This document shows, one piece after another, positions 1-64,000 of a stretch of DNA of 64,000 bases. How positions within the stretch are numbered: position 1 is the first letter of the stretch; every line of letters begins with the position of its first letter. A program made the translations under genes and the position numbers. A model generated the notes under the pieces. It did not search any database, was not told where the DNA came from, and saw only the letters and a list, made by a program, of their open reading frames with translations. Origin of the DNA: Prosthecobacter gellanilyticus (GTDB lineage: Bacteria; Verrucomicrobiota; Verrucomicrobiia; Verrucomicrobiales; Verrucomicrobiaceae); contig NZ_BKAG01000010.1 of assembly GCF_007992435.1 (NCBI RefSeq), positions 124,001-188,000 of the forward strand, read 5' to 3'.

Positions 1-879
1 CGGAGGTGCGAAAAAGGTTTCCTGAATGCGCAGCAGCGTGTGCCCGTAATCGAGACGCTCCGAGGGCGCGAGAATCTCAAGTGCTCCAGCATCACAGCGC
101 AGTTCACGATCCGCCTGAAAGCGCGAGACCACGAACCACACGAGCGGATTGAACCAATGCAGCGCCTGCACCGCCGTGGCGGCCCAGTTCCAGGCCAGGT
201 CATGCTGCTTCACATGCAGCAGCTCATGCAGCACCACATGACGGAGGCTGCTTTCATCAAAGCGAGTCTCCCAATCCTCCGGCAGAAGCAATGTTGGTTG
301 GCGGATGCCGACCATGGCCGGCGTGGTGCCCTCAGGCATCAGCGCGATGCTCACTGGCTTCTCGATGGCAATCTTGCGGGAAAGACTGGCCACAAGCGCC
401 TTCAGTAGAGGTGATTTGGCACGTGGACGACTCCCAAGCTGGCGATGAAACTGATGCTGCCTCCACAAAGCAGCACCAAGCACCGCCAGAGCCCCAAGCG
501 ACCATAGTGACAGCAATGCTCCACGAACCGTAATGACAGGCTGAGCGACCACTGAAGAGACGGTAGAAGCATCAAGCCTGTCTGCAGCCGTGACCATAGA
601 GTCCATCAGCCCAGCATCCATCAAGGGCTGGTCTTCCGCGACCGTCTCAATGACCGCAGGCTGTGCATCTGAAGTCGCCATCCAGGCCCCAATACCAAAC
701 CCGGCCGGAATGAAGGCGGGCAGCATGAGCTTCATGCCCACCAGCATCCAGAGTCCAATGCGCCAGGCAGGACTGAGCCGGATGCCGAGCATCAGGCGCA
801 GACCAAGCACCGCCAGGATGAGGACACTGGCCTCCAGGGAAGTGCGCATGAGCCAGTGGAAAAGGGCGTCGGCATTCAT
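1..879 (-). CDS. BlaR1-like M56 family membrane metallopeptidase (partial, 3' end outside window)
   Basis: This reading frame runs open on the minus strand from an ATG at 877-879 to base 1, giving 293 codons with no stop, so the C-terminus lies outside the window. The N-terminus has hydrophobic segments near residues 17-33 and 37-60 and another near 140-160. A zinc-protease motif HELLH sits at residues 218-222, followed by a downstream RELRCDAGAL segment as in M56/BlaR1 antirepressors. In that family the membrane protease senses a signal, often a beta-lactam, and cleaves a partner BlaI/MecI repressor. The blaI-type gene lies 53 bases upstream on the same strand, so the two probably form one operon. 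The sensor domain, if any, is not visible, so the ligand is unknown. Confidence 0.9.
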   Translation of the reverse strand, partial: MNADALFHWLMRTSLEASVLILAVLGLRLMLGIRLSPAWRIGLWMLVGMKLMLPAFIPAGFGIGAWMATSDAQPAVIETVAEDQPLMDAGLMDSMVTAADRLDASTVSSVVAQPVITVRGALLSLWSLGALAVLGAALWRQHQFHRQLGSRPRAKSPLLKALVASLSRKIAIEKPVSIALMPEGTTPAMVGIRQPTLLLPEDWETRFDESSLRHVVLHELLHVKQHDLAWNWAATAVQALHWFNPLVWFVVSRFQADRELRCDAGALEILAPSERLDYGHTLLRIQETFFAPP

Positions 880-932
880 GGTGAGTTGAAAGGTTGGTTA
901 GACGGCCAGGAGAAGGGTTTGAGGAGTGGAAG

Positions 933-1337
933 CTACTTTTTCAGTTTCTTCTCTGCCTGGGCCAGCACTTCACGAAGCGCAGCGAGGTCGTCTTTCGAGA
1001 CTTCCTCACGTTCCATCAGTCCGGCCACGAAAGGTGTGAGGCGGCCGTTGAACACGCGATCGAGGAAACTGACGCTTTCCTCGTGTTGGCACTGGTCCTG
1101 CGAAACCGCTGGCGTGTAGCGAAACTCCCGGCCCACCGACTCCACGGCCAGGGCGCCCTTTTCAGTCAGGCGGCGGATCAGGGACTGCACGGTGCGCGGT
1201 TTCCAGTGCAGGTGTCCTTCCAGGACCTTCACCACCTCGCCGAGCGTGCTGGTGCCACGCTCCCACAGCACCTTCATGACCGTCCATTCGGCATCGGAAA
1301 TGCGTGGCGTTGCGTGGATGTCTTGTTCGTCGGACAT
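933..1337 (-). CDS. BlaI/MecI/CopY family transcriptional repressor
   Basis: The product is 134 residues, normal for the BlaI family. The N-terminal two thirds is a winged helix: ISDAEWTVMKVLWERG, then the TVQSLIRRLTEKGAL recognition region and a wing GREFRYTP. The C-terminal third is the helical dimerisation part. In this family a dimer binds an operator overlapping its own promoter and is inactivated by cleavage by a BlaR1-type protease, here the next gene in the operon. A pair of palindromes immediately upstream (1343-1380) is the obvious candidate operator. No strong Shine-Dalgarno sequence precedes this ATG, so translation may be leaderless or weakly initiated. What the system responds to cannot be told from this window. 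Confidence 0.93.
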   Translation of the reverse strand: MSDEQDIHATPRISDAEWTVMKVLWERGTSTLGEVVKVLEGHLHWKPRTVQSLIRRLTEKGALAVESVGREFRYTPAVSQDQCQHEESVSFLDRVFNGRLTPFVAGLMEREEVSKDDLAALREVLAQAEKKLKK

Positions 1338-1342
1338 GGCTT

Positions 1343-1380
1343 GGATTACAAACGTGATCCATGGATTACACGCGTAATCC
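1343..1380 (-). promoter_or_regulatory. Tandem palindromic operator-like sites in front of blaI
   Basis: Two related inverted repeats lie just upstream of the BlaI-type gene. The distal one (1363-1380) is a perfect GGATTAC-N4-GTAATCC. The proximal one (1343-1360) is GGATTAC-N4-GTGATCC, with one mismatch. They are exactly 20 bp apart, about two helical turns, as expected for two repressor dimers on one face of the DNA. The proximal site ends 5 bases before the start codon. I infer autoregulation of the blaI-blaR1 operon. The half-site differs from the TACA/TGTA type known for staphylococcal BlaI. Confidence 0.7.
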
Positions 1381-1409
1381 GAGGTAGCAAGAATATTTTT
1401 CTCTTTTTG

Positions 1410-2675
1410 TTAAACCGCTGCCTTCCGCCCCCGATAAGCGAGCGCGAAGAACAGGCAGACCACCGCCGTGAGTGCTGTTTCACCCCACCAAAAGTGCTTC
1501 CAATCCGCATGACCTTCCGCCTGGGAGGCGAGATACCACCACCCACCGCCGAGATACCCCAGCAGATTTCCCACACCGCTCATCAGCAGGGCCAGCAGGG
1601 CCTGCGCACGCACACGCCAGCGGGGATCAATGCGCTCCTCCAGATAGATCTGGGTGGTGATGAAGTAGAGCGTGAAGGCAAAACCATGCAGCGTGGTGCC
1701 GACAACGATCCATGGGAACGAATCCGTCGCGTTCAATGAATAGCGCACCACACAGATGGCGATGCCTGACATGAACACCCACTTCAGCCGGAAGCGCGCG
1801 AGCAAGCCGGCAAGAAACACCATCGTGAGGATCTCCGTGCTTTGCGCCAGAGACATCACCGCCGCCACATTCTTCACGCCATGATCTTTCAGTTGCAGTG
1901 CTGTGTAGGGATAGAAAGCCGCCAGCGGAATGCAGTAGAGAGCCGCCGTGATGAAGACGATGCGGTGATCCCGATGCTTGAGAAGTGAGAGCGCATCCAG
2001 CCCGAGGATCTGCCACCAGGTGCGATGCGCGCCATCATCCGCCGGCGTCACATCCGGCAGCAGTTTCGTCAGGCCTCCCACCACTGCCCACAAAGCTGCG
2101 GACGTGAAGCCTGACTTCAGCGAAGCATCACCACTCAGGATGAAGCTGATGATCCAGCAACCGCACATCCAGCCAAAGGTGGCGAAGGCACGCAGCGGTC
2201 CGAACTGCCGCTTCGGATCCTGCAGCTGCGAAAAGACAATGCTGCTGGCGATGCTCCACACCGGTGTCTGCACCAGAGCCTGCACCTGCGCGCAGCACAG
2301 CACCAGCGCATCACTAAGCTGCCAATAAAGAGAGAGGCAGGTGAAGCTCATGCTCACAGAGGTCAGCAGTGCCAGCCAGCGCATCAGCCGTGTGGGTGCC
2401 ATGCGCTGGTCCGCCAAAGCACCGACAAACAGCGGCGAGATGAAAGCCGCCACAGCTGTGGTAGCCAGCACCCAGGGCACCAGATGTCCTTTCCCATACG
2501 CCGTGAACACATTCGCCAGCGGCACGCTCCACAGCCCCATGGGCATGGCAGTGACAAAGAACAGGATGGCTAGTCTGGCGCGGTTGGGGGGCAAGGCAGG
2601 TGGAACTTCGATAGGCCGCCCCACCTTGCAAGTTGCACCTTCCATGTTTCCATAGGAGACCGAGCTCCCGCTCAT
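1410..2675 (-). CDS. MFS transporter, nucleoside:H+ symporter-like
   Basis: About 420 residues with roughly twelve hydrophobic segments spread over the whole length, the usual size for a major facilitator transporter. The N-terminal helix FFVTAMPMGLWSVPLANVF, the loop GALADQRMAP between early helices, and the two-lobed layout resemble NupG/XapB-type nucleoside permeases and LacY-like sugar symporters. The frame can be extended to a TTG at 2690, but the ATG at 2673-2675 is preferred. The gene ends 30 bases before the blaI operator and is on the same strand, yet the operator lies between them, so it is probably a separate transcription unit. The substrate is not decided by sequence inspection. 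Confidence 0.8.
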   Translation of the reverse strand: MSGSSVSYGNMEGATCKVGRPIEVPPALPPNRARLAILFFVTAMPMGLWSVPLANVFTAYGKGHLVPWVLATTAVAAFISPLFVGALADQRMAPTRLMRWLALLTSVSMSFTCLSLYWQLSDALVLCCAQVQALVQTPVWSIASSIVFSQLQDPKRQFGPLRAFATFGWMCGCWIISFILSGDASLKSGFTSAALWAVVGGLTKLLPDVTPADDGAHRTWWQILGLDALSLLKHRDHRIVFITAALYCIPLAAFYPYTALQLKDHGVKNVAAVMSLAQSTEILTMVFLAGLLARFRLKWVFMSGIAICVVRYSLNATDSFPWIVVGTTLHGFAFTLYFITTQIYLEERIDPRWRVRAQALLALLMSGVGNLLGYLGGGWWYLASQAEGHADWKHFWWGETALTAVVCLFFALAYRGRKAAV

Positions 2676-2775
2676 GATACTCGCTCGCAAAAGGCCCGCA
2701 TGATAGGCGGGTCAGGACATCGTTTCGATTTCTTGCGTGCATCGGCAGGTCTCCTGCTTCATGGAGAAATGCCGC

Positions 2776-4884
<2,109 letters not shown>

Positions 4885-4905
4885 GGGAGGAATGCTCCTA
4901 GCCTG

Positions 4906-5436
4906 TCATTTCAGAGCCTTGAAAGGCCGAACAAACTTTTCGTAGTCTCTCACGAACCACTTCTTCCCCTTCTGAAAAACCTGATGCCCCTCCGCTTGCA
5001 GCAATGCAGTCAGAGCTTCGATCCCACCAGGATACTTCGGATTCACCTCGCCCCTGGCTTTCAGAACGCGCCAGTAGGGCGTGATGTCCGACTTCCCTTC
5101 GCGTGAGGCCTCGTCTGCCGCATGGGCTGCGATCCATGAAAAGATCCCGGTGGTGATCGGACAACCCGACTCCGCCTTGTGCTTCTTGGCCACAGCGCTC
5201 CTCAGCTCATCAATCGTCGTCAAAGCTCCGCGCGGCACCTGGCGCATCAGCGCATCCACCTCGCGCGGCGCCGGGATCACCAGAGTCGCGCCACCAAACC
5301 GTCGGACCATGTCTCCTTCCAGCTTCACCACCTTCGGTAGGTCCTTGTCATCCGCCAGCTTCTGCTGCCAGGTCTTCTTCCCGCGCAGAGGCTTGGCGAT
5401 CTCCGCTTTCGCAATCGGAGGGCTCTTACTTTTCAT
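4906..5436 (-). CDS. MGMT-family alkyltransferase-like protein lacking the active-site cysteine
   Basis: The 176-residue protein has a basic N-terminal extension of about 60 residues, then a segment resembling the DNA-binding domain of O6-alkylguanine-DNA alkyltransferases: VPRGALTTIDELRSAVA followed by TPYWRVLKARGEVN and LLQAEGH. In MGMT the corresponding active site is PCHRV. Here the cysteine position reads Tyr-Trp in PYWRV. Alkyltransferase-like (ATL) proteins with this kind of replacement bind alkylated guanine without repairing it and flag it for excision repair. The long spacer between the helix-turn-helix part and the PYWRV motif is unusual. The assignment rests on motif similarity only. 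The gene is convergent with glgX, with 21 bases between the stops. Confidence 0.6.
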   Translation of the reverse strand: MKSKSPPIAKAEIAKPLRGKKTWQQKLADDKDLPKVVKLEGDMVRRFGGATLVIPAPREVDALMRQVPRGALTTIDELRSAVAKKHKAESGCPITTGIFSWIAAHAADEASREGKSDITPYWRVLKARGEVNPKYPGGIEALTALLQAEGHQVFQKGKKWFVRDYEKFVRPFKALK

Positions 5437-5595
5437 GACTCGGTGGGGGTTGTCGGGCCGACCAGGCAGAATGCCCGCTTCTCTGCATGGAATCTAGCGA
5501 CACTTTTGTAGTCCCTGTCCCGGCCCGGCTGGCCATGCTGACCACCTATCACAGCACCTCTTGCTAACTCCCGCCGTTCTTCGTAATCTCTCCGC

Positions 5596-7044
5596 ATGAT
5601 CCACCGACTGCTTTCTCTGATGCTAGGCCTCATGCTGCTCGGGCAGGTGACGGTCATGGGGGCCGACACGAAATACACGGGCAAGGTCGTCGTCATCCCA
5701 GTGGGCGAGGACGACCTCATTGCCCGGGCGCGCTTTGAGTTCATGTCCCGCACTCTCGAACGCTGCACGGCTGAAGGTGCCGAAGCCGTGATCTTTGACC
5801 TCGACACTCCAGGTGGTCTGCTTTGGGACACCGTGGACCTGATGATGAATGATCTGCAAAAGCTGAAGCCGAAGAGTTTCGCGTTTGTGAATCCGCGTGC
5901 TCTCTCCGCGGGCGCCATGATTGCCGTGGCCACGGATGGCATCTACATGGCTCCCACCAGCAGCGCGGGCGCAGCCTCGCCCGTCTATGGCAATGGTGAG
6001 CAGATGGCGGATGCCGAACGCGCCAAGATGAATTCCGCCACCATGAGCATGGCACGCGCCGTGGCGAAGAGGAAGGGCCACAACCCCGCCGTCATCGAAG
6101 CGATGATCGACATGGGCAAAGAGCTCAAGGTCAATGGCGTGGTCATCGATAACAAGAAGGAGATCCTCACGCTCGATGCCGAGCAGGCCATCATGATTTC
6201 CGATGGCAAGCCGCTCTTCGCCAAGGCCATCGTCAGCAGCCTCGATGAGATCAAGAAGGCCGAGTCTTTGAAAGGCGAGCTCGTCACAGCCGAACCAACT
6301 TTGTTTGAGCTTATCGCCATCTGGGTCACCAAATACGCCGCCATCCTCATCCTGATCGGTGTTGCCGGAGGTTACCTGGAGATGCAGGCACCTGGCTTTG
6401 GGATCCCTGGTTTCGTTTCGTTGGCGGCCTTCTCGCTCTTCTTCTTCGGGCATTATGTTGCCGGTAGTTTGGTGGGCCAGGAGACCGCCGTGGCTGTGGC
6501 CGTTTTTATGCTCGGGGTTGTCCTGATCGCACTGGAGCTCACGCTCTTTCCCGGCACCCTGGCCTTGGGCATCGTGGGTTTCGTCTGCGTCATGGCGGCT
6601 CTCGTGTTCACGATGTCAGGCTGGGAGATGCCCGTCGCGCCTGTCCCAGTGCCCGCAGATGGCACGAATCCTCCCCCGCCCTTTGATTTCAGCCTCGCTA
6701 CCTATGCCCTGGGCCTGCGCAATTTTGCTCTCGGCATGCTGGGTGCGTCCTTGATCATCCTGGTGGCCGCACGTTATCTGCCCGAAACACGGCCGTTCCG
6801 CCGTTTGGTGCTTCACACCGCTGCCGGCGGCACCCTGGAAGCCACCCCTGCGATGACCGCCACACGCGCCGTGAAATCCGGCGATGAAGGCCGCACCGTC
6901 AGCGCGTTGCGTCCTTATGGCACCGTCGAGTTCGGCGAGACCCGTGTCGAGGCCATGGTGGAAGGCGGCTACCTCCAGAGCGGCACCGCCGTCCGCGTCC
7001 GCGAGATCTCCGGCACGCGTATCATCGTGGAAGGACTAACTTAA
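5596..7044 (+). CDS. NfeD-family membrane-bound serine protease (ClpP-class)
   Basis: The 482-residue protein begins with a signal sequence (residues 1-22). A ClpP/crotonase-like domain follows: FDLDTPGG at 68-74 forms the oxyanion strand, and SAGAM carries the likely nucleophile S104. Several membrane helices occupy about residues 235-380. The C-terminus ends in a small OB-fold NfeD domain (TVEFGETRVEAMVEGGYLQSGTAVRV). Long-form NfeD proteases of this layout cleave membrane substrates such as stomatin C-termini. No stomatin/flotillin gene is adjacent; a small membrane protein follows instead. The start is the ATG before the hydrophobic leader. Confidence 0.92.
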   Translation: MIHRLLSLMLGLMLLGQVTVMGADTKYTGKVVVIPVGEDDLIARARFEFMSRTLERCTAEGAEAVIFDLDTPGGLLWDTVDLMMNDLQKLKPKSFAFVNPRALSAGAMIAVATDGIYMAPTSSAGAASPVYGNGEQMADAERAKMNSATMSMARAVAKRKGHNPAVIEAMIDMGKELKVNGVVIDNKKEILTLDAEQAIMISDGKPLFAKAIVSSLDEIKKAESLKGELVTAEPTLFELIAIWVTKYAAILILIGVAGGYLEMQAPGFGIPGFVSLAAFSLFFFGHYVAGSLVGQETAVAVAVFMLGVVLIALELTLFPGTLALGIVGFVCVMAALVFTMSGWEMPVAPVPVPADGTNPPPPFDFSLATYALGLRNFALGMLGASLIILVAARYLPETRPFRRLVLHTAAGGTLEATPAMTATRAVKSGDEGRTVSALRPYGTVEFGETRVEAMVEGGYLQSGTAVRVREISGTRIIVEGLT

Positions 7045-7162
7045 AGCGGGACTATTTCTCAACCTGTCTTCTTAAAATCCCAACTCCCCTCATTTTCGTC
7101 CCCGTTAAAACCCATCCCTAGCGCAGGTTGTATTCACCCTCCGCCGGAGCCACGGACAACTC

Positions 7163-7498
7163 ATGAAAGCCCGCATGTATCAATTTCAGTTCGGCCAGGG
7201 AAACCTCGGCTGGCCCGCCAAGCTCGTGCTTGGTCTCGTCATCATTCTTGGCATCGCCCTCCTGCTCTCCTTTGGGCTCATCGCCGCCGTCGTCGGAGGC
7301 ATCGCGCTCCTCGCGACCAAAATCATCCGCACCTTCCTGCCGGCCTCAGCCGCACCTCCAGCTCAGGAATCTGACCTTTCCTGGCATCGTCAGCAGCCAG
7401 AGCCCTCTCATGAGCTCCAGGAAGACCGCGGCATCGTGCGAGATGTCGAGGTCGAGATCCTCCCGGCTGAGGACGACCGTCGCGGCCCCAGGGCCTAG
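7163..7498 (+). CDS. Small membrane protein of unknown function
   Basis: A 111-residue product that I do not recognise. Residues about 18-55 form one long or two closely spaced hydrophobic segments rich in Gly, Ala, Ile and Leu. The second half is hydrophilic and acidic, with DVEVEILPAEDD near the end. The topology suggests an inner-membrane anchor with a short cytoplasmic or periplasmic tail. It lies 118 bases after the NfeD-type protease on the same strand and could be co-transcribed with it. A second in-frame ATG at 7175 could be the start. The coding potential seems genuine because the hydrophobic/hydrophilic division is clean, but no function can be given. Confidence 0.6.
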   Translation: MKARMYQFQFGQGNLGWPAKLVLGLVIILGIALLLSFGLIAAVVGGIALLATKIIRTFLPASAAPPAQESDLSWHRQQPEPSHELQEDRGIVRDVEVEILPAEDDRRGPRA

Positions 7499-7683
7499 AT
7501 TCGCCGCCAAGCCCCTGGTTCGCACATCTGCGCCCTCCGCGTCATCTGCGGTCAAGAGTCCTGTCTCAGGGAACAACCGTGAACAGAGAACGGAGAATCG
7601 CCCCCTAACTACGATTTAATAAATTTTGCTGAAGATTGTGAACATCCCTTCGTTTCAGGCGCAGTCCACGACCCCTCGTCGCC

Positions 7684-9840
7684 ATGAAAACGCTCACCCT
7701 TCTGCTTTTCGCCGCCGCCACGGCCACCCTCCACGCGGCGGCTCTGCCGGAATCTGCCAAGATCGACCAACTACTGGCGGCCGACTGGCAGAAACATAAC
7801 CTGCAGGCCAATCCCGCCGCGCCGGATGAGGTCATCGTGCGCCGTCTGTACCTGGACATCGCGGGACGTATCCCGACCGTGGAGGAGACAGAGCAGTTCC
7901 TGCGCTCCAACGATCCCCAGAAGCGCGCCAAGCTCATCGACCAGCTTCTCGCGGGTGATGGCTTCACCAGTCACATGTTCAACTACTGGGCGGATGTGCT
8001 GCGCCTGACGGACAACGTGAAAGGCCGCCTCACGGCCGAGGCCTATGAGGAGTGGATGAAGAAGCAGCTCAAGGCCAACACGCCCTATGACCAGATCGTG
8101 CGCAATCTCCTGACCACCGAAGGCGGCGCCTGGGACAGCGGCGCCATCGGCTTCTGGATGCGTGATGAGAACAAGCTCGACCATCTGGCCTACACCGTGC
8201 AGGTCTTCCTCGGCACCAGCATCGTCTGCGCGCAGTGCCATAACCATCCGTTCGATAAATGGACGCAGATGGATTACTACGGCATGGCTGCTTTCACCTA
8301 TGGCATGAACACACGCGGTGGCGGCCAGGACATCCTGAAGTCCAAACGCAAGCCGGACATCGACAAGGCCACACTGCAGGCCATGAGCGACAAGGAACGC
8401 CGCGAATACATGAAGAAGCTGCGCTCCGAGCAGGAGAAGAAACCGCAGATCGACCGCGAGCAACTGGCCCAGGTGCGCCAGGCCATGGGCGACGTCATGA
8501 AGCCTCTGCGCTACACCGACATCAACTGGCAGGAAGGCAAGAAGCCCACCCTGCCCCACGACTACAAATACACCGACGCCAAGGCCGGCCAGCAGGTGCA
8601 GCCGAAAGCCATGTTTGGCCATGAGGCGTCTCCTATGGGTGGCGAGACGACACTGACCGCCTTTGCCCGCTGGATGACCAGCCCGGACAATCCGCGCTTC
8701 ACCACCGTCATTGCCAACCGCATGTGGAAGAAGGCTTTCGGCCTCGGCCTCATCGAGCCGGTCGATGAAATCACCGACTCCACCGTGGCCTCCAATCCTG
8801 CGCTCATGGACTACCTGACGCAGCTCATGATCGAGAAGAAGTACAGCCTGAAGTCCTTCCTCCGCGTCCTTTATAACACGGACACCTATCAGCGCATGGC
8901 CACCACCCAGGAAGTGGCCCTGGGCGAGACCTCCCGCTTCACCGGCCCCACGCTCCGCCGCATGAGTGCTGAGCAGATCTGGGATTCCCTGGTGACCCTC
9001 ACCGCTGGTAATATCGACAGCAGCGTGGATGCCGACAACGAGCGCCTGCACCAGTATCTGGATGATCTGGCCTTCTTCCTCAACACCATCGAGAAAACCG
9101 GTGTCGAGGGTCTGGTCGGCATCGCCAAGGAAGCCACCGCGAAGCAGGAGGACAATCAGAAGAAGCTGGCCGAGATGCGCGAGGTGATGCTGGCCAAGCA
9201 GAAGGCAGGTCAGGCAGGCATTGCCGAAAGCAAGGAGCTCGCACAAGAGGCTAACAAACTTCGCCGAGAGGCCGGCAACGACATCCTTGTGGCCCTGCTC
9301 GGTGAAGAGCGTGCCACGGAACTCCGCCGCGGTTACAACGCCAAGCAGACTGATGCGAAGAAGCGCCCAGCTGCGCAGATTGACCGCTCCAAGCTCGCCA
9401 ACATGACGAAGGAAGAACGCAAGGAGTTCATCAAGAACCTGCAGAAAGGTGCGCAAAATGTGGTCGGCATTTCCACTCGTGCTTCCGAGCTTCCCAGCCC
9501 CGCCAAGGCAGGCCACATGCTCCGCACCTTTGGCCAGAGCGACCGCGAGGTCATCGAGAACGCCAGCGCTGACGCCTCCGTGCCTCAGGCTCTGACGTTG
9601 CTGAACGGCCCGATCGTCCAGGCTGTCACCAGCCCTATGTCCAACCTTACCACTCATCTCGACAAGGCTGGAGGCCCTGATCAGAAGCTCGACCTCCTCT
9701 ACACCGCATTGCTGAGCCGCAAGCCCACCAACAATGAGCGCGGCATCCTCTCCGGCGTGATCCACGAGCGCGGCCCCAAAGCCATCGAAGACGTCACGCA
9801 TGCCCTTCTCACCGGCTCACAGTTCCTCTTCATCCAGTAA
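7684..9840 (+). CDS. DUF1549/DUF1553 domain protein, exported
   Basis: The 718-residue protein has a cleavable signal peptide (about residues 1-20, ending HAAALP). A DUF1549 (PSCyt2) domain follows, with RRLYLDIAGRIPT and the hallmark VCAQCHNHPFDKWTQ, whose CxxCH could bind haem or metal. The C-terminal part is a DUF1553 (PSD1) domain: NRMWKKAFGLGLIEPVDEI, the PTLRRMSAEQIWDSL segment, and LYTALLSRKPTNNERG near the end. It lacks the PSCyt1 domain seen in the larger homologue at 13590-16685. The middle is rich in charged residues. The adjoining DUF1501 gene is a constant partner in Planctomycetota and Verrucomicrobiota. The biochemical role of the pair is unknown; an outer-membrane or periplasmic redox or polymer-degrading function is often proposed. 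Confidence 0.9.
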   Translation: MKTLTLLLFAAATATLHAAALPESAKIDQLLAADWQKHNLQANPAAPDEVIVRRLYLDIAGRIPTVEETEQFLRSNDPQKRAKLIDQLLAGDGFTSHMFNYWADVLRLTDNVKGRLTAEAYEEWMKKQLKANTPYDQIVRNLLTTEGGAWDSGAIGFWMRDENKLDHLAYTVQVFLGTSIVCAQCHNHPFDKWTQMDYYGMAAFTYGMNTRGGGQDILKSKRKPDIDKATLQAMSDKERREYMKKLRSEQEKKPQIDREQLAQVRQAMGDVMKPLRYTDINWQEGKKPTLPHDYKYTDAKAGQQVQPKAMFGHEASPMGGETTLTAFARWMTSPDNPRFTTVIANRMWKKAFGLGLIEPVDEITDSTVASNPALMDYLTQLMIEKKYSLKSFLRVLYNTDTYQRMATTQEVALGETSRFTGPTLRRMSAEQIWDSLVTLTAGNIDSSVDADNERLHQYLDDLAFFLNTIEKTGVEGLVGIAKEATAKQEDNQKKLAEMREVMLAKQKAGQAGIAESKELAQEANKLRREAGNDILVALLGEERATELRRGYNAKQTDAKKRPAAQIDRSKLANMTKEERKEFIKNLQKGAQNVVGISTRASELPSPAKAGHMLRTFGQSDREVIENASADASVPQALTLLNGPIVQAVTSPMSNLTTHLDKAGGPDQKLDLLYTALLSRKPTNNERGILSGVIHERGPKAIEDVTHALLTGSQFLFIQ

Positions 9841-9883
9841 GCTCAGGTCACTCGCCCACAAACCTTCCCAGAAGCCCACGAAT

Positions 9884-11182
9884 ATGAACTCACACCTCCG
9901 CTCCGCCGACGAACCTACCCGTCGTGATTTTGTGCTTGGCATGGCCAAGACCTGCCTCGGTGTTTCTGTCATGGCACCGCTGATGCGCGGCACAGCCAGC
10001 GCCATCTTTGACGGCAGTTCGAAGCTCAAACAGGTGCCCACAGCACGCAATGTGATCTATCTCTACATGAGCGGGGGCATGACGCATCTCGACACCTTTG
10101 GCTGCGTGCCAGGAGCTGAGACCATGGGCGAGACCGAAGTCATCAAGACCACCGGAGATGGTATTCAAATTGGTTCGGGCCTGCCCACCGTGGCGAAGTA
10201 CATGCGCCATGGCACCATCATCAACAGCATGACCAGCACCCAAGGTGCGCATGAGCAGGGCAACTACTTCCAGCACACCAGCTATACCCTGCGCGGCGGC
10301 ACCCGCCATCCCACGATGGGTGCCTGGCTGCAGAAATTCCAAGGCAAGGGCAATCCTGATCTTCCTGGCAGCGTGGTGATCAGCGAGGGCAGCAAACATC
10401 CGGGCGGTGGCTTCTTTGAGGCTGCCTTCCAGCCTCTCGTCATCAACGATCCGACCTCCGGCCTGCAAAACAGCCACCGTCTCGCCAATCTTTCCGAGGC
10501 TGATTTTGACTACCGTCTGGGTCTGTCCGCGAAACTGAATGCAGGATTTCAGCAGGCCTACAATCAGAGTGCGGTGCGTGCTTACTCTGACGTCTATCGC
10601 GATGCTGTGCAGGTCATGAAGAGCGCCGATCTGGCGGCCTTCGATCTCAATCAAGAGCCTGAAGACCAGCATGCGCTCTATGGCGACAGCAAGTTTGGCC
10701 AGGGTTGCCTCCTCGCCCGTCGCCTCATCGAGCACGGAGTGCGCTATGTCGAAGTCGGAAACGGCGGCTGGGATATGCACCAGGAGATCTACTCCCGCCT
10801 GCCTGAGAAGATCGCTGACCTCGACAAAGGCCTCGGTGCCCTCCTCGGCGACCTCGAGTCCCGTGGCATGCTTTCCGAGACCCTGGTCGTGCTCACCACC
10901 GAATTCGGCCGCACGCCGAAGATCAACCAGAACGCTGGCCGCGACCACTACCCGAAAGCTTTCTCCAGCGTGATGTGGGGTGGTGGCGTGAAAGGCGGCT
11001 ACGTCCACGGCAAGACCGACAAGGGCATCGAGGTCACAGATGCCAAGATGACTCCGCCTGATCTCAACGCCAGCATTGGCTACGCCCTCGGCCTGCCTTT
11101 GGACCAAGTCTTGTTCTCCCCCAGCAAGCGCCCCTTCACCATCGCTGACAAAGGCCAGCCCGTGCTGGACCTCTTCGCCTGA
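9884..11182 (+). CDS. DUF1501 domain protein with twin-arginine leader
   Basis: The 432-residue protein opens with a twin-arginine-type leader, TRRDFVLGMAKT, ahead of a hydrophobic stretch. The rest is a DUF1501 domain of the alkaline phosphatase/sulfatase-like fold: IYLYMSGGMTHLDTFG near the start, GGWDMHQEI in the middle, and LTTEFGRTPKINQNAGRDHYPKAFS towards the end. These are the blocks carrying the putative metal ligands. The start at 9884 is preferred to the upstream frame extension that overlaps the previous gene, because the leader begins here. The gene starts 43 bases after the DUF1549/DUF1553 stop and is surely in the same operon. Substrate and reaction are unknown. Confidence 0.9.
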   Translation: MNSHLRSADEPTRRDFVLGMAKTCLGVSVMAPLMRGTASAIFDGSSKLKQVPTARNVIYLYMSGGMTHLDTFGCVPGAETMGETEVIKTTGDGIQIGSGLPTVAKYMRHGTIINSMTSTQGAHEQGNYFQHTSYTLRGGTRHPTMGAWLQKFQGKGNPDLPGSVVISEGSKHPGGGFFEAAFQPLVINDPTSGLQNSHRLANLSEADFDYRLGLSAKLNAGFQQAYNQSAVRAYSDVYRDAVQVMKSADLAAFDLNQEPEDQHALYGDSKFGQGCLLARRLIEHGVRYVEVGNGGWDMHQEIYSRLPEKIADLDKGLGALLGDLESRGMLSETLVVLTTEFGRTPKINQNAGRDHYPKAFSSVMWGGGVKGGYVHGKTDKGIEVTDAKMTPPDLNASIGYALGLPLDQVLFSPSKRPFTIADKGQPVLDLFA

Positions 11183-11214
11183 TGTAGGCTCGTTTCGCCA
11201 AAACGAGGGCTTGG
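11183..11214 (+). repeat. Short palindromic intergenic repeat, copy A
   Basis: The unit starts TGTAGGCTCGTTT, folds on CTCGTTT...AAACGAG, and ends GGCTTGG. The same unit with a different but still self-complementary core is found at 11252-11284. It begins one base after the DUF1501 stop codon. It has the size and layout of a REP-type extragenic palindrome. Together with copy B and the hairpin between them it fills much of the 311-base spacer before fabH. Confidence 0.65.
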
Positions 11215-11223
11215 GTGCCATCA

Positions 11224-11243
11224 CGCAGGCAAAAATGCCTGCG
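11224..11243. other. Perfect 8-bp hairpin with AAAA loop
   Basis: CGCAGGCA (11224-11231) and TGCCTGCG (11236-11243) are perfect complements around a four-base loop. No T-tract follows on either strand, so it is not a standard intrinsic terminator. It sits between the two palindromic repeats. Confidence 0.6.
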
Positions 11244-11251
11244 TCCGCATC

Positions 11252-11284
11252 TGTAGGCTCGTTCGTCAGAACGAGAGGCTTGGC
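11252..11284 (+). repeat. Short palindromic intergenic repeat, copy B
   Basis: This is a second copy of the unit at 11183-11214. It shares the flanks TGTAGGCTCGTT and GGCTTGG, while the core reads CTCGTTC...GAACGAG instead of CTCGTTT...AAACGAG. The paired change at the last stem position keeps the hairpin. From here to the fabH start at 11494 I see nothing recognisable apart from a likely promoter zone. Confidence 0.65.
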
Positions 11285-11493
11285 CTTTGCCGTTTTGATG
11301 CCTGAAACTCGCCGCATCTAGTGAAGGCTGCACCACGTAGGAGGCGGCCTCAAGGGGCCGTGACAGGAAGTGTCCATTCCCCCGGATGACCATCAGCTTC
11401 GCGCTTGCCTCCGGGGCCGCCCTCTGGCATTGAAAAGGTCCGGACGCTTCCCGCCCCTGTCGGGTCGCCCGTCCCTCCCTTTGCTCTCCGACC

Positions 11494-12492
11494 ATGACCC
11501 ATCCCTGCGTCTCCTCCATCCTCGGCACCGGCAGCTATGTGCCTGAGAAAGTGCTGACGAACGACGACCTTTCCAAAATCGTTGATACCAACGATGAGTG
11601 GATCACCAGCCGCACCGGCATCAAAGAACGCCGCATCGCCGCTGACGACCAGGCCACCAGTGACCTTGCCAGCGAGGCCGCCCGCCGCGCCATGAAGAAC
11701 GCGGGAGTCAGCCCGGATGAGATCGATCTCATCGTCTGCGCCACAGTCACGCCGGACATGTTCTTCCCCAGCACCGCTTGCATCGTGCAGCGGAAGATCA
11801 AAGCCCACAACGCCGTCTGCTTTGACATCAGCGCCGCCTGCTCTGGATTCGTGTATGCCCTCCAGGTCGCCCGCCACTTCCTCAATGCAGGCACTCGCCA
11901 GACCGCTCTCGTCATCGGTGCGGAAAAGCTTAGCAGTCTGGTCAACTGGAAGGACCGTAACACCTGCGTGCTCTTCGGTGATGGTGCCGGCGCCGTGGTC
12001 ATCCGTGCGGCTGAAGACTCCGAGGCCCCCGGCCGCGTGCTCAGCACTGTCATGGGCAGTGATGGCAACCTCGTGGACCTCCTCAAGGTCCCCGGCGGTG
12101 GCAGCGCCTGCCCTACCACACCAGACAATGTGGACCAGCGCCTGAACACAGTTCACATGGAAGGGCGCGAGACCTTCAAGCATGCCGTGACCCGCATGAG
12201 CAATGCCGCCGAGGAAGCCCTGGCCATGGCCGGCCTGACCAAGGAAGACATTGACCTCGTCATCCCGCACCAGGCCAATGCCCGCATCATCACCGCCATC
12301 GCGGATCGCCTGGGCCTTCCTCCTGAGAAGACTTTTGTGAATGTGGACAAATACGGCAACACCAGCGCTGCCACCATCCCCATCGCGCTTGATGAAGCCA
12401 ACCAGCAGGGCCGCCTCCAGCGTGGTAATGTGGTCCTCCTCGTCGCCTTCGGCGGCGGCTTCACCTGGGCCGCCTCGGTCGTGCGCTGGTAA
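11494..12492 (+). CDS. fabH: Beta-ketoacyl-ACP synthase III (FabH)
   Basis: The 332-residue protein has the complete thiolase-fold KAS III sequence. The catalytic triad is visible: C116 in SAACSGF, H259 in PHQANARI and N289 in KYGNTSAA. The N-terminal DEWITSRTGIKERR segment and FGDGAGAVVI near the middle are also typical. It condenses an acyl-CoA, usually acetyl-CoA, with malonyl-ACP to start type II fatty acid synthesis in the cytoplasm. It is not next to plsX, fabD or acpP as in many genomes; fabD is 28 kb away in this window. A strong hairpin terminator follows at 12549-12579, so it appears monocistronic. Confidence 0.97.
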   Translation: MTHPCVSSILGTGSYVPEKVLTNDDLSKIVDTNDEWITSRTGIKERRIAADDQATSDLASEAARRAMKNAGVSPDEIDLIVCATVTPDMFFPSTACIVQRKIKAHNAVCFDISAACSGFVYALQVARHFLNAGTRQTALVIGAEKLSSLVNWKDRNTCVLFGDGAGAVVIRAAEDSEAPGRVLSTVMGSDGNLVDLLKVPGGGSACPTTPDNVDQRLNTVHMEGRETFKHAVTRMSNAAEEALAMAGLTKEDIDLVIPHQANARIITAIADRLGLPPEKTFVNVDKYGNTSAATIPIALDEANQQGRLQRGNVVLLVAFGGGFTWAASVVRW

Positions 12493-12548
12493 GCCTGCAT
12501 GGCCTGCGGATGACTCATCAGCAGGCCTTCGCAATCATTCCAAAATCA

Positions 12549-12579
12549 AAAACCCTGCGGCTCATCACCGCAGGGTTTT
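12549..12579 (+). terminator. Bidirectional intrinsic terminator between fabH and the isomerase gene
   Basis: A perfect 12-bp stem AAAACCCTGCGG / CCGCAGGGTTTT closes a seven-base loop. The A-tract on one arm and T-tract on the other let it terminate in both directions. It lies between the convergent stops at 12492 and 12614. Confidence 0.9.
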
Positions 12580-12613
12580 GTGTTTCAAACAGATTTAATG
12601 GTTAGGCAAACCA

Positions 12614-13477
12614 TCAAGCCGTGATCGGATGCAGGTTGGTCTTGCACCACTCACCGTTCTGCATGGTCACGCCATCTGGGTCTTCCACCGCGATGTGCGC
12701 CTCATCTTCGCAGATGATCCAGCCTTCATAGTTACGCAGTACCAGCCATTCAGTGATCTTGTGGAAGTCCAGTTTACCGGTGCCCATCTGCGCCCAAGGC
12801 TCGGCTCCATTGCCGGAGAAATCCTTGTAATGGATGTGGTTCACCAGGTGCTGCCATTTGTTCAGCGTGGCGATGACGTCCATGCCACCGCGGATGATGT
12901 GACCCACGTCTGGAGTCCAGCCTGTGACCTTCGGATCCAGGCTGCTGAGGACGACATCATAGTCTTCCTGCGTGCGGACGATGGAGGCTGGCGGGCTGTT
13001 CGGATGGTAGGAGACCTTCAGACCTGCGTCATGCGCGCGCTGGGCCACTGCATTGAGGTTCTTCGCCACATTCAGGCGGCGCTTCTGCAGGTCCTTGTTA
13101 CGGCCGGAAGGCAGAGTGACCGTGCCCAGCATCGATCCAGGGAAATGCTTGAGATAGTCGATCGCAAAGTCGGTGGCTGCTTTCTCATTCGGAGCCTCGC
13201 CCTCACCATCCCAAGCGCAAACCAGCGCCAGACCTGCCAGCTTCATATTGTACTGCTGCAGGGTGTCCTTCATCTTGATCGGATCGATCTGCGGTCCAAG
13301 CCAGTACTTGGAGCAGCCAAGAGCGCTCTCAGAGATCTCGAGCACCATGGGCTCGATGCCCGTGAAACCGGCCTCGGAGGCCACCTTGATCATGTGATCG
13401 AGCTTGTTGTCGTAGCCCTTGCCCGTGCCCTGCATGAACCAGGTGTACACTTCGGAGCCGAATTGGATTTTACCCAT
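12614..13477 (-). CDS. Sugar phosphate isomerase/epimerase-like TIM-barrel protein
   Basis: About 287 residues from the start at 13477. It shows the xylose isomerase-like TIM barrel (AP endonuclease family 2) pattern: YTWFMQGTGKGYDNKLDHMIKVASEAGFTGIEP at the N-terminus, then NPPAS-like (HPNSPPAS), TGWTPDVGHIIRGG and CEDEAHIAVED near the C-terminus, where metal-binding Glu, His and Asp residues usually sit. No Tat or signal peptide is obvious. The frame extends to 13549, but the family match starts at MGKIQFGSEVY, and the upstream part looks non-coding. It probably acts on a sugar or inosose-type compound. The neighbours do not narrow the substrate. Confidence 0.8.
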   Translation of the reverse strand: MGKIQFGSEVYTWFMQGTGKGYDNKLDHMIKVASEAGFTGIEPMVLEISESALGCSKYWLGPQIDPIKMKDTLQQYNMKLAGLALVCAWDGEGEAPNEKAATDFAIDYLKHFPGSMLGTVTLPSGRNKDLQKRRLNVAKNLNAVAQRAHDAGLKVSYHPNSPPASIVRTQEDYDVVLSSLDPKVTGWTPDVGHIIRGGMDVIATLNKWQHLVNHIHYKDFSGNGAEPWAQMGTGKLDFHKITEWLVLRNYEGWIICEDEAHIAVEDPDGVTMQNGEWCKTNLHPITA

Positions 13478-13589
13478 GTTGTCGGAGTTGTTGTGGTTTG
13501 GTGAGAAAAAGTGCCCCGTTTCCAGGAGCGCGCGCATTTGAGACGACATCCCGCCTACTGTCCAGCCTCGAAAGCAAAGAGCCCGCAGA

Positions 13590-16500
13590 TCAATCGCGAG
13601 TGACCACGCGGTCCAGGTTCATCAGCACCCCAGCCGTGGTCGTGTAAGCAGCCAGTTCCACCGGATCCAGCTTTGGATCAGCCTTTGAAGCCCCTTGGGC
13701 GATCGCCTTCTGCGCCTCGTCTGGGTGCGACGCAAACCATTCCAGGCGCTCATGCAGACCGCTCAAAAGGATACCCTGCGTTTGGGAATCGATCGTCCGT
13801 CCCGTCGCTCGCAGATAGCCATAGGCCAATCGTTTCTCTGCCGTGTCGGCCTGCTTCATCATGAGCTCGGCCAGGCCACGCTGGGCCTCCACAAAGGCAA
13901 CCTCGTTCAGCATCGCCAGTGCCTGCAGCGGTGTGTTCGTGCGGCTACGCTTTACGGTGCAGATCTCACGTGTCGGCGCGTCAAAGAGCATCATCGTCGG
14001 CGGTGCTGCCGTGCGCTTCCAGATGGTGTACATGGTCTTACGATACAGCCCCTCGCCCGCATCAGCTTTGTAGCCGCGGAGGTCGCCATACTTGCTTGTC
14101 TCATCCCACACACCTTCCGGCATGTAAGGGCGCACACTCGGCCCACCCACTTTCGGCACCAACAGCCCGCCGATCGCCAACGCCTGATCACGCACCACCT
14201 CGCCGCTCAAACGGAAGCGCGGTCCACGGGCCAGGAGGCGGTTATCCGGATCACGCTCCAGCAAGGCAGCAGTTACCCTGGTGCTCTGCTGATAGGCGCG
14301 GCTTGTGACCATGAGCTTGATAAGATGCTTCATGTCCCAGCCGCTCTTCATGAACTCCGCGGCCAGCCAGTCCAGCAGTTCCGGATGCACGGGATACTCC
14401 GCCTGAAAACCAAAGTTCTCCGTGGTCTTGCACAACCCTACGCCGAACAGCCGCTCCCACTGCCGGTTCACCCACACACGGGCCGTGAGCGGATTGTCAG
14501 TGCTGACCAACCATTTGGCTAGGCCAAGACGGTTCATCGGCGCACCCTTCGGCATCGCATGCAGCCAGGAAGGCACGGCCATGCCCACCTTCTCCCCCGG
14601 CTTGTCATACTCGCCACGGTTCAAAACAAAGGCGTCCCGCGTCTTGGAGGATTCCTTCATCACCATGGACGTGGGCAGCGCTGTCTCGAAATCCATCAAT
14701 GCCTTCGTCTTCGCTGCCAGCGCATCTTCTGCCAGCTTCACCGGACTGCTGACAGTGGCCAGATAGTAGGCTTCCAGTTCCTTCTTCTGCGCAGCGCTGC
14801 GCTTCTCCACAGCTTCCGCCAGGATCGCTTTGATACGGCTCAAATCCGCATTGCCTTGAAGTTTCACCGCATTCGCTGGAAGCGACGTGCTCGAGATACG
14901 GAAGCGGCCGATGTTGTGATAGCCGATGGCCTCGTGGCGCAGACGCAGCAGAACTTGGGCACCAGCACTCGGACTTACCAGACGATCAAGCAGGAACATC
15001 GCTCTCCTGTTTTCCTTCTTGGTAGGCCCGTCGATGGCCCATCCCCTGCCCTTGCCCTTCTTGATCACATTCGTGATCTCATAACCCTTTTGATTGTAGT
15101 CCGCTTCCACCTTCGTCACGGTCAGCTTCTCCGGCTTGCCACCGGCCTTCTGGACATACACATCGAAATCCGTCAGCACAAAGTTCCCGTTCGAGTTGCG
15201 CCCCAGGCTCTGCTCCGGCAGTGACGCATCGGGGAAGCACTCGAGCAAGAATCCAGATACCCCGTCCTTCGGCATCGCAGCATCAAAAATATAGGTGTCC
15301 TTCGCCGGATTCGGCCCGCTGGCCAGATAGCTGCCATCAGGCTGCCGAACTAACTTTGCGCCCTTATCATCGAGCTTGGACACCACCTGCACAGGTTCCA
15401 TCATCGTCCACGCGGACTTCTGCTCCTGCATCTTCATCGCACCTTCCTTTTCCCAGGCAGCCATCAGTGTCGGGAGATCTTTGCGGGATTCCCTCGCTAC
15501 CTTCTCAGCCGCCGTGATCTCCACTTTGAGAGCCGCGATGCGCTTCTCCTGCTCCGGCGTGGTCACGCTCATGATCGGCAGCGAATTGCCACCGCTGCGA
15601 TTCGAGGCACCCTGGATGCTTCCGCGTTCTTCGATGTTGTTGAAGAAGGCGAAGAACGAATAAAAGTCCTTCTGCGTGATTGGGTCATACTTGTGATCAT
15701 GGCAGCGAGCACAGTTCATCGTCAGTCCCAGCCAGGTGAAGCTCGTCGTCTCTACACGATCGATGATGTTCTCGATCCGCCACTCTTCATCGATGATCCC
15801 GCCCTCGCCATTGATGCGGTGATTGCGATTGAACCCCGTGGCGATCATCTGCGCCTGCGTCGGCTGCGGCAAAAGATCCCCGGCGATCTGCTCGATGGTG
15901 AACTGGTCAAACGGCTCGTTCGCATTGAAGGCCGAAATCACCCAGTCACGCCATGGCCACATGCTGCGTGAGCTGTCCGTCTGAAATCCATTGCTGTCCG
16001 CAAAGCGCGCAAAGTCCAGCCACTCCCGGGCCATGTGCTCGCCGTAGCTCGGTGACTGCAAAAGCTCGTCCACCAACCTAACAAGCGAAGCTTCCGTGAA
16101 GTCCTTCGCATGACGAGTGACTTGTTCAGGCGTCGGTGGCAGCCCCGTGAGGTCCAGCGTCACCCGACGGATCAGCGTCTCGGCATCGGCCTTTGCTGAG
16201 AAACCCAGTCCCTCTTTCTTCAGACGCGCCTCCAGCAGTTCATCGATGCTCTTCGCTTTGGATGCAGCCACCGGCTCAAAGGCCCAGTGCCCCTGATACT
16301 CCGCTCCTTCGGCGATCCATTGCTTGATCAGCTCTGCCTCCGCCTTGGTCACCGGCTTGTGCATCTTCACCGGCGGCATCAGATCATCCTCGTTCGTCGT
16401 CAGCACGCGGGACAGCAGTTCGCTTTGTTCCGGCTTGCCGGGAACGATCGCCATCGCACCCGACTCCGCAGGCTTTAGGGCCTCCGCATGCAAATCCAGC

Positions 16501-16685
16501 CGCAGCCCGGCCTTCCGGTTCTTCTCATCAAAGCCATGGCAGTGAAAGCACTTGTCCGAAAGGATCGGCCGGATGTCACGATTGAACACCACCGTCTCCG
16601 CCTGCGCAGCGGAGGAGATCAAAAGGAGGACAGACAGGAAGCGAAGCACGGCCCCTGATACGCCCCAAACCGCCCGTTCTTCCAT
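13590..16685 (-). CDS. PSCyt1-DUF1549-DUF1553 protein (planctomycete-type cytochrome), exported
   Basis: The 1031-residue protein has a signal peptide (residues about 10-29, ending SSAAQA). A PSCyt1 domain follows immediately, with the c-type haem motif CFHCH and the MPPVKMHKP loop. Next come DUF1549, with LTLDLTGLPPTPEQ-like and NCARCHDHKYDPITQKDFY blocks (a second CxxCH), a long linker with a beta-rich insertion, and DUF1553 with NRQWERLFGVGLCKTTENFG and the C-terminal QALAMLNEVAFVEAQRGLA. It is a full-length member of the family, unlike the shorter version at 7684-9840. Unusually, no DUF1501 partner is next to it. It is presumably periplasmic; function unknown. Confidence 0.92.
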   Translation of the reverse strand: MEERAVWGVSGAVLRFLSVLLLISSAAQAETVVFNRDIRPILSDKCFHCHGFDEKNRKAGLRLDLHAEALKPAESGAMAIVPGKPEQSELLSRVLTTNEDDLMPPVKMHKPVTKAEAELIKQWIAEGAEYQGHWAFEPVAASKAKSIDELLEARLKKEGLGFSAKADAETLIRRVTLDLTGLPPTPEQVTRHAKDFTEASLVRLVDELLQSPSYGEHMAREWLDFARFADSNGFQTDSSRSMWPWRDWVISAFNANEPFDQFTIEQIAGDLLPQPTQAQMIATGFNRNHRINGEGGIIDEEWRIENIIDRVETTSFTWLGLTMNCARCHDHKYDPITQKDFYSFFAFFNNIEERGSIQGASNRSGGNSLPIMSVTTPEQEKRIAALKVEITAAEKVARESRKDLPTLMAAWEKEGAMKMQEQKSAWTMMEPVQVVSKLDDKGAKLVRQPDGSYLASGPNPAKDTYIFDAAMPKDGVSGFLLECFPDASLPEQSLGRNSNGNFVLTDFDVYVQKAGGKPEKLTVTKVEADYNQKGYEITNVIKKGKGRGWAIDGPTKKENRRAMFLLDRLVSPSAGAQVLLRLRHEAIGYHNIGRFRISSTSLPANAVKLQGNADLSRIKAILAEAVEKRSAAQKKELEAYYLATVSSPVKLAEDALAAKTKALMDFETALPTSMVMKESSKTRDAFVLNRGEYDKPGEKVGMAVPSWLHAMPKGAPMNRLGLAKWLVSTDNPLTARVWVNRQWERLFGVGLCKTTENFGFQAEYPVHPELLDWLAAEFMKSGWDMKHLIKLMVTSRAYQQSTRVTAALLERDPDNRLLARGPRFRLSGEVVRDQALAIGGLLVPKVGGPSVRPYMPEGVWDETSKYGDLRGYKADAGEGLYRKTMYTIWKRTAAPPTMMLFDAPTREICTVKRSRTNTPLQALAMLNEVAFVEAQRGLAELMMKQADTAEKRLAYGYLRATGRTIDSQTQGILLSGLHERLEWFASHPDEAQKAIAQGASKADPKLDPVELAAYTTTAGVLMNLDRVVTRD

Positions 16686-16903
16686 CCCCCTCTCTGGCCT
16701 TGATCCCTTTCCGTGTTTTCCGCGTATTCCGTAGGCCCTTTCTGATCAAGGCTTCACCACTCCACCGATCAACCGGCCACATAGCCCCTTGCCGCCCCCT
16801 TCTTTATTCGGATTTCGTCATTCGTCATTCCCCAACCCATTTGCCCCCTTGACGTCCACAAGCCCCCTCTTCATGGACACTCAGACTCTTTTCCATCCCC
16901 CGC

Positions 16904-17752
16904 ATGGCCGGCTTTTTCAAATCTCTCATCCAGCGCTTCACCAAACCCGACATCGATTGGGATGACCTCGAGGCCTCCCTCATCGCCGGTGACCTCGGTC
17001 CCAAGCTCGCCCTCCAGATCGTCAGCGACCTCCAGGCCCAGCAGCGCAAGCTCCACGGCGCCGACATCGTCCAGGTGGCGCGCGATCATGTGCGCAAGAT
17101 CCTCCCGGAATCTGTCCCGCATCTGACACCCTTTGCCGATGGCCGTCCCAAGGTGCTGCTCATCGTCGGTGTCAATGGCGTCGGCAAGACCACTTCCACC
17201 GCCAAGCTCGCCCACCTGCTTCAGCATGCCGGGCACAAGGTCGTCCTCGCCGCAGCCGACACCTTCCGCGCTGCCGCTGTGGAGCAGCTCCAGGTCTGGT
17301 CCCAGCGCCTGGACGCACCCCTCGTCAAAGGTCCGCCGAACAGCGACCCCGCCGCCGTCTGTTTCGAAGGTTATGAGATGGCTGTCAAAACCGGCGCCTC
17401 ATTCCTGCTCTGCGACACCGCCGGCCGTCTCCACACCAAGCACAACCTCATGGAGGAGATGAAGAAGATCCACCGCGTGCTGGGCCGCAAAGACCCCACC
17501 TCGCCGCATGAGATCATCCTCGTCGTCGATGCCACCACCGGCTCCAACGCCCTGCAGCAAGCCCGCGAGTTCCACAAAGCCATCCCACTGACCGGCCTCA
17601 TCGTCACCAAGCTCGATGGCAGCGGCAAAGGCGGTGTCCTCGTCCCCATCCAGCAAGAACTCAAAGTCCCCACCCGCTTCATCGGACTGGGCGAGAAGGT
17701 CGAAGACTTCCAGGCCTTTGATTCCAAGCGGTTCGTAGACGAGTTGCTCTAA
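16904..17752 (+). CDS. ftsY: Signal recognition particle receptor FtsY
   Basis: The 282-residue protein is the NG domain of an SRP GTPase with almost no acidic N-terminal A domain, so it is a short FtsY. Seen in order are the N-domain helices, the P-loop GVNGVGKTTSTAKLA, the DTFRAAAVEQL block, the DTAGRLH switch, TKLDGSGKGG and the C-terminal FIGLGEKVEDFQAFD. These sequences distinguish FtsY from Ffh. It docks ribosome-SRP complexes at the inner membrane. It is convergent with the hscB gene and separated from it by a 158-base spacer containing a strong hairpin. Confidence 0.96.
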   Translation: MAGFFKSLIQRFTKPDIDWDDLEASLIAGDLGPKLALQIVSDLQAQQRKLHGADIVQVARDHVRKILPESVPHLTPFADGRPKVLLIVGVNGVGKTTSTAKLAHLLQHAGHKVVLAAADTFRAAAVEQLQVWSQRLDAPLVKGPPNSDPAAVCFEGYEMAVKTGASFLLCDTAGRLHTKHNLMEEMKKIHRVLGRKDPTSPHEIILVVDATTGSNALQQAREFHKAIPLTGLIVTKLDGSGKGGVLVPIQQELKVPTRFIGLGEKVEDFQAFDSKRFVDELL

Positions 17753-17854
17753 CCAGAATTAGAAAAGGGGATTTGGAGTCTGGGAGGGCTAGCAACGCCC
17801 GTATGCAACCACCAGCGTCGAAGTCGCGAAGCGTCCCGGAGTGCGTGTGGCAGA

Positions 17855-17876
17855 GATGCAAGGGCACCCTTGCATC
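17855..17876. other. Nine-bp perfect hairpin between ftsY and hscB
   Basis: GATGCAAGG (17855-17863) and CCTTGCATC (17868-17876) pair around the four-base loop GCAC. No T-tract follows on either side. It lies between two convergent genes and could act as a transcription boundary or be an extragenic palindrome. Confidence 0.5.
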
Positions 17877-17910
17877 GTCGACACCGCTTATGACACGTGA
17901 TGTCTAAAGC

Positions 17911-18477
17911 TCACAGCATCAACCCCAACAACCTCTCCCGGATCTGTGCGCGCCACTTGGTCAGATAAGCAAACTTCGCCTGCATCGCCTGCACATCCTT
18001 CCACGCGGCATCATCTCCAGTAGCCAGCCTTTCATCACACTCCGGCAGCAGCACTTCCAGTCGCTGCCATTCCTGTTCGATCAACTCATTCAAACCTTCC
18101 AAAGCCTCGCGCAAACGCATCTCTTCAGAAGCCAGCAGCGCTTTTGCCAGCGCACTCGTGGCAGCTTGTTTGCGGGTGAGAAAAGCGTTCGTCTGCTGTA
18201 GCAGCGGCCCCAGCTTCTCAAACAAGCTCATCAAGCCTGCCTCCAGCGGAATGGCACGCCAGCCGAGACCTGAACGGGTATCGACCAGATGCTTCAGCCG
18301 CGTCACCGGAGACCTTAGCGCCTCCAAGGCAGCATTTAGCTCAGCGCTCAGTGCCGCATCGCCACCGGCCTGATCTGGATGAGCCGTCTTCGTGGCCTCC
18401 AGATACGCTTGCTGAAGCGCGGCTTCATCCAGTGCAGCACGCGGCGGCAGACCCAGCAGCTTAAAGTAGTCTGCCAT
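17911..18477 (-). CDS. hscB: HscB-like J-domain co-chaperone for Fe-S cluster transfer
   Basis: The 188-residue product has a J domain at the N-terminus with the HPD tripeptide at 33-35 (TAHPDQAGG) and a three-helix C-terminal domain, the size and layout of HscB. HscB delivers the IscU scaffold to HscA and stimulates its ATPase. Neither iscU nor hscA is in the window. The gene starts 11 bases after the IscA-type gene and is the last gene of an hslO-iscA-hscB unit. The C-terminal helical region is less conserved than in proteobacterial HscB, so a DnaJ-like protein of related role cannot be fully excluded. Confidence 0.85.
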   Translation of the reverse strand: MADYFKLLGLPPRAALDEAALQQAYLEATKTAHPDQAGGDAALSAELNAALEALRSPVTRLKHLVDTRSGLGWRAIPLEAGLMSLFEKLGPLLQQTNAFLTRKQAATSALAKALLASEEMRLREALEGLNELIEQEWQRLEVLLPECDERLATGDDAAWKDVQAMQAKFAYLTKWRAQIRERLLGLML

Positions 18478-18488
18478 AATACATTACA

Positions 18489-18869
18489 TCACGCGGCGAA
18501 GCTTTCGCCACAGGAGCAAGTCACCACGGCGTTCGGGTTCGTCACCTTGAAGCCGCCTTGCTGGAGGTCATCGCTGTAATCCAGCTCAGATCCCGTCACG
18601 AAGAGCGCGCTCTTGGGATCGATCACCACACGCACTTCATTGGAGGTCACCATGATGTCCCGGTTCGCCGGGCCATCCACGAGGTCCATCTTGTATTGCA
18701 GACCCGAGCAGCCTCCGCCGACCACCGCCACGCGCAGCGCGCCGTGTTCAGCGCGGCCCTGCTTCGTCAGCAGGCTGAGGAGCTTGTTGGAGGCATTGGG
18801 CAGCACCTTGATCAGCTTTTCACTGCCGATCTTGTAGTTAGGCGCTGGGGATGGTGCGATAGCAGACAT
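18489..18869 (-). CDS. A-type iron-sulfur cluster carrier (IscA/ErpA/SufA family)
   Basis: The 126-residue protein carries the three invariant cysteines of A-type carriers: C54 in GGGCSGLQY, and C118 and C120 in the C-terminal CSCGESF. Length and spacing are normal. The family accepts Fe-S clusters from scaffold proteins and passes them to apo-enzymes. Whether it is IscA, ErpA or SufA cannot be settled by eye. It lies between hslO (20 bases upstream) and hscB (11 bases downstream) in the same direction, which supports one transcript dedicated to redox and Fe-S maintenance. Confidence 0.93.
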   Translation of the reverse strand: MSAIAPSPAPNYKIGSEKLIKVLPNASNKLLSLLTKQGRAEHGALRVAVVGGGCSGLQYKMDLVDGPANRDIMVTSNEVRVVIDPKSALFVTGSELDYSDDLQQGGFKVTNPNAVVTCSCGESFAA

Positions 18870-18889
18870 GTCTTATAAAAAGTAGTGGC

Positions 18890-19702
18890 TCACGCCTTGT
18901 CCTGATCCTGGCTCTGGTTCTGGGCGGCCAGCCAGGCATCAAAAATCTCACGCGGCACCTGATATTTCGCGCCGCAGCGCGGGCAGGTGATGCCAGCAGG
19001 ACCCTCTTCAAAAATGTAGTCGAGGTCTTCGTCCGCCAGACGGCTCAGCATGGGGAACATACGCTCGACCGTGCAGCCGCAGTCAAACACAAAGCCGCGC
19101 GTTTCCAGCAGCGAGAGCACCTCCAACTGGTCCAGCTTCAAAATGTCCTCCTGGCGCAGATTTTTGAGCCACGCGGTATCCGCATCCGGCTCGGCCGAGA
19201 TCTGCACGAACTCCTCATCATCGAGACGGAAGATACGTGTCGGACGCTGCTCGCTCTGAGTGTAAAAATGCTCCACGGCGGCCAGCACATCCATGCCTTG
19301 AAACTCGACCATGCTCTGGCGTGGAGGCACGTTTGATCTCGTGGTCTGGGCGATGATGATGGATTTGCCCATGTCCTTGATGTCATCCATGAAAAGGCGA
19401 CCCGTCACCCGGCTTTGCGGATAGCCACCGCCAGTGACAAAGATGTTCAGCAGCGGATCCTGCATGTGGATGGTCCAGGCGCAGCGTTCATCATGCGGAC
19501 GCGAGGCCTGATGCAGCGCCATCGCAGCCAGTCCTTCCTTCAGCATCGTGTCCAGGTGCTGCTCATGCTTGATCCCGTGCTGCATGAGATGCAGGTAGTA
19601 GTCCATGTACAGGTCTGAGAACTGGCCGCGCACGAGCAGGCAGTTCCGCCCGCGCACGAAGTAGGAGCGCAGTTCAATGTTGGCGAGATCAGACTCTGGC
19701 AT
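18890..19702 (-). CDS. hslO: Hsp33 redox-regulated chaperone
   Basis: The 270-residue protein matches Hsp33 in length and in the C-terminal zinc centre: C208 and C210 in DCGCTVERM, and C240 and C243 in CPRCGAKY. In Hsp33 the reduced form binds zinc through these residues. Oxidation releases zinc and unfolds the linker, activating holdase activity. The N-terminal beta-rich domain includes the VTGGGYPQSRVTGR segment. It is the first gene of a probable hslO-iscA-hscB operon. The usual motif is CxC followed by CxxC about 30 residues later, as here. Confidence 0.93.
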   Translation of the reverse strand: MPESDLANIELRSYFVRGRNCLLVRGQFSDLYMDYYLHLMQHGIKHEQHLDTMLKEGLAAMALHQASRPHDERCAWTIHMQDPLLNIFVTGGGYPQSRVTGRLFMDDIKDMGKSIIIAQTTRSNVPPRQSMVEFQGMDVLAAVEHFYTQSEQRPTRIFRLDDEEFVQISAEPDADTAWLKNLRQEDILKLDQLEVLSLLETRGFVFDCGCTVERMFPMLSRLADEDLDYIFEEGPAGITCPRCGAKYQVPREIFDAWLAAQNQSQDQDKA

Positions 19703-19729
19703 GACGTTTTGAAAAAGAGAAAGGTCGGC

Positions 19730-19781
19730 GGAAAAGAAGAGGGCAGAGAGCGGGCTTCAAAGCTCCTGGCTCCCTGCCCTC
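19730..19781 (-). terminator. Intrinsic terminator after the DUF1080 gene
   Basis: On the minus strand GAGGGCAG and CTGCCCTC form an 8-bp stem around a long, G/C-rich loop, followed by TTCTTTTCC. It starts 18 bases beyond the DUF1080 stop. The loop is long for a terminator, so confidence is moderate. Confidence 0.6.
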
Positions 19782-19798
19782 AATATACTACGAATCGA

Positions 19799-20497
19799 TC
19801 AGAGAGGCTTGATGAAGATATCTTTGTAATAGGTCACGCTCTTCGGGTCGTGGCCCTGGATGGCGATGGTGCCGTCAGCCAGCTTGCGGCCGGGCATATT
19901 CTTCAGTTCCTTCGCAGGATCCCAGCCTTCAGGCTCGGTGAAGTCCACGGTGGTCTCGCCATTCACCTTCAGGGTGATGTGCTTGCCTTCCACGCGGATC
20001 ACGTAGTCGAACCATTCGCCATCCTTGCTCGGAGCCAGAGGCACCTTGATGTGCTTGCCACCTTCAGGCTCCTTCTGATCAGGGAGCAGGGCGAGAATGT
20101 TCACCACGCCATAAAGGCTGCCGGTCTTCTTGGGGTCGGTGTGGGTGCTGTTCACCTGGCACTCATAGCCAGCGTCTGGCCAGCCTTTTTCCTGGAACTT
20201 GGTGGCGAAGTACACGCCGCCATTGCCACCTGCGGTGGTCTTGACCTTCAGCTTCAGCTCGAAGCTCTTGAAGCTCGCATTGCCATCGGCACCGACGTAG
20301 AAAAGATGCGCGCGGCCACCGGCCACCTTCAGCTCGCCGTTTTCCACGGTGAACACGCCGGGAACTTCGTCATTGGACTTCCAGCCGGACAGGTCCTTGC
20401 CGTTGAAAAGGGAGGTATAACCATCGTTATCCGCGGCCGGGGAGACCGAGGCGATCAGGGCGGCCACGAGGGCCAGGGTGAAGCGGTTGAGTTTCAT
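19799..20497 (-). CDS. DUF1080 (3-keto-disaccharide hydrolase) domain protein, exported
   Basis: The 232-residue protein has a signal peptide of about 21 residues (ending SVSPAAD) and one DUF1080 domain: YTSLFNGKDLSGWKSNDE at the start, GGVYFATKF in the middle and GTIAIQGHDPKSVTYYKDIFIKPL at the end. The fold is a concanavalin-like jelly roll. Family members hydrolyse 3-keto-glycosides or bind sugars. It follows trpF by 53 bases on the same strand, but a functional link is not evident. A hairpin terminator lies downstream. Confidence 0.92.
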   Translation of the reverse strand: MKLNRFTLALVAALIASVSPAADNDGYTSLFNGKDLSGWKSNDEVPGVFTVENGELKVAGGRAHLFYVGADGNASFKSFELKLKVKTTAGGNGGVYFATKFQEKGWPDAGYECQVNSTHTDPKKTGSLYGVVNILALLPDQKEPEGGKHIKVPLAPSKDGEWFDYVIRVEGKHITLKVNGETTVDFTEPEGWDPAKELKNMPGRKLADGTIAIQGHDPKSVTYYKDIFIKPL

Positions 20498-20550
20498 GGA
20501 GGAGGCGCAGATACAATGGCGCGCGCGGCTTGTCCAGCGGTGGGAAGCGC

Positions 20551-21240
20551 TCAGGCACCCGCCTTTGCCTGCTGGATGAACTGCCGGACCATGGCCAGAT
20601 CCTTGATCCCGGGGGAGCTCTCCACCCCGCTGGCCACATCCACCGCCGCCGGGCGGGTCGCCAGCACGGCCTCACGGACATTTCCGGGCGTCAGACCGCC
20701 GGAGAGGATGATCCGCTTGTCCGGAAACTGCTCCCGCGCCACCACGGCCAGATCCCAGGGGAAAGTCTCCCCCGTCCCGCCATACAGGCCAGGATTGTAG
20801 GCATCCAGCAAGATGCTCTGGCAAGGGTAGTCTCCAATCCGCGCTAGCGAATCACGATCCCGCACCGCCAGCGCTTTGATGACATGGGCACCACGATCCA
20901 TCAACGCCGCGACTTGGTCCGGCGACTCATCCCCATGGAGCTGCAAAATGTGCACGAGCCTCTCCTCGACCAGTGTGTCCAGTGTCTGCGCATCCGCATT
21001 CACCAGCACCGCCACCAGCGTGGTCGAATCATAGATTCGCGGCAGCCAGCCAGCCTTTTCCAAAGGCAGATAGCGCTTCGACTTCGGCCAGAAATTAATC
21101 CCCAGCGCATCCGCTCCGAGAGCGATGATATCACGAGCCTGCTGCTCCTGCGTGATACCGCAGATTTTGACAGCCGGGATGGATTTGGAAGGATCAGGAA
21201 ACACGGGGGAACAAAGAGAGAATACGTGCCGCACAATCAA
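20551..21240 (-). CDS. trpF: Phosphoribosylanthranilate isomerase (TrpF)
   Basis: The product is up to 229 residues with the whole TrpF TIM-barrel pattern: VKICGIT with the catalytic Cys near the N-terminus, GINFWPKSKRYL, LQLHGDES, ILLDAYNPGLYGGTGETFPWD, LSGGLTPGNV for phosphate binding, and DVASGVE carrying the catalytic Asp. It catalyses the Amadori rearrangement in tryptophan synthesis. No other trp gene is nearby. The first codon of the frame is TTG; a GTG at about 21204 is an equally plausible start, giving some 217 residues, closer to the family norm. Confidence 0.95.
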   Translation of the reverse strand: MIVRHVFSLCSPVFPDPSKSIPAVKICGITQEQQARDIIALGADALGINFWPKSKRYLPLEKAGWLPRIYDSTTLVAVLVNADAQTLDTLVEERLVHILQLHGDESPDQVAALMDRGAHVIKALAVRDRDSLARIGDYPCQSILLDAYNPGLYGGTGETFPWDLAVVAREQFPDKRIILSGGLTPGNVREAVLATRPAAVDVASGVESSPGIKDLAMVRQFIQQAKAGA

Positions 21241-21344
21241 AGGGCACCACTTCCCGTTCCACCATCCCCCGGCCCGGTCAAGCCAGCGCTGCCCACTTGA
21301 TCCGGTCCCGGCTCTCGCGTCTCCGTGTCTTCATCCTTCTCCGC

Positions 21345-23732
21345 TCACTTCCCAAACTTCCCGATCACCCTCCCCGTTCCCACCTCCCACACATGCAGCA
21401 CGCCATCCTCACCACCCGCGACCAGGACATCTCCGGCCTTCGTCGCTGAGAGAGTGTTCATGAAGTCCTTTGCCCCTTCCAGCAGCTTTACTTGAGCACC
21501 ATTGCTGTCGATCAGGCGCACCTTCCCATCGCCGGAGGTGGTGGCCGCGGCATCACCACCGCCGAGATAGCGCAGCGCCGTCACCTCTTTGTCCCAGCCG
21601 TCCACGTTTTTGCGCCGCTCGCCGGTGGTCCAGTCCCAGACCTTCACCACATTGTCAGCACCCGAACTGGAGAGCACACGCCCATCCGCACGCCAGGAAA
21701 CGCCGAGCACATGATGAATGTGCCCCTCAAAAAGCTTCACCATCTTGCCACTGCTGACCTCCGTGATGCGCACTGCCTTGTCCGCGCCACCGGAAGCCAG
21801 ATGCTTTCCATCGGGTGAAAAATCCAGGCTTAACACTGCATCCAGATGCCGCTCATCATAGTGCGCCGTCATCTTGCCTGAAGCCATGTCCCACAGGGTG
21901 ATGTCACCGCTGCGTGAAGGCTCGCCGCTCCCTACTGCCACCGTCCGACCATCCGGTGAAAGCGCCAGCGCATTCACCCGGTCCGTGATCGGTGACTTGC
22001 CATCGCCAGTGCCAAACATGCGCTCGAGAGTCCAGCCAGAGCGCGAGACATCCGGAATCAGCACGCTCCCCTTGTCACCTGTGACAAGGCACCCTTCATC
22101 ACTCGGCCAAACTAAAGATGCTATCACGCCCGCATCACTCACCGTGACCGACCTCACAGCACGACCGGTCACCATCGACCAGAACCGCACCACATTCCCA
22201 CCATCGCTCGCCGCCAGCTGAGTGCCGTCGGACGAGAAGGCCAGAGCTTTGAGAGCCGGAATTGCCGAGGCGCGAGCCTTGTCTGCCTCAGTCTTCGCAG
22301 CCGCTGCCGCATCCTGCGCTTTCTTGGCAAGACCGGAGGCATTCTGCGTTGCCTTCACGGCTTGAGCAGCTTTGGCCGAAGCTTCCGTGACCACCTTGAT
22401 CTCATCTGCCGTGTCTGTGATGGCTTCCTCCGCACGCTTCAGGCCCTCCTGCGCCGTCTTCGCATCACTCACCGCTTTCTCGGCCTTCGCCAGGGCTTCA
22501 GTCTGCTTTTTCGTTAGGCCTTCATCAGGCTTCTTGTCCACCGGAAGCTTGGCGATCTCCGCATCCACCTCTTGGGCTGCCTTCTCTGCGGCAGCTTTAG
22601 CATCCTCCTTGGCCTTGCTGTCCTTGCGCTTGTCCTCCAGCGCCTTCTTGGCTAGATCGGCCAGCTCATTCGCCTTCTTCAGACGTGCCGCGAGATCCGT
22701 CACATCCTTCTCCGCCTTCTTGATCATCTCATTCTGCCACACCACTTCCACCGAGGCGCGGGCATGGGCATCCGACTTCTCCGCGAACAAACGATCTGCA
22801 TCTTCATCGCTGGTGATCTCCAGCATCATCTTCCCGGTCGCCGTCTCCCAGATCTTGATCTTGTGATCGGCACCCGCTGTGGCGATCCGCTGCTCATCTG
22901 GGCTTAGCACCATGGCCGACACAGCACCGCCGTGCTTCAACTCACGCAGCACTTTGCCCGTCGCTTGCTCGACCAAAGACACGGCATCCGCCACTCCTGC
23001 CGCCAGCTTGAACTTGCCTCCCGCCGCTGTCTTCGGAGCAGGCACCACACGCGGCGTTGCATCGGCACGCTTCCAAAGCTTCACCTCACGATAACTCCCC
23101 GTCAGCAGCCTCTGCCCATCAGCAGTAAAAGTCAGCGACGGTACGATGTCTCGATGCGCCACTCCGGGCTTCTTGTACAGCCCGGACTTCATCAGACCCT
23201 CATCCGTCAGCCGCGTTACCAGGGTCCCCGTGGGCACATGATAGACAGAAACTTGGTTACCCCGCGCCGCTGCCGCATAGCTTCCATCCGCCGTCACCCC
23301 TGACGCAAAGATCGGCGCAAACGCTGCCGACAGTGGTTCCCACGCGATGACCTTCTCCTGCCGCCCCGCATGATGCGCGCCCTCATCGATCCACGTCCTC
23401 AACAGCGCCAGTTCCTTCTCATCCAGCGCCATCGCGCCCACTTTGTTCGTCTTCGGCGGCATTTCCGAATCCCAGTCCCCCGCAGCCGCTTGATAGATCA
23501 GGCTCTTCGCCCCGGCTCCCGCCTCAATCCCCTTCCCGCTCTCACCGCCCTTCACCATGAGCTCCGGCGTCTCCATGTTCAGCCCCGCCTTCGTCGTCGT
23601 CTTATTGTGACAGGCGATGCAGTTGTCCTTCAAAAACGGCAGCACCTCCTTTTCATAATTGATCGGGGCTGCCATCGCGGAAGCTGCGATCATTGAATGG
23701 AGGAAGATAGAATAAAAACCTGCACGAGCCAT
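21345..23732 (-). CDS. PSCyt1-WD40 repeat protein with internal coiled coil, exported
   Basis: About 795 residues from the preferred start at 23732. After a signal peptide ending SAMAAP comes a PSCyt1 domain with haem motif CIACHNK and a SEMPPKTNKVGAM loop. WD40-type blades occur before and after a long Lys/Ala/Glu-rich segment (roughly residues 330-480) predicted from its composition to be a coiled coil. The last blades include LSLDFSPDGKHLASGGADKAVRI. The coiled coil interrupts the WD40 region. Family context suggests periplasmic or surface location. The reaction is unknown; the propeller probably binds proteins or glycans. Confidence 0.88.
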   Translation of the reverse strand: MARAGFYSIFLHSMIAASAMAAPINYEKEVLPFLKDNCIACHNKTTTKAGLNMETPELMVKGGESGKGIEAGAGAKSLIYQAAAGDWDSEMPPKTNKVGAMALDEKELALLRTWIDEGAHHAGRQEKVIAWEPLSAAFAPIFASGVTADGSYAAAARGNQVSVYHVPTGTLVTRLTDEGLMKSGLYKKPGVAHRDIVPSLTFTADGQRLLTGSYREVKLWKRADATPRVVPAPKTAAGGKFKLAAGVADAVSLVEQATGKVLRELKHGGAVSAMVLSPDEQRIATAGADHKIKIWETATGKMMLEITSDEDADRLFAEKSDAHARASVEVVWQNEMIKKAEKDVTDLAARLKKANELADLAKKALEDKRKDSKAKEDAKAAAEKAAQEVDAEIAKLPVDKKPDEGLTKKQTEALAKAEKAVSDAKTAQEGLKRAEEAITDTADEIKVVTEASAKAAQAVKATQNASGLAKKAQDAAAAAKTEADKARASAIPALKALAFSSDGTQLAASDGGNVVRFWSMVTGRAVRSVTVSDAGVIASLVWPSDEGCLVTGDKGSVLIPDVSRSGWTLERMFGTGDGKSPITDRVNALALSPDGRTVAVGSGEPSRSGDITLWDMASGKMTAHYDERHLDAVLSLDFSPDGKHLASGGADKAVRITEVSSGKMVKLFEGHIHHVLGVSWRADGRVLSSSGADNVVKVWDWTTGERRKNVDGWDKEVTALRYLGGGDAAATTSGDGKVRLIDSNGAQVKLLEGAKDFMNTLSATKAGDVLVAGGEDGVLHVWEVGTGRVIGKFGK

Positions 23733-23933
23733 GATGGACACATCATACGGTCTCAAAAACCGACTTCGCTCACACCGTCGGCGCATTTGCCTGAATCAGG
23801 GTTGTTAGAGGACCGCCACTCAACAGCAAATAAAAGCGGATGCAGGCAATGACCTAGTGTGCATTTGTCGTTTCATAGACGCTGCTCGCCGTCGCCTGAT
23901 TTAAAGCGTTCGCCACAATCTGATTACCCGTTT

Positions 23934-24359
23934 ATGAAATGGTCCTGGAAGATATTTTGCATCCAACTGGTCGTGCTTTTTGGAGCTGCCCTTGGGGCGT
24001 CAATCATCGTTAGCAAGATCATCGACGCGCAACGAGGCATAGAAGCGCCGGATTCGACTATCCCAGCTATGCGAATAGGTGGAATTCTAGCGTGTGTTCT
24101 ATTCTCGGCGATAGGAGGATGGAAGCGTTGGAACCCCAAGATGGCGCTCGTAAATGCAGCCATTGTTTCTGGACTCTACGCCAAGCTGCCAGGCACATTT
24201 TTAGGCGTTCTTTTTGGTGCCGCGGCCTATTTCATTGCAAGCAAGCTTCATGATCTTATCTCATTCTACACCTTGCCAGCAGACGCACCTGAGGACCATC
24301 CTGACTCAGGGAATCAACCCACTCACGAACAAGCAAGGAGCGAAAGAGATGCCGCTTAG
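23934..24359 (+). CDS. Small membrane protein of unknown function
   Basis: About 141 residues from the ATG at 23934. Hydrophobic segments are seen at about residues 8-27, 46-62 and 74-104, so it is an integral membrane protein, followed by an acidic hydrophilic tail rich in Glu, Asp, His and Gln. Base composition here is visibly lower in GC than in the neighbouring genes, which hints at a recently acquired or relaxed gene. I do not recognise the family. The frame extends further upstream to 23859, but that part looks like an intergenic region. Confidence 0.6.
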   Translation: MKWSWKIFCIQLVVLFGAALGASIIVSKIIDAQRGIEAPDSTIPAMRIGGILACVLFSAIGGWKRWNPKMALVNAAIVSGLYAKLPGTFLGVLFGAAAYFIASKLHDLISFYTLPADAPEDHPDSGNQPTHEQARSERDAA

Positions 24360-24432
24360 CGGACTCAAGCTTGAATGCATGGCCTTGGTGAGGGCATCGC
24401 TGGCGGGACACTAGACGTTAGATCACCAGTCC

Positions 24433-25155
24433 ATGCCACCTCCATCCCCTCCCGCCGCCTTCGGCCCCGAGCACGCCGCAGCCTATGATCAACGTTTCGC
24501 CAAGCTGGCCCCCATGCGTGATGCGTTGCATCTCCTGATCGGCGCTCTCCTGGCTGATCTGCCCGCCAATGCACGCATCCTTTGCGTGGGTGCAGGGACA
24601 GGGCATGAACTGCTCTACCTCGCGCAGAAGTTTCCGCAGTGGCAGTTCACGGCGGTGGAGCCTTCCTCTCCGATGCTCGCCCTCTGCCGACAGAAGGCTG
24701 AGGCCAGCGGCATCGCGCATCGATGCGTGTTTCATGAAGGTTACCTCGACAGCCTCCCGCCCTCGGAGCCGTTCGATGCCGCCACTTCCCTGCTCGTCTC
24801 CCAGTTCGTTCTCGAACCAAGCGCGCGGGTCGGCTTTTTCAGGACCATCGCCGGGCGCTTGAGGCCTGGCGGCTTTCTGGCGAGCGCCGACCTCGCCTCC
24901 GACACGTCTTCCGCGACCTACCGCAGCCTGCTTGAAGTCTGGCTCCGCCTCATGAGAGAGACAGGTTCCCCGCCCGAGCAACTCGCGCGCATGCCCGAGA
25001 CCTACCAAAAGGATGTCTCCATCCTGCCTCTGGATCAGGTAAGCTCCATCATCACCTCCGCAGGCTTTGACACACCCGTGCTGTTCCTCCAGACGTGCCT
25101 TATCCATGCCTGGTATGCGCGACGAATCCCAGCAGAGACGGAAAAATCTGCGTAA
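24433..25155 (+). CDS. Class I SAM-dependent methyltransferase
   Basis: The 240-residue protein shows the Rossmann-type methyltransferase motif I ILCVGAGTGHELLYLA, an acidic ribose-binding position in TAVEPSSPML, and the post-motif region FDAATSLLVSQFVL. The N-terminal AAAYDQRFAKLAPMRDAL resembles UbiE/MerB-type and bacterial small-molecule methyltransferases. The substrate cannot be told. Upstream is an unrelated membrane protein gene with 73 bases between them; downstream is an exported protein of unknown function. Confidence 0.85.
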   Translation: MPPPSPPAAFGPEHAAAYDQRFAKLAPMRDALHLLIGALLADLPANARILCVGAGTGHELLYLAQKFPQWQFTAVEPSSPMLALCRQKAEASGIAHRCVFHEGYLDSLPPSEPFDAATSLLVSQFVLEPSARVGFFRTIAGRLRPGGFLASADLASDTSSATYRSLLEVWLRLMRETGSPPEQLARMPETYQKDVSILPLDQVSSIITSAGFDTPVLFLQTCLIHAWYARRIPAETEKSA

Positions 25156-25308
25156 GCGTGTGATAACACTGCCCGCCTCCACACAGCTCTGGGCTCTGCA
25201 GCAAGCGTCAAGACGGCCAGCAACTGTCCGCCCATATTCATTCTTGCTCCGCCAAAGCCTCCCGTTTAGCAGATGTCGTTCACTCAGATTCCTCCGGAAC
25301 TTCTTCCT

Positions 25309-25857
25309 ATGAAAGCCGCCGCTCCTCATGCCACCGTCTGCCGGTTGTCTCATCTCTCATGGTTCTGGATCGCCGTCATCCTGCCTCATTGGCTGATGGC
25401 TCAGGCGTCGGGCCCGTGGAGTGCGACCCTGCTGGAGAAAGCTTTTCATATTGGCGATGAGAGCATCCCCGCCTTCGCGACGCCCAATCCATCAGGCGAC
25501 AAGTTCAAGGGCGAATTCACGCTCCCGGCAAACGTCAGGCACGGCATCACAGATACGATCTACGTGGTGATGGATGCTTCGGATCTGACCTCGCGTGCGG
25601 ACAAGGATTCCGTCAAGCTTCTGCGCAAGGGTCTGTTCGTCACCAAGCTCCTCATCAATGGCGTGGTGGTGGATGATCTGAACAAGTACGTGCGGGGCAA
25701 GGAAGGAGCTCGAAACATCGAGCACCTCGTCATCCCGGTGCGTGGCGACAAATTCAAAGGCGGCCCGAACGTCATCGAGATCATCCCCGGTTCTGATTTT
25801 CGCAACCTTGAAGACTTTGAGATCCACAAGCTTGTGATCTCGTCGAAGGCTCCTTGA
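25309..25857 (+). CDS. Exported protein of unknown function, beta-rich
   Basis: About 182 residues from the ATG at 25309. A signal peptide with a hydrophobic core WFWIAVILPHWLMAQA ends near residue 34. The mature part is beta-rich with conserved-looking stretches LLINGVVVDDLNKYVRG and RNIEHLVIPVRGDKFKGGPNVIEI, which resemble the carrier part of jelly-roll carbohydrate-binding domains, where a ligand-free loop reports an accessory strand. This is a resemblance only. The alternative start at 25273 adds 12 residues. The VOC gene follows on the same strand after 46 bases. Confidence 0.65.
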   Translation: MKAAAPHATVCRLSHLSWFWIAVILPHWLMAQASGPWSATLLEKAFHIGDESIPAFATPNPSGDKFKGEFTLPANVRHGITDTIYVVMDASDLTSRADKDSVKLLRKGLFVTKLLINGVVVDDLNKYVRGKEGARNIEHLVIPVRGDKFKGGPNVIEIIPGSDFRNLEDFEIHKLVISSKAP

Positions 25858-25903
25858 TGCCGGAGACTGGAGCCAAACCGTCCAGGGCTCGCCAGCACCC
25901 ACC

Positions 25904-26296
25904 ATGAACCTCGAACAAATCGACCACATCGCCCTGCGCTGTGCCTCGCCTGAGGCGACCAAGGAATGGTACATCAGCACACTGGGCTTTGAGCATGTGT
26001 ATCCAGGTTTGTGGTCTGGCAGCCCCATCGTTCTGCGTCTTGGATCCACCTTGATCACTCTCTTTCCCGAGAAGGAAAATGCACCGCCTTCCGCCAGCGG
26101 CCGTGCCTGGCACCTTGCTCTCCGCGCTGCCACCTATGCCGACTTCCAGGAAGCCCAGACCGAGTTACGAGGCAAAGACATCTCTTTCCAGTTCCAGGAT
26201 CACCAAATCTCTCACTCGATCTATTTCATCGATCCTAACGGCTTCCTGCTGGAGATCACCACTTACGATCTCCCTGGGCGTGACAAAAGCGCCTAA
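25904..26296 (+). CDS. VOC family (glyoxalase/dioxygenase-like) protein
   Basis: The 130-residue protein is one vicinal-oxygen-chelate module pair. The first half has IDHIALRCASPEATKEWYISTLGFEH, with the His that usually binds metal. The second half has WHLALRAATYADFQEAQ and the closing IYFIDPNGFLLEITTYD, with the terminal Glu ligand. Such proteins are glyoxalases, dioxygenases or resistance proteins. No substrate can be given. It follows an exported protein of unknown function in the same direction. Confidence 0.85.
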   Translation: MNLEQIDHIALRCASPEATKEWYISTLGFEHVYPGLWSGSPIVLRLGSTLITLFPEKENAPPSASGRAWHLALRAATYADFQEAQTELRGKDISFQFQDHQISHSIYFIDPNGFLLEITTYDLPGRDKSA

Positions 26297-26490
26297 TCAA
26301 ATAAGCGGCATGGCCATAGCCTCTCCCACCTCCGCAGCCGGCATCCCTCCCGATAGCAGCGCTGCCACTGTGGAGTGGTCAAAGCCAGATGCCACGCTCA
26401 CAAAGCTTTGACTGGCATCCAGCCGGTGACCTGCTCTCATGCGTCGTCCGCAGTCAAAACCTCCTCCCCCAGCAGTCCATCCCTTCTCCT

Positions 26491-26949
26491 ATGTGCAAGA
26501 GCATCCTCCCGGTCGCCTTGATGGCAGTGATCAGTTTGTTGAGCGGCTGTGTACCCATGCCGTCGACCACCCCGGTTTTCCCTAACCTCACAGGCAGGGT
26601 CGTCGATGCGGAAGGCTTTCCGCTCCCTGGGGCTCATGTCATCGCCGAACGCGCAGGCTACGTCCGGCAGGGCGTGACCTCGAAGAGGGGTGAGTTCAAG
26701 CTCCGGGCGGTGACACAGTCACATTATGCTGTCATCTCAGGCCCTCCGGGAGTGAAGCCGCCGCCATGGTTCTGGCAGCACGAGCGCGAACACACGCCGC
26801 TGACTCTGACCGCCTCGGCTCCCGGCTATGAACCGGCCACGCAGACCATTCCCTGTGAGCCAAAGGTTCCCTTTGTTCTGGTGATGCCCAGCAACATTGA
26901 GTTCCAGCTTTTCATGACCAACCAGCGCGCTGTGGCGATCCCGGAGTAA
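26491..26949 (+). CDS. Lipoprotein with carboxypeptidase-regulatory-like domain
   Basis: About 152 residues from the ATG at 26491. The N-terminus MCKSILPVALMAVISLLSGC is a lipoprotein signal with lipobox LLSGC. A beta-sandwich of the CarboxypepD_reg type follows: LTGRVVDAEGFPLPGAHVIAERAGY, GEFKLRAV, and TLTASAPGYEPATQTI. These domains stabilise surface proteins in Bacteroidota and Verrucomicrobiota. The longer upstream frame (from 26389) has no leader and overlaps non-coding sequence. Its partner proteins are not in the window. Confidence 0.8.
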   Translation: MCKSILPVALMAVISLLSGCVPMPSTTPVFPNLTGRVVDAEGFPLPGAHVIAERAGYVRQGVTSKRGEFKLRAVTQSHYAVISGPPGVKPPPWFWQHEREHTPLTLTASAPGYEPATQTIPCEPKVPFVLVMPSNIEFQLFMTNQRAVAIPE

Positions 26950-27007
26950 AGAGTCCCCAAAGATTCACGCATCTGCGCAGGCATGGGCGCCGCAGATAGA
27001 GTGTCTG

Positions 27008-27034
27008 GCAGCACCTGCCCTTTGGAGGTGCTGC
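27008..27034. other. Nine-bp perfect hairpin upstream of the helicase gene
   Basis: GCAGCACCT (27008-27016) and AGGTGCTGC (27026-27034) pair around a nine-base loop. There is no T-tract on either strand. It lies in the 203-base spacer between the lipoprotein gene and the Rep-like helicase gene and may be in the helicase leader. Confidence 0.5.
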
Positions 27035-27152
27035 AAACAGACTTCCCAAGGTTGTCCAGCGAAGCTTTAAAGGCCGCGAAAAAAGTTGTCTTGGAGAGTC
27101 TCATTTTCGGCCTTGCATCCGGCCTCTCCCTCCCCAAACGGGAGCGCACTCC

Positions 27153-29165
27153 ATGAGCGGATTCACCGGCACTCTCAACCCCCAGCAACGACAGGCAGCG
27201 ACCCATATTCACGGGCCGCTTTTGATCCTCGCGGGCGCGGGCACGGGAAAGACGCGTGTGGTCACAGCGCGCATCGCTTACATGATCAATGAAGGCATCA
27301 AGCCGGAAAACATCCTGGCAGTGACCTTCACGAACAAAGCGGCCACGGAAATGCGTGAACGTGTGAAAGACATGTGCCGTGGTGATGCCGGCAAGAAAGT
27401 GGGCGTGGGCACCTTCCATGCCTTCTGCGCCCGACTGCTGCGCGAGTTTGCCCCCTACGTGGGCTACAAGCAGAACTTCGTCATCTACTCCCAGGGCGAG
27501 CAGATCAGCCTCATGAAGCGCGCCATGAAGGATCTCCTCATCAAGGAAGAGACCCTGGACCCGCAGGCCGTGCTGACGAAGATCAGCAAGGCCAAAAACT
27601 ATGGCGAAAGCCTGGGCGATCCGCAGATGGACCTCACCGCTGCTGTGGGTGAGAAGTATCAGAACGAAATGCGTGCGCTGAACGCCATGGACTTCGATGA
27701 TTTGCTCTGCCTCGGCGTGCAGCTTTTGGAGAACCATGCGGACGTGCGCTCCGTCCTGCATCGCCGTCACAAGTTCCTGATGGTGGATGAGTTCCAGGAC
27801 ACGAACAGCCTGCAGATGCGTCTGCTGCGCGCCCTGGTGCCAGCGCCTTACAACGTTTGCGTGGTGGGTGATGACGACCAGTCCATCTATGGCTGGCGTG
27901 GTGCCGAGATCACGAACATCACCGAGTTCGAGAACTTCTTTGAGAACCCGACCGTGGTGAAGTTGGAGGAGAACTACCGCTCCACCACCCCGATTCTCCA
28001 CACGGCGAACAGCCTCATCGTCAACAACGCCGGACGTCGTCCCAAAAGCCTTTGGAGCCGCAACGCGGGCAGCGCCCCGGTGCGCATCATCGCCGTGCAG
28101 GATGACAAGGAAGAGGCGGACATGGTCTCCAAAGAGATCGAGCGCGCCCACTTTGCCGACAAGGAACCCTTTGAGAACTTCGCTGTGCTCTTCCGCACAA
28201 ACGACCAGAGCCGCGTTCTCGAGCAGGCATTCCGGGCCAAGAAGATCGCGTATCGAGTCATCGGCGCGCGCAGCTTCTTCGACCGGCGCGAGGTGAAAGA
28301 CATTCTGGCCTACCTAACGATTCTTCATAACCCGCATGATGACATCTCGCTCCTGCGTGTGCTGAACACACCCACGCGCGGCATCGGCACCACCACGGCG
28401 GAGCTGGCCCGCGAACGGTCCATGGAGAAGTTCCATAGCGTCTGGGTGGCGCTTTGTGATGAGGACTTCCTGCGGCAGATCCCGGAGAAGGCGCGCACAG
28501 CCATCCGCACCTTCACAGCTCTCATCAGTAAATACGCGGCCTCTGCCCAAACCCAGGGCGTGATCCTAGCTGACCTGACCGAGCACCTCATCCTGGAACT
28601 CGGCTATCGCGAGTATCTGCAAAAGCTCGCTAAGAAGCCCGAGGAATACAACAGCTGGGACAATGGACTCTCCGAGTTCATGAACCAGATCTCCCGCTAT
28701 CAAGAGCGCAACAACAAGGAAGGTCTGGCCGGCTTCCTGGATGAAGTCACCCTGGGGGATGATCGCGAGGAGAAGGACGACATTGAAAAGAAGAAGGGCG
28801 TCTGCCTCATCACCATGCACGCCAGCAAGGGTCTTGAGTTCCCCATCGTGTATCTGCCGGGTCTTGAGCAGGGCATTCTTCCGCACAAGCGCAGCTATGA
28901 TGAAGGCCGCGTGGATGAAGAGCGCCGCCTCTTCTACGTCGGCATTACCCGTGCACGCTTGAAGCTCACCATCAGCTTCGTGCGCACCCGCATGAAGTGG
29001 GGCAAGCCTCAGACGGAGCTGCCAAGTCCCTTCCTCAAAGAACTGGATCGCACCTACGTCGAGGACATCGACTACACCCAGCACATGAAGGAAGCCGTGG
29101 GCCAGGAGGAGACCACGAATTTCTTTGCTGGCTTGAAGGCCATGCTCTCTTCTGACCAACCATAA
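27153..29165 (+). CDS. UvrD/Rep/PcrA-type superfamily 1A DNA helicase
   Basis: The 670-residue protein has all SF1A motifs in order: LNPQQRQA (Q motif), LAGAGTGKT with K33, the TFTNKAATEMRERV block, DEFQDTN (motif II), VVGDDDQSIYGWRGA (motif III), LEENYRS (IV), TMHASKGLEFPIVYLPG (V) and RRLFYVGITRA (VI). The short C-terminus and the SFFDRREVKDILAYL block look more like Rep than UvrD or PcrA. It translocates 3' to 5' on single-stranded DNA and could aid replication restart or repair. No RecBCD-type partner is adjacent. Confidence 0.94.
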   Translation: MSGFTGTLNPQQRQAATHIHGPLLILAGAGTGKTRVVTARIAYMINEGIKPENILAVTFTNKAATEMRERVKDMCRGDAGKKVGVGTFHAFCARLLREFAPYVGYKQNFVIYSQGEQISLMKRAMKDLLIKEETLDPQAVLTKISKAKNYGESLGDPQMDLTAAVGEKYQNEMRALNAMDFDDLLCLGVQLLENHADVRSVLHRRHKFLMVDEFQDTNSLQMRLLRALVPAPYNVCVVGDDDQSIYGWRGAEITNITEFENFFENPTVVKLEENYRSTTPILHTANSLIVNNAGRRPKSLWSRNAGSAPVRIIAVQDDKEEADMVSKEIERAHFADKEPFENFAVLFRTNDQSRVLEQAFRAKKIAYRVIGARSFFDRREVKDILAYLTILHNPHDDISLLRVLNTPTRGIGTTTAELARERSMEKFHSVWVALCDEDFLRQIPEKARTAIRTFTALISKYAASAQTQGVILADLTEHLILELGYREYLQKLAKKPEEYNSWDNGLSEFMNQISRYQERNNKEGLAGFLDEVTLGDDREEKDDIEKKKGVCLITMHASKGLEFPIVYLPGLEQGILPHKRSYDEGRVDEERRLFYVGITRARLKLTISFVRTRMKWGKPQTELPSPFLKELDRTYVEDIDYTQHMKEAVGQEETTNFFAGLKAMLSSDQP

Positions 29166-29311
29166 GTTAGGCTCATCCTGGCCGCAGGCGAACTCTCCAG
29201 AGTTCGGCACCTGTGATCTCACGCCGCACATCACAACCCGGCTGCGCCCCCATGACCGGCGAGTCACGATGACAGGCCGGGGGCCCGACTGTCGTTTCCC
29301 TCCCCTGCCTC

Positions 29312-30565
29312 ATGATCCGCGCCGTCCTCGCCAGCATACTCCTTCTCCAAGCCATCCACGCTGCTCCTCCTTATGAGCCGGCCTGGGCCTCGGCCCAACC
29401 CAGGCGTGTCATCCAGCACACGGACATCAGCGGAGCATCTCTGGTCAAAGCTGTGGAGGCCCTGCAACCGGGCGACCGACTGGAGATCGCCGCAGGCACT
29501 TACAGCATCGAGCGCATGTGGGACCTGCGCCTTCGGGGCTCTGCGGAGGCACCCATCTGGATCGTTGCCGCCAAAGATGCCCAGGTCATCATCACGCGCC
29601 CTGATGACAAACAGAACGTCATCAACATCGGTCAGTCGGGCCCAGTCGACTATCTCTGCGTGCGTGGGATCGAGTTCACCGGCGGCAGCCATGGCATGCG
29701 GATCGGCCATTGCAACGAACTGTGGATCGACCAATGCCACATCCACCACACCGGCGCGGTCTGCCTCAGTGCCAACAGCGCCGACTCGAGCCACCTCTTT
29801 CTCACCCGCAATCACCTTCATCACGGCAGCGGCCATGGGGAAGGCATGTATCTCGGCGGCAACAACGCCAGTTACATCATGAGCGAGAGCGTCATCGCGC
29901 TGAATCACATCCACGACTGTGGCGGCAGCCAGGGAGATGGCATCGAAGTCAAGCAAGGCTCCTGGGGAAACCTCATTGCCGAGAACCATGTGCACGACAC
30001 TCAGTATCCCTGCATCACGGTGTATGGCACCGCCGGAAAACCCGTAAACATCATCGAACGCAATCTTTGTTACCGCAGTGGCGACCACGTGATGCAGGTG
30101 CAGGGAGAGGCCATCGTGAGAAACAACGTGCTCGTCTCCGGCAAAAGCTCCGGCTTCGGCAGCACCGATCATCAGGGCAAGACCACGAATCTCCAGGTCG
30201 TCCACAATACCATCGTCAACACCGGCCACGCCTTCAGCGGCGGCTCCTGGAATGCCCGCGAAGGCATGGTCCTCGCGAACAACATCATCTATTCCAAAGA
30301 CAGCAACGCGCTGCACTTCGCCAATGGCCGAGAGGGAGTCACCATCACCGGCAACATCGTTTTGGGCTCCGGTCCCAAAGACGGCTGCCATCTCGGGCGC
30401 AGCCTTGAGCAGGATCTGCCTGGTCTAACCTGGGATGCCGTCAGACACGATGCGGCACCCGCCCCAGAAGCTCCCTTTCTCCACGCAGCGAAAGAATATT
30501 TGCTGCCGGCTGACATCCACGGAGCTGCACGCACCACCTTAACCAGTGGAGCGGTTGCCCGCTGA
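29312..30565 (+). CDS. Exported right-handed parallel beta-helix protein
   Basis: The 417-residue protein has an N-terminal signal sequence (ending IHAAPP) and a PL6/pectate-lyase-like beta-helix. It begins with the typical SLVKAVEALQPGDRLEIAAGTY entry and then repeating coils such as IDQCHIHHTGAVCLS and VIALNHIHDCGGSQGDGIEVKQGS. The latter fits the pattern of NosD/polysaccharide lyase helices with His and Asp on the surface groove. It may degrade or bind a polysaccharide. The catalytic class cannot be assigned without alignment. It stands alone between the helicase and a TraB-like gene. Confidence 0.8.
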   Translation: MIRAVLASILLLQAIHAAPPYEPAWASAQPRRVIQHTDISGASLVKAVEALQPGDRLEIAAGTYSIERMWDLRLRGSAEAPIWIVAAKDAQVIITRPDDKQNVINIGQSGPVDYLCVRGIEFTGGSHGMRIGHCNELWIDQCHIHHTGAVCLSANSADSSHLFLTRNHLHHGSGHGEGMYLGGNNASYIMSESVIALNHIHDCGGSQGDGIEVKQGSWGNLIAENHVHDTQYPCITVYGTAGKPVNIIERNLCYRSGDHVMQVQGEAIVRNNVLVSGKSSGFGSTDHQGKTTNLQVVHNTIVNTGHAFSGGSWNAREGMVLANNIIYSKDSNALHFANGREGVTITGNIVLGSGPKDGCHLGRSLEQDLPGLTWDAVRHDAAPAPEAPFLHAAKEYLLPADIHGAARTTLTSGAVAR

Positions 30566-30647
30566 TCTGGCACGAAGATCCGCGCTGGAAACTTCGAGCA
30601 GATTTCCAGTCACCTTCATCCATGATGTCCTAATATAGACGTCATCC

Positions 30648-31841
30648 ATGCTGAATTCAGTCCCTCCGCCGCTCCCGGCCTCCCTCCAGGAAATCACGGC
30701 CCCGCCGAGCACCTGGCTCTCCACGCTCCTGAGCCTAGTCCTCGGTCTCTTCACCTTCAGCGCAGTGCTCGCCGTCCTGGATGACCTCACGATCGCCACG
30801 GTCGGCAAACAGTACTTCACAGTCTTTCGCGTGCTGGCCTTCCTGCCGCTGCTGCCGGTGGGCATGGTCGTGTTTCTCATAGTCGCATTTCAGCCTGGCA
30901 TTCCAAAGCGTGTCTTCATGACTGTCGCCTTGTTCGTGCCGTTCGCCACGGTGGCCTCGTTTTCTCTCTACACGGTCTTTTATCCTCACGTGGCGTGGGT
31001 CAGTCTCTTCATCTCATGGGTGCAGTTGCTCACGGCCCTGCTTTGCATCCGCACCTTGAGAGGTTCCATGCTGCCGAAGTGGCCGCTGGTTCCCGCTACA
31101 AGCTTTCACGAGAAGCCTTTCCGTTTCCTGCACCTCGCGGGTGTGATGATCATCGGCATCATTGCTGTCCCAGCCACGTTGGTTATGGGCACGCTCTTTG
31201 CCGGAAAGCTGGCCGTGCGTCAATTCACCGATGGCTTCGTGGATGTCTCATTCTCCGGTGTCTCCACGGAAGTGCGCGACTACGTCCGCGATGATGGCAA
31301 GAAGGTCACTCTTGTGCCCATGGCCCATGTGGGCGACAGCAAGTTTTATGAGGAACTGGGAGCATCGTTCCCGGCAGATTCCATCGTTCTCATGGAAGGC
31401 GTGAGCGATCGTCAAAAGCTTCTCGAAACTCCGGCCAACTACGGCAAGCTCGCCGCACTCATCGGAGCTGCAGAGCAGCAAAAGGTCTTCAAGCCTCAAG
31501 GCACCGTCATCAATGCTGATGTCGATGTCAGTGAGTTCTCGCCCGAGATTCTCGCCCTTCTCAAGAAAGCGCTGCTCATCCATACCAAAGGCATCACCCC
31601 TGAAACCATCTCAAGCCTGCTCGAGGCATCCTCGTCACCCGGCATCGAGCAGCGCCTCAATGACGACCTCATCATCAAGCGCAACCGTCACCTGCTCCAG
31701 GTCATGAACGAACGCCTTCCAGAGACCCGGCATATCATCATCCCCTGGGGAGCCGGCCACATGCCTGACATCGCCAAGCAGATTCAGGGCTCAGGCTTCC
31801 GAGAGGTGAGCAAGGAGAAGAGGATCGTTTATCAGTTCTAA
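30648..31841 (+). CDS. Membrane protein with TraB/GumN (TIKI-like) domain
   Basis: The 397-residue protein has about four hydrophobic segments between residues 20 and 190, then a soluble domain of the TraB/PrgY/GumN type. The domain blocks are LVPMAHVGDSKFYEEL near the start, SIVLMEGVSDRQ, IIKRNRHLLQVM, and IIIPWGAGHMPDIAKQI at the end. Equivalent blocks in GumN/TIKI proteins carry paired Gly-Xaa-His residues, and some TIKI members are metalloproteases. Here the N-terminal membrane part is unusual. The likely active residues are the His in PMAHVGD and GAGHMP. Function unknown. Confidence 0.75.
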   Translation: MLNSVPPPLPASLQEITAPPSTWLSTLLSLVLGLFTFSAVLAVLDDLTIATVGKQYFTVFRVLAFLPLLPVGMVVFLIVAFQPGIPKRVFMTVALFVPFATVASFSLYTVFYPHVAWVSLFISWVQLLTALLCIRTLRGSMLPKWPLVPATSFHEKPFRFLHLAGVMIIGIIAVPATLVMGTLFAGKLAVRQFTDGFVDVSFSGVSTEVRDYVRDDGKKVTLVPMAHVGDSKFYEELGASFPADSIVLMEGVSDRQKLLETPANYGKLAALIGAAEQQKVFKPQGTVINADVDVSEFSPEILALLKKALLIHTKGITPETISSLLEASSSPGIEQRLNDDLIIKRNRHLLQVMNERLPETRHIIIPWGAGHMPDIAKQIQGSGFREVSKEKRIVYQF

Positions 31842-31899
31842 ATAGAGGGAGCCTCCGAACCACGAATCAACATTCGTTAGGCAGAGAGTCAGCGCCTCG

Positions 31900-32823
31900 T
31901 CATTCACTCTGCGGCATCACATCTACCGCGACCTCCAGGCGCTGCTCACCGGCACCGATAGTCACGCCGCGGAGGGGGCTGACATCGCTAAAATCACGAC
32001 CCCAGGCGACTGTGATGTGGCGGTCGGAGGGCAGCACGTTGTTGGTGGGATCCGCATCCATCCAGCCCACGGCTTCACCACAGTACACAGACACCCAGGC
32101 ATGCGAGGCATCAGCCCCCACAAGCTTGACCTGACCAGGAGGAGGCAGAGTCTCCAGATAGCCGCTGACATAGCGCACCGGCAGTCCCAGGCTGCGCAGG
32201 CAGGCGATCATCACCTGCGCGAAGTCCTGGCAGACTCCGCGGCGCTTCTTCAGCACCTGCTCCACGGGCGTGGCCACATCCGTGGCGGCAGGATCAAAAA
32301 TGAAGTCCTCATTGATGCGGCGATTCAGGTCACACACCGCCTCGAGAATGGGCCGGTTCGCCGGAAAGGAAGGGCGCGCATAGTCCGCGAAGACACTGCC
32401 CACCGGGATGAGTTGAGACGCAAAGACCAGCTCCCCGGCCATGCTGGCGGGGGTGGCCCGGTCGGCACGGCAGGCATCCCGCACTGTCTCCCAGGCGGGT
32501 GTGGCGGCGGGGGAGATCGGCTCGCTTCGAGCCACCTCCACCAGACTACGGGCGATGACCTCCAGCTTCTGGTGAGAGCCCTCGATCTCGAAATACACGC
32601 AGGTGTTTCCAAAGGAGTCTGCCCGCTCAGCGCGCTGCATGGGGCTCGGGCGGATCGTCACCTCATGCCAGGGACACTCCTGAAAGGGCATGTGCCGGGG
32701 TTCGAGGCGGGCCATGTAGTGGCCCACGGTCACAGGACTCTCGTAGGTATAGGTGGTGCGATGAACGATATGATAGCGCACGGTTGGGTGGCTGGGTGGT
32801 GGCGCGGTAATCTTGACGAGCAT
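31900..32823 (-). CDS. Transglutaminase-like cysteine peptidase
   Basis: The 307-residue protein has the N-terminal beta-domain found in bacterial transglutaminase-like proteins (YHIVHRTTYTYESPVTVGHYMARLEPR) followed by the papain-like core. The triad is visible: C198 in RRGVCQDFA, H241 in ASHAWVSVY and D258 in DADPTNN. The start at 32823 is chosen because the family match begins there; the longer frame overlaps the divergent gene. No signal peptide is seen, so it is probably cytoplasmic. It may cleave peptides. The divergent neighbour is a dipeptide epimerase, and both could act in muropeptide turnover. Confidence 0.9.
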   Translation of the reverse strand: MLVKITAPPPSHPTVRYHIVHRTTYTYESPVTVGHYMARLEPRHMPFQECPWHEVTIRPSPMQRAERADSFGNTCVYFEIEGSHQKLEVIARSLVEVARSEPISPAATPAWETVRDACRADRATPASMAGELVFASQLIPVGSVFADYARPSFPANRPILEAVCDLNRRINEDFIFDPAATDVATPVEQVLKKRRGVCQDFAQVMIACLRSLGLPVRYVSGYLETLPPPGQVKLVGADASHAWVSVYCGEAVGWMDADPTNNVLPSDRHITVAWGRDFSDVSPLRGVTIGAGEQRLEVAVDVMPQSE

Positions 32824-32871
32824 GGAAGAAAAGTCCTGGGATTCCTTCCGCCTTGTGAGTTCAATACCGGC

Positions 32872-33870
32872 ATGCCGGAAATCGAACTCAAAACGCTGCA
32901 CCTCACCACTCCATTTCGCATCGCGCACGGGGCATCGAGCACAAGACAGGTGGTCAGGTTGAAAGAAGGTGACTCCATCTCCGAAGCACCGTTCGTGCCG
33001 TACTATCACGAAGATATCGAAAGCACGCTGGAGTGGCTTCGCCAGCCCCAGGGCAAGCCACCCACCCGAGCCGCGGCCCTCGCTCTTGACCTCCTCAAGT
33101 GCGACCAGGACTGCCGGGCACGAGGTGCCGGTCTCTCATCCTTGGTGCCAGACCACCTCCCCAAAAAATCCGGCCCCATTCCCGCCTGCCGCAGTTTCAG
33201 CATCCCCACGGATTTCTCGGACTTCGCCAAGCTGGTGGCTGAAACCGCCCACCAGTTTCTCATTCTCAAGCTGAAGCTAGGCAGCGGTGATCTGGAGCAT
33301 GATCGCCAGATCGTCACCACGGCCCGGAACTCAGCTCCAGGTGCCACCATCATCGCGGATGTGAATGGCGGCTGGACCGTGCAGGAAACGCAGCAAATGC
33401 TGCCCCATCTCGTGGATCAACGTCTCATCTTGCTGGAGCAGCCCTTCCATCACGATCATGGGATCGAGCCCTGGAAGGAGCTTCATCGTCTCCGCACACG
33501 CAATCCGGCCGTCTCGATCATCCGCATCTATGCCGACGAGAGTGCTCAGACCGCCGACGATGTCCCCAAACTCGCGCCGTATGTGGATGGCTTGAATGTG
33601 AAGCTCTTGAAGTGCGGGACCTTCGGCGGAGCCGTCCGTATGATCGAAGCCATCCGCAAGCAGGGCCTGGGAGTACTGCTTGGCTGCATGATCGAAAGCA
33701 GTCTCGGTATCACGGCAGCCGCGCATCTGGCCCGGTGGGCGGACCTCGCCGACCTGGATGGCCACCTCTACCTCGCGGATGACGACTTCGCGGGAGTCAC
33801 GTTTGATGCGGACGGGTTCCTTCAGATGCATGAAGGACCAGGCATCGGGGCGGTGCCGATTCCAAGATAG
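32872..33870 (+). CDS. Dipeptide epimerase (enolase superfamily)
   Basis: The 332-residue protein has the enolase-superfamily barrel with the muconate-lactonising subgroup pattern: LKLKLGSGD with K133 and K135, metal ligands D163 (ADVNGGW), E189 (LLEQPF) and D222 (ADESAQ), and K244 in NVKLLKCG. The NVKLxKxGG-type region at 242-250 and the C-terminal capping segment suit L-Ala-D/L-Glu epimerase-like enzymes, which recycle peptidoglycan peptides. Substrate specificity cannot be read by eye. It is transcribed away from the transglutaminase gene; 48 bases separate the two starts, so their promoters overlap. Confidence 0.9.
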   Translation: MPEIELKTLHLTTPFRIAHGASSTRQVVRLKEGDSISEAPFVPYYHEDIESTLEWLRQPQGKPPTRAAALALDLLKCDQDCRARGAGLSSLVPDHLPKKSGPIPACRSFSIPTDFSDFAKLVAETAHQFLILKLKLGSGDLEHDRQIVTTARNSAPGATIIADVNGGWTVQETQQMLPHLVDQRLILLEQPFHHDHGIEPWKELHRLRTRNPAVSIIRIYADESAQTADDVPKLAPYVDGLNVKLLKCGTFGGAVRMIEAIRKQGLGVLLGCMIESSLGITAAAHLARWADLADLDGHLYLADDDFAGVTFDADGFLQMHEGPGIGAVPIPR

Positions 33871-33933
33871 GGAGCGGATTGTAAAGCCTGGGCCTTGCCC
33901 ATGAGGCGTATTTCACAGACACTCACCATCATC

Positions 33934-35586
33934 ATGAGCGACTCGCCCATCGACCCGCCCCAGCCACCGCAGAAGCCTTTCCCCTCACCGGAGGAGATCA
34001 CGCGGAAGCTGGAGGACTTCATCAAGAACAGCCTCGGAGGACAGGTGATCTTCTCACGCGTCGAGCCGCATGATCTGGGCAGCAAGGCCCCGGAGGCTGA
34101 AGATGGGCCGCCAGCGCCGGAGCCGCCTGCAAACTCCAGCATCTTCGACTTCCGCTACAAGCCGGCTGACATCAAAGCCTACCTGGATCGCTTTGTGATC
34201 CGTCAGGACGAGGCCAAGAAGGTGCTGGCCACGGCGGTATGTGATCACTACAACCACGCCCGCATGCTGCGGGAGAACGAGTCCAGGAAGGGTTCCTCGC
34301 CGCTGGAGTTCTCCAAGCAGAACGTGGTCATCACCGGGCCCACGGGTGTGGGCAAGACCTACCTCGTCAAACACATCGCCGATCTCATTGGCGTGCCGTT
34401 TGTGAAGGCAGACGCCACCAAGTTCAGCGAAACGGGTTATGTTGGCGCGGATGTGGACGACCTCGTCCGAGATCTTGTGGCCAAGGCGAATGGCGATGTC
34501 GAACTGGCCGAGCACGGCATCATTTATCTGGATGAGATCGACAAGCTGGCCACGGGCGGTGAGGGCCGCATCGGACGCGATGTCAGCGGCCGTGGCGTGC
34601 AGACGGCGCTGCTGAAGCTCATGGAGGAAACTGAGGTGCCGCTCTACGCCGCCAACGACTTCCGCAGCCAGATGAAGATGATGTTCGACATGCGCCAGGG
34701 CAAGGGCGGCGGACGCGAAGTCGTGAACACGCGTAACATACTTTTCATCGTCAGTGGCGCCTTCAACGGCATCGAGAAGATCATCGAGAAGCGTCAGGCC
34801 AAGGCCACGATCGGCTTCGGGGCCAAGATTGCAGACAAGCCTAACAGCGATGATCTGCTGCGCCAGGCGACGACGAAGGACTTCATCGACTACGGTTTCG
34901 AGGCCGAGTTCATCGGCCGACTGCCGGTTCGCGTGTTCTGTGATTCACTCACGGCGGATGACCTTTTCCAGATCATGAAAATGAGCGCCGGAAGCCTGAT
35001 CCGCCAGTATGAGCGCGAGTTCCATGCCTATGGCGTGCGTGCCATCTTCCAGGATGATGCCCTGCATGTGCTGGCTGCCCGCGCCGCCGAGGAGAAGACC
35101 GGTGCCCGCGGTCTTGTCACGGCCTGGGAAAAGGTGCTGAGAGATTTCAAGTTTGAGCTGCCCAGCCTCGGGCTGCCGGAGATCATCATCGACTCTACCT
35201 TGGTGAATGATCCCGCCGCCACGCTGGCCCGCTGCCGCCACGATGCGGAGAACCTCCACACGAATGTCCGCGCGGATGAGGTTCGCGCCTTTGCCGCCCG
35301 CTTTGCCGAGGAGAATGGCTTCACTTTGGTGTTTGATGGCTTCGCCATCGCCGCCCTGGTGCAGAGGGCTGAGCGGGAGGGCAGCTCCATCGACGCCATG
35401 TGCGCCCGGCTTTTCAAGGACTTCCCTTTCGGGCTGCAATTGATCTCCCGCACGACTGGCCAGACGGTTTTTCATCTTGACCGCCATGCGGTCGATGCGC
35501 CAGACAGGTATCTGAGCGATCTCGTCGTTCACTCTTACCGTCCGCCTGAACCTGCCAGCACCTACCCTGCCCCGAATGAATCGTAA
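33934..35586 (+). CDS. ClpX-like AAA+ ATPase lacking the zinc-binding domain
   Basis: The 550-residue protein has a ClpX-type AAA+ core: Walker A GPTGVGKT at 135-142, pore-loop GYVGADVDDLV, Walker B D200-E201 in YLDEIDK, GRGVQTALLKLMEETEVP, the IGF tripeptide at 293-295 that in ClpX docks ClpP, and GFEAEFIGRLPV. Canonical ClpX starts with a four-cysteine zinc domain. Here the N-terminus is a Pro-rich, Cys-poor segment of about 80 residues. A C-terminal extension of roughly 130 residues follows the normal ClpX end. It may be a specialised unfoldase. No clpP lies nearby. The ATG at 33934 is preferred over a TTG at 33895. Confidence 0.85.
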   Translation: MSDSPIDPPQPPQKPFPSPEEITRKLEDFIKNSLGGQVIFSRVEPHDLGSKAPEAEDGPPAPEPPANSSIFDFRYKPADIKAYLDRFVIRQDEAKKVLATAVCDHYNHARMLRENESRKGSSPLEFSKQNVVITGPTGVGKTYLVKHIADLIGVPFVKADATKFSETGYVGADVDDLVRDLVAKANGDVELAEHGIIYLDEIDKLATGGEGRIGRDVSGRGVQTALLKLMEETEVPLYAANDFRSQMKMMFDMRQGKGGGREVVNTRNILFIVSGAFNGIEKIIEKRQAKATIGFGAKIADKPNSDDLLRQATTKDFIDYGFEAEFIGRLPVRVFCDSLTADDLFQIMKMSAGSLIRQYEREFHAYGVRAIFQDDALHVLAARAAEEKTGARGLVTAWEKVLRDFKFELPSLGLPEIIIDSTLVNDPAATLARCRHDAENLHTNVRADEVRAFAARFAEENGFTLVFDGFAIAALVQRAEREGSSIDAMCARLFKDFPFGLQLISRTTGQTVFHLDRHAVDAPDRYLSDLVVHSYRPPEPASTYPAPNES

Positions 35587-36025
35587 TCGTGCCACCGTCC
35601 TTTTTGTTGGCGTCCTCGTCTGCGCCCCGCTCCTGGCACTTTATCATTTTGGCATCTTCCCCGAGGCAGCGAAGTGGCTCTCCGCCCGCCTGCCAAACCT
35701 GCTGGTGCTTCCCGTGGCCACGCTGAAGCTTTCCCTGCCCCTGCAGTATGCCTTTTACACCGCTCTGGCCTTCAGCAGCGCCTGGCTCGGCATGGAAATG
35801 GAAGCCGCCTGGAAGAAATACCTTTATTTGTTAGGCCTGAGCTTCCTCATCCTGCTGCTCACGCCCATCCTGGCCCTGAACGGCCTTTTGTTTGAGCCAT
35901 TCTCCGGCATCCTCGCCGCCAGCTTTGCGATGCTGATTGGCGTGATGCTGGGAGACAGGCGGACCGACCTCATGCCAGAACCTGCAGTCGTTGCCGTGGT
36001 GGAAGCTAAGACTTCCGCTGAATAA
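35576..36025 (+). CDS. Integral membrane protein of unknown function
   Basis: The 149-residue product has hydrophobic segments near residues 6-24, 42-72, 82-100 and 105-125 and a short hydrophilic C-terminus. I do not recognise the family. It starts 11 bases inside the end of the ClpX-like gene, a strong sign of translational coupling. It may therefore be a membrane partner of the unfoldase. Convergent with it, its last 20 bases overlap the 3' end of the C39-like peptidase gene on the other strand. Confidence 0.65.
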   Translation: MNRNRATVLFVGVLVCAPLLALYHFGIFPEAAKWLSARLPNLLVLPVATLKLSLPLQYAFYTALAFSSAWLGMEMEAAWKKYLYLLGLSFLILLLTPILALNGLLFEPFSGILAASFAMLIGVMLGDRRTDLMPEPAVVAVVEAKTSAE

Positions 36026-36623
36026 ACCGCGCCGAGTAAATGCGGCTGGTGAGAGCTGACAGCTTCACCGGCTTTTCGCCTCGTCTCAGGGGATCACGGG
36101 CCAGATACTCGGTGCCTTCTTTGCCGACGATGATGACCCAGTGCGGCACGCCATGCGGCAGCACATACTTGACCACGGGATAAGCGCCGCTCTTTAGTGC
36201 CCAGTCGAGGTCTGAATGCAGCGGGCGGGATGTCACCTTTGCATGAATATGGTTGGAGGTGATCTGCGGCAGCGCGCCCCAGACGAGCCAGCCGGCGCTG
36301 GTGAACCCGCCTTTCGCGGTGAGCTGCTCGTTCAGTTCCTTCGGTGTTCGAAGCTCCCCGAGGTTCGTGCAGGCCATGGCCACGCTGCACACGGTGCAGC
36401 CAATGTGCGCCAGTGGCTCTGTGGTCTTGCCTAGTTTGTCTGATCCCCAGCGCGGGTCATTCTGCATGTAAGTGCCACTGGTGTCAGGCAGCATCACCGT
36501 CATCGCCTCGCCACCGGTCGCTGAGATGGAGCCGGGTGTTCTGGCTCGCAGGTTCATCCACACGATCACGGCTCCCGCTGCCAGCACGAGCAGCAGAAGC
36601 ACGCTGAAGACGATTCGTTTCAT
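36006..36623 (-). CDS. Exported or anchored C39-like cysteine peptidase
   Basis: The 205-residue protein has an N-terminal membrane segment (residues about 4-23) and a papain-like fold of the C39-like type. Blocks are YMQNDPRWGSDKLG, then IGCTVCSVAMA with the probable nucleophile C76, and the late HWVIIVG and ARDPL segments with the His and Asp of the triad. It should face the periplasm. No ABC transporter or peptide precursor is adjacent, so it is not a bacteriocin leader peptidase. Related proteins are often cell-wall or housekeeping peptidases. Confidence 0.78.
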   Translation of the reverse strand: MKRIVFSVLLLLVLAAGAVIVWMNLRARTPGSISATGGEAMTVMLPDTSGTYMQNDPRWGSDKLGKTTEPLAHIGCTVCSVAMACTNLGELRTPKELNEQLTAKGGFTSAGWLVWGALPQITSNHIHAKVTSRPLHSDLDWALKSGAYPVVKYVLPHGVPHWVIIVGKEGTEYLARDPLRRGEKPVKLSALTSRIYSARFIQRKS

Positions 36624-36641
36624 GGCAGGACAGCGTCTGCA

Positions 36642-38132
36642 TCAAACCGCAGCAGGCTTCTTGCCACCTGCCTTCTTCGTCGCAGTAGCAGCAGCACTGG
36701 TTCCGGAAGTTGCGGCCGAGGCATGAGCATGGTGATCAGCCTTTGCCTCCACCTCAGCAGCCGGTATGCCGAGGAACTTCGCCGCCTTGGCGGTATCTTC
36801 CTCATAATGACGCAGTGCCAGACGGCAGAGCTCTTTTTCCACCCATGGGAGGAGATCGATGTCAGGCTGGGTCTGCGCCACGCTGATCAGGCTGGAAAGC
36901 GCATCACGCATGCGGGTCACTGTGTTCGCCGGATGGGTGAAGCGGCTGTTCGCGATGCTGCCCAAAGGGATGTCCGAGGGCAGGAGGACGTCCGAGTTTG
37001 CCAGGGCACAGGCACGCTGGATGGTGTTCTCCAGCTCACGCACGTTACCGGGCCAGTCATAGGCTTCCAGCAGGGCGAGAGCATCATCCGTGAAGCGCAT
37101 CACCGGTCCGCGACGGCGGGCCGACTGGCGCTGTAGGAAGAACTCAGCCAGCAGGCGCACGTCTTCACGACGCTCACGAAGCGGCGGGATGTGGATGCGC
37201 ACCACATTCAGGCGGTAAAAAAGGTCTTCACGGAAGGTTCCCTTCCCCACTTCGGTTTCGAGATCCTTATTGGTGGCCGCCAGGATGCGCACATCGCACT
37301 TCAGTGTCTGGTTGCTGCCCACTCGGCAGAACTCACCTTCCTGAAGCACGCGCAGCAGCTTGCTCTGCACAGCCAGGGGCATGTCACCGATTTCATCCAG
37401 GAAAAGCGTGCCACCATCACACTGCTCAAAACGGCCCACACGCTGGTTCACGGCGCCGGTGAAGCTGCCCTTCTCGTGACCGAAAAGCTCGCTTTCCATC
37501 AGGTTGTCCGGGATGGAAGTGATGTTGATACCCACGAACTCCTTGGTCGTCCTCGGGCTGAACTTATGCACCGCACGGGCCACCAGTTCCTTGCCGCAAC
37601 CGCTCTCTCCCGTGACCATGACCGGCGCGTCACTTCGGGACACGCGGCCGATCATCTTAAACACATCCTGCATGGGTGCCGAACGGCCGATGATGGTCTC
37701 CTGAATTGTCTCCGTGGGCACCTCGCTGGCCTGGGCACGGGTCACCTTGCGGCTTTCATTGGCCCGCAGCGCGCTCTCCACCACGGTTCGCAGTTCGTAA
37801 GGCAGCTTTTCCTTCCCGAGCACATCGTAGGCACCCAGGCGCATGGCCTCGATCACGTTGCTGTTGCTCGCCAGACCGCTGAAAAGAATGACCATGGCGT
37901 TTGGATCCGTCATGCGCAGGCGCTTGAGCAGTTCGATGCCAGAAGTGCCCGGCAGCCGGACCTCTGCCAGCACCAGATCAGCGCGGGCTTTTTGGTAGGA
38001 GGCCACTGCCTCCTCTGTGCGCTCGGCTGTGACCGTGACGACTCCGGGAGCCTTCAAATGGTTGCAAGCCCAACTCAAGAAGTCTGAGTCGGCATCCACG
38101 ATGAGAATCCGTGAGTCCTGAAGAGATGACAT
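36642..38132 (-). CDS. Sigma-54 dependent activator with altered receiver domain
   Basis: The 496-residue protein has a receiver domain (1-125), a sigma-54 AAA+ domain with GESGCGKE and the GSFTGA loop, and a C-terminal Fis-like region. In the receiver, the phosphoacceptor position reads Glu: [12 protein letters not shown] with E57 where NtrC-type proteins have Asp. The acidic cluster is DAD instead of DDD. S85 and K107 are retained. This suggests a phospho-independent, perhaps constitutively active, regulator. The C-terminal helix-turn-helix is atypical and ends in an Ala/Lys-rich tail. The ATG at 38132 is preferred over one at 38183. No sensor kinase is adjacent. Confidence 0.9.
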
Positions 38133-38223
38133 TTGGCTGTGAAAAGGTTCTTTCGTAGCCGGTTGATTTCCCGGCGTCAACACCCCTTCTAACCCCGAAA
38201 CCTCACATCCTCAAATCTGCATC

Positions 38224-38877
38224 TCATGCAGAGGGCACTTGTTTGCCTGCTTTTCGCGCCACAGTGATGAAAGCCTCCTGCAAATAAAAAGGCTCCAAGG
38301 GTTCCTCAGCACGGCTTATCACCTCATTTTCAGGTAGTTGTGAAACCAGCCTGCCCAGTGAGACTACATCTGGATGCGCCAAGGTAACGACATCCAGACC
38401 GAGAGGCACCTTCGCATCAAAAGTCAGCCAGGTCCCCCCAGCCTCGACAAGGGATGCGGCTTCTTCCGCAATCATCAGGCGGGGTGCCTGCACCATGCGG
38501 CCAAATTCCACCACTGCGTGGTAGTATTGCCCACGCCTTGCATCCCCCAAAACCGAGTAAGTCCCCACCTTCGAGGTAGCGATGGACGGCCATCCAAGAA
38601 CTGGCCAGCCGCGAGACAGAGCCACTCCCTGGGCAGCAGCGATGCTGATGCGCACCCCGGTATAGGATCCCGGTCCGGTGCCGATCACCAGCACAGCGCT
38701 TCTCCCCTGAGGGATGGCGGCGAGGGCTTCCGTCAGCGGCGCAAAGACCTGCGCATTGTGGGACCGCTCAGACTGAAACGTAGATTCAAACAGCACCTCT
38801 TCCCCGTCCACCACAGCCAATGCCCCACGGGACGTGGAGAGATCAAGGGCGAGGACAAGCGGAGACGGCTGGGACAT
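38224..38877 (-). CDS. tsaB: tRNA threonylcarbamoyladenosine biosynthesis protein TsaB
   Basis: The 217-residue protein matches TsaB: LALDLSTSRGALAVVDG at the N-terminus, SHNAQVFAPLTEAL, then GPGSYTGVRISIAAAQGVALS, the family hallmark. It ends LEPFYLQEAFITVAR. TsaB is the non-catalytic partner of TsaD in making t6A on ANN-decoding tRNAs. The start is set at 38877 because AAGGGGAG lies just upstream. The frame could be read further to 39006, but that part covers the first structured repeat. The tandem RNA-like elements at 38951-39085 and 39126-39258 lie directly upstream on the same strand. Confidence 0.93.
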   Translation of the reverse strand: MSQPSPLVLALDLSTSRGALAVVDGEEVLFESTFQSERSHNAQVFAPLTEALAAIPQGRSAVLVIGTGPGSYTGVRISIAAAQGVALSRGWPVLGWPSIATSKVGTYSVLGDARRGQYYHAVVEFGRMVQAPRLMIAEEAASLVEAGGTWLTFDAKVPLGLDVVTLAHPDVVSLGRLVSQLPENEVISRAEEPLEPFYLQEAFITVARKAGKQVPSA

Positions 38878-38950
38878 GAAGCTCCCCTTTCCAACCACGG
38901 AAAGCCTGCCTTGGAAACATGAAAATGCCCCTCTCCACTCGGGGACCTCC

Positions 38951-39085
38951 GGACAAAAAGGAGGCGCGGGGTCCTTTCGGATCTCCGCGCCTAGCGGCCA
39001 TTTCACTTGGACTCTTCATTGAAGTCGAGTTCCAAAGACGTGGTCACTGATGGATCGCCTGCCCCTTCACCGGCGGATGTATCAC
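38951..39085 (-). ncRNA. Candidate structured RNA element, copy 1 (leader of tsaB)
   Basis: About 135 nt, minus-strand sense. It begins near the CGGATGTATCAC motif at 39074-39085, carries the 18-nt box (39040-39057; plus-strand GTGGTCACTGATGGATCG), and ends in a hairpin. The hairpin pairs AGGCGCGG (38962-38969) with CCGCGCCT (38985-38992), with a further inner helix of GATCC/GGACC closed by GAAA on the minus strand. It runs into a T-rich tail. The terminator ends about 75 bases before the tsaB start. Two other copies lie at 39126-39258 and 40495-40630. Confidence 0.6.
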
Positions 39086-39125
39086 GCGCAGATTATTTCC
39101 AAACATCTGCCGCAGCCCTCCGCTC

Positions 39126-39258
39126 GGACAAAAAAGAGGCGCGGGGCTCTTTCGAGTCTCCGCGCCTGAAGGCCACTGGCTCATTTCTCTTCTTATGGTC
39201 GAGGCCTGAAGTCGTGGTCACTGATGGATCGCTGCTGATTCTCCGGGTGGATGTACTT
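39126..39258 (-). ncRNA. Candidate structured RNA element, copy 2 (in tandem with copy 1)
   Basis: A second copy arranged like copy 1. The box is at 39214-39231 and the hairpin arms at 39137-39144 and 39160-39167. The inner helix reads GACTC/GAGCC closed by GAAA on the minus strand, different in sequence from copy 1 but still paired. The tail on the minus strand is CTTTTTT, a good U-tract. Box-to-hairpin spacing is 46 nt here against 47 in copy 1. It starts about 70 bases after the stop of the WD40 gene, behind that gene's own terminator-like hairpin. Confidence 0.6.
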
Positions 39259-39284
39259 GGGTGAAGTTTTTCCGCAGATTCCAC

Positions 39285-39311
39285 AAAAACTTCCGGCGCT
39301 GGACAGCGCGG
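39285..39311 (-). terminator. Probable intrinsic terminator of the WD40 gene
   Basis: On the minus strand a hairpin with GCGCT/AGCGC arms around a GTCC loop is followed by GGAAGTTTTTG. It lies 18 bases after the WD40 stop and before element copy 2, so copy 2 is likely to need its own promoter. Confidence 0.55.
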
Positions 39312-39328
39312 CCACTGTTTCGGATCAT

Positions 39329-40435
39329 CTATTTGGCATGGATCCGCCACAAGCGTGCGGTCGTGTCGAAGCTCCCTGTCAGCAGCACGCGGCTGTCAGG
39401 ACCGAAGGCAAGCGCACGCACCAGTTTGCCGTGCTGGAGCGGCAGGCCCACCGGCTGTCCGGTGGCGGCATCCCAGACATGCGCGGTGTTGCCGTAGCAG
39501 CCGGTCGCGGCAAATTTCCCATCCGGGCTGAACGCCACACAGCGCACGCCCGTGGGATGCTGGAGGGGCGGGCAGAGCGGCCGGCCGGTGGCCGCGTCCC
39601 AAAGTCGCGCCGTCTTGTCCATGCTGGCGGTGATCACACTCTCCCCCGTGGGGCTGAAGGCAGCAGCGCGTACCTGGTCGTCATGCCCCAGGGGTGGGGT
39701 CAGAGGCTGGCCGGTCAAAGCATTCCACACACGGGCCGATTTATCGAGACTGCCGGTCAGCAGCTTCGTGCTGTCGGGGCTGAAGGACAGGGATCGTATG
39801 GAACCTTCCTGCCGGACTTCGGTGCCAAGAAGCTTACCGGTTTGCGCATCGAGCAGCTGCGCGACGCTGCCGTTACCACTGATCGCCGCGAGCTTCGAAT
39901 CGGGACTGAAGGCGACAGCGTAGAAGCGCTGGTGGTCGCCAATGTTATCGCCGACCGGCTGGCCGGTGCGTGCATTCCACAGGTGCGCTGTCCCGTCCGT
40001 CTTGCTGTCGTGACTGCTGGTAAGAATGACACCGCCATCCGGACGAAACGCCAGCGAATAGACAAACCCCGGATGCGGCAGGATGGCGACCAGCTTTCCG
40101 CTGGCCACATCCCAGAGTTTAGCGCCCTTGTCACTGCCGCCGACGACCTGCGCGCTGTCCGGACTAAACGCAACCGGGTACACCCCGCCCTCGTGCGGCA
40201 GCGGTTCGCCATGCAGTTTGCCGGTCGCCACCTCCCAGATGCGCAGGAAATGATCCGCGCAACCCGTCGCCGCCCACTTCCCGTCTGGACTCAGCGCGAC
40301 CCCGTGAATGTCCGCCGGATGCGCCAACGGCGGAACCAGAGGTGACACCACAAACTCCTCGGCACGGAGCAGCATGGCTGGGACGATGATAGCGACGATA
40401 GCGGCGCGACAGAGATGCAGGGCGGAATGCGGCAT
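39329..40435 (-). CDS. Exported WD40 repeat protein
   Basis: The 368-residue protein has a signal peptide (residues 1-25, ending LLRAEE) and about eight WD40 blades, each ending in patterns such as ADHFLRIWEVATGK, DKSARVWNALTGQP, MDKTARLWDAATGRP and FDTTARLWRIHAK. The blades are closely similar to one another, as in recently amplified repeats. It should be a periplasmic or surface scaffold; no catalytic domain is visible. Upstream on the same strand, 60 bases before the start, is copy 3 of the RNA-like element. Confidence 0.9.
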   Translation of the reverse strand: MPHSALHLCRAAIVAIIVPAMLLRAEEFVVSPLVPPLAHPADIHGVALSPDGKWAATGCADHFLRIWEVATGKLHGEPLPHEGGVYPVAFSPDSAQVVGGSDKGAKLWDVASGKLVAILPHPGFVYSLAFRPDGGVILTSSHDSKTDGTAHLWNARTGQPVGDNIGDHQRFYAVAFSPDSKLAAISGNGSVAQLLDAQTGKLLGTEVRQEGSIRSLSFSPDSTKLLTGSLDKSARVWNALTGQPLTPPLGHDDQVRAAAFSPTGESVITASMDKTARLWDAATGRPLCPPLQHPTGVRCVAFSPDGKFAATGCYGNTAHVWDAATGQPVGLPLQHGKLVRALAFGPDSRVLLTGSFDTTARLWRIHAK

Positions 40436-40494
40436 GAACCAGAAACGACCGGAACACCGGGAAGTTTCCCAGGCACTTTTGACAGCGTGATCAT

Positions 40495-40630
40495 GGACAG
40501 CAAAGAGGCGCGGACCTTTTAAGGGGTCTCGCGCCTGACGGCCACTTCTTCACGTGCTCTTCTTCATCGGTCGAGCTTAAAGTCGTGGTCAGTGATGGAT
40601 CGGGCCTGTCCTTCTACGCGGATGCATCAC
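40495..40630 (-). ncRNA. Candidate structured RNA element, copy 3 (leader of WD40 gene)
   Basis: The third copy. The box is at 40585-40602 with one substitution against copies 1 and 2 (plus strand GTGGTCAGTGATGGATCG). The hairpin arms are 40506-40513 and 40529-40536, one end pair being a G-U. The inner helix is GACC/GGTC, again a different but complementary sequence. The U-tract is short (TTT). Box-to-hairpin spacing is 48 nt. The hairpin ends about 65 bases before the WD40 start. No gene precedes it on the minus strand before fabD (which is on the plus strand), so it would need its own promoter in 40630-40771. Confidence 0.58.
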
Positions 40631-40771
40631 GACACATTTTTTCTCTTTTCTTTGGGCCAGTGCCCGGCAGGCCTGGTCAGGAAACTGAGGCACAAGGGCT
40701 TGCATCGCCGGATGGCCGGTGCTCAATGACTCTTCCAACCGTCTCACCAACCTCCTCCCACTTTCCAATTC

Positions 40772-41704
40772 ATGTCCAAACCCGTCGTTCTCCTCTTCGC
40801 TGGCCAAGGTGCTCAAAAAGTCGGCATGGGCAAAGATCTCGCTGAGTCCTTCCCCTCCGTCCGCGCCCTCTTTGACCAGGCTGATGCCGCCATCGGCTAC
40901 TCCCTGACCCAGATGATGTTTGAGGGCCCGATGGAAGAACTGACGAAGACCAGCCGCTGCCAGCCTGCCCTGTATGCGCACGGTCTGGCCTGCCTCAACG
41001 TACTGAAGGAAAAGGTTCCCGGTCTCCAGGTCGCCGCCACGGCCGGGCTCTCGCTCGGCGAGTTCACCGCACATGCGGCAGCTGGCACCTTTGATTTCGC
41101 CACAGGGCTGAACCTCGTCTTCCAGCGCGGCAGCTTCATGGAAGAAGCCTGCGAACAGACCAAGGGCGCCATGCTGGCCATGCTCGGTGGTGAAGAGAGC
41201 GCCATCCGCGAGCTTGCTGCTGAATGTGATGTCGATGTCGCCAACCTCAATGCCCCCGGCCAGATCGTGCTGAGCGGGAGTGTGGACGGAATCAATGCCG
41301 CTGCAGCGAAGGCCAAGGACAAAGGCATCAAGCGTGCCATCCCCCTCCCTGTGGCCGGCGCTTATCACAGCCGTCTCATGAAGAGCGCGCAGGACAAGCT
41401 TGCCGCAGCGCTTGCCAGCGCCGCGATCGCCGAACCAACTGTGCCGGTGGTGTGTAACTACGAAGCTCGCGCCGTGAAGACGCCGGATGAGATCCGTGCC
41501 ACCCTCACCGCCCAGGTTACAGGCAGTGTCCGCTGGGTGGAGTCCATGCAGGCTCTGCGCGCCGCCGGTCATGAGCTGTTCATCGAACTCGGCCCTGATG
41601 CCACCCTTGCCGGTCTCATGGGCAAGATCGACAAAACGGCCAAGGTCATCTCCATCAAGGACCTCGCCAGCCTCGAGGCGGCGGTGGCTGAACTGAACGC
41701 CTAA
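40772..41704 (+). CDS. fabD: Malonyl CoA-ACP transacylase (FabD)
   Basis: The 310-residue protein has the complete acyltransferase fold with FAGQGAQKVGMGKDL at the N-terminus, the active-site GLSLGE with S94, the RGSFMEEAC segment, and AGAYHSRLM with the catalytic His. It transfers malonate from CoA to ACP for fatty acid elongation. Like fabH it is separated from other fatty-acid genes in this window. A strong hairpin follows at 41726-41759. Its upstream region is shared with the divergent RNA-like element copy 3. Confidence 0.97.
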   Translation: MSKPVVLLFAGQGAQKVGMGKDLAESFPSVRALFDQADAAIGYSLTQMMFEGPMEELTKTSRCQPALYAHGLACLNVLKEKVPGLQVAATAGLSLGEFTAHAAAGTFDFATGLNLVFQRGSFMEEACEQTKGAMLAMLGGEESAIRELAAECDVDVANLNAPGQIVLSGSVDGINAAAAKAKDKGIKRAIPLPVAGAYHSRLMKSAQDKLAAALASAAIAEPTVPVVCNYEARAVKTPDEIRATLTAQVTGSVRWVESMQALRAAGHELFIELGPDATLAGLMGKIDKTAKVISIKDLASLEAAVAELNA

Positions 41705-41725
41705 CATTCAATTTGGCTAACGCAC

Positions 41726-41759
41726 GAAGCGGGACAACCCAAAAGGTTGTCCCGTCTTC
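41726..41759 (+). terminator. Hairpin terminator after fabD
   Basis: CGGGACAACC (41730-41739) and GGTTGTCCCG (41745-41754) form a perfect 10-bp stem around CAAAA; flanking GAAG/CTTC extends it. The T-content after the stem is low, so it may also serve the convergent DUF1800 gene. Confidence 0.75.
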
Positions 41760-41770
41760 ATGTCAGGCCA

Positions 41771-44700
41771 TCACCGCATCACCGCGCCCTCCGGCGTCAC
41801 CAGCGCGAGATAAGCCGCCACACGCGCACGTGCAGTCGTTTGCGCGACCGGGATCTGCGACAGTGCATTCAAAATGAAGGTGCGACTGCTTGGCCGCATC
41901 TTGCCCGCGCAGAAGATCAGGTTCAGGTGGTCCACCAGGCGCTCGGGATTCGCGGCCAGATCCTTCTCGCGGGACAGGTCCACCGGGAAGTTATAGGTGT
42001 CCCACAGACGGAAACCATTCTCCAGCATGTCCCAAAGCCGGTTAGGATACGAGATGGCGCTGTAACTATCCGTGATCTGGAAAACCGGCGCCGTCAGATT
42101 GCTCTGAGTCAGCAGACCTGGAGCCTTGTAGTCCGGGCGATAGAAGTTGAAGACGCTCGGGGCATAGGTCGGCTCCTGGCGGCTGTCATTGTAGAAGTCA
42201 TTCCAGTCCCACCACAGGAGGTCAGGCACCTGCTTCATGCCAAAGGCGCGAGCGAGAGCCATGGCACGAATCACAGGTTCCTTCAGACGGCCGAAGGAAG
42301 CACCTTCTGTGTAGCGCGGATCACGTGCTTCGACATCCAGCAGGATGGCCCGCACCACGGCGCCTAGATCACCGCGCACACCGCTGCCATTGTTGGCAAA
42401 CACCGCGCTCACGCGCTGCACGTAGGCGGGACTTGGATTGTCTGTCACCAAGAACTGAATCAATTGCTTCCCGATGAACACCCCAGTGTTGGGATGATTG
42501 AAGAGGAAATCGAGCGAGTCGGTGACATCACGCAGGGCATTTTCATCCGTCATCGGACGTGCTGGCAGAACAAGGCCGCCGAGCAGCGCCTTCGTGCCGA
42601 AATCGTGATACTCCGCATGCAGGCTCATCGGCGTGGCATAGTCCTGCTCCGTCCACCCGCCGCCGAACCAATTGTGATTGCCGAACCAAAAGCCTGTCAT
42701 CACACGCGCGAGCTGGGTGATGTCCGCATTGGTGTAGGTGGGGATGGGCTGGCCAAAGCCATCAAGCTGCCTTGAACCATCCGGATTCAACTGCCAGAGG
42801 CCGATAGTGAAGAGCTGCATGACCTCACGCGCATAGTTCTCATCCGGATAACGGTTGATGGAGGGATCAGCCTTCTGATTGCCCACATGGCTGAGGTAGC
42901 GGCCCATGACCGGATGCATTGTCACCTCGGCGAGAATGTCCCGGTAGTTGCCAAAGGCATGACGCACGAAGATGTCATAGTAGTCAGCGATGCCGAGGCA
43001 GCGGTTCTCGATGTTTGCATCACGGCGTGAAGTCACCAGGATCTGGTTCAAAGCAAAGGCCACGCGCTGACGAAGCTGGTCCTCCCCCTGGATGACCGCG
43101 CGCGCAAAGGCGGTCTTCATGTTGTTGCCAAAGAGGAAGAGGTCAGGCTCGTCACCGCCATAGCTGTAGTCCAGCTTCTGGCGCTCCCCCAGCATGTCCG
43201 CATAGATGCCCTTGATATAGCCGGCATGATGTGTCGCCGGCTTGCCCACCTGCTCAGTGATCCAGGCTTCGTAGCCGAGCTGCTGCACGCGCTGGATGTC
43301 CTCCAGCGTCGGCCCAAAGGTGCCCTGCATGAGGAATCGAGAGGCCTGTGGCCGCGAGATGCCAGCGGCACTGCTTCCAGCCCCCGGGAAGCCACCGCTG
43401 CCTGCCGCCCCCTGAAACTGCTCCAGTAGCGTGGCGTAGTCTCCGCGCATGGTGCCTTCCGTGGTGCCGTCCTGGTTCGCATCCACCGGCACATCCGCAC
43501 GAGTGCTGGAAGCATTCGTGGTGCTGGAGCCAAGCACATTGGTTTCCGTCCAGTCACTCACGCCATCGTTGTCGGTATCGATGTCCAGAACCCGGGCTTC
43601 ATAGAATTTCGGCGGGCCAGATGTGATCACGCCTGTCAGCGTCTGACGATACTCCTCACCCACGGTCACCGGACTGCCCGCCACCTGGCTCCACGAGCTC
43701 ATGTCCGTGCTCTGCCAGACGCGGTGCTGCTTGTAGCGCAGCAGCGGCCAGCGCAGCGTCAGGTCATTGCCCGTGCGCTGGGTGTCCACCCAGAGGCGCG
43801 ACTTGGAATCAAACGGATTGGTGCCTGCGACGGCTTCATCGCCATTGCTCATGCCATCGCCATCCACATCGAGCAGAGAGTTGAGATTGAAACTGCCTGC
43901 CCACTGCTCCCAGGCATCGGACATGCCGTTGCCATTCAAATCCTCGCCCACGACACCGGAAGGCGCGCCGTGATGCATGGGAGGCTTGCTGCTGGCCAGC
44001 ATGGGGTTGCTGCCGGCCTGCACCTCGGCGCCGTCCTTTGCCAGATCATCATCGCTGTCGGCATCATTCGGGTTCGTGCCCGCGAGATACTCACGCAAGT
44101 TAGTTAGGCCATCCGCATCACCATCCAGGGAAGCGTCCGCGGATGAGCTGATGTTCAGGCTATAGGTCGTCTCCCAGGCATTGGGCATGCCGTCTTCATC
44201 ATTGTCAGCCCAGGCGCTGAAGGCGGGCATCTGCTCCAGGGCAGTGGGCTCGAAGAAAACCTGCACACCATCATGCGTCCACAGCCTGAAGCGATCTTCG
44301 TTAGGCGGGTCACGGCCGTCATCCCAAATGGCATTTCCATCCTGCACCCGGTTATGCGCAAAGCAGCCGTTAAAAGTGCTCGTCACGACTGTCTGGTTCG
44401 TGTCCATGTTCCGCACGGTGAAGGTCACATTCCAATTCGTCTGCACACCCGTGGGACAGGAGCCCTGCACACGAAACTGAAGGCGGTCCGAGATGTCCAC
44501 CGCACCGTGATTGCTGAAGCCCAGCAGCGGTCCGAGATCCGTCGTGGGAGGACTGTTCCAGTCACTGTCCCAGATGCCCTCGCCATCATTGCTCGGGCTG
44601 CTGAAGGCACCGTTCGGATTGGAATGGAAGTACCAGGTCATGCGCCCGCCACGCCGGGTCAGGGCCATGTAGACGGCATCGTTGCCTGAGTTATCCTCGC

Positions 44701-46906
44701 TGTTCTGGATCGAGATGGAGAAAAGATCACCAGCACGCCAGTCATTCCCTTCATCCACCTGACCGCGAGTGTGATCCCACACCACCTGCACATTGTCCAC
44801 GTTCCAATCAAAGCTGTTCGTGCCAATCGCCTGGATCACCGGCATGCGAGGCGTCATTGTATCTGACCCGCGGGGGTTCGTCCCTTGAGCTACTTCCTCA
44901 CCATCGGAGCGTCCATCGCCATCGCTATCACTGACACTTGGCAAGGTCATGACTGGCTTCACAGCCAGTTCAGCACTGTCACTCAGGCCATCTCCATCCG
45001 TGTCCTTCAGCATGGGGTTGGTGCCAGTGTCAGTCAGACTCAAAAAGATTCCCGTTCCTGTCTCCACCAAGTCTTCGAGACCATCACCATCCGTGTCTCG
45101 CAAACGAGGGTCTGTGCGCCGGGTGTATTCCGCACCATTGCTCAGGTTGTCTCCATCCGCATCGAGGGAGGCATCGTTGACGCTCACCATGAGCTGATGC
45201 GCGAATTCCCACGCATCCGGCATTCCATCACCATCGCTGTCCGTGCTCATGTTCACGATCTGGATGGCATGGATGCCCCCTTCATGCCCGCTGTCGGAGA
45301 TCATCCGCACATTCAATGATGAGCCGCTCACATTGCGGAAATGCAGCGTGTTGCCACGCCAGGTTTGGGTGGCATCAGAGACGATGGGCTCGACGAAGCT
45401 CTGCTGCGGCCGTGTGGTGGCGCTCAGGAAATAGCGATCGGTCGTGGCATTGTTGTTCAGGCGGATGCGCGCATGAGCCCCGTCATACACCGAGCCCGCA
45501 TACACCACCACGTCATAGGTGATATACTGGATGCCAGACAGCGTCACACTGGCCTGCGTGGAGGAGGTGGCATTGAGATAACCATCCAGCAGTTTGCCCA
45601 GGGATGTGCTGCCATTGCTGCTGGCCCAGGCACCGCCGCTGGATGTCCATGCCAGTGTCACAGGCACGACCACGCCGGCGCTGTTCACCAGACTGTCCGC
45701 CACGGGGCTGACGATGTCTCCGTTGCCACCGTTTTGATTGCGCCAGCTTGTCAGAGCCCAGGTGCAGTTCCAGTTCCGCTGCGGAAAGAAGCCCGTCACG
45801 GCCTGGGGTGGCAGTGTGTTCAGCGGATGCACATCCGAGACAAACTTGATCCCGATCGCCGAATTGAAGAAAGGCGGAGTGCTGGCACCAGAGGCGGCAT
45901 TGTAGCCAGTGCGCAGTTCCCAGGCATCCCCTGTCCCGTCACCATCGGTGTCTGCGAGATTTGGATTCGCCATGGGTGAAGCGACCAGTTCATCACCATC
46001 ATTCACGGTGTCACCGTCCGTGTCCGATTTCAGCGGATCCGTGCCAGTGTTAGTGATGCTCACAAAGGTGCCCGTGCCAGTCTCAGCACCATCTTTGAGT
46101 CCGTCGTCATCACTGTCCGCATCCCGAGGCAGCGTGCCTCTTGTAAATTCCTGAACGTTAGTTAGGCCGTCACCATCCAGATCAAGAGCCGCATCGGATG
46201 CCAGATTGTCGTTCAGGCCATGATCCTGCTCCCACCAACGTGGCAGGCCATCACCATCCGCATTCAGCAGCGCCGTAGGATCAATCTCCAGAGTCAGCGC
46301 ATCCGGGCTGATCCCGCCATCGGTCGAGGAGTCTGGCGGGGCGAGACGGGTGATCTCCAGCACGTTTTCGCCGGCCACCGGAGTGAAGCTGCCCGAGTTC
46401 ACCTCAAGCACAAAACTGCCGTAGTCACGCACGGTGCGTGTGCCGAGCACGAACGAGGTGGCGAGATTGGCCCCGGTACGCCAGCGCACCCGGAAGGCGT
46501 GAATGCCGTAACCTTCATTGTAGCCGCCGCCGGGCAGTTCCCAGGAACCCCAGCAGTGATGGAAGTTCAGACGGATGCGCGCGGTGGACGTGGCTTGGGC
46601 CGGGGTGAGATTGAAATGAATGCGGCGAGTCGGGCTCCAGTCGCTGAAGCCGCTTTCAAAATTCGTCCAGGGCTCTGACACTGCCACCGTGCCGATCGGG
46701 GTCGGGTAGGTGCCTGCCAGGTAGTAGTCGTTATCTTTCACGTACGCACTGCCCGGGGCATTCGTGGGTCCACTGGTCCAGTTGAACTCCTCTGGATTGC
46801 CATTCCAGTTCCCGATCGACCACAGGGTGACAAAGTCAGCCTTTGCCACCCAGGGTAGCATCAGAGCAGGCAGCAATAGACATAAAAAGAGTCTCCGAGA
46901 AAACAT
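41771..46906 (-). CDS. DUF1800 protein with many calcium-binding-type repeats, exported
   Basis: About 1711 residues from the preferred start at 46906. After a signal peptide (ending WVAKADF) come long stretches of DxDGDG repeats of the thrombospondin type 3 kind, for example LNADGDGLPRWWEQ, DADSDDDGLKDGAE, DTDGDGLEDLVE and DVDGDGMSNGDE, separated by beta-rich modules of the carbohydrate-binding type. The C-terminal third is a DUF1800 domain beginning near ASRFLMQGTFGPTLEDIQRV and containing FAREVMQLFTIGLWQLNPDG-like sequence. DUF1800 proteins are regular partners of DUF1501 proteins, and a DUF1501 gene is divergent here with 152 bases between starts. Function unknown; surface or periplasmic role likely. 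Confidence 0.92.
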   Translation of the reverse strand: MFSRRLFLCLLLPALMLPWVAKADFVTLWSIGNWNGNPEEFNWTSGPTNAPGSAYVKDNDYYLAGTYPTPIGTVAVSEPWTNFESGFSDWSPTRRIHFNLTPAQATSTARIRLNFHHCWGSWELPGGGYNEGYGIHAFRVRWRTGANLATSFVLGTRTVRDYGSFVLEVNSGSFTPVAGENVLEITRLAPPDSSTDGGISPDALTLEIDPTALLNADGDGLPRWWEQDHGLNDNLASDAALDLDGDGLTNVQEFTRGTLPRDADSDDDGLKDGAETGTGTFVSITNTGTDPLKSDTDGDTVNDGDELVASPMANPNLADTDGDGTGDAWELRTGYNAASGASTPPFFNSAIGIKFVSDVHPLNTLPPQAVTGFFPQRNWNCTWALTSWRNQNGGNGDIVSPVADSLVNSAGVVVPVTLAWTSSGGAWASSNGSTSLGKLLDGYLNATSSTQASVTLSGIQYITYDVVVYAGSVYDGAHARIRLNNNATTDRYFLSATTRPQQSFVEPIVSDATQTWRGNTLHFRNVSGSSLNVRMISDSGHEGGIHAIQIVNMSTDSDGDGMPDAWEFAHQLMVSVNDASLDADGDNLSNGAEYTRRTDPRLRDTDGDGLEDLVETGTGIFLSLTDTGTNPMLKDTDGDGLSDSAELAVKPVMTLPSVSDSDGDGRSDGEEVAQGTNPRGSDTMTPRMPVIQAIGTNSFDWNVDNVQVVWDHTRGQVDEGNDWRAGDLFSISIQNSEDNSGNDAVYMALTRRGGRMTWYFHSNPNGAFSSPSNDGEGIWDSDWNSPPTTDLGPLLGFSNHGAVDISDRLQFRVQGSCPTGVQTNWNVTFTVRNMDTNQTVVTSTFNGCFAHNRVQDGNAIWDDGRDPPNEDRFRLWTHDGVQVFFEPTALEQMPAFSAWADNDEDGMPNAWETTYSLNISSSADASLDGDADGLTNLREYLAGTNPNDADSDDDLAKDGAEVQAGSNPMLASSKPPMHHGAPSGVVGEDLNGNGMSDAWEQWAGSFNLNSLLDVDGDGMSNGDEAVAGTNPFDSKSRLWVDTQRTGNDLTLRWPLLRYKQHRVWQSTDMSSWSQVAGSPVTVGEEYRQTLTGVITSGPPKFYEARVLDIDTDNDGVSDWTETNVLGSSTTNASSTRADVPVDANQDGTTEGTMRGDYATLLEQFQGAAGSGGFPGAGSSAAGISRPQASRFLMQGTFGPTLEDIQRVQQLGYEAWITEQVGKPATHHAGYIKGIYADMLGERQKLDYSYGGDEPDLFLFGNNMKTAFARAVIQGEDQLRQRVAFALNQILVTSRRDANIENRCLGIADYYDIFVRHAFGNYRDILAEVTMHPVMGRYLSHVGNQKADPSINRYPDENYAREVMQLFTIGLWQLNPDGSRQLDGFGQPIPTYTNADITQLARVMTGFWFGNHNWFGGGWTEQDYATPMSLHAEYHDFGTKALLGGLVLPARPMTDENALRDVTDSLDFLFNHPNTGVFIGKQLIQFLVTDNPSPAYVQRVSAVFANNGSGVRGDLGAVVRAILLDVEARDPRYTEGASFGRLKEPVIRAMALARAFGMKQVPDLLWWDWNDFYNDSRQEPTYAPSVFNFYRPDYKAPGLLTQSNLTAPVFQITDSYSAISYPNRLWDMLENGFRLWDTYNFPVDLSREKDLAANPERLVDHLNLIFCAGKMRPSSRTFILNALSQIPVAQTTARARVAAYLALVTPEGAVMR

Positions 46907-47058
46907 CCGGTCAGGATACCGGGAAATAAGCGGCGACGCAAGATGTGCGCCGTAACGAATGTGTCTGCGGAATACTCCCTTAGTGGGATTTGCCGACCAG
47001 CCCCAAATCCTGGCCAATGAAGGCTAGAACTCCTCCCCTGTCTTCGTTTCAGCGAACC

Positions 47059-48483
47059 ATGCATCCTGCATCCCCAGACTTCCTGCACCTGAACCGCCGC
47101 GAGTTCTTCACCCGCTCCAGCGGTGCTCTGGGAGGAGCGGCTTTGGCCAGCCTGCTGGCGCAGGACCTGCCCGCTGCGGAGAGCCCTCTTATAGCCCGCC
47201 CGCATTTCGCCCCCAAGGCGAAGAATGTGATCTTCCTACACATGATCGGCGCACCCTCGCAGCTTGATCTCTTTGATGACAAGCCCATGCTGCGGAAGCA
47301 CGACGGCCAGAAGTGCCCGGACGAGCTGCTGAAAGGCAAGCGCTTCGCCTTCATCGGCGGCGAGATGACGCTCGCGGGATCGAACTACAAGTTCGGCCAG
47401 CATGGCCAGAGCGGCGCGGTGATGTCTGAACTGCTGCCCAATCTTGCTTCTGTGGCGGATGACATCTGCCTGCTGAAGGGCATGCACACGAATGAGATCA
47501 ATCATGCCCCCGCACAGATGTTTTTGCATACTGGATTCGGCCAGGGCGGCCGCCCCAGCATGGGCTCATGGGTGACTTACGGCCTCGGCACGGATAATCG
47601 GGATCTGCCCAGCTATGTGGTGCTGCTTTCCGGCCCTCCTGGAGGTGCGGGCACCTCGCTTTGGAGCACCGGCTTCCTGCCCAGCGTGTATCAGGGCGTG
47701 CAGTTCCGCAGCAGTGGAGATCATGTGCTCTTCCTGAGCAATCCAGAAGGTCACAATCGCAGCGACCGCCGGCAGGTGCTGGATGCCGTGAAAACACTGA
47801 ACGAGCAGAATCTCGGCATCGTGGGTGATCCGGAGATCAGCACCCGCATCAGCCAGTATGAGATGGCTTTCCGCATGCAGGCCAGCGTGCCGGAACTCAT
47901 GGACATCTCCAAGGAGTCCGCCGTGACCCTGCAAATGTATGGGGCGCAGCCCGGCAAGGCCTCCTTCGCGAACAACTGCCTGCTGGCCCGTCGACTCGTC
48001 GAGCGCGGCGTGCGCATGGTGCAGCTCTTTGACTCCGACTGGGATCACCACGGCGGCCTGGACAAGCGCCTGCGCGCCAAAACGAAGGATGTGGACCAGC
48101 CCATGGCTGCGCTCATCCGCGACCTCAAATCTCGCGGTCTTCTCGATGAAACCCTGATCATCTGGGGCAGTGAATTCGGTCGCACACCTCTGCGCCAGGG
48201 CGCGGATGGCGATGGCACCAAGACCAGCCCCGGCCGTGACCACCACAAAGACGCCTACACCATGTGGATGGCAGGCGGCGGCGTGAAAGGTGGACTCACC
48301 TATGGCAAGACCGACGAACTCGGCTTCAACCCCGCCGAAGGGGCCGTGCACACGCACGACCTGAATGCCACGGTGCTTCATTTGTTAGGCCTCGACCATG
48401 AGCGCCTCACCTTCCGCTACCAAGGCCGCGACTACAGGCTCACCGATGTGCACGGGGAGATTGTGACGCCGATTTTGGCGTGA
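47059..48483 (+). CDS. DUF1501 domain protein with twin-arginine-type leader
   Basis: About 474 residues from the ATG at 47059. The leader NRREFFTRSSGALGG precedes a hydrophobic stretch and is twin-arginine-like. The domain follows with VIFLHMIGAPSQLDLFDDKP, the SDWDHHGGLDKRL and WGSEFGRTPLRQGADG blocks, and GRDHHKDAYTMWM. This is the second DUF1501 in the window. It is divergent from the DUF1800 gene, the combination seen across Planctomycetota and Verrucomicrobiota, and probably its functional partner. The upstream frame from 46990 lacks a leader. Confidence 0.9.
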   Translation: MHPASPDFLHLNRREFFTRSSGALGGAALASLLAQDLPAAESPLIARPHFAPKAKNVIFLHMIGAPSQLDLFDDKPMLRKHDGQKCPDELLKGKRFAFIGGEMTLAGSNYKFGQHGQSGAVMSELLPNLASVADDICLLKGMHTNEINHAPAQMFLHTGFGQGGRPSMGSWVTYGLGTDNRDLPSYVVLLSGPPGGAGTSLWSTGFLPSVYQGVQFRSSGDHVLFLSNPEGHNRSDRRQVLDAVKTLNEQNLGIVGDPEISTRISQYEMAFRMQASVPELMDISKESAVTLQMYGAQPGKASFANNCLLARRLVERGVRMVQLFDSDWDHHGGLDKRLRAKTKDVDQPMAALIRDLKSRGLLDETLIIWGSEFGRTPLRQGADGDGTKTSPGRDHHKDAYTMWMAGGGVKGGLTYGKTDELGFNPAEGAVHTHDLNATVLHLLGLDHERLTFRYQGRDYRLTDVHGEIVTPILA

Positions 48484-48488
48484 TGCGC

Positions 48489-49157
48489 TTAGCTCTTAGC
48501 CGACCAGATGGCCTTCATGCTCCGGGCATTCTCGTCTTCATCAAAGATTGCCCGCACGGGTATTTGGAAACCAGGAACCACCTCGCTGCTCAGCATGCCA
48601 TCTGGCTGCTTCTCGACCTCTGGATAGACATCGGCGCCTTTTGGCAGACGGTGCAACTCCACAGTCTCCGCCACTGGATCAATGATCCAATATTCCTCGA
48701 CTCCGTGAAGAGCGTAGTCCTGGAATTTGATCCCCCGGTCACGATGCTCGGTGGATGGCGATGGAACCTCGACGATGAGATCGGGAATGGGAAACTTTAG
48801 CGTGTCCGCATGAATCAACGCGAACTTCACCAGACCGAAAAACATGATATCGGGCTCGTAGTCATTCCGAGGAAAACAGGTCATTGCCTTTTCCATATGG
48901 ACGAGCCCCAGATTCAAAACCTGGACGTGGGAATCCAAAAGCTTGAACAACCGCTTCGTTGCCATCGGATGACGGTTCAGGGCCGGCGAGTGCATGACGA
49001 CCTCTCCCTGGATGAACTCCCATTTATGCTCCGGGGTGATATCAGCATAAAACTTCTCTCTCAGAAGCCTCTCCTTTTCAAAGACACGCTGCGCCTCCTG
49101 AATCAACTCAGGAAGGATGGGTGACCCGATGAGAGCATCCAGAAGGGGCGAAGTCAT
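48489..49157 (-). CDS. Uma2 family (DUF820) endonuclease-like protein
   Basis: The 222-residue protein has the Uma2 pattern: ITPEHKWEFIQGEVV near the N-terminus, then YEPDIMFFG and DLIVEVPSPSTEHRDRGIKFQDYALHGVEEYWIIDP, with the D, E and K residues of a PD-(D/E)xK nuclease fold. The family is common in cyanobacteria, Chloroflexota and Planctomycetota; its activity is not settled. It is convergent with the DUF1501 gene, five bases apart, and monocistronic as far as seen. Confidence 0.9.
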   Translation of the reverse strand: MTSPLLDALIGSPILPELIQEAQRVFEKERLLREKFYADITPEHKWEFIQGEVVMHSPALNRHPMATKRLFKLLDSHVQVLNLGLVHMEKAMTCFPRNDYEPDIMFFGLVKFALIHADTLKFPIPDLIVEVPSPSTEHRDRGIKFQDYALHGVEEYWIIDPVAETVELHRLPKGADVYPEVEKQPDGMLSSEVVPGFQIPVRAIFDEDENARSMKAIWSAKS

Positions 49158-49219
49158 GGACAGTAGATTGGCTCAATGTTTCGCGAAGTGCTAAGGCTGC
49201 AATCTGGATGTTGCCGACC

Positions 49220-50851
49220 TCACTTCACGGTCAGCCACACCTCGTCGCTTTCATCTAGCAATGACGTGCCGCGTTGGCTTTCACCGCGCAGAGCGCCCTT
49301 GGCAGGCTTGCTGGTGAACGGCGCGGCCTTGGTCCAGAGTTCAATGCGGAGAGGTTGGTTAGCCGGCGGGGCGTTCGTGGCCGCTTGGAGTTTGAGCTCC
49401 ACTTCCCCGCCCTTCTCAGGGACCTCGACGGCATCTGCAGAGACACCGGCGGGCAGGTTGGAAACGCGGAGAATGTAGGCATCCTTGGAGCCTTTGGCGG
49501 GCTTCACGATGGCTTTGACGCTAACGGTTTTACCTGCCTCGATCAGGAGGGGCTTGGCATCGGGCAATGACACGTCCACCTCGGACACAGGGGTAGTCAC
49601 AGCGAGCACGTAACTCTTATCATCACCACCGCGATGAAACAGATCCTCGACGGCGATGACATGCACACCATCTGCAGCAGCGGTCCACACGGCCTGGGGA
49701 TCGGGACGCTGCTCGCTCTCGTCATCGGAGCTGGTGATGAGCTTGCCATCAGGACCTTCGATCTTCAAAAGGGCATCGAACGCGATGCCGAGGCGCTTCG
49801 CCCAGACACGGGCCTGGAGCTTGTCGCCCTTTTTCATCGTGATTGCAAAACGATCCACATCCGCCTTGTCAGCGATGCGGCCACCGACGGCAGCACCCGC
49901 CTGGATCGGGGTTGCTTGCTCCTTCGTGTTGTTAGGCTCCTTCTCGACCGTGGCGGTTTTCTCACTGACAAACACTTGGATAGGCAAAATGGCACCCACC
50001 GGCGTCACCAGAGCCAGATCTCCCTCACGACGGATGTCCTTGGGCTCAAAGCTGTGTTTTGTCTTTTTGGGGTCCAAGTTATAACCGATGAGTTCCACCT
50101 CGGACTTGCCGCTCAGCGTCACGGCCTGAGGGAACACCTGCGTCACGACAGCGCTGGCGCTGAGGTTCAGACGATAAACAACCGAGGCGCTGCCTGTGAA
50201 GCGCACATCCGCCACCGGTGGATGCGCGAAGCCGGCAACCTGCACGATGTAGCGACCTGCCTTGGGGGCTTTGAAACTGAGCACCGGATCGAGGTTGCGT
50301 GAATCACTGGCGGTGTGAAGCCTCACGCCCTGCTCATCCAAAACGTGGGCGAGCATGTCCACACCGGAGCCCAGCGCATAGGCCTCGACTGCGGTCACCA
50401 AAGTCTGGCCAGCTTCAAGCTTCACGGCATAACCATCGATATCGCCACCTTTGTCGAGACGGCCGTTGATGCACAGAGGCAGCTTCTCAATCACCTGCGG
50501 CTTGGCAACCTCATCGTTAGGCTCGGCCTCAGCTGTTTCAGGCAGACCACCGATGCTGAACCAGCGCGGTTCTGAAGCGCCCTCGGCATTCGCGCTGTGG
50601 ATGAGGTGAAGCCCTCGCGGGGCATTCGCCTCGAGGGTGACCTGCCATTCGCGCTTCTTGCCCGTAGGCACGAGATGGACCCCTGGCGCGGAGGTCCAGA
50701 GACGTGCATCAGCTTCCACGCGACCTGTCGCGGTCATGAGGAAACTGGAGCCGGCCTGTCCACCTGCAGGAAACAAAGCTTCGAGCTTTGGCTTCTCCGC
50801 ATGCAGCAGAGAGCCGCCGAGGCAGAGGGCGATGATGGCTCTCCAACTCAC
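49220..50851 (-). CDS. Exported protein with bacterial pre-peptidase C-terminal (PPC) domains
   Basis: The 543-residue protein has a signal peptide of about 18 residues. Two PPC-type beta-sandwiches are suggested by the repeated pattern EAEPNDEVAKPQVIEKLPLCINGRLDKGGDIDGYAVKLEAGQTL and EKEPNNTKEQATPIQAGAAVGGRIADKADVDRFAITMKKGDKL, each beginning with the EPN signature. The remainder is beta-rich and could be IG-like. It starts within the stop codon of the DUF1501 gene (ATGA overlap), so the two are translationally coupled and likely act together. No peptidase domain is seen. Confidence 0.85.
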   Translation of the reverse strand: MSWRAIIALCLGGSLLHAEKPKLEALFPAGGQAGSSFLMTATGRVEADARLWTSAPGVHLVPTGKKREWQVTLEANAPRGLHLIHSANAEGASEPRWFSIGGLPETAEAEPNDEVAKPQVIEKLPLCINGRLDKGGDIDGYAVKLEAGQTLVTAVEAYALGSGVDMLAHVLDEQGVRLHTASDSRNLDPVLSFKAPKAGRYIVQVAGFAHPPVADVRFTGSASVVYRLNLSASAVVTQVFPQAVTLSGKSEVELIGYNLDPKKTKHSFEPKDIRREGDLALVTPVGAILPIQVFVSEKTATVEKEPNNTKEQATPIQAGAAVGGRIADKADVDRFAITMKKGDKLQARVWAKRLGIAFDALLKIEGPDGKLITSSDDESEQRPDPQAVWTAAADGVHVIAVEDLFHRGGDDKSYVLAVTTPVSEVDVSLPDAKPLLIEAGKTVSVKAIVKPAKGSKDAYILRVSNLPAGVSADAVEVPEKGGEVELKLQAATNAPPANQPLRIELWTKAAPFTSKPAKGALRGESQRGTSLLDESDEVWLTVK

Positions 50852-52239
50852 GCGAACAACTCTTTGATAGGCTTGCCACCGTTCACGAGCTGCACGGGAC
50901 GGCCTGTGCTTGTGTGCAGCACTTGATGCGGATCGATGCCCAGCTTCGTGTAAAGCGAGACGGCGAAGTCCTCGGGTGAGTAGATGTTTTCGGCGGCGTA
51001 GTAACCCTTGGGGTCCGTGGCACCGACGACCTGACCGCCAGGAATGCCCGCACCTGCCATGAGCACGTTCATCGCGCCAGGCCAGTGATCACGACCCGCG
51101 TCCTTGTTCACCTTCGGCGTGCGGCCAAACTCACCGAGACAGATGACGAGGGTATTGTCCAGCATGCCGCGCTGACTGAGATCTGTGATCAGGCCATTGA
51201 TGCCCTGGTCCAGCTTCGCCGCACGACCGTCTTTGAAGGACTTGAACAGACCGCGATGGTCATCCCAGCCGCCCCAGTAGACGACGCTGAAGGAGACACC
51301 GACCTCGGCGAGGCGGCGTGCCAGCAACAGACGCTGACCGAAGTCATGCGCGCCGTAGAGCTTGCGCGTGGCGTCAGGCTCCTTGCTCAGATCAAAGGCC
51401 GCCTGCGCGGTGGGCGAGGTCACAAGGTCCAGTGCTTGTCCGTAGAACTGATCAAAACCTACCGTGGGATCATCAGCGGCTTTGTCGTTGATGCGCTTCA
51501 GCGTGTCCAAGGACTCGCGCAGTTGATTGCGATGCATCGCCCGGCCCTCGCTGATGTCCTGGGGAATGGCGACATCACGCACGCGGAAGGAGGTGCTCTC
51601 CGGATTCCCACCGATCACAAACGGTGCATGCTGAGCACCGAGGAAGTTCGGGCCACCGGAGCGCGACACGCTGGGCAAGCTCATATAACCCGGCAGACCA
51701 CCGCGTACACCACGCGAGTGCGACACCATGGAGCCGAACGAGGGGTGGAAGCTCACGAAGGCTCCGCAGCCCACCGGCACCGGTGTCGGCGCGCCGGTCA
51801 TCATGTAATGATTACCACCGCCATGGTTGGGATCCTTGTGGCAGATGGAACGGACGACTGTGAACTTGTCGAAGCTCTTCGCGAGCAGCGGCATCGTCTC
51901 ACAGAAATGCACGCCCGGCACACAGGTAGGGATGGATTTGAACTCACCGCGAATGTCCTGCGGTGCCGTGGGTTTCGGATCAAAAGTCTCGTAGTGGGAG
52001 GGTCCGCCATCCAGCCAGACCAGGATGCAGTTCACCTGGTCCGCGCTGGCCAGTCCACGTGCCTTCGCCGCCTGAGCGCGCAGGCTCATGAGCTGGGTCA
52101 TGCCGAGTCCGCCGATGGCACTGAAGCCTGTCTGGAGGAAGTCTCGACGCGCCATGCCGGCGCAGTTGGTGTGAATGGGGGAAGACACGTGCGAGAAACT
52201 ACGCCCTCCGCTTACGATCTCTTGCGGACGCGTTTGCAT
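50848..52239 (-). CDS. DUF1501 domain protein, third in the window
   Basis: The 463-residue protein carries ARRDFLQTGFSAIGGLGMTQL, a twin-arginine-type leader located about 28 residues from the start, as is usual in DUF1501 proteins. The domain has CILVWLDGGPSHYETFDPKP, YWGGWDDHRGLFKSFKDG and CLGEFGRTPKVNKDAGRDHWPGAMN. The stop codon overlaps the start of the PPC-domain gene. Compared with the copy at 9884 it belongs to the same broad family, but the neighbour is a PPC protein, not DUF1549/DUF1553. Function unknown. Confidence 0.92.
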   Translation of the reverse strand: MQTRPQEIVSGGRSFSHVSSPIHTNCAGMARRDFLQTGFSAIGGLGMTQLMSLRAQAAKARGLASADQVNCILVWLDGGPSHYETFDPKPTAPQDIRGEFKSIPTCVPGVHFCETMPLLAKSFDKFTVVRSICHKDPNHGGGNHYMMTGAPTPVPVGCGAFVSFHPSFGSMVSHSRGVRGGLPGYMSLPSVSRSGGPNFLGAQHAPFVIGGNPESTSFRVRDVAIPQDISEGRAMHRNQLRESLDTLKRINDKAADDPTVGFDQFYGQALDLVTSPTAQAAFDLSKEPDATRKLYGAHDFGQRLLLARRLAEVGVSFSVVYWGGWDDHRGLFKSFKDGRAAKLDQGINGLITDLSQRGMLDNTLVICLGEFGRTPKVNKDAGRDHWPGAMNVLMAGAGIPGGQVVGATDPKGYYAAENIYSPEDFAVSLYTKLGIDPHQVLHTSTGRPVQLVNGGKPIKELFA

Positions 52240-52271
52240 CTTCCCGTGACATCGCCATCATCGCGCCCTCT

Positions 52272-52580
52272 ATGATCCACAACGTCTACTTTTGGTTGAA
52301 GAAAGAGGTCACCGCCGAACAGCGCGCAACCTTTGAAAGCGAGCTCAAACTGCTGCCGAAGATCAGCTACCTGGCCAGCGGCGCCGTGGGCAAACCTGCC
52401 GCCACCGAGGCCCGTCCGGTCACCGATCACAGCTTCGACTACAGCCTGAGCCTGACCTTCAAGACCATGGCCGAGCACGTGTTTTACCAAGGCGACTGCC
52501 CGGATCACAAGCGCTTCGTGGACAAGTGCAAGCCGCTCTTTGAGAAGGTGATCGTCTACGATACCGAGGAACTCGCCTGA
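52272..52580 (+). CDS. Dabb family (stress-responsive alpha/beta barrel) protein
   Basis: The 102-residue product has the dimeric ferredoxin-like fold: IHNVYFWLKKEVTAEQRATFESELKLLP with the opening strand and helix, and FDYSLSLTFKTMAEHVFYQ and HKRFVDKCKPLFEKVIVYD in the second half. Members are small cytosolic proteins, some with monooxygenase or stress roles. It is divergent from the DUF1501 gene with 32 bases between starts, so the promoters overlap. Confidence 0.88.
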   Translation: MIHNVYFWLKKEVTAEQRATFESELKLLPKISYLASGAVGKPAATEARPVTDHSFDYSLSLTFKTMAEHVFYQGDCPDHKRFVDKCKPLFEKVIVYDTEELA

Positions 52581-52594
52581 TTGACTTCGATCCT

Positions 52595-52645
52595 CCAGGC
52601 TGATGCATTGAGCTAACCAGCTTTGCAAACGCAGCGTCAGCCTGG
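52595..52645. other. Hairpin between Dabb and the acyltransferase gene
   Basis: CCAGGCTGA (52595-52603) and TCAGCCTGG (52637-52645) are perfect 9-bp complements with a 33-base loop. It lies between convergent stops at 52580 and 52658. The long loop makes it a weak terminator candidate. Confidence 0.4.
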
Positions 52646-52657
52646 ATGACATTCCGT

Positions 52658-53830
52658 TCAGAGCCTCAGGAAGGCCCGCTGACGATAGAGCCAGAGGCAC
52701 AGCAGCCAGAGCACAAACAGCACGCTGCACTTCTCAATGACCGGTCCCCAGGTGGTGGCAAACAATGCGGCCATGCCATGCTTCGCCAATTGCTGGCTGA
52801 TCCAGCCCGCGCAGAGGCTGTGCATCACATAGATGAAGATGCTGTTCATGCCGACAACGACGAGCGGGAACACCAGGCGGCGCTGCCCCGCCACCTCAAC
52901 GAGCCAGTAGAAGAAGGAGAGCATCACCAGCACCCAGCCGCCGCTGAAGATGGCCCAAGACGGTGTCCAGATCCGCTTTACAACCGGACATATCACAAAG
53001 CCTAAGATGCTACCAACGAGCAGGCAGGCAATGCCTATGATGAGCAAGCGCGCTGCCTTGTGCCCGTTTGAGCGCGGGCTGCCAAGAAGGAAGTCTCCTG
53101 TGACCGCGCCGCCGAGCATGGTGGCCAGAGCGGGAATGAAGTTCATGGTTTGATAGCCGCCGCTGTTATAGGTGAAGGGCTCGGCGCGCGGGAAATAGGC
53201 ATTCAAAAACCAGCGATCGAACTCAGCCGCGGCATTGGTGTGAATGTTCCAATGACCGAAGGCACCCTGCATGAAGCCTTCCGCCGGTGGCTTCATGGAT
53301 TCCAGGGACGTGATCATCTCAGGTGTGGGCAGCGGATGCTGGAAGAACCAGAACCAATCACCACAGAGGATGAGGATGATCGCCGCCACGCAGTATTCCC
53401 AGCCCATGCGAGTCAGCAGAACCAGGAAGAAATAGCCCAGACCGATCTGGGCCAGCACATTGGGAAAGATCCAGTTCGTCTGCGTGTCCGAGCCTCGTGT
53501 GGACAGCAGCACGGCGAGGAGGACCAGGATCACCGACCTGATCAAGGCATGCCAGCTCATGCTGAAGAACCCCTGCCCCTCCTGACGACGCCGACGCACG
53601 GAGAGCGGCACAGCCACGCCTACCATGAACATGAAGCTGGGCTGAATGAGATCCCACAAGGAACAGCCCTGCCATGGAACGTGGGAGACTTGAAACTTGA
53701 TCTGCTGCCATCCCCACGACTCGGGATGAACCGCAGCCATCTGGGCTAGGCCAAAGCCAGATGAGGCCATGAGAAGCATGACGAAGCCGCGGAAAGCATC
53801 CAGGGAAACAAGGCGCTGGTTGGGGAGCAT
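52658..53830 (-). CDS. HGSNAT-like membrane acyltransferase (DUF5009 type)
   Basis: About 390 residues with some ten hydrophobic segments. The opening LVSLDAFRGFVMLLM is the signature of heparan-alpha-glucosaminide N-acetyltransferase-like proteins. It is followed by HVPWQGCSLWDLIQPSFMFMVG, where the His is the likely acyl carrier. Late helices include NSIFIYVMHSLCAGW. Such proteins probably acetylate sugars across the membrane from cytosolic acetyl-CoA. The ATG at 53830 is preferred over a GTG at 53845. It is a single gene, convergent with the Dabb gene. Confidence 0.88.
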   Translation of the reverse strand: MLPNQRLVSLDAFRGFVMLLMASSGFGLAQMAAVHPESWGWQQIKFQVSHVPWQGCSLWDLIQPSFMFMVGVAVPLSVRRRRQEGQGFFSMSWHALIRSVILVLLAVLLSTRGSDTQTNWIFPNVLAQIGLGYFFLVLLTRMGWEYCVAAIILILCGDWFWFFQHPLPTPEMITSLESMKPPAEGFMQGAFGHWNIHTNAAAEFDRWFLNAYFPRAEPFTYNSGGYQTMNFIPALATMLGGAVTGDFLLGSPRSNGHKAARLLIIGIACLLVGSILGFVICPVVKRIWTPSWAIFSGGWVLVMLSFFYWLVEVAGQRRLVFPLVVVGMNSIFIYVMHSLCAGWISQQLAKHGMAALFATTWGPVIEKCSVLFVLWLLCLWLYRQRAFLRL

Positions 53831-54090
53831 CACCACCAAACGCACCTCATGCCCCCTGCTTTATCCTAAATGGACAAATACATTCGAGCGAAAAGCGTGT
53901 TTCATAGATGGCCGTGTCATTCATGCGAGCTTGCTTCGGGCTGCTTGATTAAAGTGCGCCACCTCCCTGCTATCAGTGGCTTAGCCACTCGACTCTTTCA
54001 CTCTCTGGGCATAAACGCGCTCTAAGGATGGAATCCAAAATGAGTCACTCTTCTCACATCCAATCCCAAGGCTTCCCTACATTGCTGTGA
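53831..54090. other. Spacer between two minus-strand genes, no gene seen
   Basis: About 260 bases without a convincing reading frame. It holds a perfect palindrome, AGTGGC TTA GCCACT, at 53975-53989. It is the promoter region of the acyltransferase gene. I see nothing else of note. Confidence 0.4.
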
Positions 54091-54129
54091 AAAACAAAAA
54101 ACCGTTCAGCTCCCCCCGGAACTGAACGG
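54091..54129 (-). terminator. Intrinsic terminator of the LuxR-type regulator gene
   Basis: On the minus strand CCGTTCAG (54122-54129) and CTGAACGG (54102-54109) form the stem, with inner GGAA/CTCC pairs partly extending it, followed by TTTTTTGTTTTT. It is a classic rho-independent terminator 30 bases beyond the stop. Confidence 0.9.
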
Positions 54130-54159
54130 CTCTGATTGTTTCGAATGCGTGAGAAGCTC

Positions 54160-54804
54160 TTATTTCTCAACCCAGCGAACGGCCTCCATGAGGAGTTCGC
54201 GCGCGGAGTCGAGGCCGAGCTTCTGACGGATGTTCGCCTTGTGAGCGTCCACCGTCTTCGAGCTGAGTTCGAGCTTGGAAGCGATGCTGTGGGAGTCCAT
54301 TCCACGGCCGACCATCTCGAAGATCTCGAGCTGGCGGTCACTGAGCAGGCGGCCGGGCTCACCACGAGAGGCACTGCCACCGCGGAGACTACCACCAGCC
54401 ACGATGCTGGCCAGAAGGTTGGAACTGAAGAAGAAACCACCACCTTGCACCTGGCGGATGGCGAGAATGACGCGGCTCAGGGGCTCAGTCTTCATGAGGT
54501 AACCCATGGCGCCACCACGCAGGCAGCGCTCAGCCATGATGTTCTCATCATGACCGGAGAAGACGAGGACCTGGATGGGAGGATGTGCGTCTTTGACTTT
54601 CTTGATGACATCGACTCCGCTGCGATCTTTCGCAGAGATCTCGATGACAGCGACGTCCGGCTTGAGCTTGGCGATTTCCTCAAGGGCTGCCGGCTCATTG
54701 CCAGAATGCCCAACGAGCTGGAATTCATCCAGCCCTTCGAGCGCTTTTTTGAGACCTTCGATCACGACCGGGTGGTCGTCGAAGATATAGACTTTGTGTT
54801 TCAC
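54160..54804 (-). CDS. NarL/LuxR-type response regulator with Glu at the phosphoacceptor site
   Basis: The 214-residue protein is a receiver domain (about 1-120) joined to a LuxR-type helix-turn-helix: LSDRQLEIFEMVGRGMDSHSIASKLELSSKTVDAHKANIRQKL. In the receiver D9 and D10 are intact, as are S83 and K105, but the phosphoacceptor position reads Glu: PDVAVIEISAKDRSG with E55 where NarL-type proteins have Asp. Glu often mimics phosphorylation, so the protein may be constitutively active, or it may be a one-component regulator. No histidine kinase is adjacent. It is the second such substitution in the window. Confidence 0.9.
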   Translation of the reverse strand: MKHKVYIFDDHPVVIEGLKKALEGLDEFQLVGHSGNEPAALEEIAKLKPDVAVIEISAKDRSGVDVIKKVKDAHPPIQVLVFSGHDENIMAERCLRGGAMGYLMKTEPLSRVILAIRQVQGGGFFFSSNLLASIVAGGSLRGGSASRGEPGRLLSDRQLEIFEMVGRGMDSHSIASKLELSSKTVDAHKANIRQKLGLDSARELLMEAVRWVEK

Positions 54805-55216
54805 GGTGTTGTTTTGGTGTTTGGGTTTGGGGGGATGATCAGAAGCTCAAACGCATACGTGGAATGAACGAGGATGAACTTCTAGGCATCTCTTAACAAA
54901 TAATAGACAAAAATCCAGTATTAAAAGCAAGTCTTGTTTTTCACAGAGGTTTAGTGACCTGCGTAATCTCAGCTAAAACACCAGGAGCCAAGTCGCAGGC
55001 ACTCGGGTGCGCTAAGCTAGGAACGGCGGATATGGTGTTCATTCGAACCCTTAAAGAGTTGCGTGAGCCTACCCCGCCATGCGTTCCAGAAATACGCGGC
55101 TGGAGCCTTGACCGCGCTCATCTTATTTCACGGAAACTTCGGTTTTTTTCGTGACGCCCTCCATGGCAAGTGCTTTCCAGACAACCCTACTGTCCAAAGT
55201 TTTTGCCGAACCAATC
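54805..55216. promoter_or_regulatory. AT-rich divergent spacer with probable promoter(s)
   Basis: The stretch 54870-54950 is markedly AT-rich. On the minus strand it reads TTGCTT, then TATTAT 19 bases later, a passable but long-spaced sigma-70-type promoter for the LuxR-type regulator. It also covers the leader of the GNAT gene. No open reading frame of interest is seen in it. Confidence 0.4.
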
Positions 55217-55810
55217 ATGCAACAATTCCACTTTCTTCATCTCAGCAGCCGGGAGATCTACCCATGGATTGAAGCAGTCGGAAACCTGCGGCTCCGTGTC
55301 TTTCGTGAGTATCCTTATCTGTATGAGGGAACGCTGGACGAAGAAAGGCACTACCTCTCCACCTATGCCGAGGCCCCGACCAGTCTCATCGTGTTGGTGA
55401 AGGATGGCGAGAACGCAGTAGGTGCAACCACCTGCGTTCGCATGAACGAGGGTGACGCCGCATTTGCCGCCAGCTTTGAGAAAGCCGGAATGGATGTCTC
55501 GAAGGTCTGCTACCTGGGAGAATCGGTTCTTCTTCCTGCCTATCGAGGCCAGGGCATCGGCAAGGCCTTCTTCCAATATCGAGAGGAGCATGCCCGCCAA
55601 CTGGGCTGCACCATCACGGCCTTCTGCGCGGTTGATCGTCCGTCCGATCACCCTTCACGTCCTGAAGGCCACCGTCCGCTGGATGCGTTCTGGCAGGCCC
55701 AGGGCTATGAAAAGCATCCCGAACTCCAGGCCACCTTTGTTTGGAAGGAGATTCATGAATCGAGTGAATCCCCCAAGACCCTGACGTTCTGGTTGAAGAC
55801 CCTTGCCTGA
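55217..55810 (+). CDS. GNAT family N-acetyltransferase
   Basis: About 197 residues from the ATG at 55217. The pattern LRLRVFREYPYLYEGTLDEERHYLSTYAEAP, then VCYLGESVLLPAYRGQGIGKAFFQYREEHARQLG, shows the acetyl-CoA pyrophosphate loop RGQGIGKA. The C-terminal GYEKHPELQATFVWKEI is typical of bacterial small-molecule GNATs. The start is uncertain: an in-frame ATG at 55163 and a GTG at 55151 would add 18 to 22 residues. The nitrilase-family gene follows after five bases, so the two probably form an operon. Confidence 0.88.
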   Translation: MQQFHFLHLSSREIYPWIEAVGNLRLRVFREYPYLYEGTLDEERHYLSTYAEAPTSLIVLVKDGENAVGATTCVRMNEGDAAFAASFEKAGMDVSKVCYLGESVLLPAYRGQGIGKAFFQYREEHARQLGCTITAFCAVDRPSDHPSRPEGHRPLDAFWQAQGYEKHPELQATFVWKEIHESSESPKTLTFWLKTLA

Positions 55811-55815
55811 TTCCT

Positions 55816-56715
55816 ATGCGCGACACCCCGCCAACCCTTTGTCTCGATCTTGTCACCTTCGATCCCGGGCTGAAGGCCGGGGATGCGCAAGCCTATGCTG
55901 AGGCCGTGGTAAGGAAGGTCGAGCAATCCTGGGATGCCGGCGCAGATGTGGTGCTGCTGCCTGAGTTCACCTGGATGGGTTTGGAGCCTTTCTATACAAG
56001 TGGTGATGATAAAACCCTGCATCACATCGCCACGGCCTTTGAGCAAACTTGGTTGCCTGCCATGCGCCCCCGTTTGGAGCGGCCCGGGAAATGTGTCGTT
56101 CTCGGCACAGCGCCCAAGCTTCTGGAGAATGGCAGCATCACCAACCGGGCCATCATTTTTGCCGATGGCCGGCAGCTTCATCAGGACAAGCTCCACCTCA
56201 CCCCTTGGGAAAAGGCCTTCACTCCGGGCGAGACACTCCATCTGTGGACATTCGCTGGCTTCCGAATCGCCGTGATTATCTGTCTGGACATCGAGATCCC
56301 CGAACTCTCCGCGCGTTTGCGTGACTCGGAGGTGGACCTCATTCTTTGCCCCAGCGCCACGGAGACCATTCTCGGCGTGGAGAGAGTCAACCGCTGCGCC
56401 TCGGCGCGAGCCGTGGAACTGGGATGCTATGCCGGTGTGAGCCACCTCACCGGGCACGCAGACTCGAACCTCATTGATGACAACATCGGCAAGGCAGCCT
56501 TTTACCGCCCCTCCCAGGCCGTGTTTAAAAACACGCCACGCCTTGAGGAAACGGAAGTCCATGACAGTGGCTCCCAGACCCTGCGTGTCACTTTGGACAG
56601 ACATCCCCTGGACGTCATGCGCCGGATGAAGGTCGAGACAAATCCCTCCCATCTTGGCCGAGAAATGGCTGGCATTGAGCGAGCCATTCGTGTGCAATTC
56701 CCCCCGCACTCTTAA
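55816..56715 (+). CDS. Carbon-nitrogen hydrolase (nitrilase superfamily)
   Basis: The 299-residue protein has the nitrilase-superfamily triad: E50 in VLLPEF, K125 in HQDKLHLTP and C156 in VIICLDIEIPE. It resembles amidase-type carbon-nitrogen hydrolases that remove amide groups from small molecules. The short C-terminal segment suits the branch with aliphatic amidase-like proteins. It starts five bases after the GNAT gene, and mscL follows after 21 bases, so the three may share one transcript. Substrate not known. Confidence 0.93.
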   Translation: MRDTPPTLCLDLVTFDPGLKAGDAQAYAEAVVRKVEQSWDAGADVVLLPEFTWMGLEPFYTSGDDKTLHHIATAFEQTWLPAMRPRLERPGKCVVLGTAPKLLENGSITNRAIIFADGRQLHQDKLHLTPWEKAFTPGETLHLWTFAGFRIAVIICLDIEIPELSARLRDSEVDLILCPSATETILGVERVNRCASARAVELGCYAGVSHLTGHADSNLIDDNIGKAAFYRPSQAVFKNTPRLEETEVHDSGSQTLRVTLDRHPLDVMRRMKVETNPSHLGREMAGIERAIRVQFPPHS

Positions 56716-56736
56716 TCCTTCACTCCCGCTCCAACC

Positions 56737-57189
56737 ATGCTCAACGAATTCAAAAAGTTCATCCTGAAGGGCAATGTCATTGACCTTTCCACCGGTGTCA
56801 TCATCGGCGCCGCCTTCGGCAGCATCGTCACCGCTTTCACCAAAGGCATCGTCGAGCCTCTCATCGGCATGTTCGGCGGCGGTGCGAACCCTGATCTCAA
56901 AATCAAGCTGGGTGAGAAGACCATCAAGGTGATGGAGAAGAGTGTCGCTGGCGTGGAAACGGAGGTCACCAAAGTGGTACCCTTCCTTCAGCTCGACATT
57001 GGTGCGGTCATCGGCGCCATCATCGGCTTCCTGATCACCGCCGCGGTGATCTTCTTCGTCATCATCAAGCCGGCGAACAAGCTCATGTCCATGATGAAGA
57101 GAGAAGAGGCCGCCGCTCCACCTCCAGCTCCCACAGCTGACGTGGTCCTGCTCACAGAGATCCGTGACCTGCTGAAGCAGAAGGCGTAA
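56737..57189 (+). CDS. mscL: Large-conductance mechanosensitive channel MscL
   Basis: The 150-residue protein has the MscL signature: FKKFILKGNVIDLSTGVIIGAAFG at the N-terminus, TM1 with its glycines, a periplasmic loop, TM2 IGAVIGAIIGFLITAAVIFFVI, and a Pro/Ala-rich cytoplasmic helix. It forms a pentameric emergency valve in the inner membrane that opens on hypo-osmotic shock. A hairpin terminator follows. It is the third gene of the GNAT-nitrilase-mscL row. Confidence 0.97.
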   Translation: MLNEFKKFILKGNVIDLSTGVIIGAAFGSIVTAFTKGIVEPLIGMFGGGANPDLKIKLGEKTIKVMEKSVAGVETEVTKVVPFLQLDIGAVIGAIIGFLITAAVIFFVIIKPANKLMSMMKREEAAAPPPAPTADVVLLTEIRDLLKQKA

Positions 57190-57211
57190 CTCCCATCCAC
57201 TCATTCTCAGA

Positions 57212-57238
57212 AGCGCCTGCAGGCCTCGGGCGCTTTTT
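57212..57238 (+). terminator. Intrinsic terminator after mscL
   Basis: AGCGCC (57212-57217) and GGCGCT (57229-57234) form the stem, with a G/C-rich 11-base loop, followed by TTTT. It terminates the mscL transcript and lies before the convergent ABC ATPase stop. Confidence 0.85.
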
Positions 57239-57256
57239 GTGTGTGCCTATGAGACC

Positions 57257-58762
57257 TCAAGCATGCGCCATCGCTGCCTGCATGAGCTTTTCCTGGGTGG
57301 CCTCCGCCCGGGTGAACTCGCCCCCGATGCGGCCTTCATTCAGCATGAGAATGCGATCACTCATGCCGATGAGTTCCGGAAGCTCGCTGGAAACTAGGAT
57401 CACCGCCTTGCCCTCGGCGGTGAGTTGATTGATCAGTTCATAGATCTCGATCTTCGCGCCCACATCGATACCACGTGTGGGCTCATCCAGCATCACGACC
57501 TGCGGTCCTGTGAGCAGGGCCTTGCCGATCACCACTTTCTGCTGATTGCCACCGGAAAGCCTGCCCACCACGGCCTCGAGGCCCGTGGCTTTCACGCGAA
57601 GCTGATCAAACATGCTGCGGTTGCGCTTGGCTTCCAGACTACGGTTCACCAGACCTCCACGCGTGATTTCATTGAGGCTGGAAAGGCTGAGATTGAAGCT
57701 GATGCCCTCTTCCAGAACCAGGCCATAGCGTCGACGATCTTCACTGACCAGTGCCAAGCCATCACGCAGGGCCTTGGCGGGATCTCCAGGCTTCATCTCA
57801 CTGCCAGCAAGCCTCACCACACCAGCACTGCGCTGGCCCCAGGCACCATACAGATGCATGAGCAGCTCTGTGCGTCCAGCACCCATGAGACCGCCGATGC
57901 CCAGCACCTCGCCAGCACGGAGCTCAAAGCTCACATCGTGCAGCCGCTCGTGGCCCGCAGCATCCTTCACGGTGAGCTTTTCCACGGAAACCAGCACCTC
58001 GCCGGGCTTCGAAGCGCGGCGGGGGAAGAGATCTCCCAGCTCACGCCCAACCATCTTTGCAATCACCTCGGCGCGGGAGGTCTCGGAAGCCTTCATCGTC
58101 GTGATGGACCTGCCATCCCGCAGCACGGTGATGCGGTCCGAGATCGCAAAGACCTCTTCCAGCTTGTGGGAGATGTAGACACAGGCAATGCCGCGACGAC
58201 GAAGGTCGCGAAGGATCTCCAGCAGCACCTGCACCTCATGCTCGGCCAGCGCTGCGGTGGGTTCATCAAGGATGAGAATGCGCGAGTTCTTCCCCAGCGC
58301 CTTCACGATCTCCACGAGCTGCTTCTGCCCCACGCCTAGGTCCTTCACCATGGCGGCTGGATCCAGGTCCACCTGGAAACGGTCCAGGAGAGCCTTTGCC
58401 TCACGGAACATGCGCGGCCAGTCAACGAGCCCGCCCCAGCGGCGAGGCTCGAAGCCCAGGAAAATGTTCTCAGCCACGGACATCTCATTCACCAGCGCCA
58501 GCTCCTGATAGATCACGGCGATGCCCGCGCGCGCCGAGTCGCCAATGCCGGCAAAGCGAGCTTCCTCGCCCTGCACTTCAAAGCGTCCCTCATACGAGCC
58601 ATGCGGATGAATGCCCGAGAGCAGCTTGATCAGCGTGCTCTTACCTGCCCCGTTTTCGCCGCAGAGCGCATGAATCTCACCTTCGGCGAGGTCGAACGAG
58701 ACATCACTCAGAGCAGTGACACCGGGAAATTTCTTGGTCAGGTTTTGCGCGCGCAGGATCAT
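57257..58762 (-). CDS. Sugar ABC transporter ATP-binding protein (RbsA/MglA/XylG type)
   Basis: The 501-residue protein is a tandem ATPase typical of class II sugar importers. The first half has GENGAGKST, LGVGQKQLVEI (signature-like) and ILILDEPTAAL. The second half has GGLMGAGRTELL, where the P-loop is degenerate, and LSGGNQQKVVIGKAL with VMLDEPTRGID. Family proteins power ribose, galactose or xylose uptake. No permease or binding protein gene is adjacent on either side: mscL is convergent, and a GreA-like gene lies upstream. It is thus an orphan ATPase here, and the substrate cannot be inferred from context. Confidence 0.92.
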   Translation of the reverse strand: MILRAQNLTKKFPGVTALSDVSFDLAEGEIHALCGENGAGKSTLIKLLSGIHPHGSYEGRFEVQGEEARFAGIGDSARAGIAVIYQELALVNEMSVAENIFLGFEPRRWGGLVDWPRMFREAKALLDRFQVDLDPAAMVKDLGVGQKQLVEIVKALGKNSRILILDEPTAALAEHEVQVLLEILRDLRRRGIACVYISHKLEEVFAISDRITVLRDGRSITTMKASETSRAEVIAKMVGRELGDLFPRRASKPGEVLVSVEKLTVKDAAGHERLHDVSFELRAGEVLGIGGLMGAGRTELLMHLYGAWGQRSAGVVRLAGSEMKPGDPAKALRDGLALVSEDRRRYGLVLEEGISFNLSLSSLNEITRGGLVNRSLEAKRNRSMFDQLRVKATGLEAVVGRLSGGNQQKVVIGKALLTGPQVVMLDEPTRGIDVGAKIEIYELINQLTAEGKAVILVSSELPELIGMSDRILMLNEGRIGGEFTRAEATQEKLMQAAMAHA

Positions 58763-58881
58763 GGGGAAGCAGAATACGCGGATGCTGGCAAACTTCCGTC
58801 AGCCTGCCAAGGCGCAAATGAGTGATGGAGCCAGGAGGTCAAGACCGTCGAGGCTACTGGTCAAGATGTGGTATGCTCAGA

Positions 58882-59352
58882 TCAGGCCACACTCTTCACC
58901 AAGGCTGCCTGGCCGGACGGTAACTGCATTTTCTCTCCTGCGACCTTTCCCATGAGTCGTGTACAAAGGGGAGAGGCAGGCGTTATGACCATGACTTCCG
59001 TTCCCTCCACCGTGATCTCCACGCCACCTTCGGCGGGGCCGATGAAGTAGTGATCCACACTTCCACCCAACTCCAAACCGACGAGCGAGCCGAGCCGCAC
59101 CGCTCCTGTGACAGCGCTGCCAGCCGCCTGAAAAGCACTGAAAGCATGCAGCGCCTCCTGAAGCTCCGTCACCCGCTGTGCCTGGCCACGGGCCACATAA
59201 GAGGCCTCCAGGGTGCGGGTATCATACTTGTTCTCGGCCTTGCTGTCTGGGTCTGTGGCCGCGGCAAACGAGGCTTTGGCACCCTTCAAAAGGGCTTCCA
59301 GCTCGATCTCGAGGCGGGCGAGGATGGCGGTCAGGACGTCAGATTTGGTCAT
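58882..59352 (-). CDS. GreA/GreB family transcription elongation factor-like protein
   Basis: The 156-residue protein matches the short GreA/GreB-family proteins common in Gammaproteobacteria and Verrucomicrobiota. An N-terminal coiled coil contains DSKAENKYDTRTLEASYVARGQAQRVTELQEAL, and a C-terminal FKBP-like domain contains VTPASPLCTRLMGKVAGEKM. In GreA an acidic tip enters the RNA polymerase secondary channel. Acidic residues are present, but the tip is not a standard GreA tip, so the cleavage activity is uncertain. It is divergent from the lipoprotein gene with 59 bases between starts. Confidence 0.85.
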   Translation of the reverse strand: MTKSDVLTAILARLEIELEALLKGAKASFAAATDPDSKAENKYDTRTLEASYVARGQAQRVTELQEALHAFSAFQAAGSAVTGAVRLGSLVGLELGGSVDHYFIGPAEGGVEITVEGTEVMVITPASPLCTRLMGKVAGEKMQLPSGQAALVKSVA

Positions 59353-59411
59353 GGGAAGAGCAGGCTTTCCATTTGCACGGCTGGCGCAGCTTTCCAGACT
59401 CGTTTCACATC

Positions 59412-59951
59412 ATGTCACGCATTCTCCGCCATCTTCCCCTCGCTCTCCTTGCCCTGGCTTCACTTGTGCTCACCTCCTGTCAGACTGGCAGCGGAGGTCC
59501 AACCGATCCTGCGTCTCTGCAGCAGATCGAGTATCGTCGGCTGTCCATCGCCAGCGAGCCTCCAGGTAACTACTATGTCGGCCGCCGCTTCCATATCGAT
59601 AAGCTGCACTTCTGGGGTTATGTGCGCCGTCCAGGAGAAAGCTGGGACAAATCCCGTCTCGTGGTCATGAACGAGCGCTTCACGCGCCAGCCTGACCGTC
59701 TTCCAGAGATGCCTTCTGGCGATGGCGGATCCTATGGCTCTGATCACAACACCGAATACCGTCTCTGGGGTTACTTCTCCGGCCGCAAGGTCTATGATCC
59801 GAACAGCAACATGGTCCTGCCGGAATTCATGTTGCAGCGCTATGAAGTGAAGAATGCATCTCCGGGCTGGCTCTTCAGGCCGAACGAAAAGTTTGACGGC
59901 GTGCATCTTTTCCGCGGCGAGATCGGGTCCACTCCTGGCAAGCGCTATTGA
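59412..59951 (+). CDS. Lipoprotein of unknown function
   Basis: About 179 residues from the ATG at 59412. The leader has a hydrophobic core and a lipobox VLTSC, so the mature protein is a lipoprotein. The rest is Tyr-, Arg- and Trp-rich, without a recognised family, with EYRRLSIASEPPGNYYVGRRF and KLHFWGYVRRPGESWDKSRLVVMNE as distinctive segments. It is followed by trmL after 11 bases, an apparently arbitrary pairing. The frame is open further upstream but without a leader. Confidence 0.8.
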   Translation: MSRILRHLPLALLALASLVLTSCQTGSGGPTDPASLQQIEYRRLSIASEPPGNYYVGRRFHIDKLHFWGYVRRPGESWDKSRLVVMNERFTRQPDRLPEMPSGDGGSYGSDHNTEYRLWGYFSGRKVYDPNSNMVLPEFMLQRYEVKNASPGWLFRPNEKFDGVHLFRGEIGSTPGKRY

Positions 59952-59962
59952 TTGATCCGGGG

Positions 59963-60409
59963 ATGATCCACATCGTCCTTTATCAACCGGAGATCCCGCA
60001 CAACACAGGCGCGGTCGGCAGGCTCTGCCTGGCCACAGGCGCGTGCCTGCATCTCATCAAGCCGCTGGGCTTCAGCCTGGAGGACAAATACCTCAAGCGC
60101 TCCGGCCTCGACTACTGGCATGAGGTGGATGTGCACGTGTGGGAGAGCTGGGAGCAGCTTCATCAATCCGCCGGAAATTCCGCTGTCTTCAAGTTTGTCG
60201 AGGTGCAAGGCACCACCACTTACTGGCAGGCAGATCTCCGCAGTGATGAGGATGTTTATCTCGTCTATGGTCCAGAGACACGCGGCATCCCTGCCTCCAT
60301 CATGGCACTGGGCCAGACACTGCACATTCCCATGCAGGGAACGCGCAGCCTGAATCTCTCCACGGCTGTGGCCATCACGCTCTACGAAACCGTCCGTCAG
60401 CGATCCTGA
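59963..60409 (+). CDS. trmL: tRNA (cytidine(34)-2'-O)-methyltransferase TrmL
   Basis: The 148-residue protein is a SPOUT methyltransferase: IHIVLYQPEIPHNTGAVGRLCLATGACLHLI at the N-terminus, EVDVHVWESWEQ in the middle and YLVYGPETRGIP plus MQGTRSLNLSTAVAITLYE at the end, the trefoil-knot region. TrmL methylates the wobble position of tRNA-Leu. The start is chosen at the ATG at 59963, with a GGGG-type ribosome site. It follows the lipoprotein gene. Confidence 0.95.
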   Translation: MIHIVLYQPEIPHNTGAVGRLCLATGACLHLIKPLGFSLEDKYLKRSGLDYWHEVDVHVWESWEQLHQSAGNSAVFKFVEVQGTTTYWQADLRSDEDVYLVYGPETRGIPASIMALGQTLHIPMQGTRSLNLSTAVAITLYETVRQRS

Positions 60410-60452
60410 GGAAAGACCATCCGCTTCAACACGTTCATCGCCTCAACCCACC

Positions 60453-61904
60453 ATGCGTTTCCTTCCAGCTCTGCTCATCCTCGCCGCCCTCGCTTTCGCT
60501 GACTCGAAAGCATCCGGGAATCCTAACATCATCCTCATCAACATCGATGATCTCGGTTACGCGGACATCAGCCCTTTTGGTGGCAAGGTGCCCACGCCGA
60601 ACCTTGATCGCATGGCCCAGGAAGGCATGAAGCTCACCAGCCACTACGCCGCGCCCGTGTGCTCGCCCTCGCGTGCAGCCATGATGACGGGCTGTTATCC
60701 GAAGCGTGTGCTGCCCATCGGCGGCGTGCTCTTTCCAGCGGCTGCGGTGGGCTTGAATCCGAATGAGATCACGATCGCCGAAGTGCTGAAGCCTGAAGGC
60801 TATGCCACGGCCTGCATTGGCAAATGGCATCTCGGTGACCAGCCTGAGTTCCTCCCCACAGCGCAGGGCTTCGACAGCTATTTTGGCATTCCGTATTCGA
60901 ATGACATGGGGCCGCGCAGTGATGGGTCCAAGAGCAATCCGGACAAGCCCATCCCAGCAGCGCCTGAAAACAAAAAGGCTCCCAAGAAAGCGGCGAATGC
61001 CAATGCGAAAGCTGAGGACGGTGATGAGGTAGGGCTGCGTGGCGACCACCAGCCGCCGCTGCCGATGATTGATGGAACGAAGCCGCCTGAGCGTGTGAAG
61101 GCCGCCGAGCAGCATGAGATGACCCGCCGCTATACCGAGCGTGCCGTCAGTTACATTCGCGAGCATCAGGACAAGCCCTTCTTCCTTTACCTGCCGCACA
61201 ATGCCGTGCACTTCCCGCACTACCCGCAGAAGGAATTCATGGGCAAGTCCGGCGTCAGCCTGCAGAAAGACTGGGTCATGGAAGTGGACTGGAGCATTGG
61301 CAAGATCCTGGATGCTCTGCGCGAGCTGAAGCTGGACTCCGAGACGCTCGTCATCTTCACCAGCGACAATGGCGGTCCGCTGCAGCAGGGCGCGGACAAC
61401 ACACCGCTGCGCGGTGGCAAAGGCAGCACGATGGAAGGTGGCATGCGAGTCTGCACCATCGCCTGGTGGCCCGGCAAAATCGCTGGAGCCAGCACCACCA
61501 ACGTCATCACCAGCCATATGGACTGGCTGCCCACCTTCGCGGCTATCGCCGGTGGCAAGGTCCCCTCGGATCGCAAGATCGATGGCATTGATCTCTCCCC
61601 GCTGCTCCTGGGTGATCGTCTGGCCTTCCAGGCGCGTGAAACCTTCTTCTACTACCGTGGCTTCACACTGGAGGCCGTCCGCACCGGCCCCTGGAAGCTT
61701 CACCTCGCCAGCAAGGAACTCTACGATCTCGATTCTGATCCCGGTGAGGCCGACAACCTCTCCACCGCCATGGCGGACAAGGTGACCGAGCTTGCGGCTC
61801 TTGCCGAAACCATGAAGGACGACCTCGGCCTCAAAGGCGCGGAAGCTCCCGGCGTGCGCCCCTTGGGCCGCGTGAAGTCGCCGAAGCCTGTGATCGCCCC
61901 TTGA
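60453..61904 (+). CDS. Arylsulfatase-type sulfatase, exported
   Basis: The 483-residue protein has a signal peptide (residues about 1-21). The sulfatase signature CSPSR carries the formylglycine residue C70. Metal ligands D32 and D33 in NIDDLGYADIS are visible, and GKWHLGD and the late TSDNGG segment (with its metal ligands) follow. Proteins of this group desulfate polysaccharides or small sulfates. The maturase is not in the window. It is convergent with the LanM-like gene; the stops are 9 bases apart. Confidence 0.94.
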   Translation: MRFLPALLILAALAFADSKASGNPNIILINIDDLGYADISPFGGKVPTPNLDRMAQEGMKLTSHYAAPVCSPSRAAMMTGCYPKRVLPIGGVLFPAAAVGLNPNEITIAEVLKPEGYATACIGKWHLGDQPEFLPTAQGFDSYFGIPYSNDMGPRSDGSKSNPDKPIPAAPENKKAPKKAANANAKAEDGDEVGLRGDHQPPLPMIDGTKPPERVKAAEQHEMTRRYTERAVSYIREHQDKPFFLYLPHNAVHFPHYPQKEFMGKSGVSLQKDWVMEVDWSIGKILDALRELKLDSETLVIFTSDNGGPLQQGADNTPLRGGKGSTMEGGMRVCTIAWWPGKIAGASTTNVITSHMDWLPTFAAIAGGKVPSDRKIDGIDLSPLLLGDRLAFQARETFFYYRGFTLEAVRTGPWKLHLASKELYDLDSDPGEADNLSTAMADKVTELAALAETMKDDLGLKGAEAPGVRPLGRVKSPKPVIAP

Positions 61905-61913
61905 GGCATCTAC

Positions 61914-63983
61914 TCAAATTTGGTTAGCCAAGGCAGGCGATCCAGCCCTGGTGGATCTGCTTCCGCGCCTCGGTGTTCGTGAGCAGGTCGTGGGAGCCCC
62001 TAGTTGCCTGGCCATGCGCGGGCCGATCTTTTGCGCATAGGCGCGCATCTCGGCCTCAGACATCACCGGCACCGGAAGACCGGCGACATAATCCCGATAC
62101 GCTCCGGCGAAGACCTCGCACACATGATCGAGATTTCCGGGATCTTCGAGCAGTTGCAGATTGCTGACTGCCTGCTGCACGGGGTCACAGGCGAAGAAGC
62201 TGAACTCCTCCACGGCATCAACTGCCATAGGCCTCACCACGATGGGTGTGGTGCCATTATGATACACGGCATCATCCCCGAGCTGACGGGTGAAGTAAGG
62301 CACGTCTCCACGCTGAAGGTCCTCGATCATGGCCTGCTCCGTGACCTCGATCGGCACCTGCAAATGCGGCGGGCGCTGGCTCACCTGATGGCGCTTGACG
62401 GCGATGTTTGCCCGGCAGCTCACGCTGATCTGATGATCCGTGTCCGCCATCCATGGATGCGCGTGCAGGGTCTCCAGGTTCACTCGTTGGAGAATGCGCA
62501 GCTGCTCTCCCGTGGCCACCGGATGATAGCGCACATGCAGACCGGCCATGTTTTCGATGCAGGCACGGACCCGTGGGAGATTCGCAGCCACCGCCAGGAT
62601 CATTTCACGAAAGCCATGCTCCACCTGATCTGCATAGCGACCATGCACGTTCGGCGGAGGCTTCTGGCCGCGCTCTGGATTGAGATGGCGATTTGACCCG
62701 ACGCCTTGCACCAGCACAAGGTTCTCGACCACACCTTCCAATACATGCAGGCGGTTTCCATGCGGCTTCACCAGCCGGTCGTTCTCCACCGCAAAGAGTG
62801 TGTCCTGCCGCACATACTCCGTGCCGCAGCTCCACAGCCGGTCGAGCTGGGAACGCAGAATGGCCTGCGGAGCCATGCCACGCGCTGAACAAACTTTGCT
62901 TCCTTCCTGAAACTCCTGCCCTACGGCATCCAGCAGATCAGGATCAAAGGCCATCTCCACGTCCGTCATGCAGGGCTGGCCGCCGCTGATCATGGCATTC
63001 GTCTGATGCAGGTCACGCACACCGGCAAGCAGCATAAGAGCGGTGAGCTGGCCGAGTTGACGATGGAGGTGCCTGGCCTGAGTCACGTCCAGCACGTGAT
63101 CAGATTCCCGGCCCATGCTCAGGCACTGCACATAGCCGTAGCGGCCTTGTTCCCCCACAGCTCCGGCATCTTGACGTGGCAGGAACTGCAAGGCAGGCAT
63201 GAGCACGGCCTGCGCGTCATTCGCATAGAGCAGTGAGTTTGCCACCTCCAGCAGGCTGCGGCCCGCATCGCGTGCCAGAGCTGGCTGATCCGGCGCTGTG
63301 CCACGATGCCCAACCAACGATGCATCAATGCGCACATCGCGCGGTTTGTAGACGACCCGCAGACCATTGTCGAAAGTCAGGATGCAGACGCGGTTGCCGC
63401 CATGGTGCGGGTCACTGCTTGTCACACGCACTCCGAGCAGCCCGGTCGCGCGGCCCATGCCTGGTGGGCGCAAAGCGGCGAAGTCGCGGTTGATCAGGTC
63501 GATGTCCGCTTTCACCCGGCGCGCCAGTTGCCGCATGTTTCTCACGAATTGACGGATCTCCGTGGTGACCGCCCGGTTCATGGCCGGATGCTCGTCGAGC
63601 ATTGCCTGAAAGGCTGCCATCGGGGAGCGATGCCCGCGCAGATACTCATTCATCAGCGAAGAGAACGATTGGGCGGTCCGGTCGACCGGTCGCGTGAATT
63701 GATGCGCCAGCGCTGTGAGCAGAAACTTCTGGTCCAGCCTCCGTGCCAGTTCGGTGCCGAGCTGTGCCAGCGCCCGATGATCCTGTGAGCGATCCACTGC
63801 GTCAAACTCGGGTGCGATCTGCTGCAATGCACCCAGCACCTTGCTCATCAGCATCTCTCCACGTCTCCCCGGAGCAAACTCCACATGCCGCAACGCCGCC
63901 CGTGCCATCAGCTCAGGCGCCGTCTGCACAAACTGGCTCAAGGAGATGAAAGCCATGCTGCATGCTGGCCTAACCTTCTTCAA
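61914..63983 (-). CDS. LanM-type dehydratase domain protein (DUF4135), no cyclase domain, 3' frameshift likely
   Basis: The 689-residue frame matches the LanM dehydratase: VYKPRDVRID with K213, then DLHQTNAMISGGQPCMTDVEMAF, in which D324, H326, N329, D341 and E343 have the spacing of the kinase-like active site of class II lanthipeptide synthetases, and PYFTRQL near the C-terminal third. No LanC cyclase domain follows. The last 29 residues look like out-of-frame reading. A one-base shift at the C-run 61997-62000 gives a coherent end, SHDLLTNTEARKQIHQGWIACLG, with stop at 61924-61926. TTG at 63983 has GGGAG in front; ATG at 63956 is an alternative start. No precursor peptide is seen in the window. 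Confidence 0.85.
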   Translation of the reverse strand: MKKVRPACSMAFISLSQFVQTAPELMARAALRHVEFAPGRRGEMLMSKVLGALQQIAPEFDAVDRSQDHRALAQLGTELARRLDQKFLLTALAHQFTRPVDRTAQSFSSLMNEYLRGHRSPMAAFQAMLDEHPAMNRAVTTEIRQFVRNMRQLARRVKADIDLINRDFAALRPPGMGRATGLLGVRVTSSDPHHGGNRVCILTFDNGLRVVYKPRDVRIDASLVGHRGTAPDQPALARDAGRSLLEVANSLLYANDAQAVLMPALQFLPRQDAGAVGEQGRYGYVQCLSMGRESDHVLDVTQARHLHRQLGQLTALMLLAGVRDLHQTNAMISGGQPCMTDVEMAFDPDLLDAVGQEFQEGSKVCSARGMAPQAILRSQLDRLWSCGTEYVRQDTLFAVENDRLVKPHGNRLHVLEGVVENLVLVQGVGSNRHLNPERGQKPPPNVHGRYADQVEHGFREMILAVAANLPRVRACIENMAGLHVRYHPVATGEQLRILQRVNLETLHAHPWMADTDHQISVSCRANIAVKRHQVSQRPPHLQVPIEVTEQAMIEDLQRGDVPYFTRQLGDDAVYHNGTTPIVVRPMAVDAVEEFSFFACDPVQQAVSNLQLLEDPGNLDHVCEVFAGAYRDYVAGLPVPVMSEAEMRAYAQKIGPRMARQLGAPTTCSRTPRRGSRSTRAGSPALANQI

Positions 63984-64000
63984 AAATCAACTCCCAAGTC

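Follow-up and report, generated by a model that had tools for sequence, protein, structure and literature searches.

Three repeats in the window, the 64,000-nt stretch of Prosthecobacter gellanilyticus DNA that we analyzed, belong to a family of small structured RNAs that had not been catalogued before and is restricted to the genus Prosthecobacter; the family is new, and its kind, the small structured RNA, is already known. The explanation that we favor, and consider rather probable, is that the copies are stand-alone, sigma-factor-controlled small RNA genes of the minus strand, with an ECF promoter in the 5′ third and a terminated RNA of ~95 nt that would act in trans without Hfq.

Covariance-model boundaries on the minus strand place each ~135-nt copy within 2 nt of where an earlier note on this DNA had put it (Table 1). 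Copies 1 and 2 are 76% identical (E = 1e-17, whole-genome search of P. gellanilyticus). The 18-nt box that the note had described, GTGGTCACTGATGGATCG, does not differ between copies 1 and 2 and carries one change in copy 3; the sequence CGGATG, which it gave as an end common to all three, is present in copies 1 and 3, but copy 2 reads TGGATG. We likewise found no convincing protein in any copy: neither strand holds a conserved open reading frame. The inner helices of the GC-rich hairpin are complementary in each copy, and the compensatory changes ascribed to them are real. As had also been described, the minus strand of copies 1 and 2 has a GAAA loop followed by a U-tract; the U-tract of copy 3 is weak and interrupted (minus strand, CUUUGCUGU). 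Because a U-tract follows the GC-rich hairpin only on the minus strand, we take the window's minus strand as the sense strand; the terminator and the fold together suggest that this, the modeled strand, is the one transcribed.

Table 1. Positions in the window of the three RNA copies, their predicted parts, and neighboring genes
Feature	Coordinates	Strand	Evidence
tsaB, downstream of copies 1 and 2	38224..38877	-	TIGR03725 93.1 bits, above cut-off
Copy 1, whole conserved element	38951..39086	-	R1 124.7 bits, R2 110 bits
Copy 1, predicted transcript, ~95 nt, 5′ end inferred	38955..39049	-	fold -40.0 kcal/mol, z -5.33
Copy 1, terminator hairpin; U-tract 38955-38959	38962..38992	-	95% of cells paired, 36 sequences
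Copy 1, helix P2, 3′ arm AUGGCC	38996..39001	-	covariation
Copy 1, hairpin P3 (CUC...GAG) and loop	39012..39029	-	covariation
Copy 1, helix P2, 5′ arm GACCAC	39040..39045	-	covariation
Copy 1, -10-like GCGAT	39054..39058	-	CGAT 17 nt after CATCC; spacing exact in 28/32 copies measured
Copy 1, -35-like CATCC	39075..39079	-	motif alignment and spacing
Copy 1, A-rich box GGAAATAATC, upstream of promoter-like motif	39091..39100	-	A-rich block -19..-12 before CATCC, 33 aligned copies
Copy 2, whole conserved element	39126..39260	-	R1 124.5 bits, R2 104.4 bits
Copy 2, predicted transcript and 5′ end	39130..39223	-	z -2.55
Copy 2, terminator hairpin; U-tract 39130-39135	39137..39167	-	sequence and terminator scan
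Copy 2, -10-like GCGAT	39228..39232	-	motif scan
Copy 2, -35-like CATCC	39249..39253	-	motif scan
Copy 2, A-rich box	39267..39271	-	motif alignment
WD40-repeat protein gene, downstream of copy 3	39329..40435	-	PF00400, E 6.5e-63
Copy 3, whole conserved element	40495..40631	-	R1 133.7 bits, R2 111.2 bits
Copy 3, predicted transcript and 5′ end	40500..40594	-	z -3.95
Copy 3, terminator hairpin, weak U-tract	40506..40536	-	sequence and terminator scan
Copy 3, -10-like CCGAT	40599..40603	-	motif scan
Copy 3, -35-like CATCC	40620..40624	-	motif scan
Copy 3, A-rich box	40636..40643	-	motif alignment

As read from the alignment, the RNA consists of two hairpins: a covarying P2/P3 hairpin, followed by the terminator hairpin. 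The alignments were fitted to the covariance model and are thus biased toward its structure, for which slid and shuffled controls partly compensate: in 36 sequences, 87.2% of cells were paired over all helices, versus 75.9% in shuffled and 30-47% in slid controls. When the terminator was left out, P2, P2b, and P3 were paired in 81.4% of cells, versus 67.4% after shuffling (reached by 0 of 500 shuffles) and 28-48% after sliding, and their covariation score was 0.404, compared to 0.189 for shuffled alignments (again 0 of 500). The long-range pairing of GGCCA(C/T) with GTGGTC that the earlier note had thought possible is helix P2, which is supported by covariation across the 36 homologues: both sides change at five of its six pairs, with variants such as GACCAC/GUGGCC, GAUCAC/GUGAUC, GGUCCC/NGGACC, and GGUCAG/CUGACU. 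P2b is weak (58% paired). The terminator hairpin is paired in 94-95% of cells, and nearly all copies have the U-tract.

The first covariance model, built from seven P. gellanilyticus copies, identified homologues within the genus; a second, built from 24 sequences, found the RNA in 13 of 48 Prosthecobacter genomes at E ≤ 1e-7, with one to eight copies per genome. By covariance model, P. gellanilyticus itself has eight: besides the three window copies, contig C2 carries another three, and C23 and C27 have one each, at the end and at the start of the contig, respectively. Pairwise identity among them is mostly 60-79%, with a single pair at 93%. In a search of 289 genomes of the order, every strong match lay within Prosthecobacter and nothing convincing was found outside it; the other matches scored <33 bits over short stretches, and we rejected them as homologues, since they look terminator-driven. 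The 3′ half of the RNA also occurs in records of Prosthecobacter sp. VE4 and of Verrucomicrobia(ceae) metagenome-assembled genomes, while matches in an uncultured Clostridia bin and in Pseudomonas asuensis are presumed to be due to chance. Rfam 15 gave no match above the gathering threshold in the window; a permissive Rfam scan yielded only scores far below the thresholds, none of them over the copies on the minus strand. The proposal that the repeats are a candidate new RNA family is thus borne out: a covariance search of related genomes revealed homologues beyond this locus as well as covariation beyond the terminator hairpin, and the family has no Rfam match.

The two 93% identical copies at the C23 end (L009:2508-2632) and the C27 start (L010:1-124) are inverted, and both contigs end at the same site, as expected if a divergent RNA pair broke the assembly. 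A short palindrome resembling those of REP type, GCGGCAGAC...GTCTGCCGC, lies beside both (L009:2440-2480 and L010:155-182). In another genome, a decayed copy (L086:6990-7127, minus strand) keeps the promoter boxes and the P3 region, and its terminator is gone.

Upstream, the copies share a conserved order of elements: an A-rich block, the box ATACATCCGC, 14 variable nucleotides, and GCGAU. The A-rich block is found 12-19 nt before CATCC (33 aligned copies), and CATCC and CGAT start 22 nt apart, a gap of 17 nt, in 28 of the 32 copies measured. The gap sequence is random, and constant 17-nt spacing around a random gap gives CATCC-N17-CGAT the appearance of a -35/-10 pair. The 5′ third of the repeat is therefore probably a promoter rather than RNA, as judged from this spacing. 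Such a promoter would start the RNA just before P2, making a transcript of about 95 nt, with its 5′ end so placed, the more likely product. Thus, the earlier view of the whole 135-nt element as an RNA holds insofar as the element contains a structured RNA, but its 5′ third, including the CGGATG end, is more likely promoter.

The same motif occurs away from the RNA. In intergenic sequence, CATCC-Nx-CGAT was found nine times at x = 17 in 864 kb of P. gellanilyticus, versus seven times summed over ten other spacings; in the loci of relatives, these counts were 26 and 16. About 10 of the spacing-17 sites are not RNA copies, compared to ~2.3 per other spacing (Poisson, 1.4e-4). One RNA-free site lies ~30 nt upstream of a CsbD stress gene on contig C54, 4.6 kb from a sigma gene; a HAD-type hydrolase gene lies 66 nt downstream of another CATCC-N17-CGAT site on that contig, and further RNA-free sites precede a secreted repeat protein family that is found elsewhere behind the RNA itself. 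A close relative that lacks both the RNA and the sigma factor discussed below (G024) had no intergenic site at spacings of 16-18 in 372 kb, a small sample. A weight matrix of the A-rich block plus CATCC matched almost only RNA copies in intergenic regions of the 864 kb; the wider regulon signal emerged only with a motif that also included CGAT at 17 nt. A scan for the motif plus a terminator recovered copies 1 to 3 of the window and two of those on C2, in which CGAT is followed by the U-tract at 90-105 nt; it added RNA genes at C54:11918, L131:1366, and L131:1534, which the covariance model scored weakly or missed, and one further match on C1.

The RNA is linked to ECF sigma genes of one group, which lie 11-12 nt upstream of strong RNA copies at two loci (L072 and L075), 75-84 nt downstream of strong copies at two others (L078 and L082), and next to weak copies at three more (L127, L129, and L130). 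The best NCBIfam matches of these sigma factors are SigK and PRK12519, both below cut-off; for SigK (NF007228), the score was 138.6 bits against a curated cut-off of 226. Of the 13 genomes with the RNA, 11 had an ECF sigma match of >190 bits, and no RNA-negative genome that was searched had one; the two RNA-positive genomes without a close match (G001 and G011) are represented by assemblies that are 93-95% complete. On a FabD DNA tree of 45 genomes, RNA presence requires seven changes, and the nearest relatives of P. gellanilyticus lack both RNA and sigma factor. With most pairings, the sigma factor follows the RNA in six of six independent pairs and never the opposite (p about 0.03), a contrast that comes from one gene and six pairs, with uneven assembly completeness. 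As for an empty site, synteny near fabD was uninformative, because the gene order there is not kept in relatives. Taken together, adjacency and co-occurrence suggest that a sigma factor of stress type activates the RNA family and is gained and lost along with it. P. gellanilyticus has two sigma genes of this group (on C54 and C1), neither beside a model-found RNA copy. The region upstream of the sigma gene itself carries a different conserved block, not CATCC-N17-CGAT. In the 200 nt upstream of many sigma genes of the group (for example, L124, L126, L127, L130, and L072), we observed a conserved block, TCAGGCATACCCTGA, followed by GGGCYGGCTCGGGTTGTG, which may be the operator and promoter that govern the sigma gene.

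In the mechanism that we propose, each copy would be its own small RNA gene on the window's minus strand. Its promoter, composed of the A-rich block, CATCC, the 17-nt spacer, and CGAT, would be read by the SigK-like ECF sigma factor; transcription would begin a few nucleotides before P2, and the intrinsic terminator would end the RNA ~95 nt later. The RNA would be made whenever the ECF regulon, including the CsbD stress gene, is switched on, and it would act in trans and without Hfq, with the P3 loop or P2/P3 hairpin serving as the surface for base-pairing or protein binding. Sequence comparison yields the family itself, its strand, P2, P3, the terminator, a promoter-like motif of fixed spacing, and the sigma factor's adjacency and co-occurrence; from these we infer that the RNA is transcribed, where it starts, and that it depends on the sigma factor and acts in trans. 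Five of the eight P. gellanilyticus copies have no same-strand gene directly downstream, having a convergent gene instead, which is why we propose trans action, and the family is probably both trans-acting and Hfq independent: the 99.9% complete P. gellanilyticus genome gave no match to the Hfq model PF17209, which was positive in five control genomes. As for antisense targets, the conserved 18-nt box performed no better than shuffled boxes against 400 gene starts, and the start of the ECF gene on C1 of P. gellanilyticus ranked 216th of 645.

Were the RNA and its terminator instead part of a 5′ untranslated region, they could act in cis as an attenuator or leader that controls read-through into the downstream gene. 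Of 36 copies overall, 28 are followed by a gene on their own strand, an arrangement that purely stand-alone genes would not need; when orthologues are collapsed by our own grouping, this holds for 17 of 24 loci (one-sided, 0.03). Some partners are constant, among them the ECF genes of L078 and L082 and a CecR-like TetR gene, which in six genomes lies 78-141 nt downstream of an RNA subtype with a GGGCGUG terminator (L081, L086, L087, L089, L091, and L092) while the gene upstream differs; in addition, one gene family occurs both behind the RNA and behind the bare promoter. With such same-strand neighbors and steady partners, some loci may be subject to attenuation. The convergent genes that face five of the eight P. 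gellanilyticus copies, however, argue against the family serving throughout as leaders of protein genes, the downstream genes have no common function (tsaB, WD40, TetR, transporter, chemotaxis, and nuclease), and we identified no alternative fold that would break the terminator. We therefore regard a leader role for the family as unlikely, and stand-alone RNA genes appear to be the simpler reading.

We give still less weight to transcription of the whole 135-nt repeat, in which the A-rich block would be the -10 region and the RNA would run from ACAUCC with a 5′ stem, P1 (CGC/GCG). The position of the A-rich block relative to CATCC would suit this, and P1 is paired in 82% of cells, but P1 is near-invariant where paired, with almost no covariation. 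The T of a -10 hexamer is missing from the A-rich block, and a sigma-70 consensus scan there gave no match; full elements (~120-140 nt) fold at z -0.7 to -2.8, less significantly than the predicted transcripts (88-101 nt; z -2.6 to -5.3), and the motif also stands, with no other part of the RNA, upstream of protein genes. Very improbable, in our estimation, is an intergenic repeat of MITE or REP type, mobile or passive, that spread without any RNA function. Its multiple copies, patchy distribution over the genus, tandem pairs, the C23/C27 contig breaks, and decayed copies could all be so explained; against it stand the divergence of the P. gellanilyticus copies outside their one close pair, the lack of terminal inverted repeats in the alignment, compensatory changes that preserve the helices, a promoter-like motif and terminator at fixed distances, and a presence correlated with one sigma factor.

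Two further RNA types were observed. One, which the covariance model missed or gave a low score, comprises two RNA-like units (C54:11918, plus strand, of P. gellanilyticus, also L182:11890-12050; and L131:1505-1690) that have the same promoter-like motif with a spacer of 16, a common segment, GCGAAAAGCAGCTYGACC...ATGGACTGAGCAACCGAAGC, and a different terminator. The other, at L129:2440-2625 and L131:1340-1520, near ECF sigma genes of the SigK-like group, has the same spacing of the promoter boxes together with a long hairpin and, as its terminator, TCCTGTCCGGC...GCCGGACAGGA. A broader, tentative idea, which we doubt more than we credit, is that a lineage-specific class of two-hairpin RNAs, of several sequence types, forms an Hfq-free RNA arm of the ECF stress regulon, sharing one promoter and an almost constant length of ~95 nt, gained and lost with the sigma factor, and at some loci doubling as leaders that attenuate regulon genes, the sigma gene among them.

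Our search of the open literature returned no description of this RNA family, no regulatory small RNA for Prosthecobacter, and no paper that brings small RNAs together with Verrucomicrobia and a (general) stress response under ECF control. The family would supply Verrucomicrobia with an RNA that has a testable controller, one ECF sigma group, and a testable promoter; it would offer natural pairs of gain and loss, and would be a case of multicopy sigma-dependent RNAs in a host without detectable Hfq.

The enterobacterial RNAs RybB, MicA, and MicL are short, intergenic, and ECF/sigma-E dependent, each with its own alternative-sigma promoter and intrinsic terminator. The Prosthecobacter RNA resembles them in being short and intergenic, with an intrinsic terminator and a predicted alternative-sigma promoter of its own; unlike them, it is multicopy, genus restricted, and borne by a host without detected Hfq, and no sequence relation to them was found (no Rfam match). 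The promoter boxes of mycobacterial SigK are CCATCC and CCGAAT, which CATCC and CGA(A)T resemble, a likeness that we treat as a lead only; SigK or PRK12519 is also the best subfamily match of the linked sigma factor, although its score falls short of the SigK cut-off. PrrF1/F2 and OmrA/B are tandem paralogous small RNAs in which each copy has its own terminator; the Prosthecobacter RNA differs from these in sequence, host phylum, and regulator, but shares with them an arrangement of adjacent, diverged copies, each with a terminator of its own.
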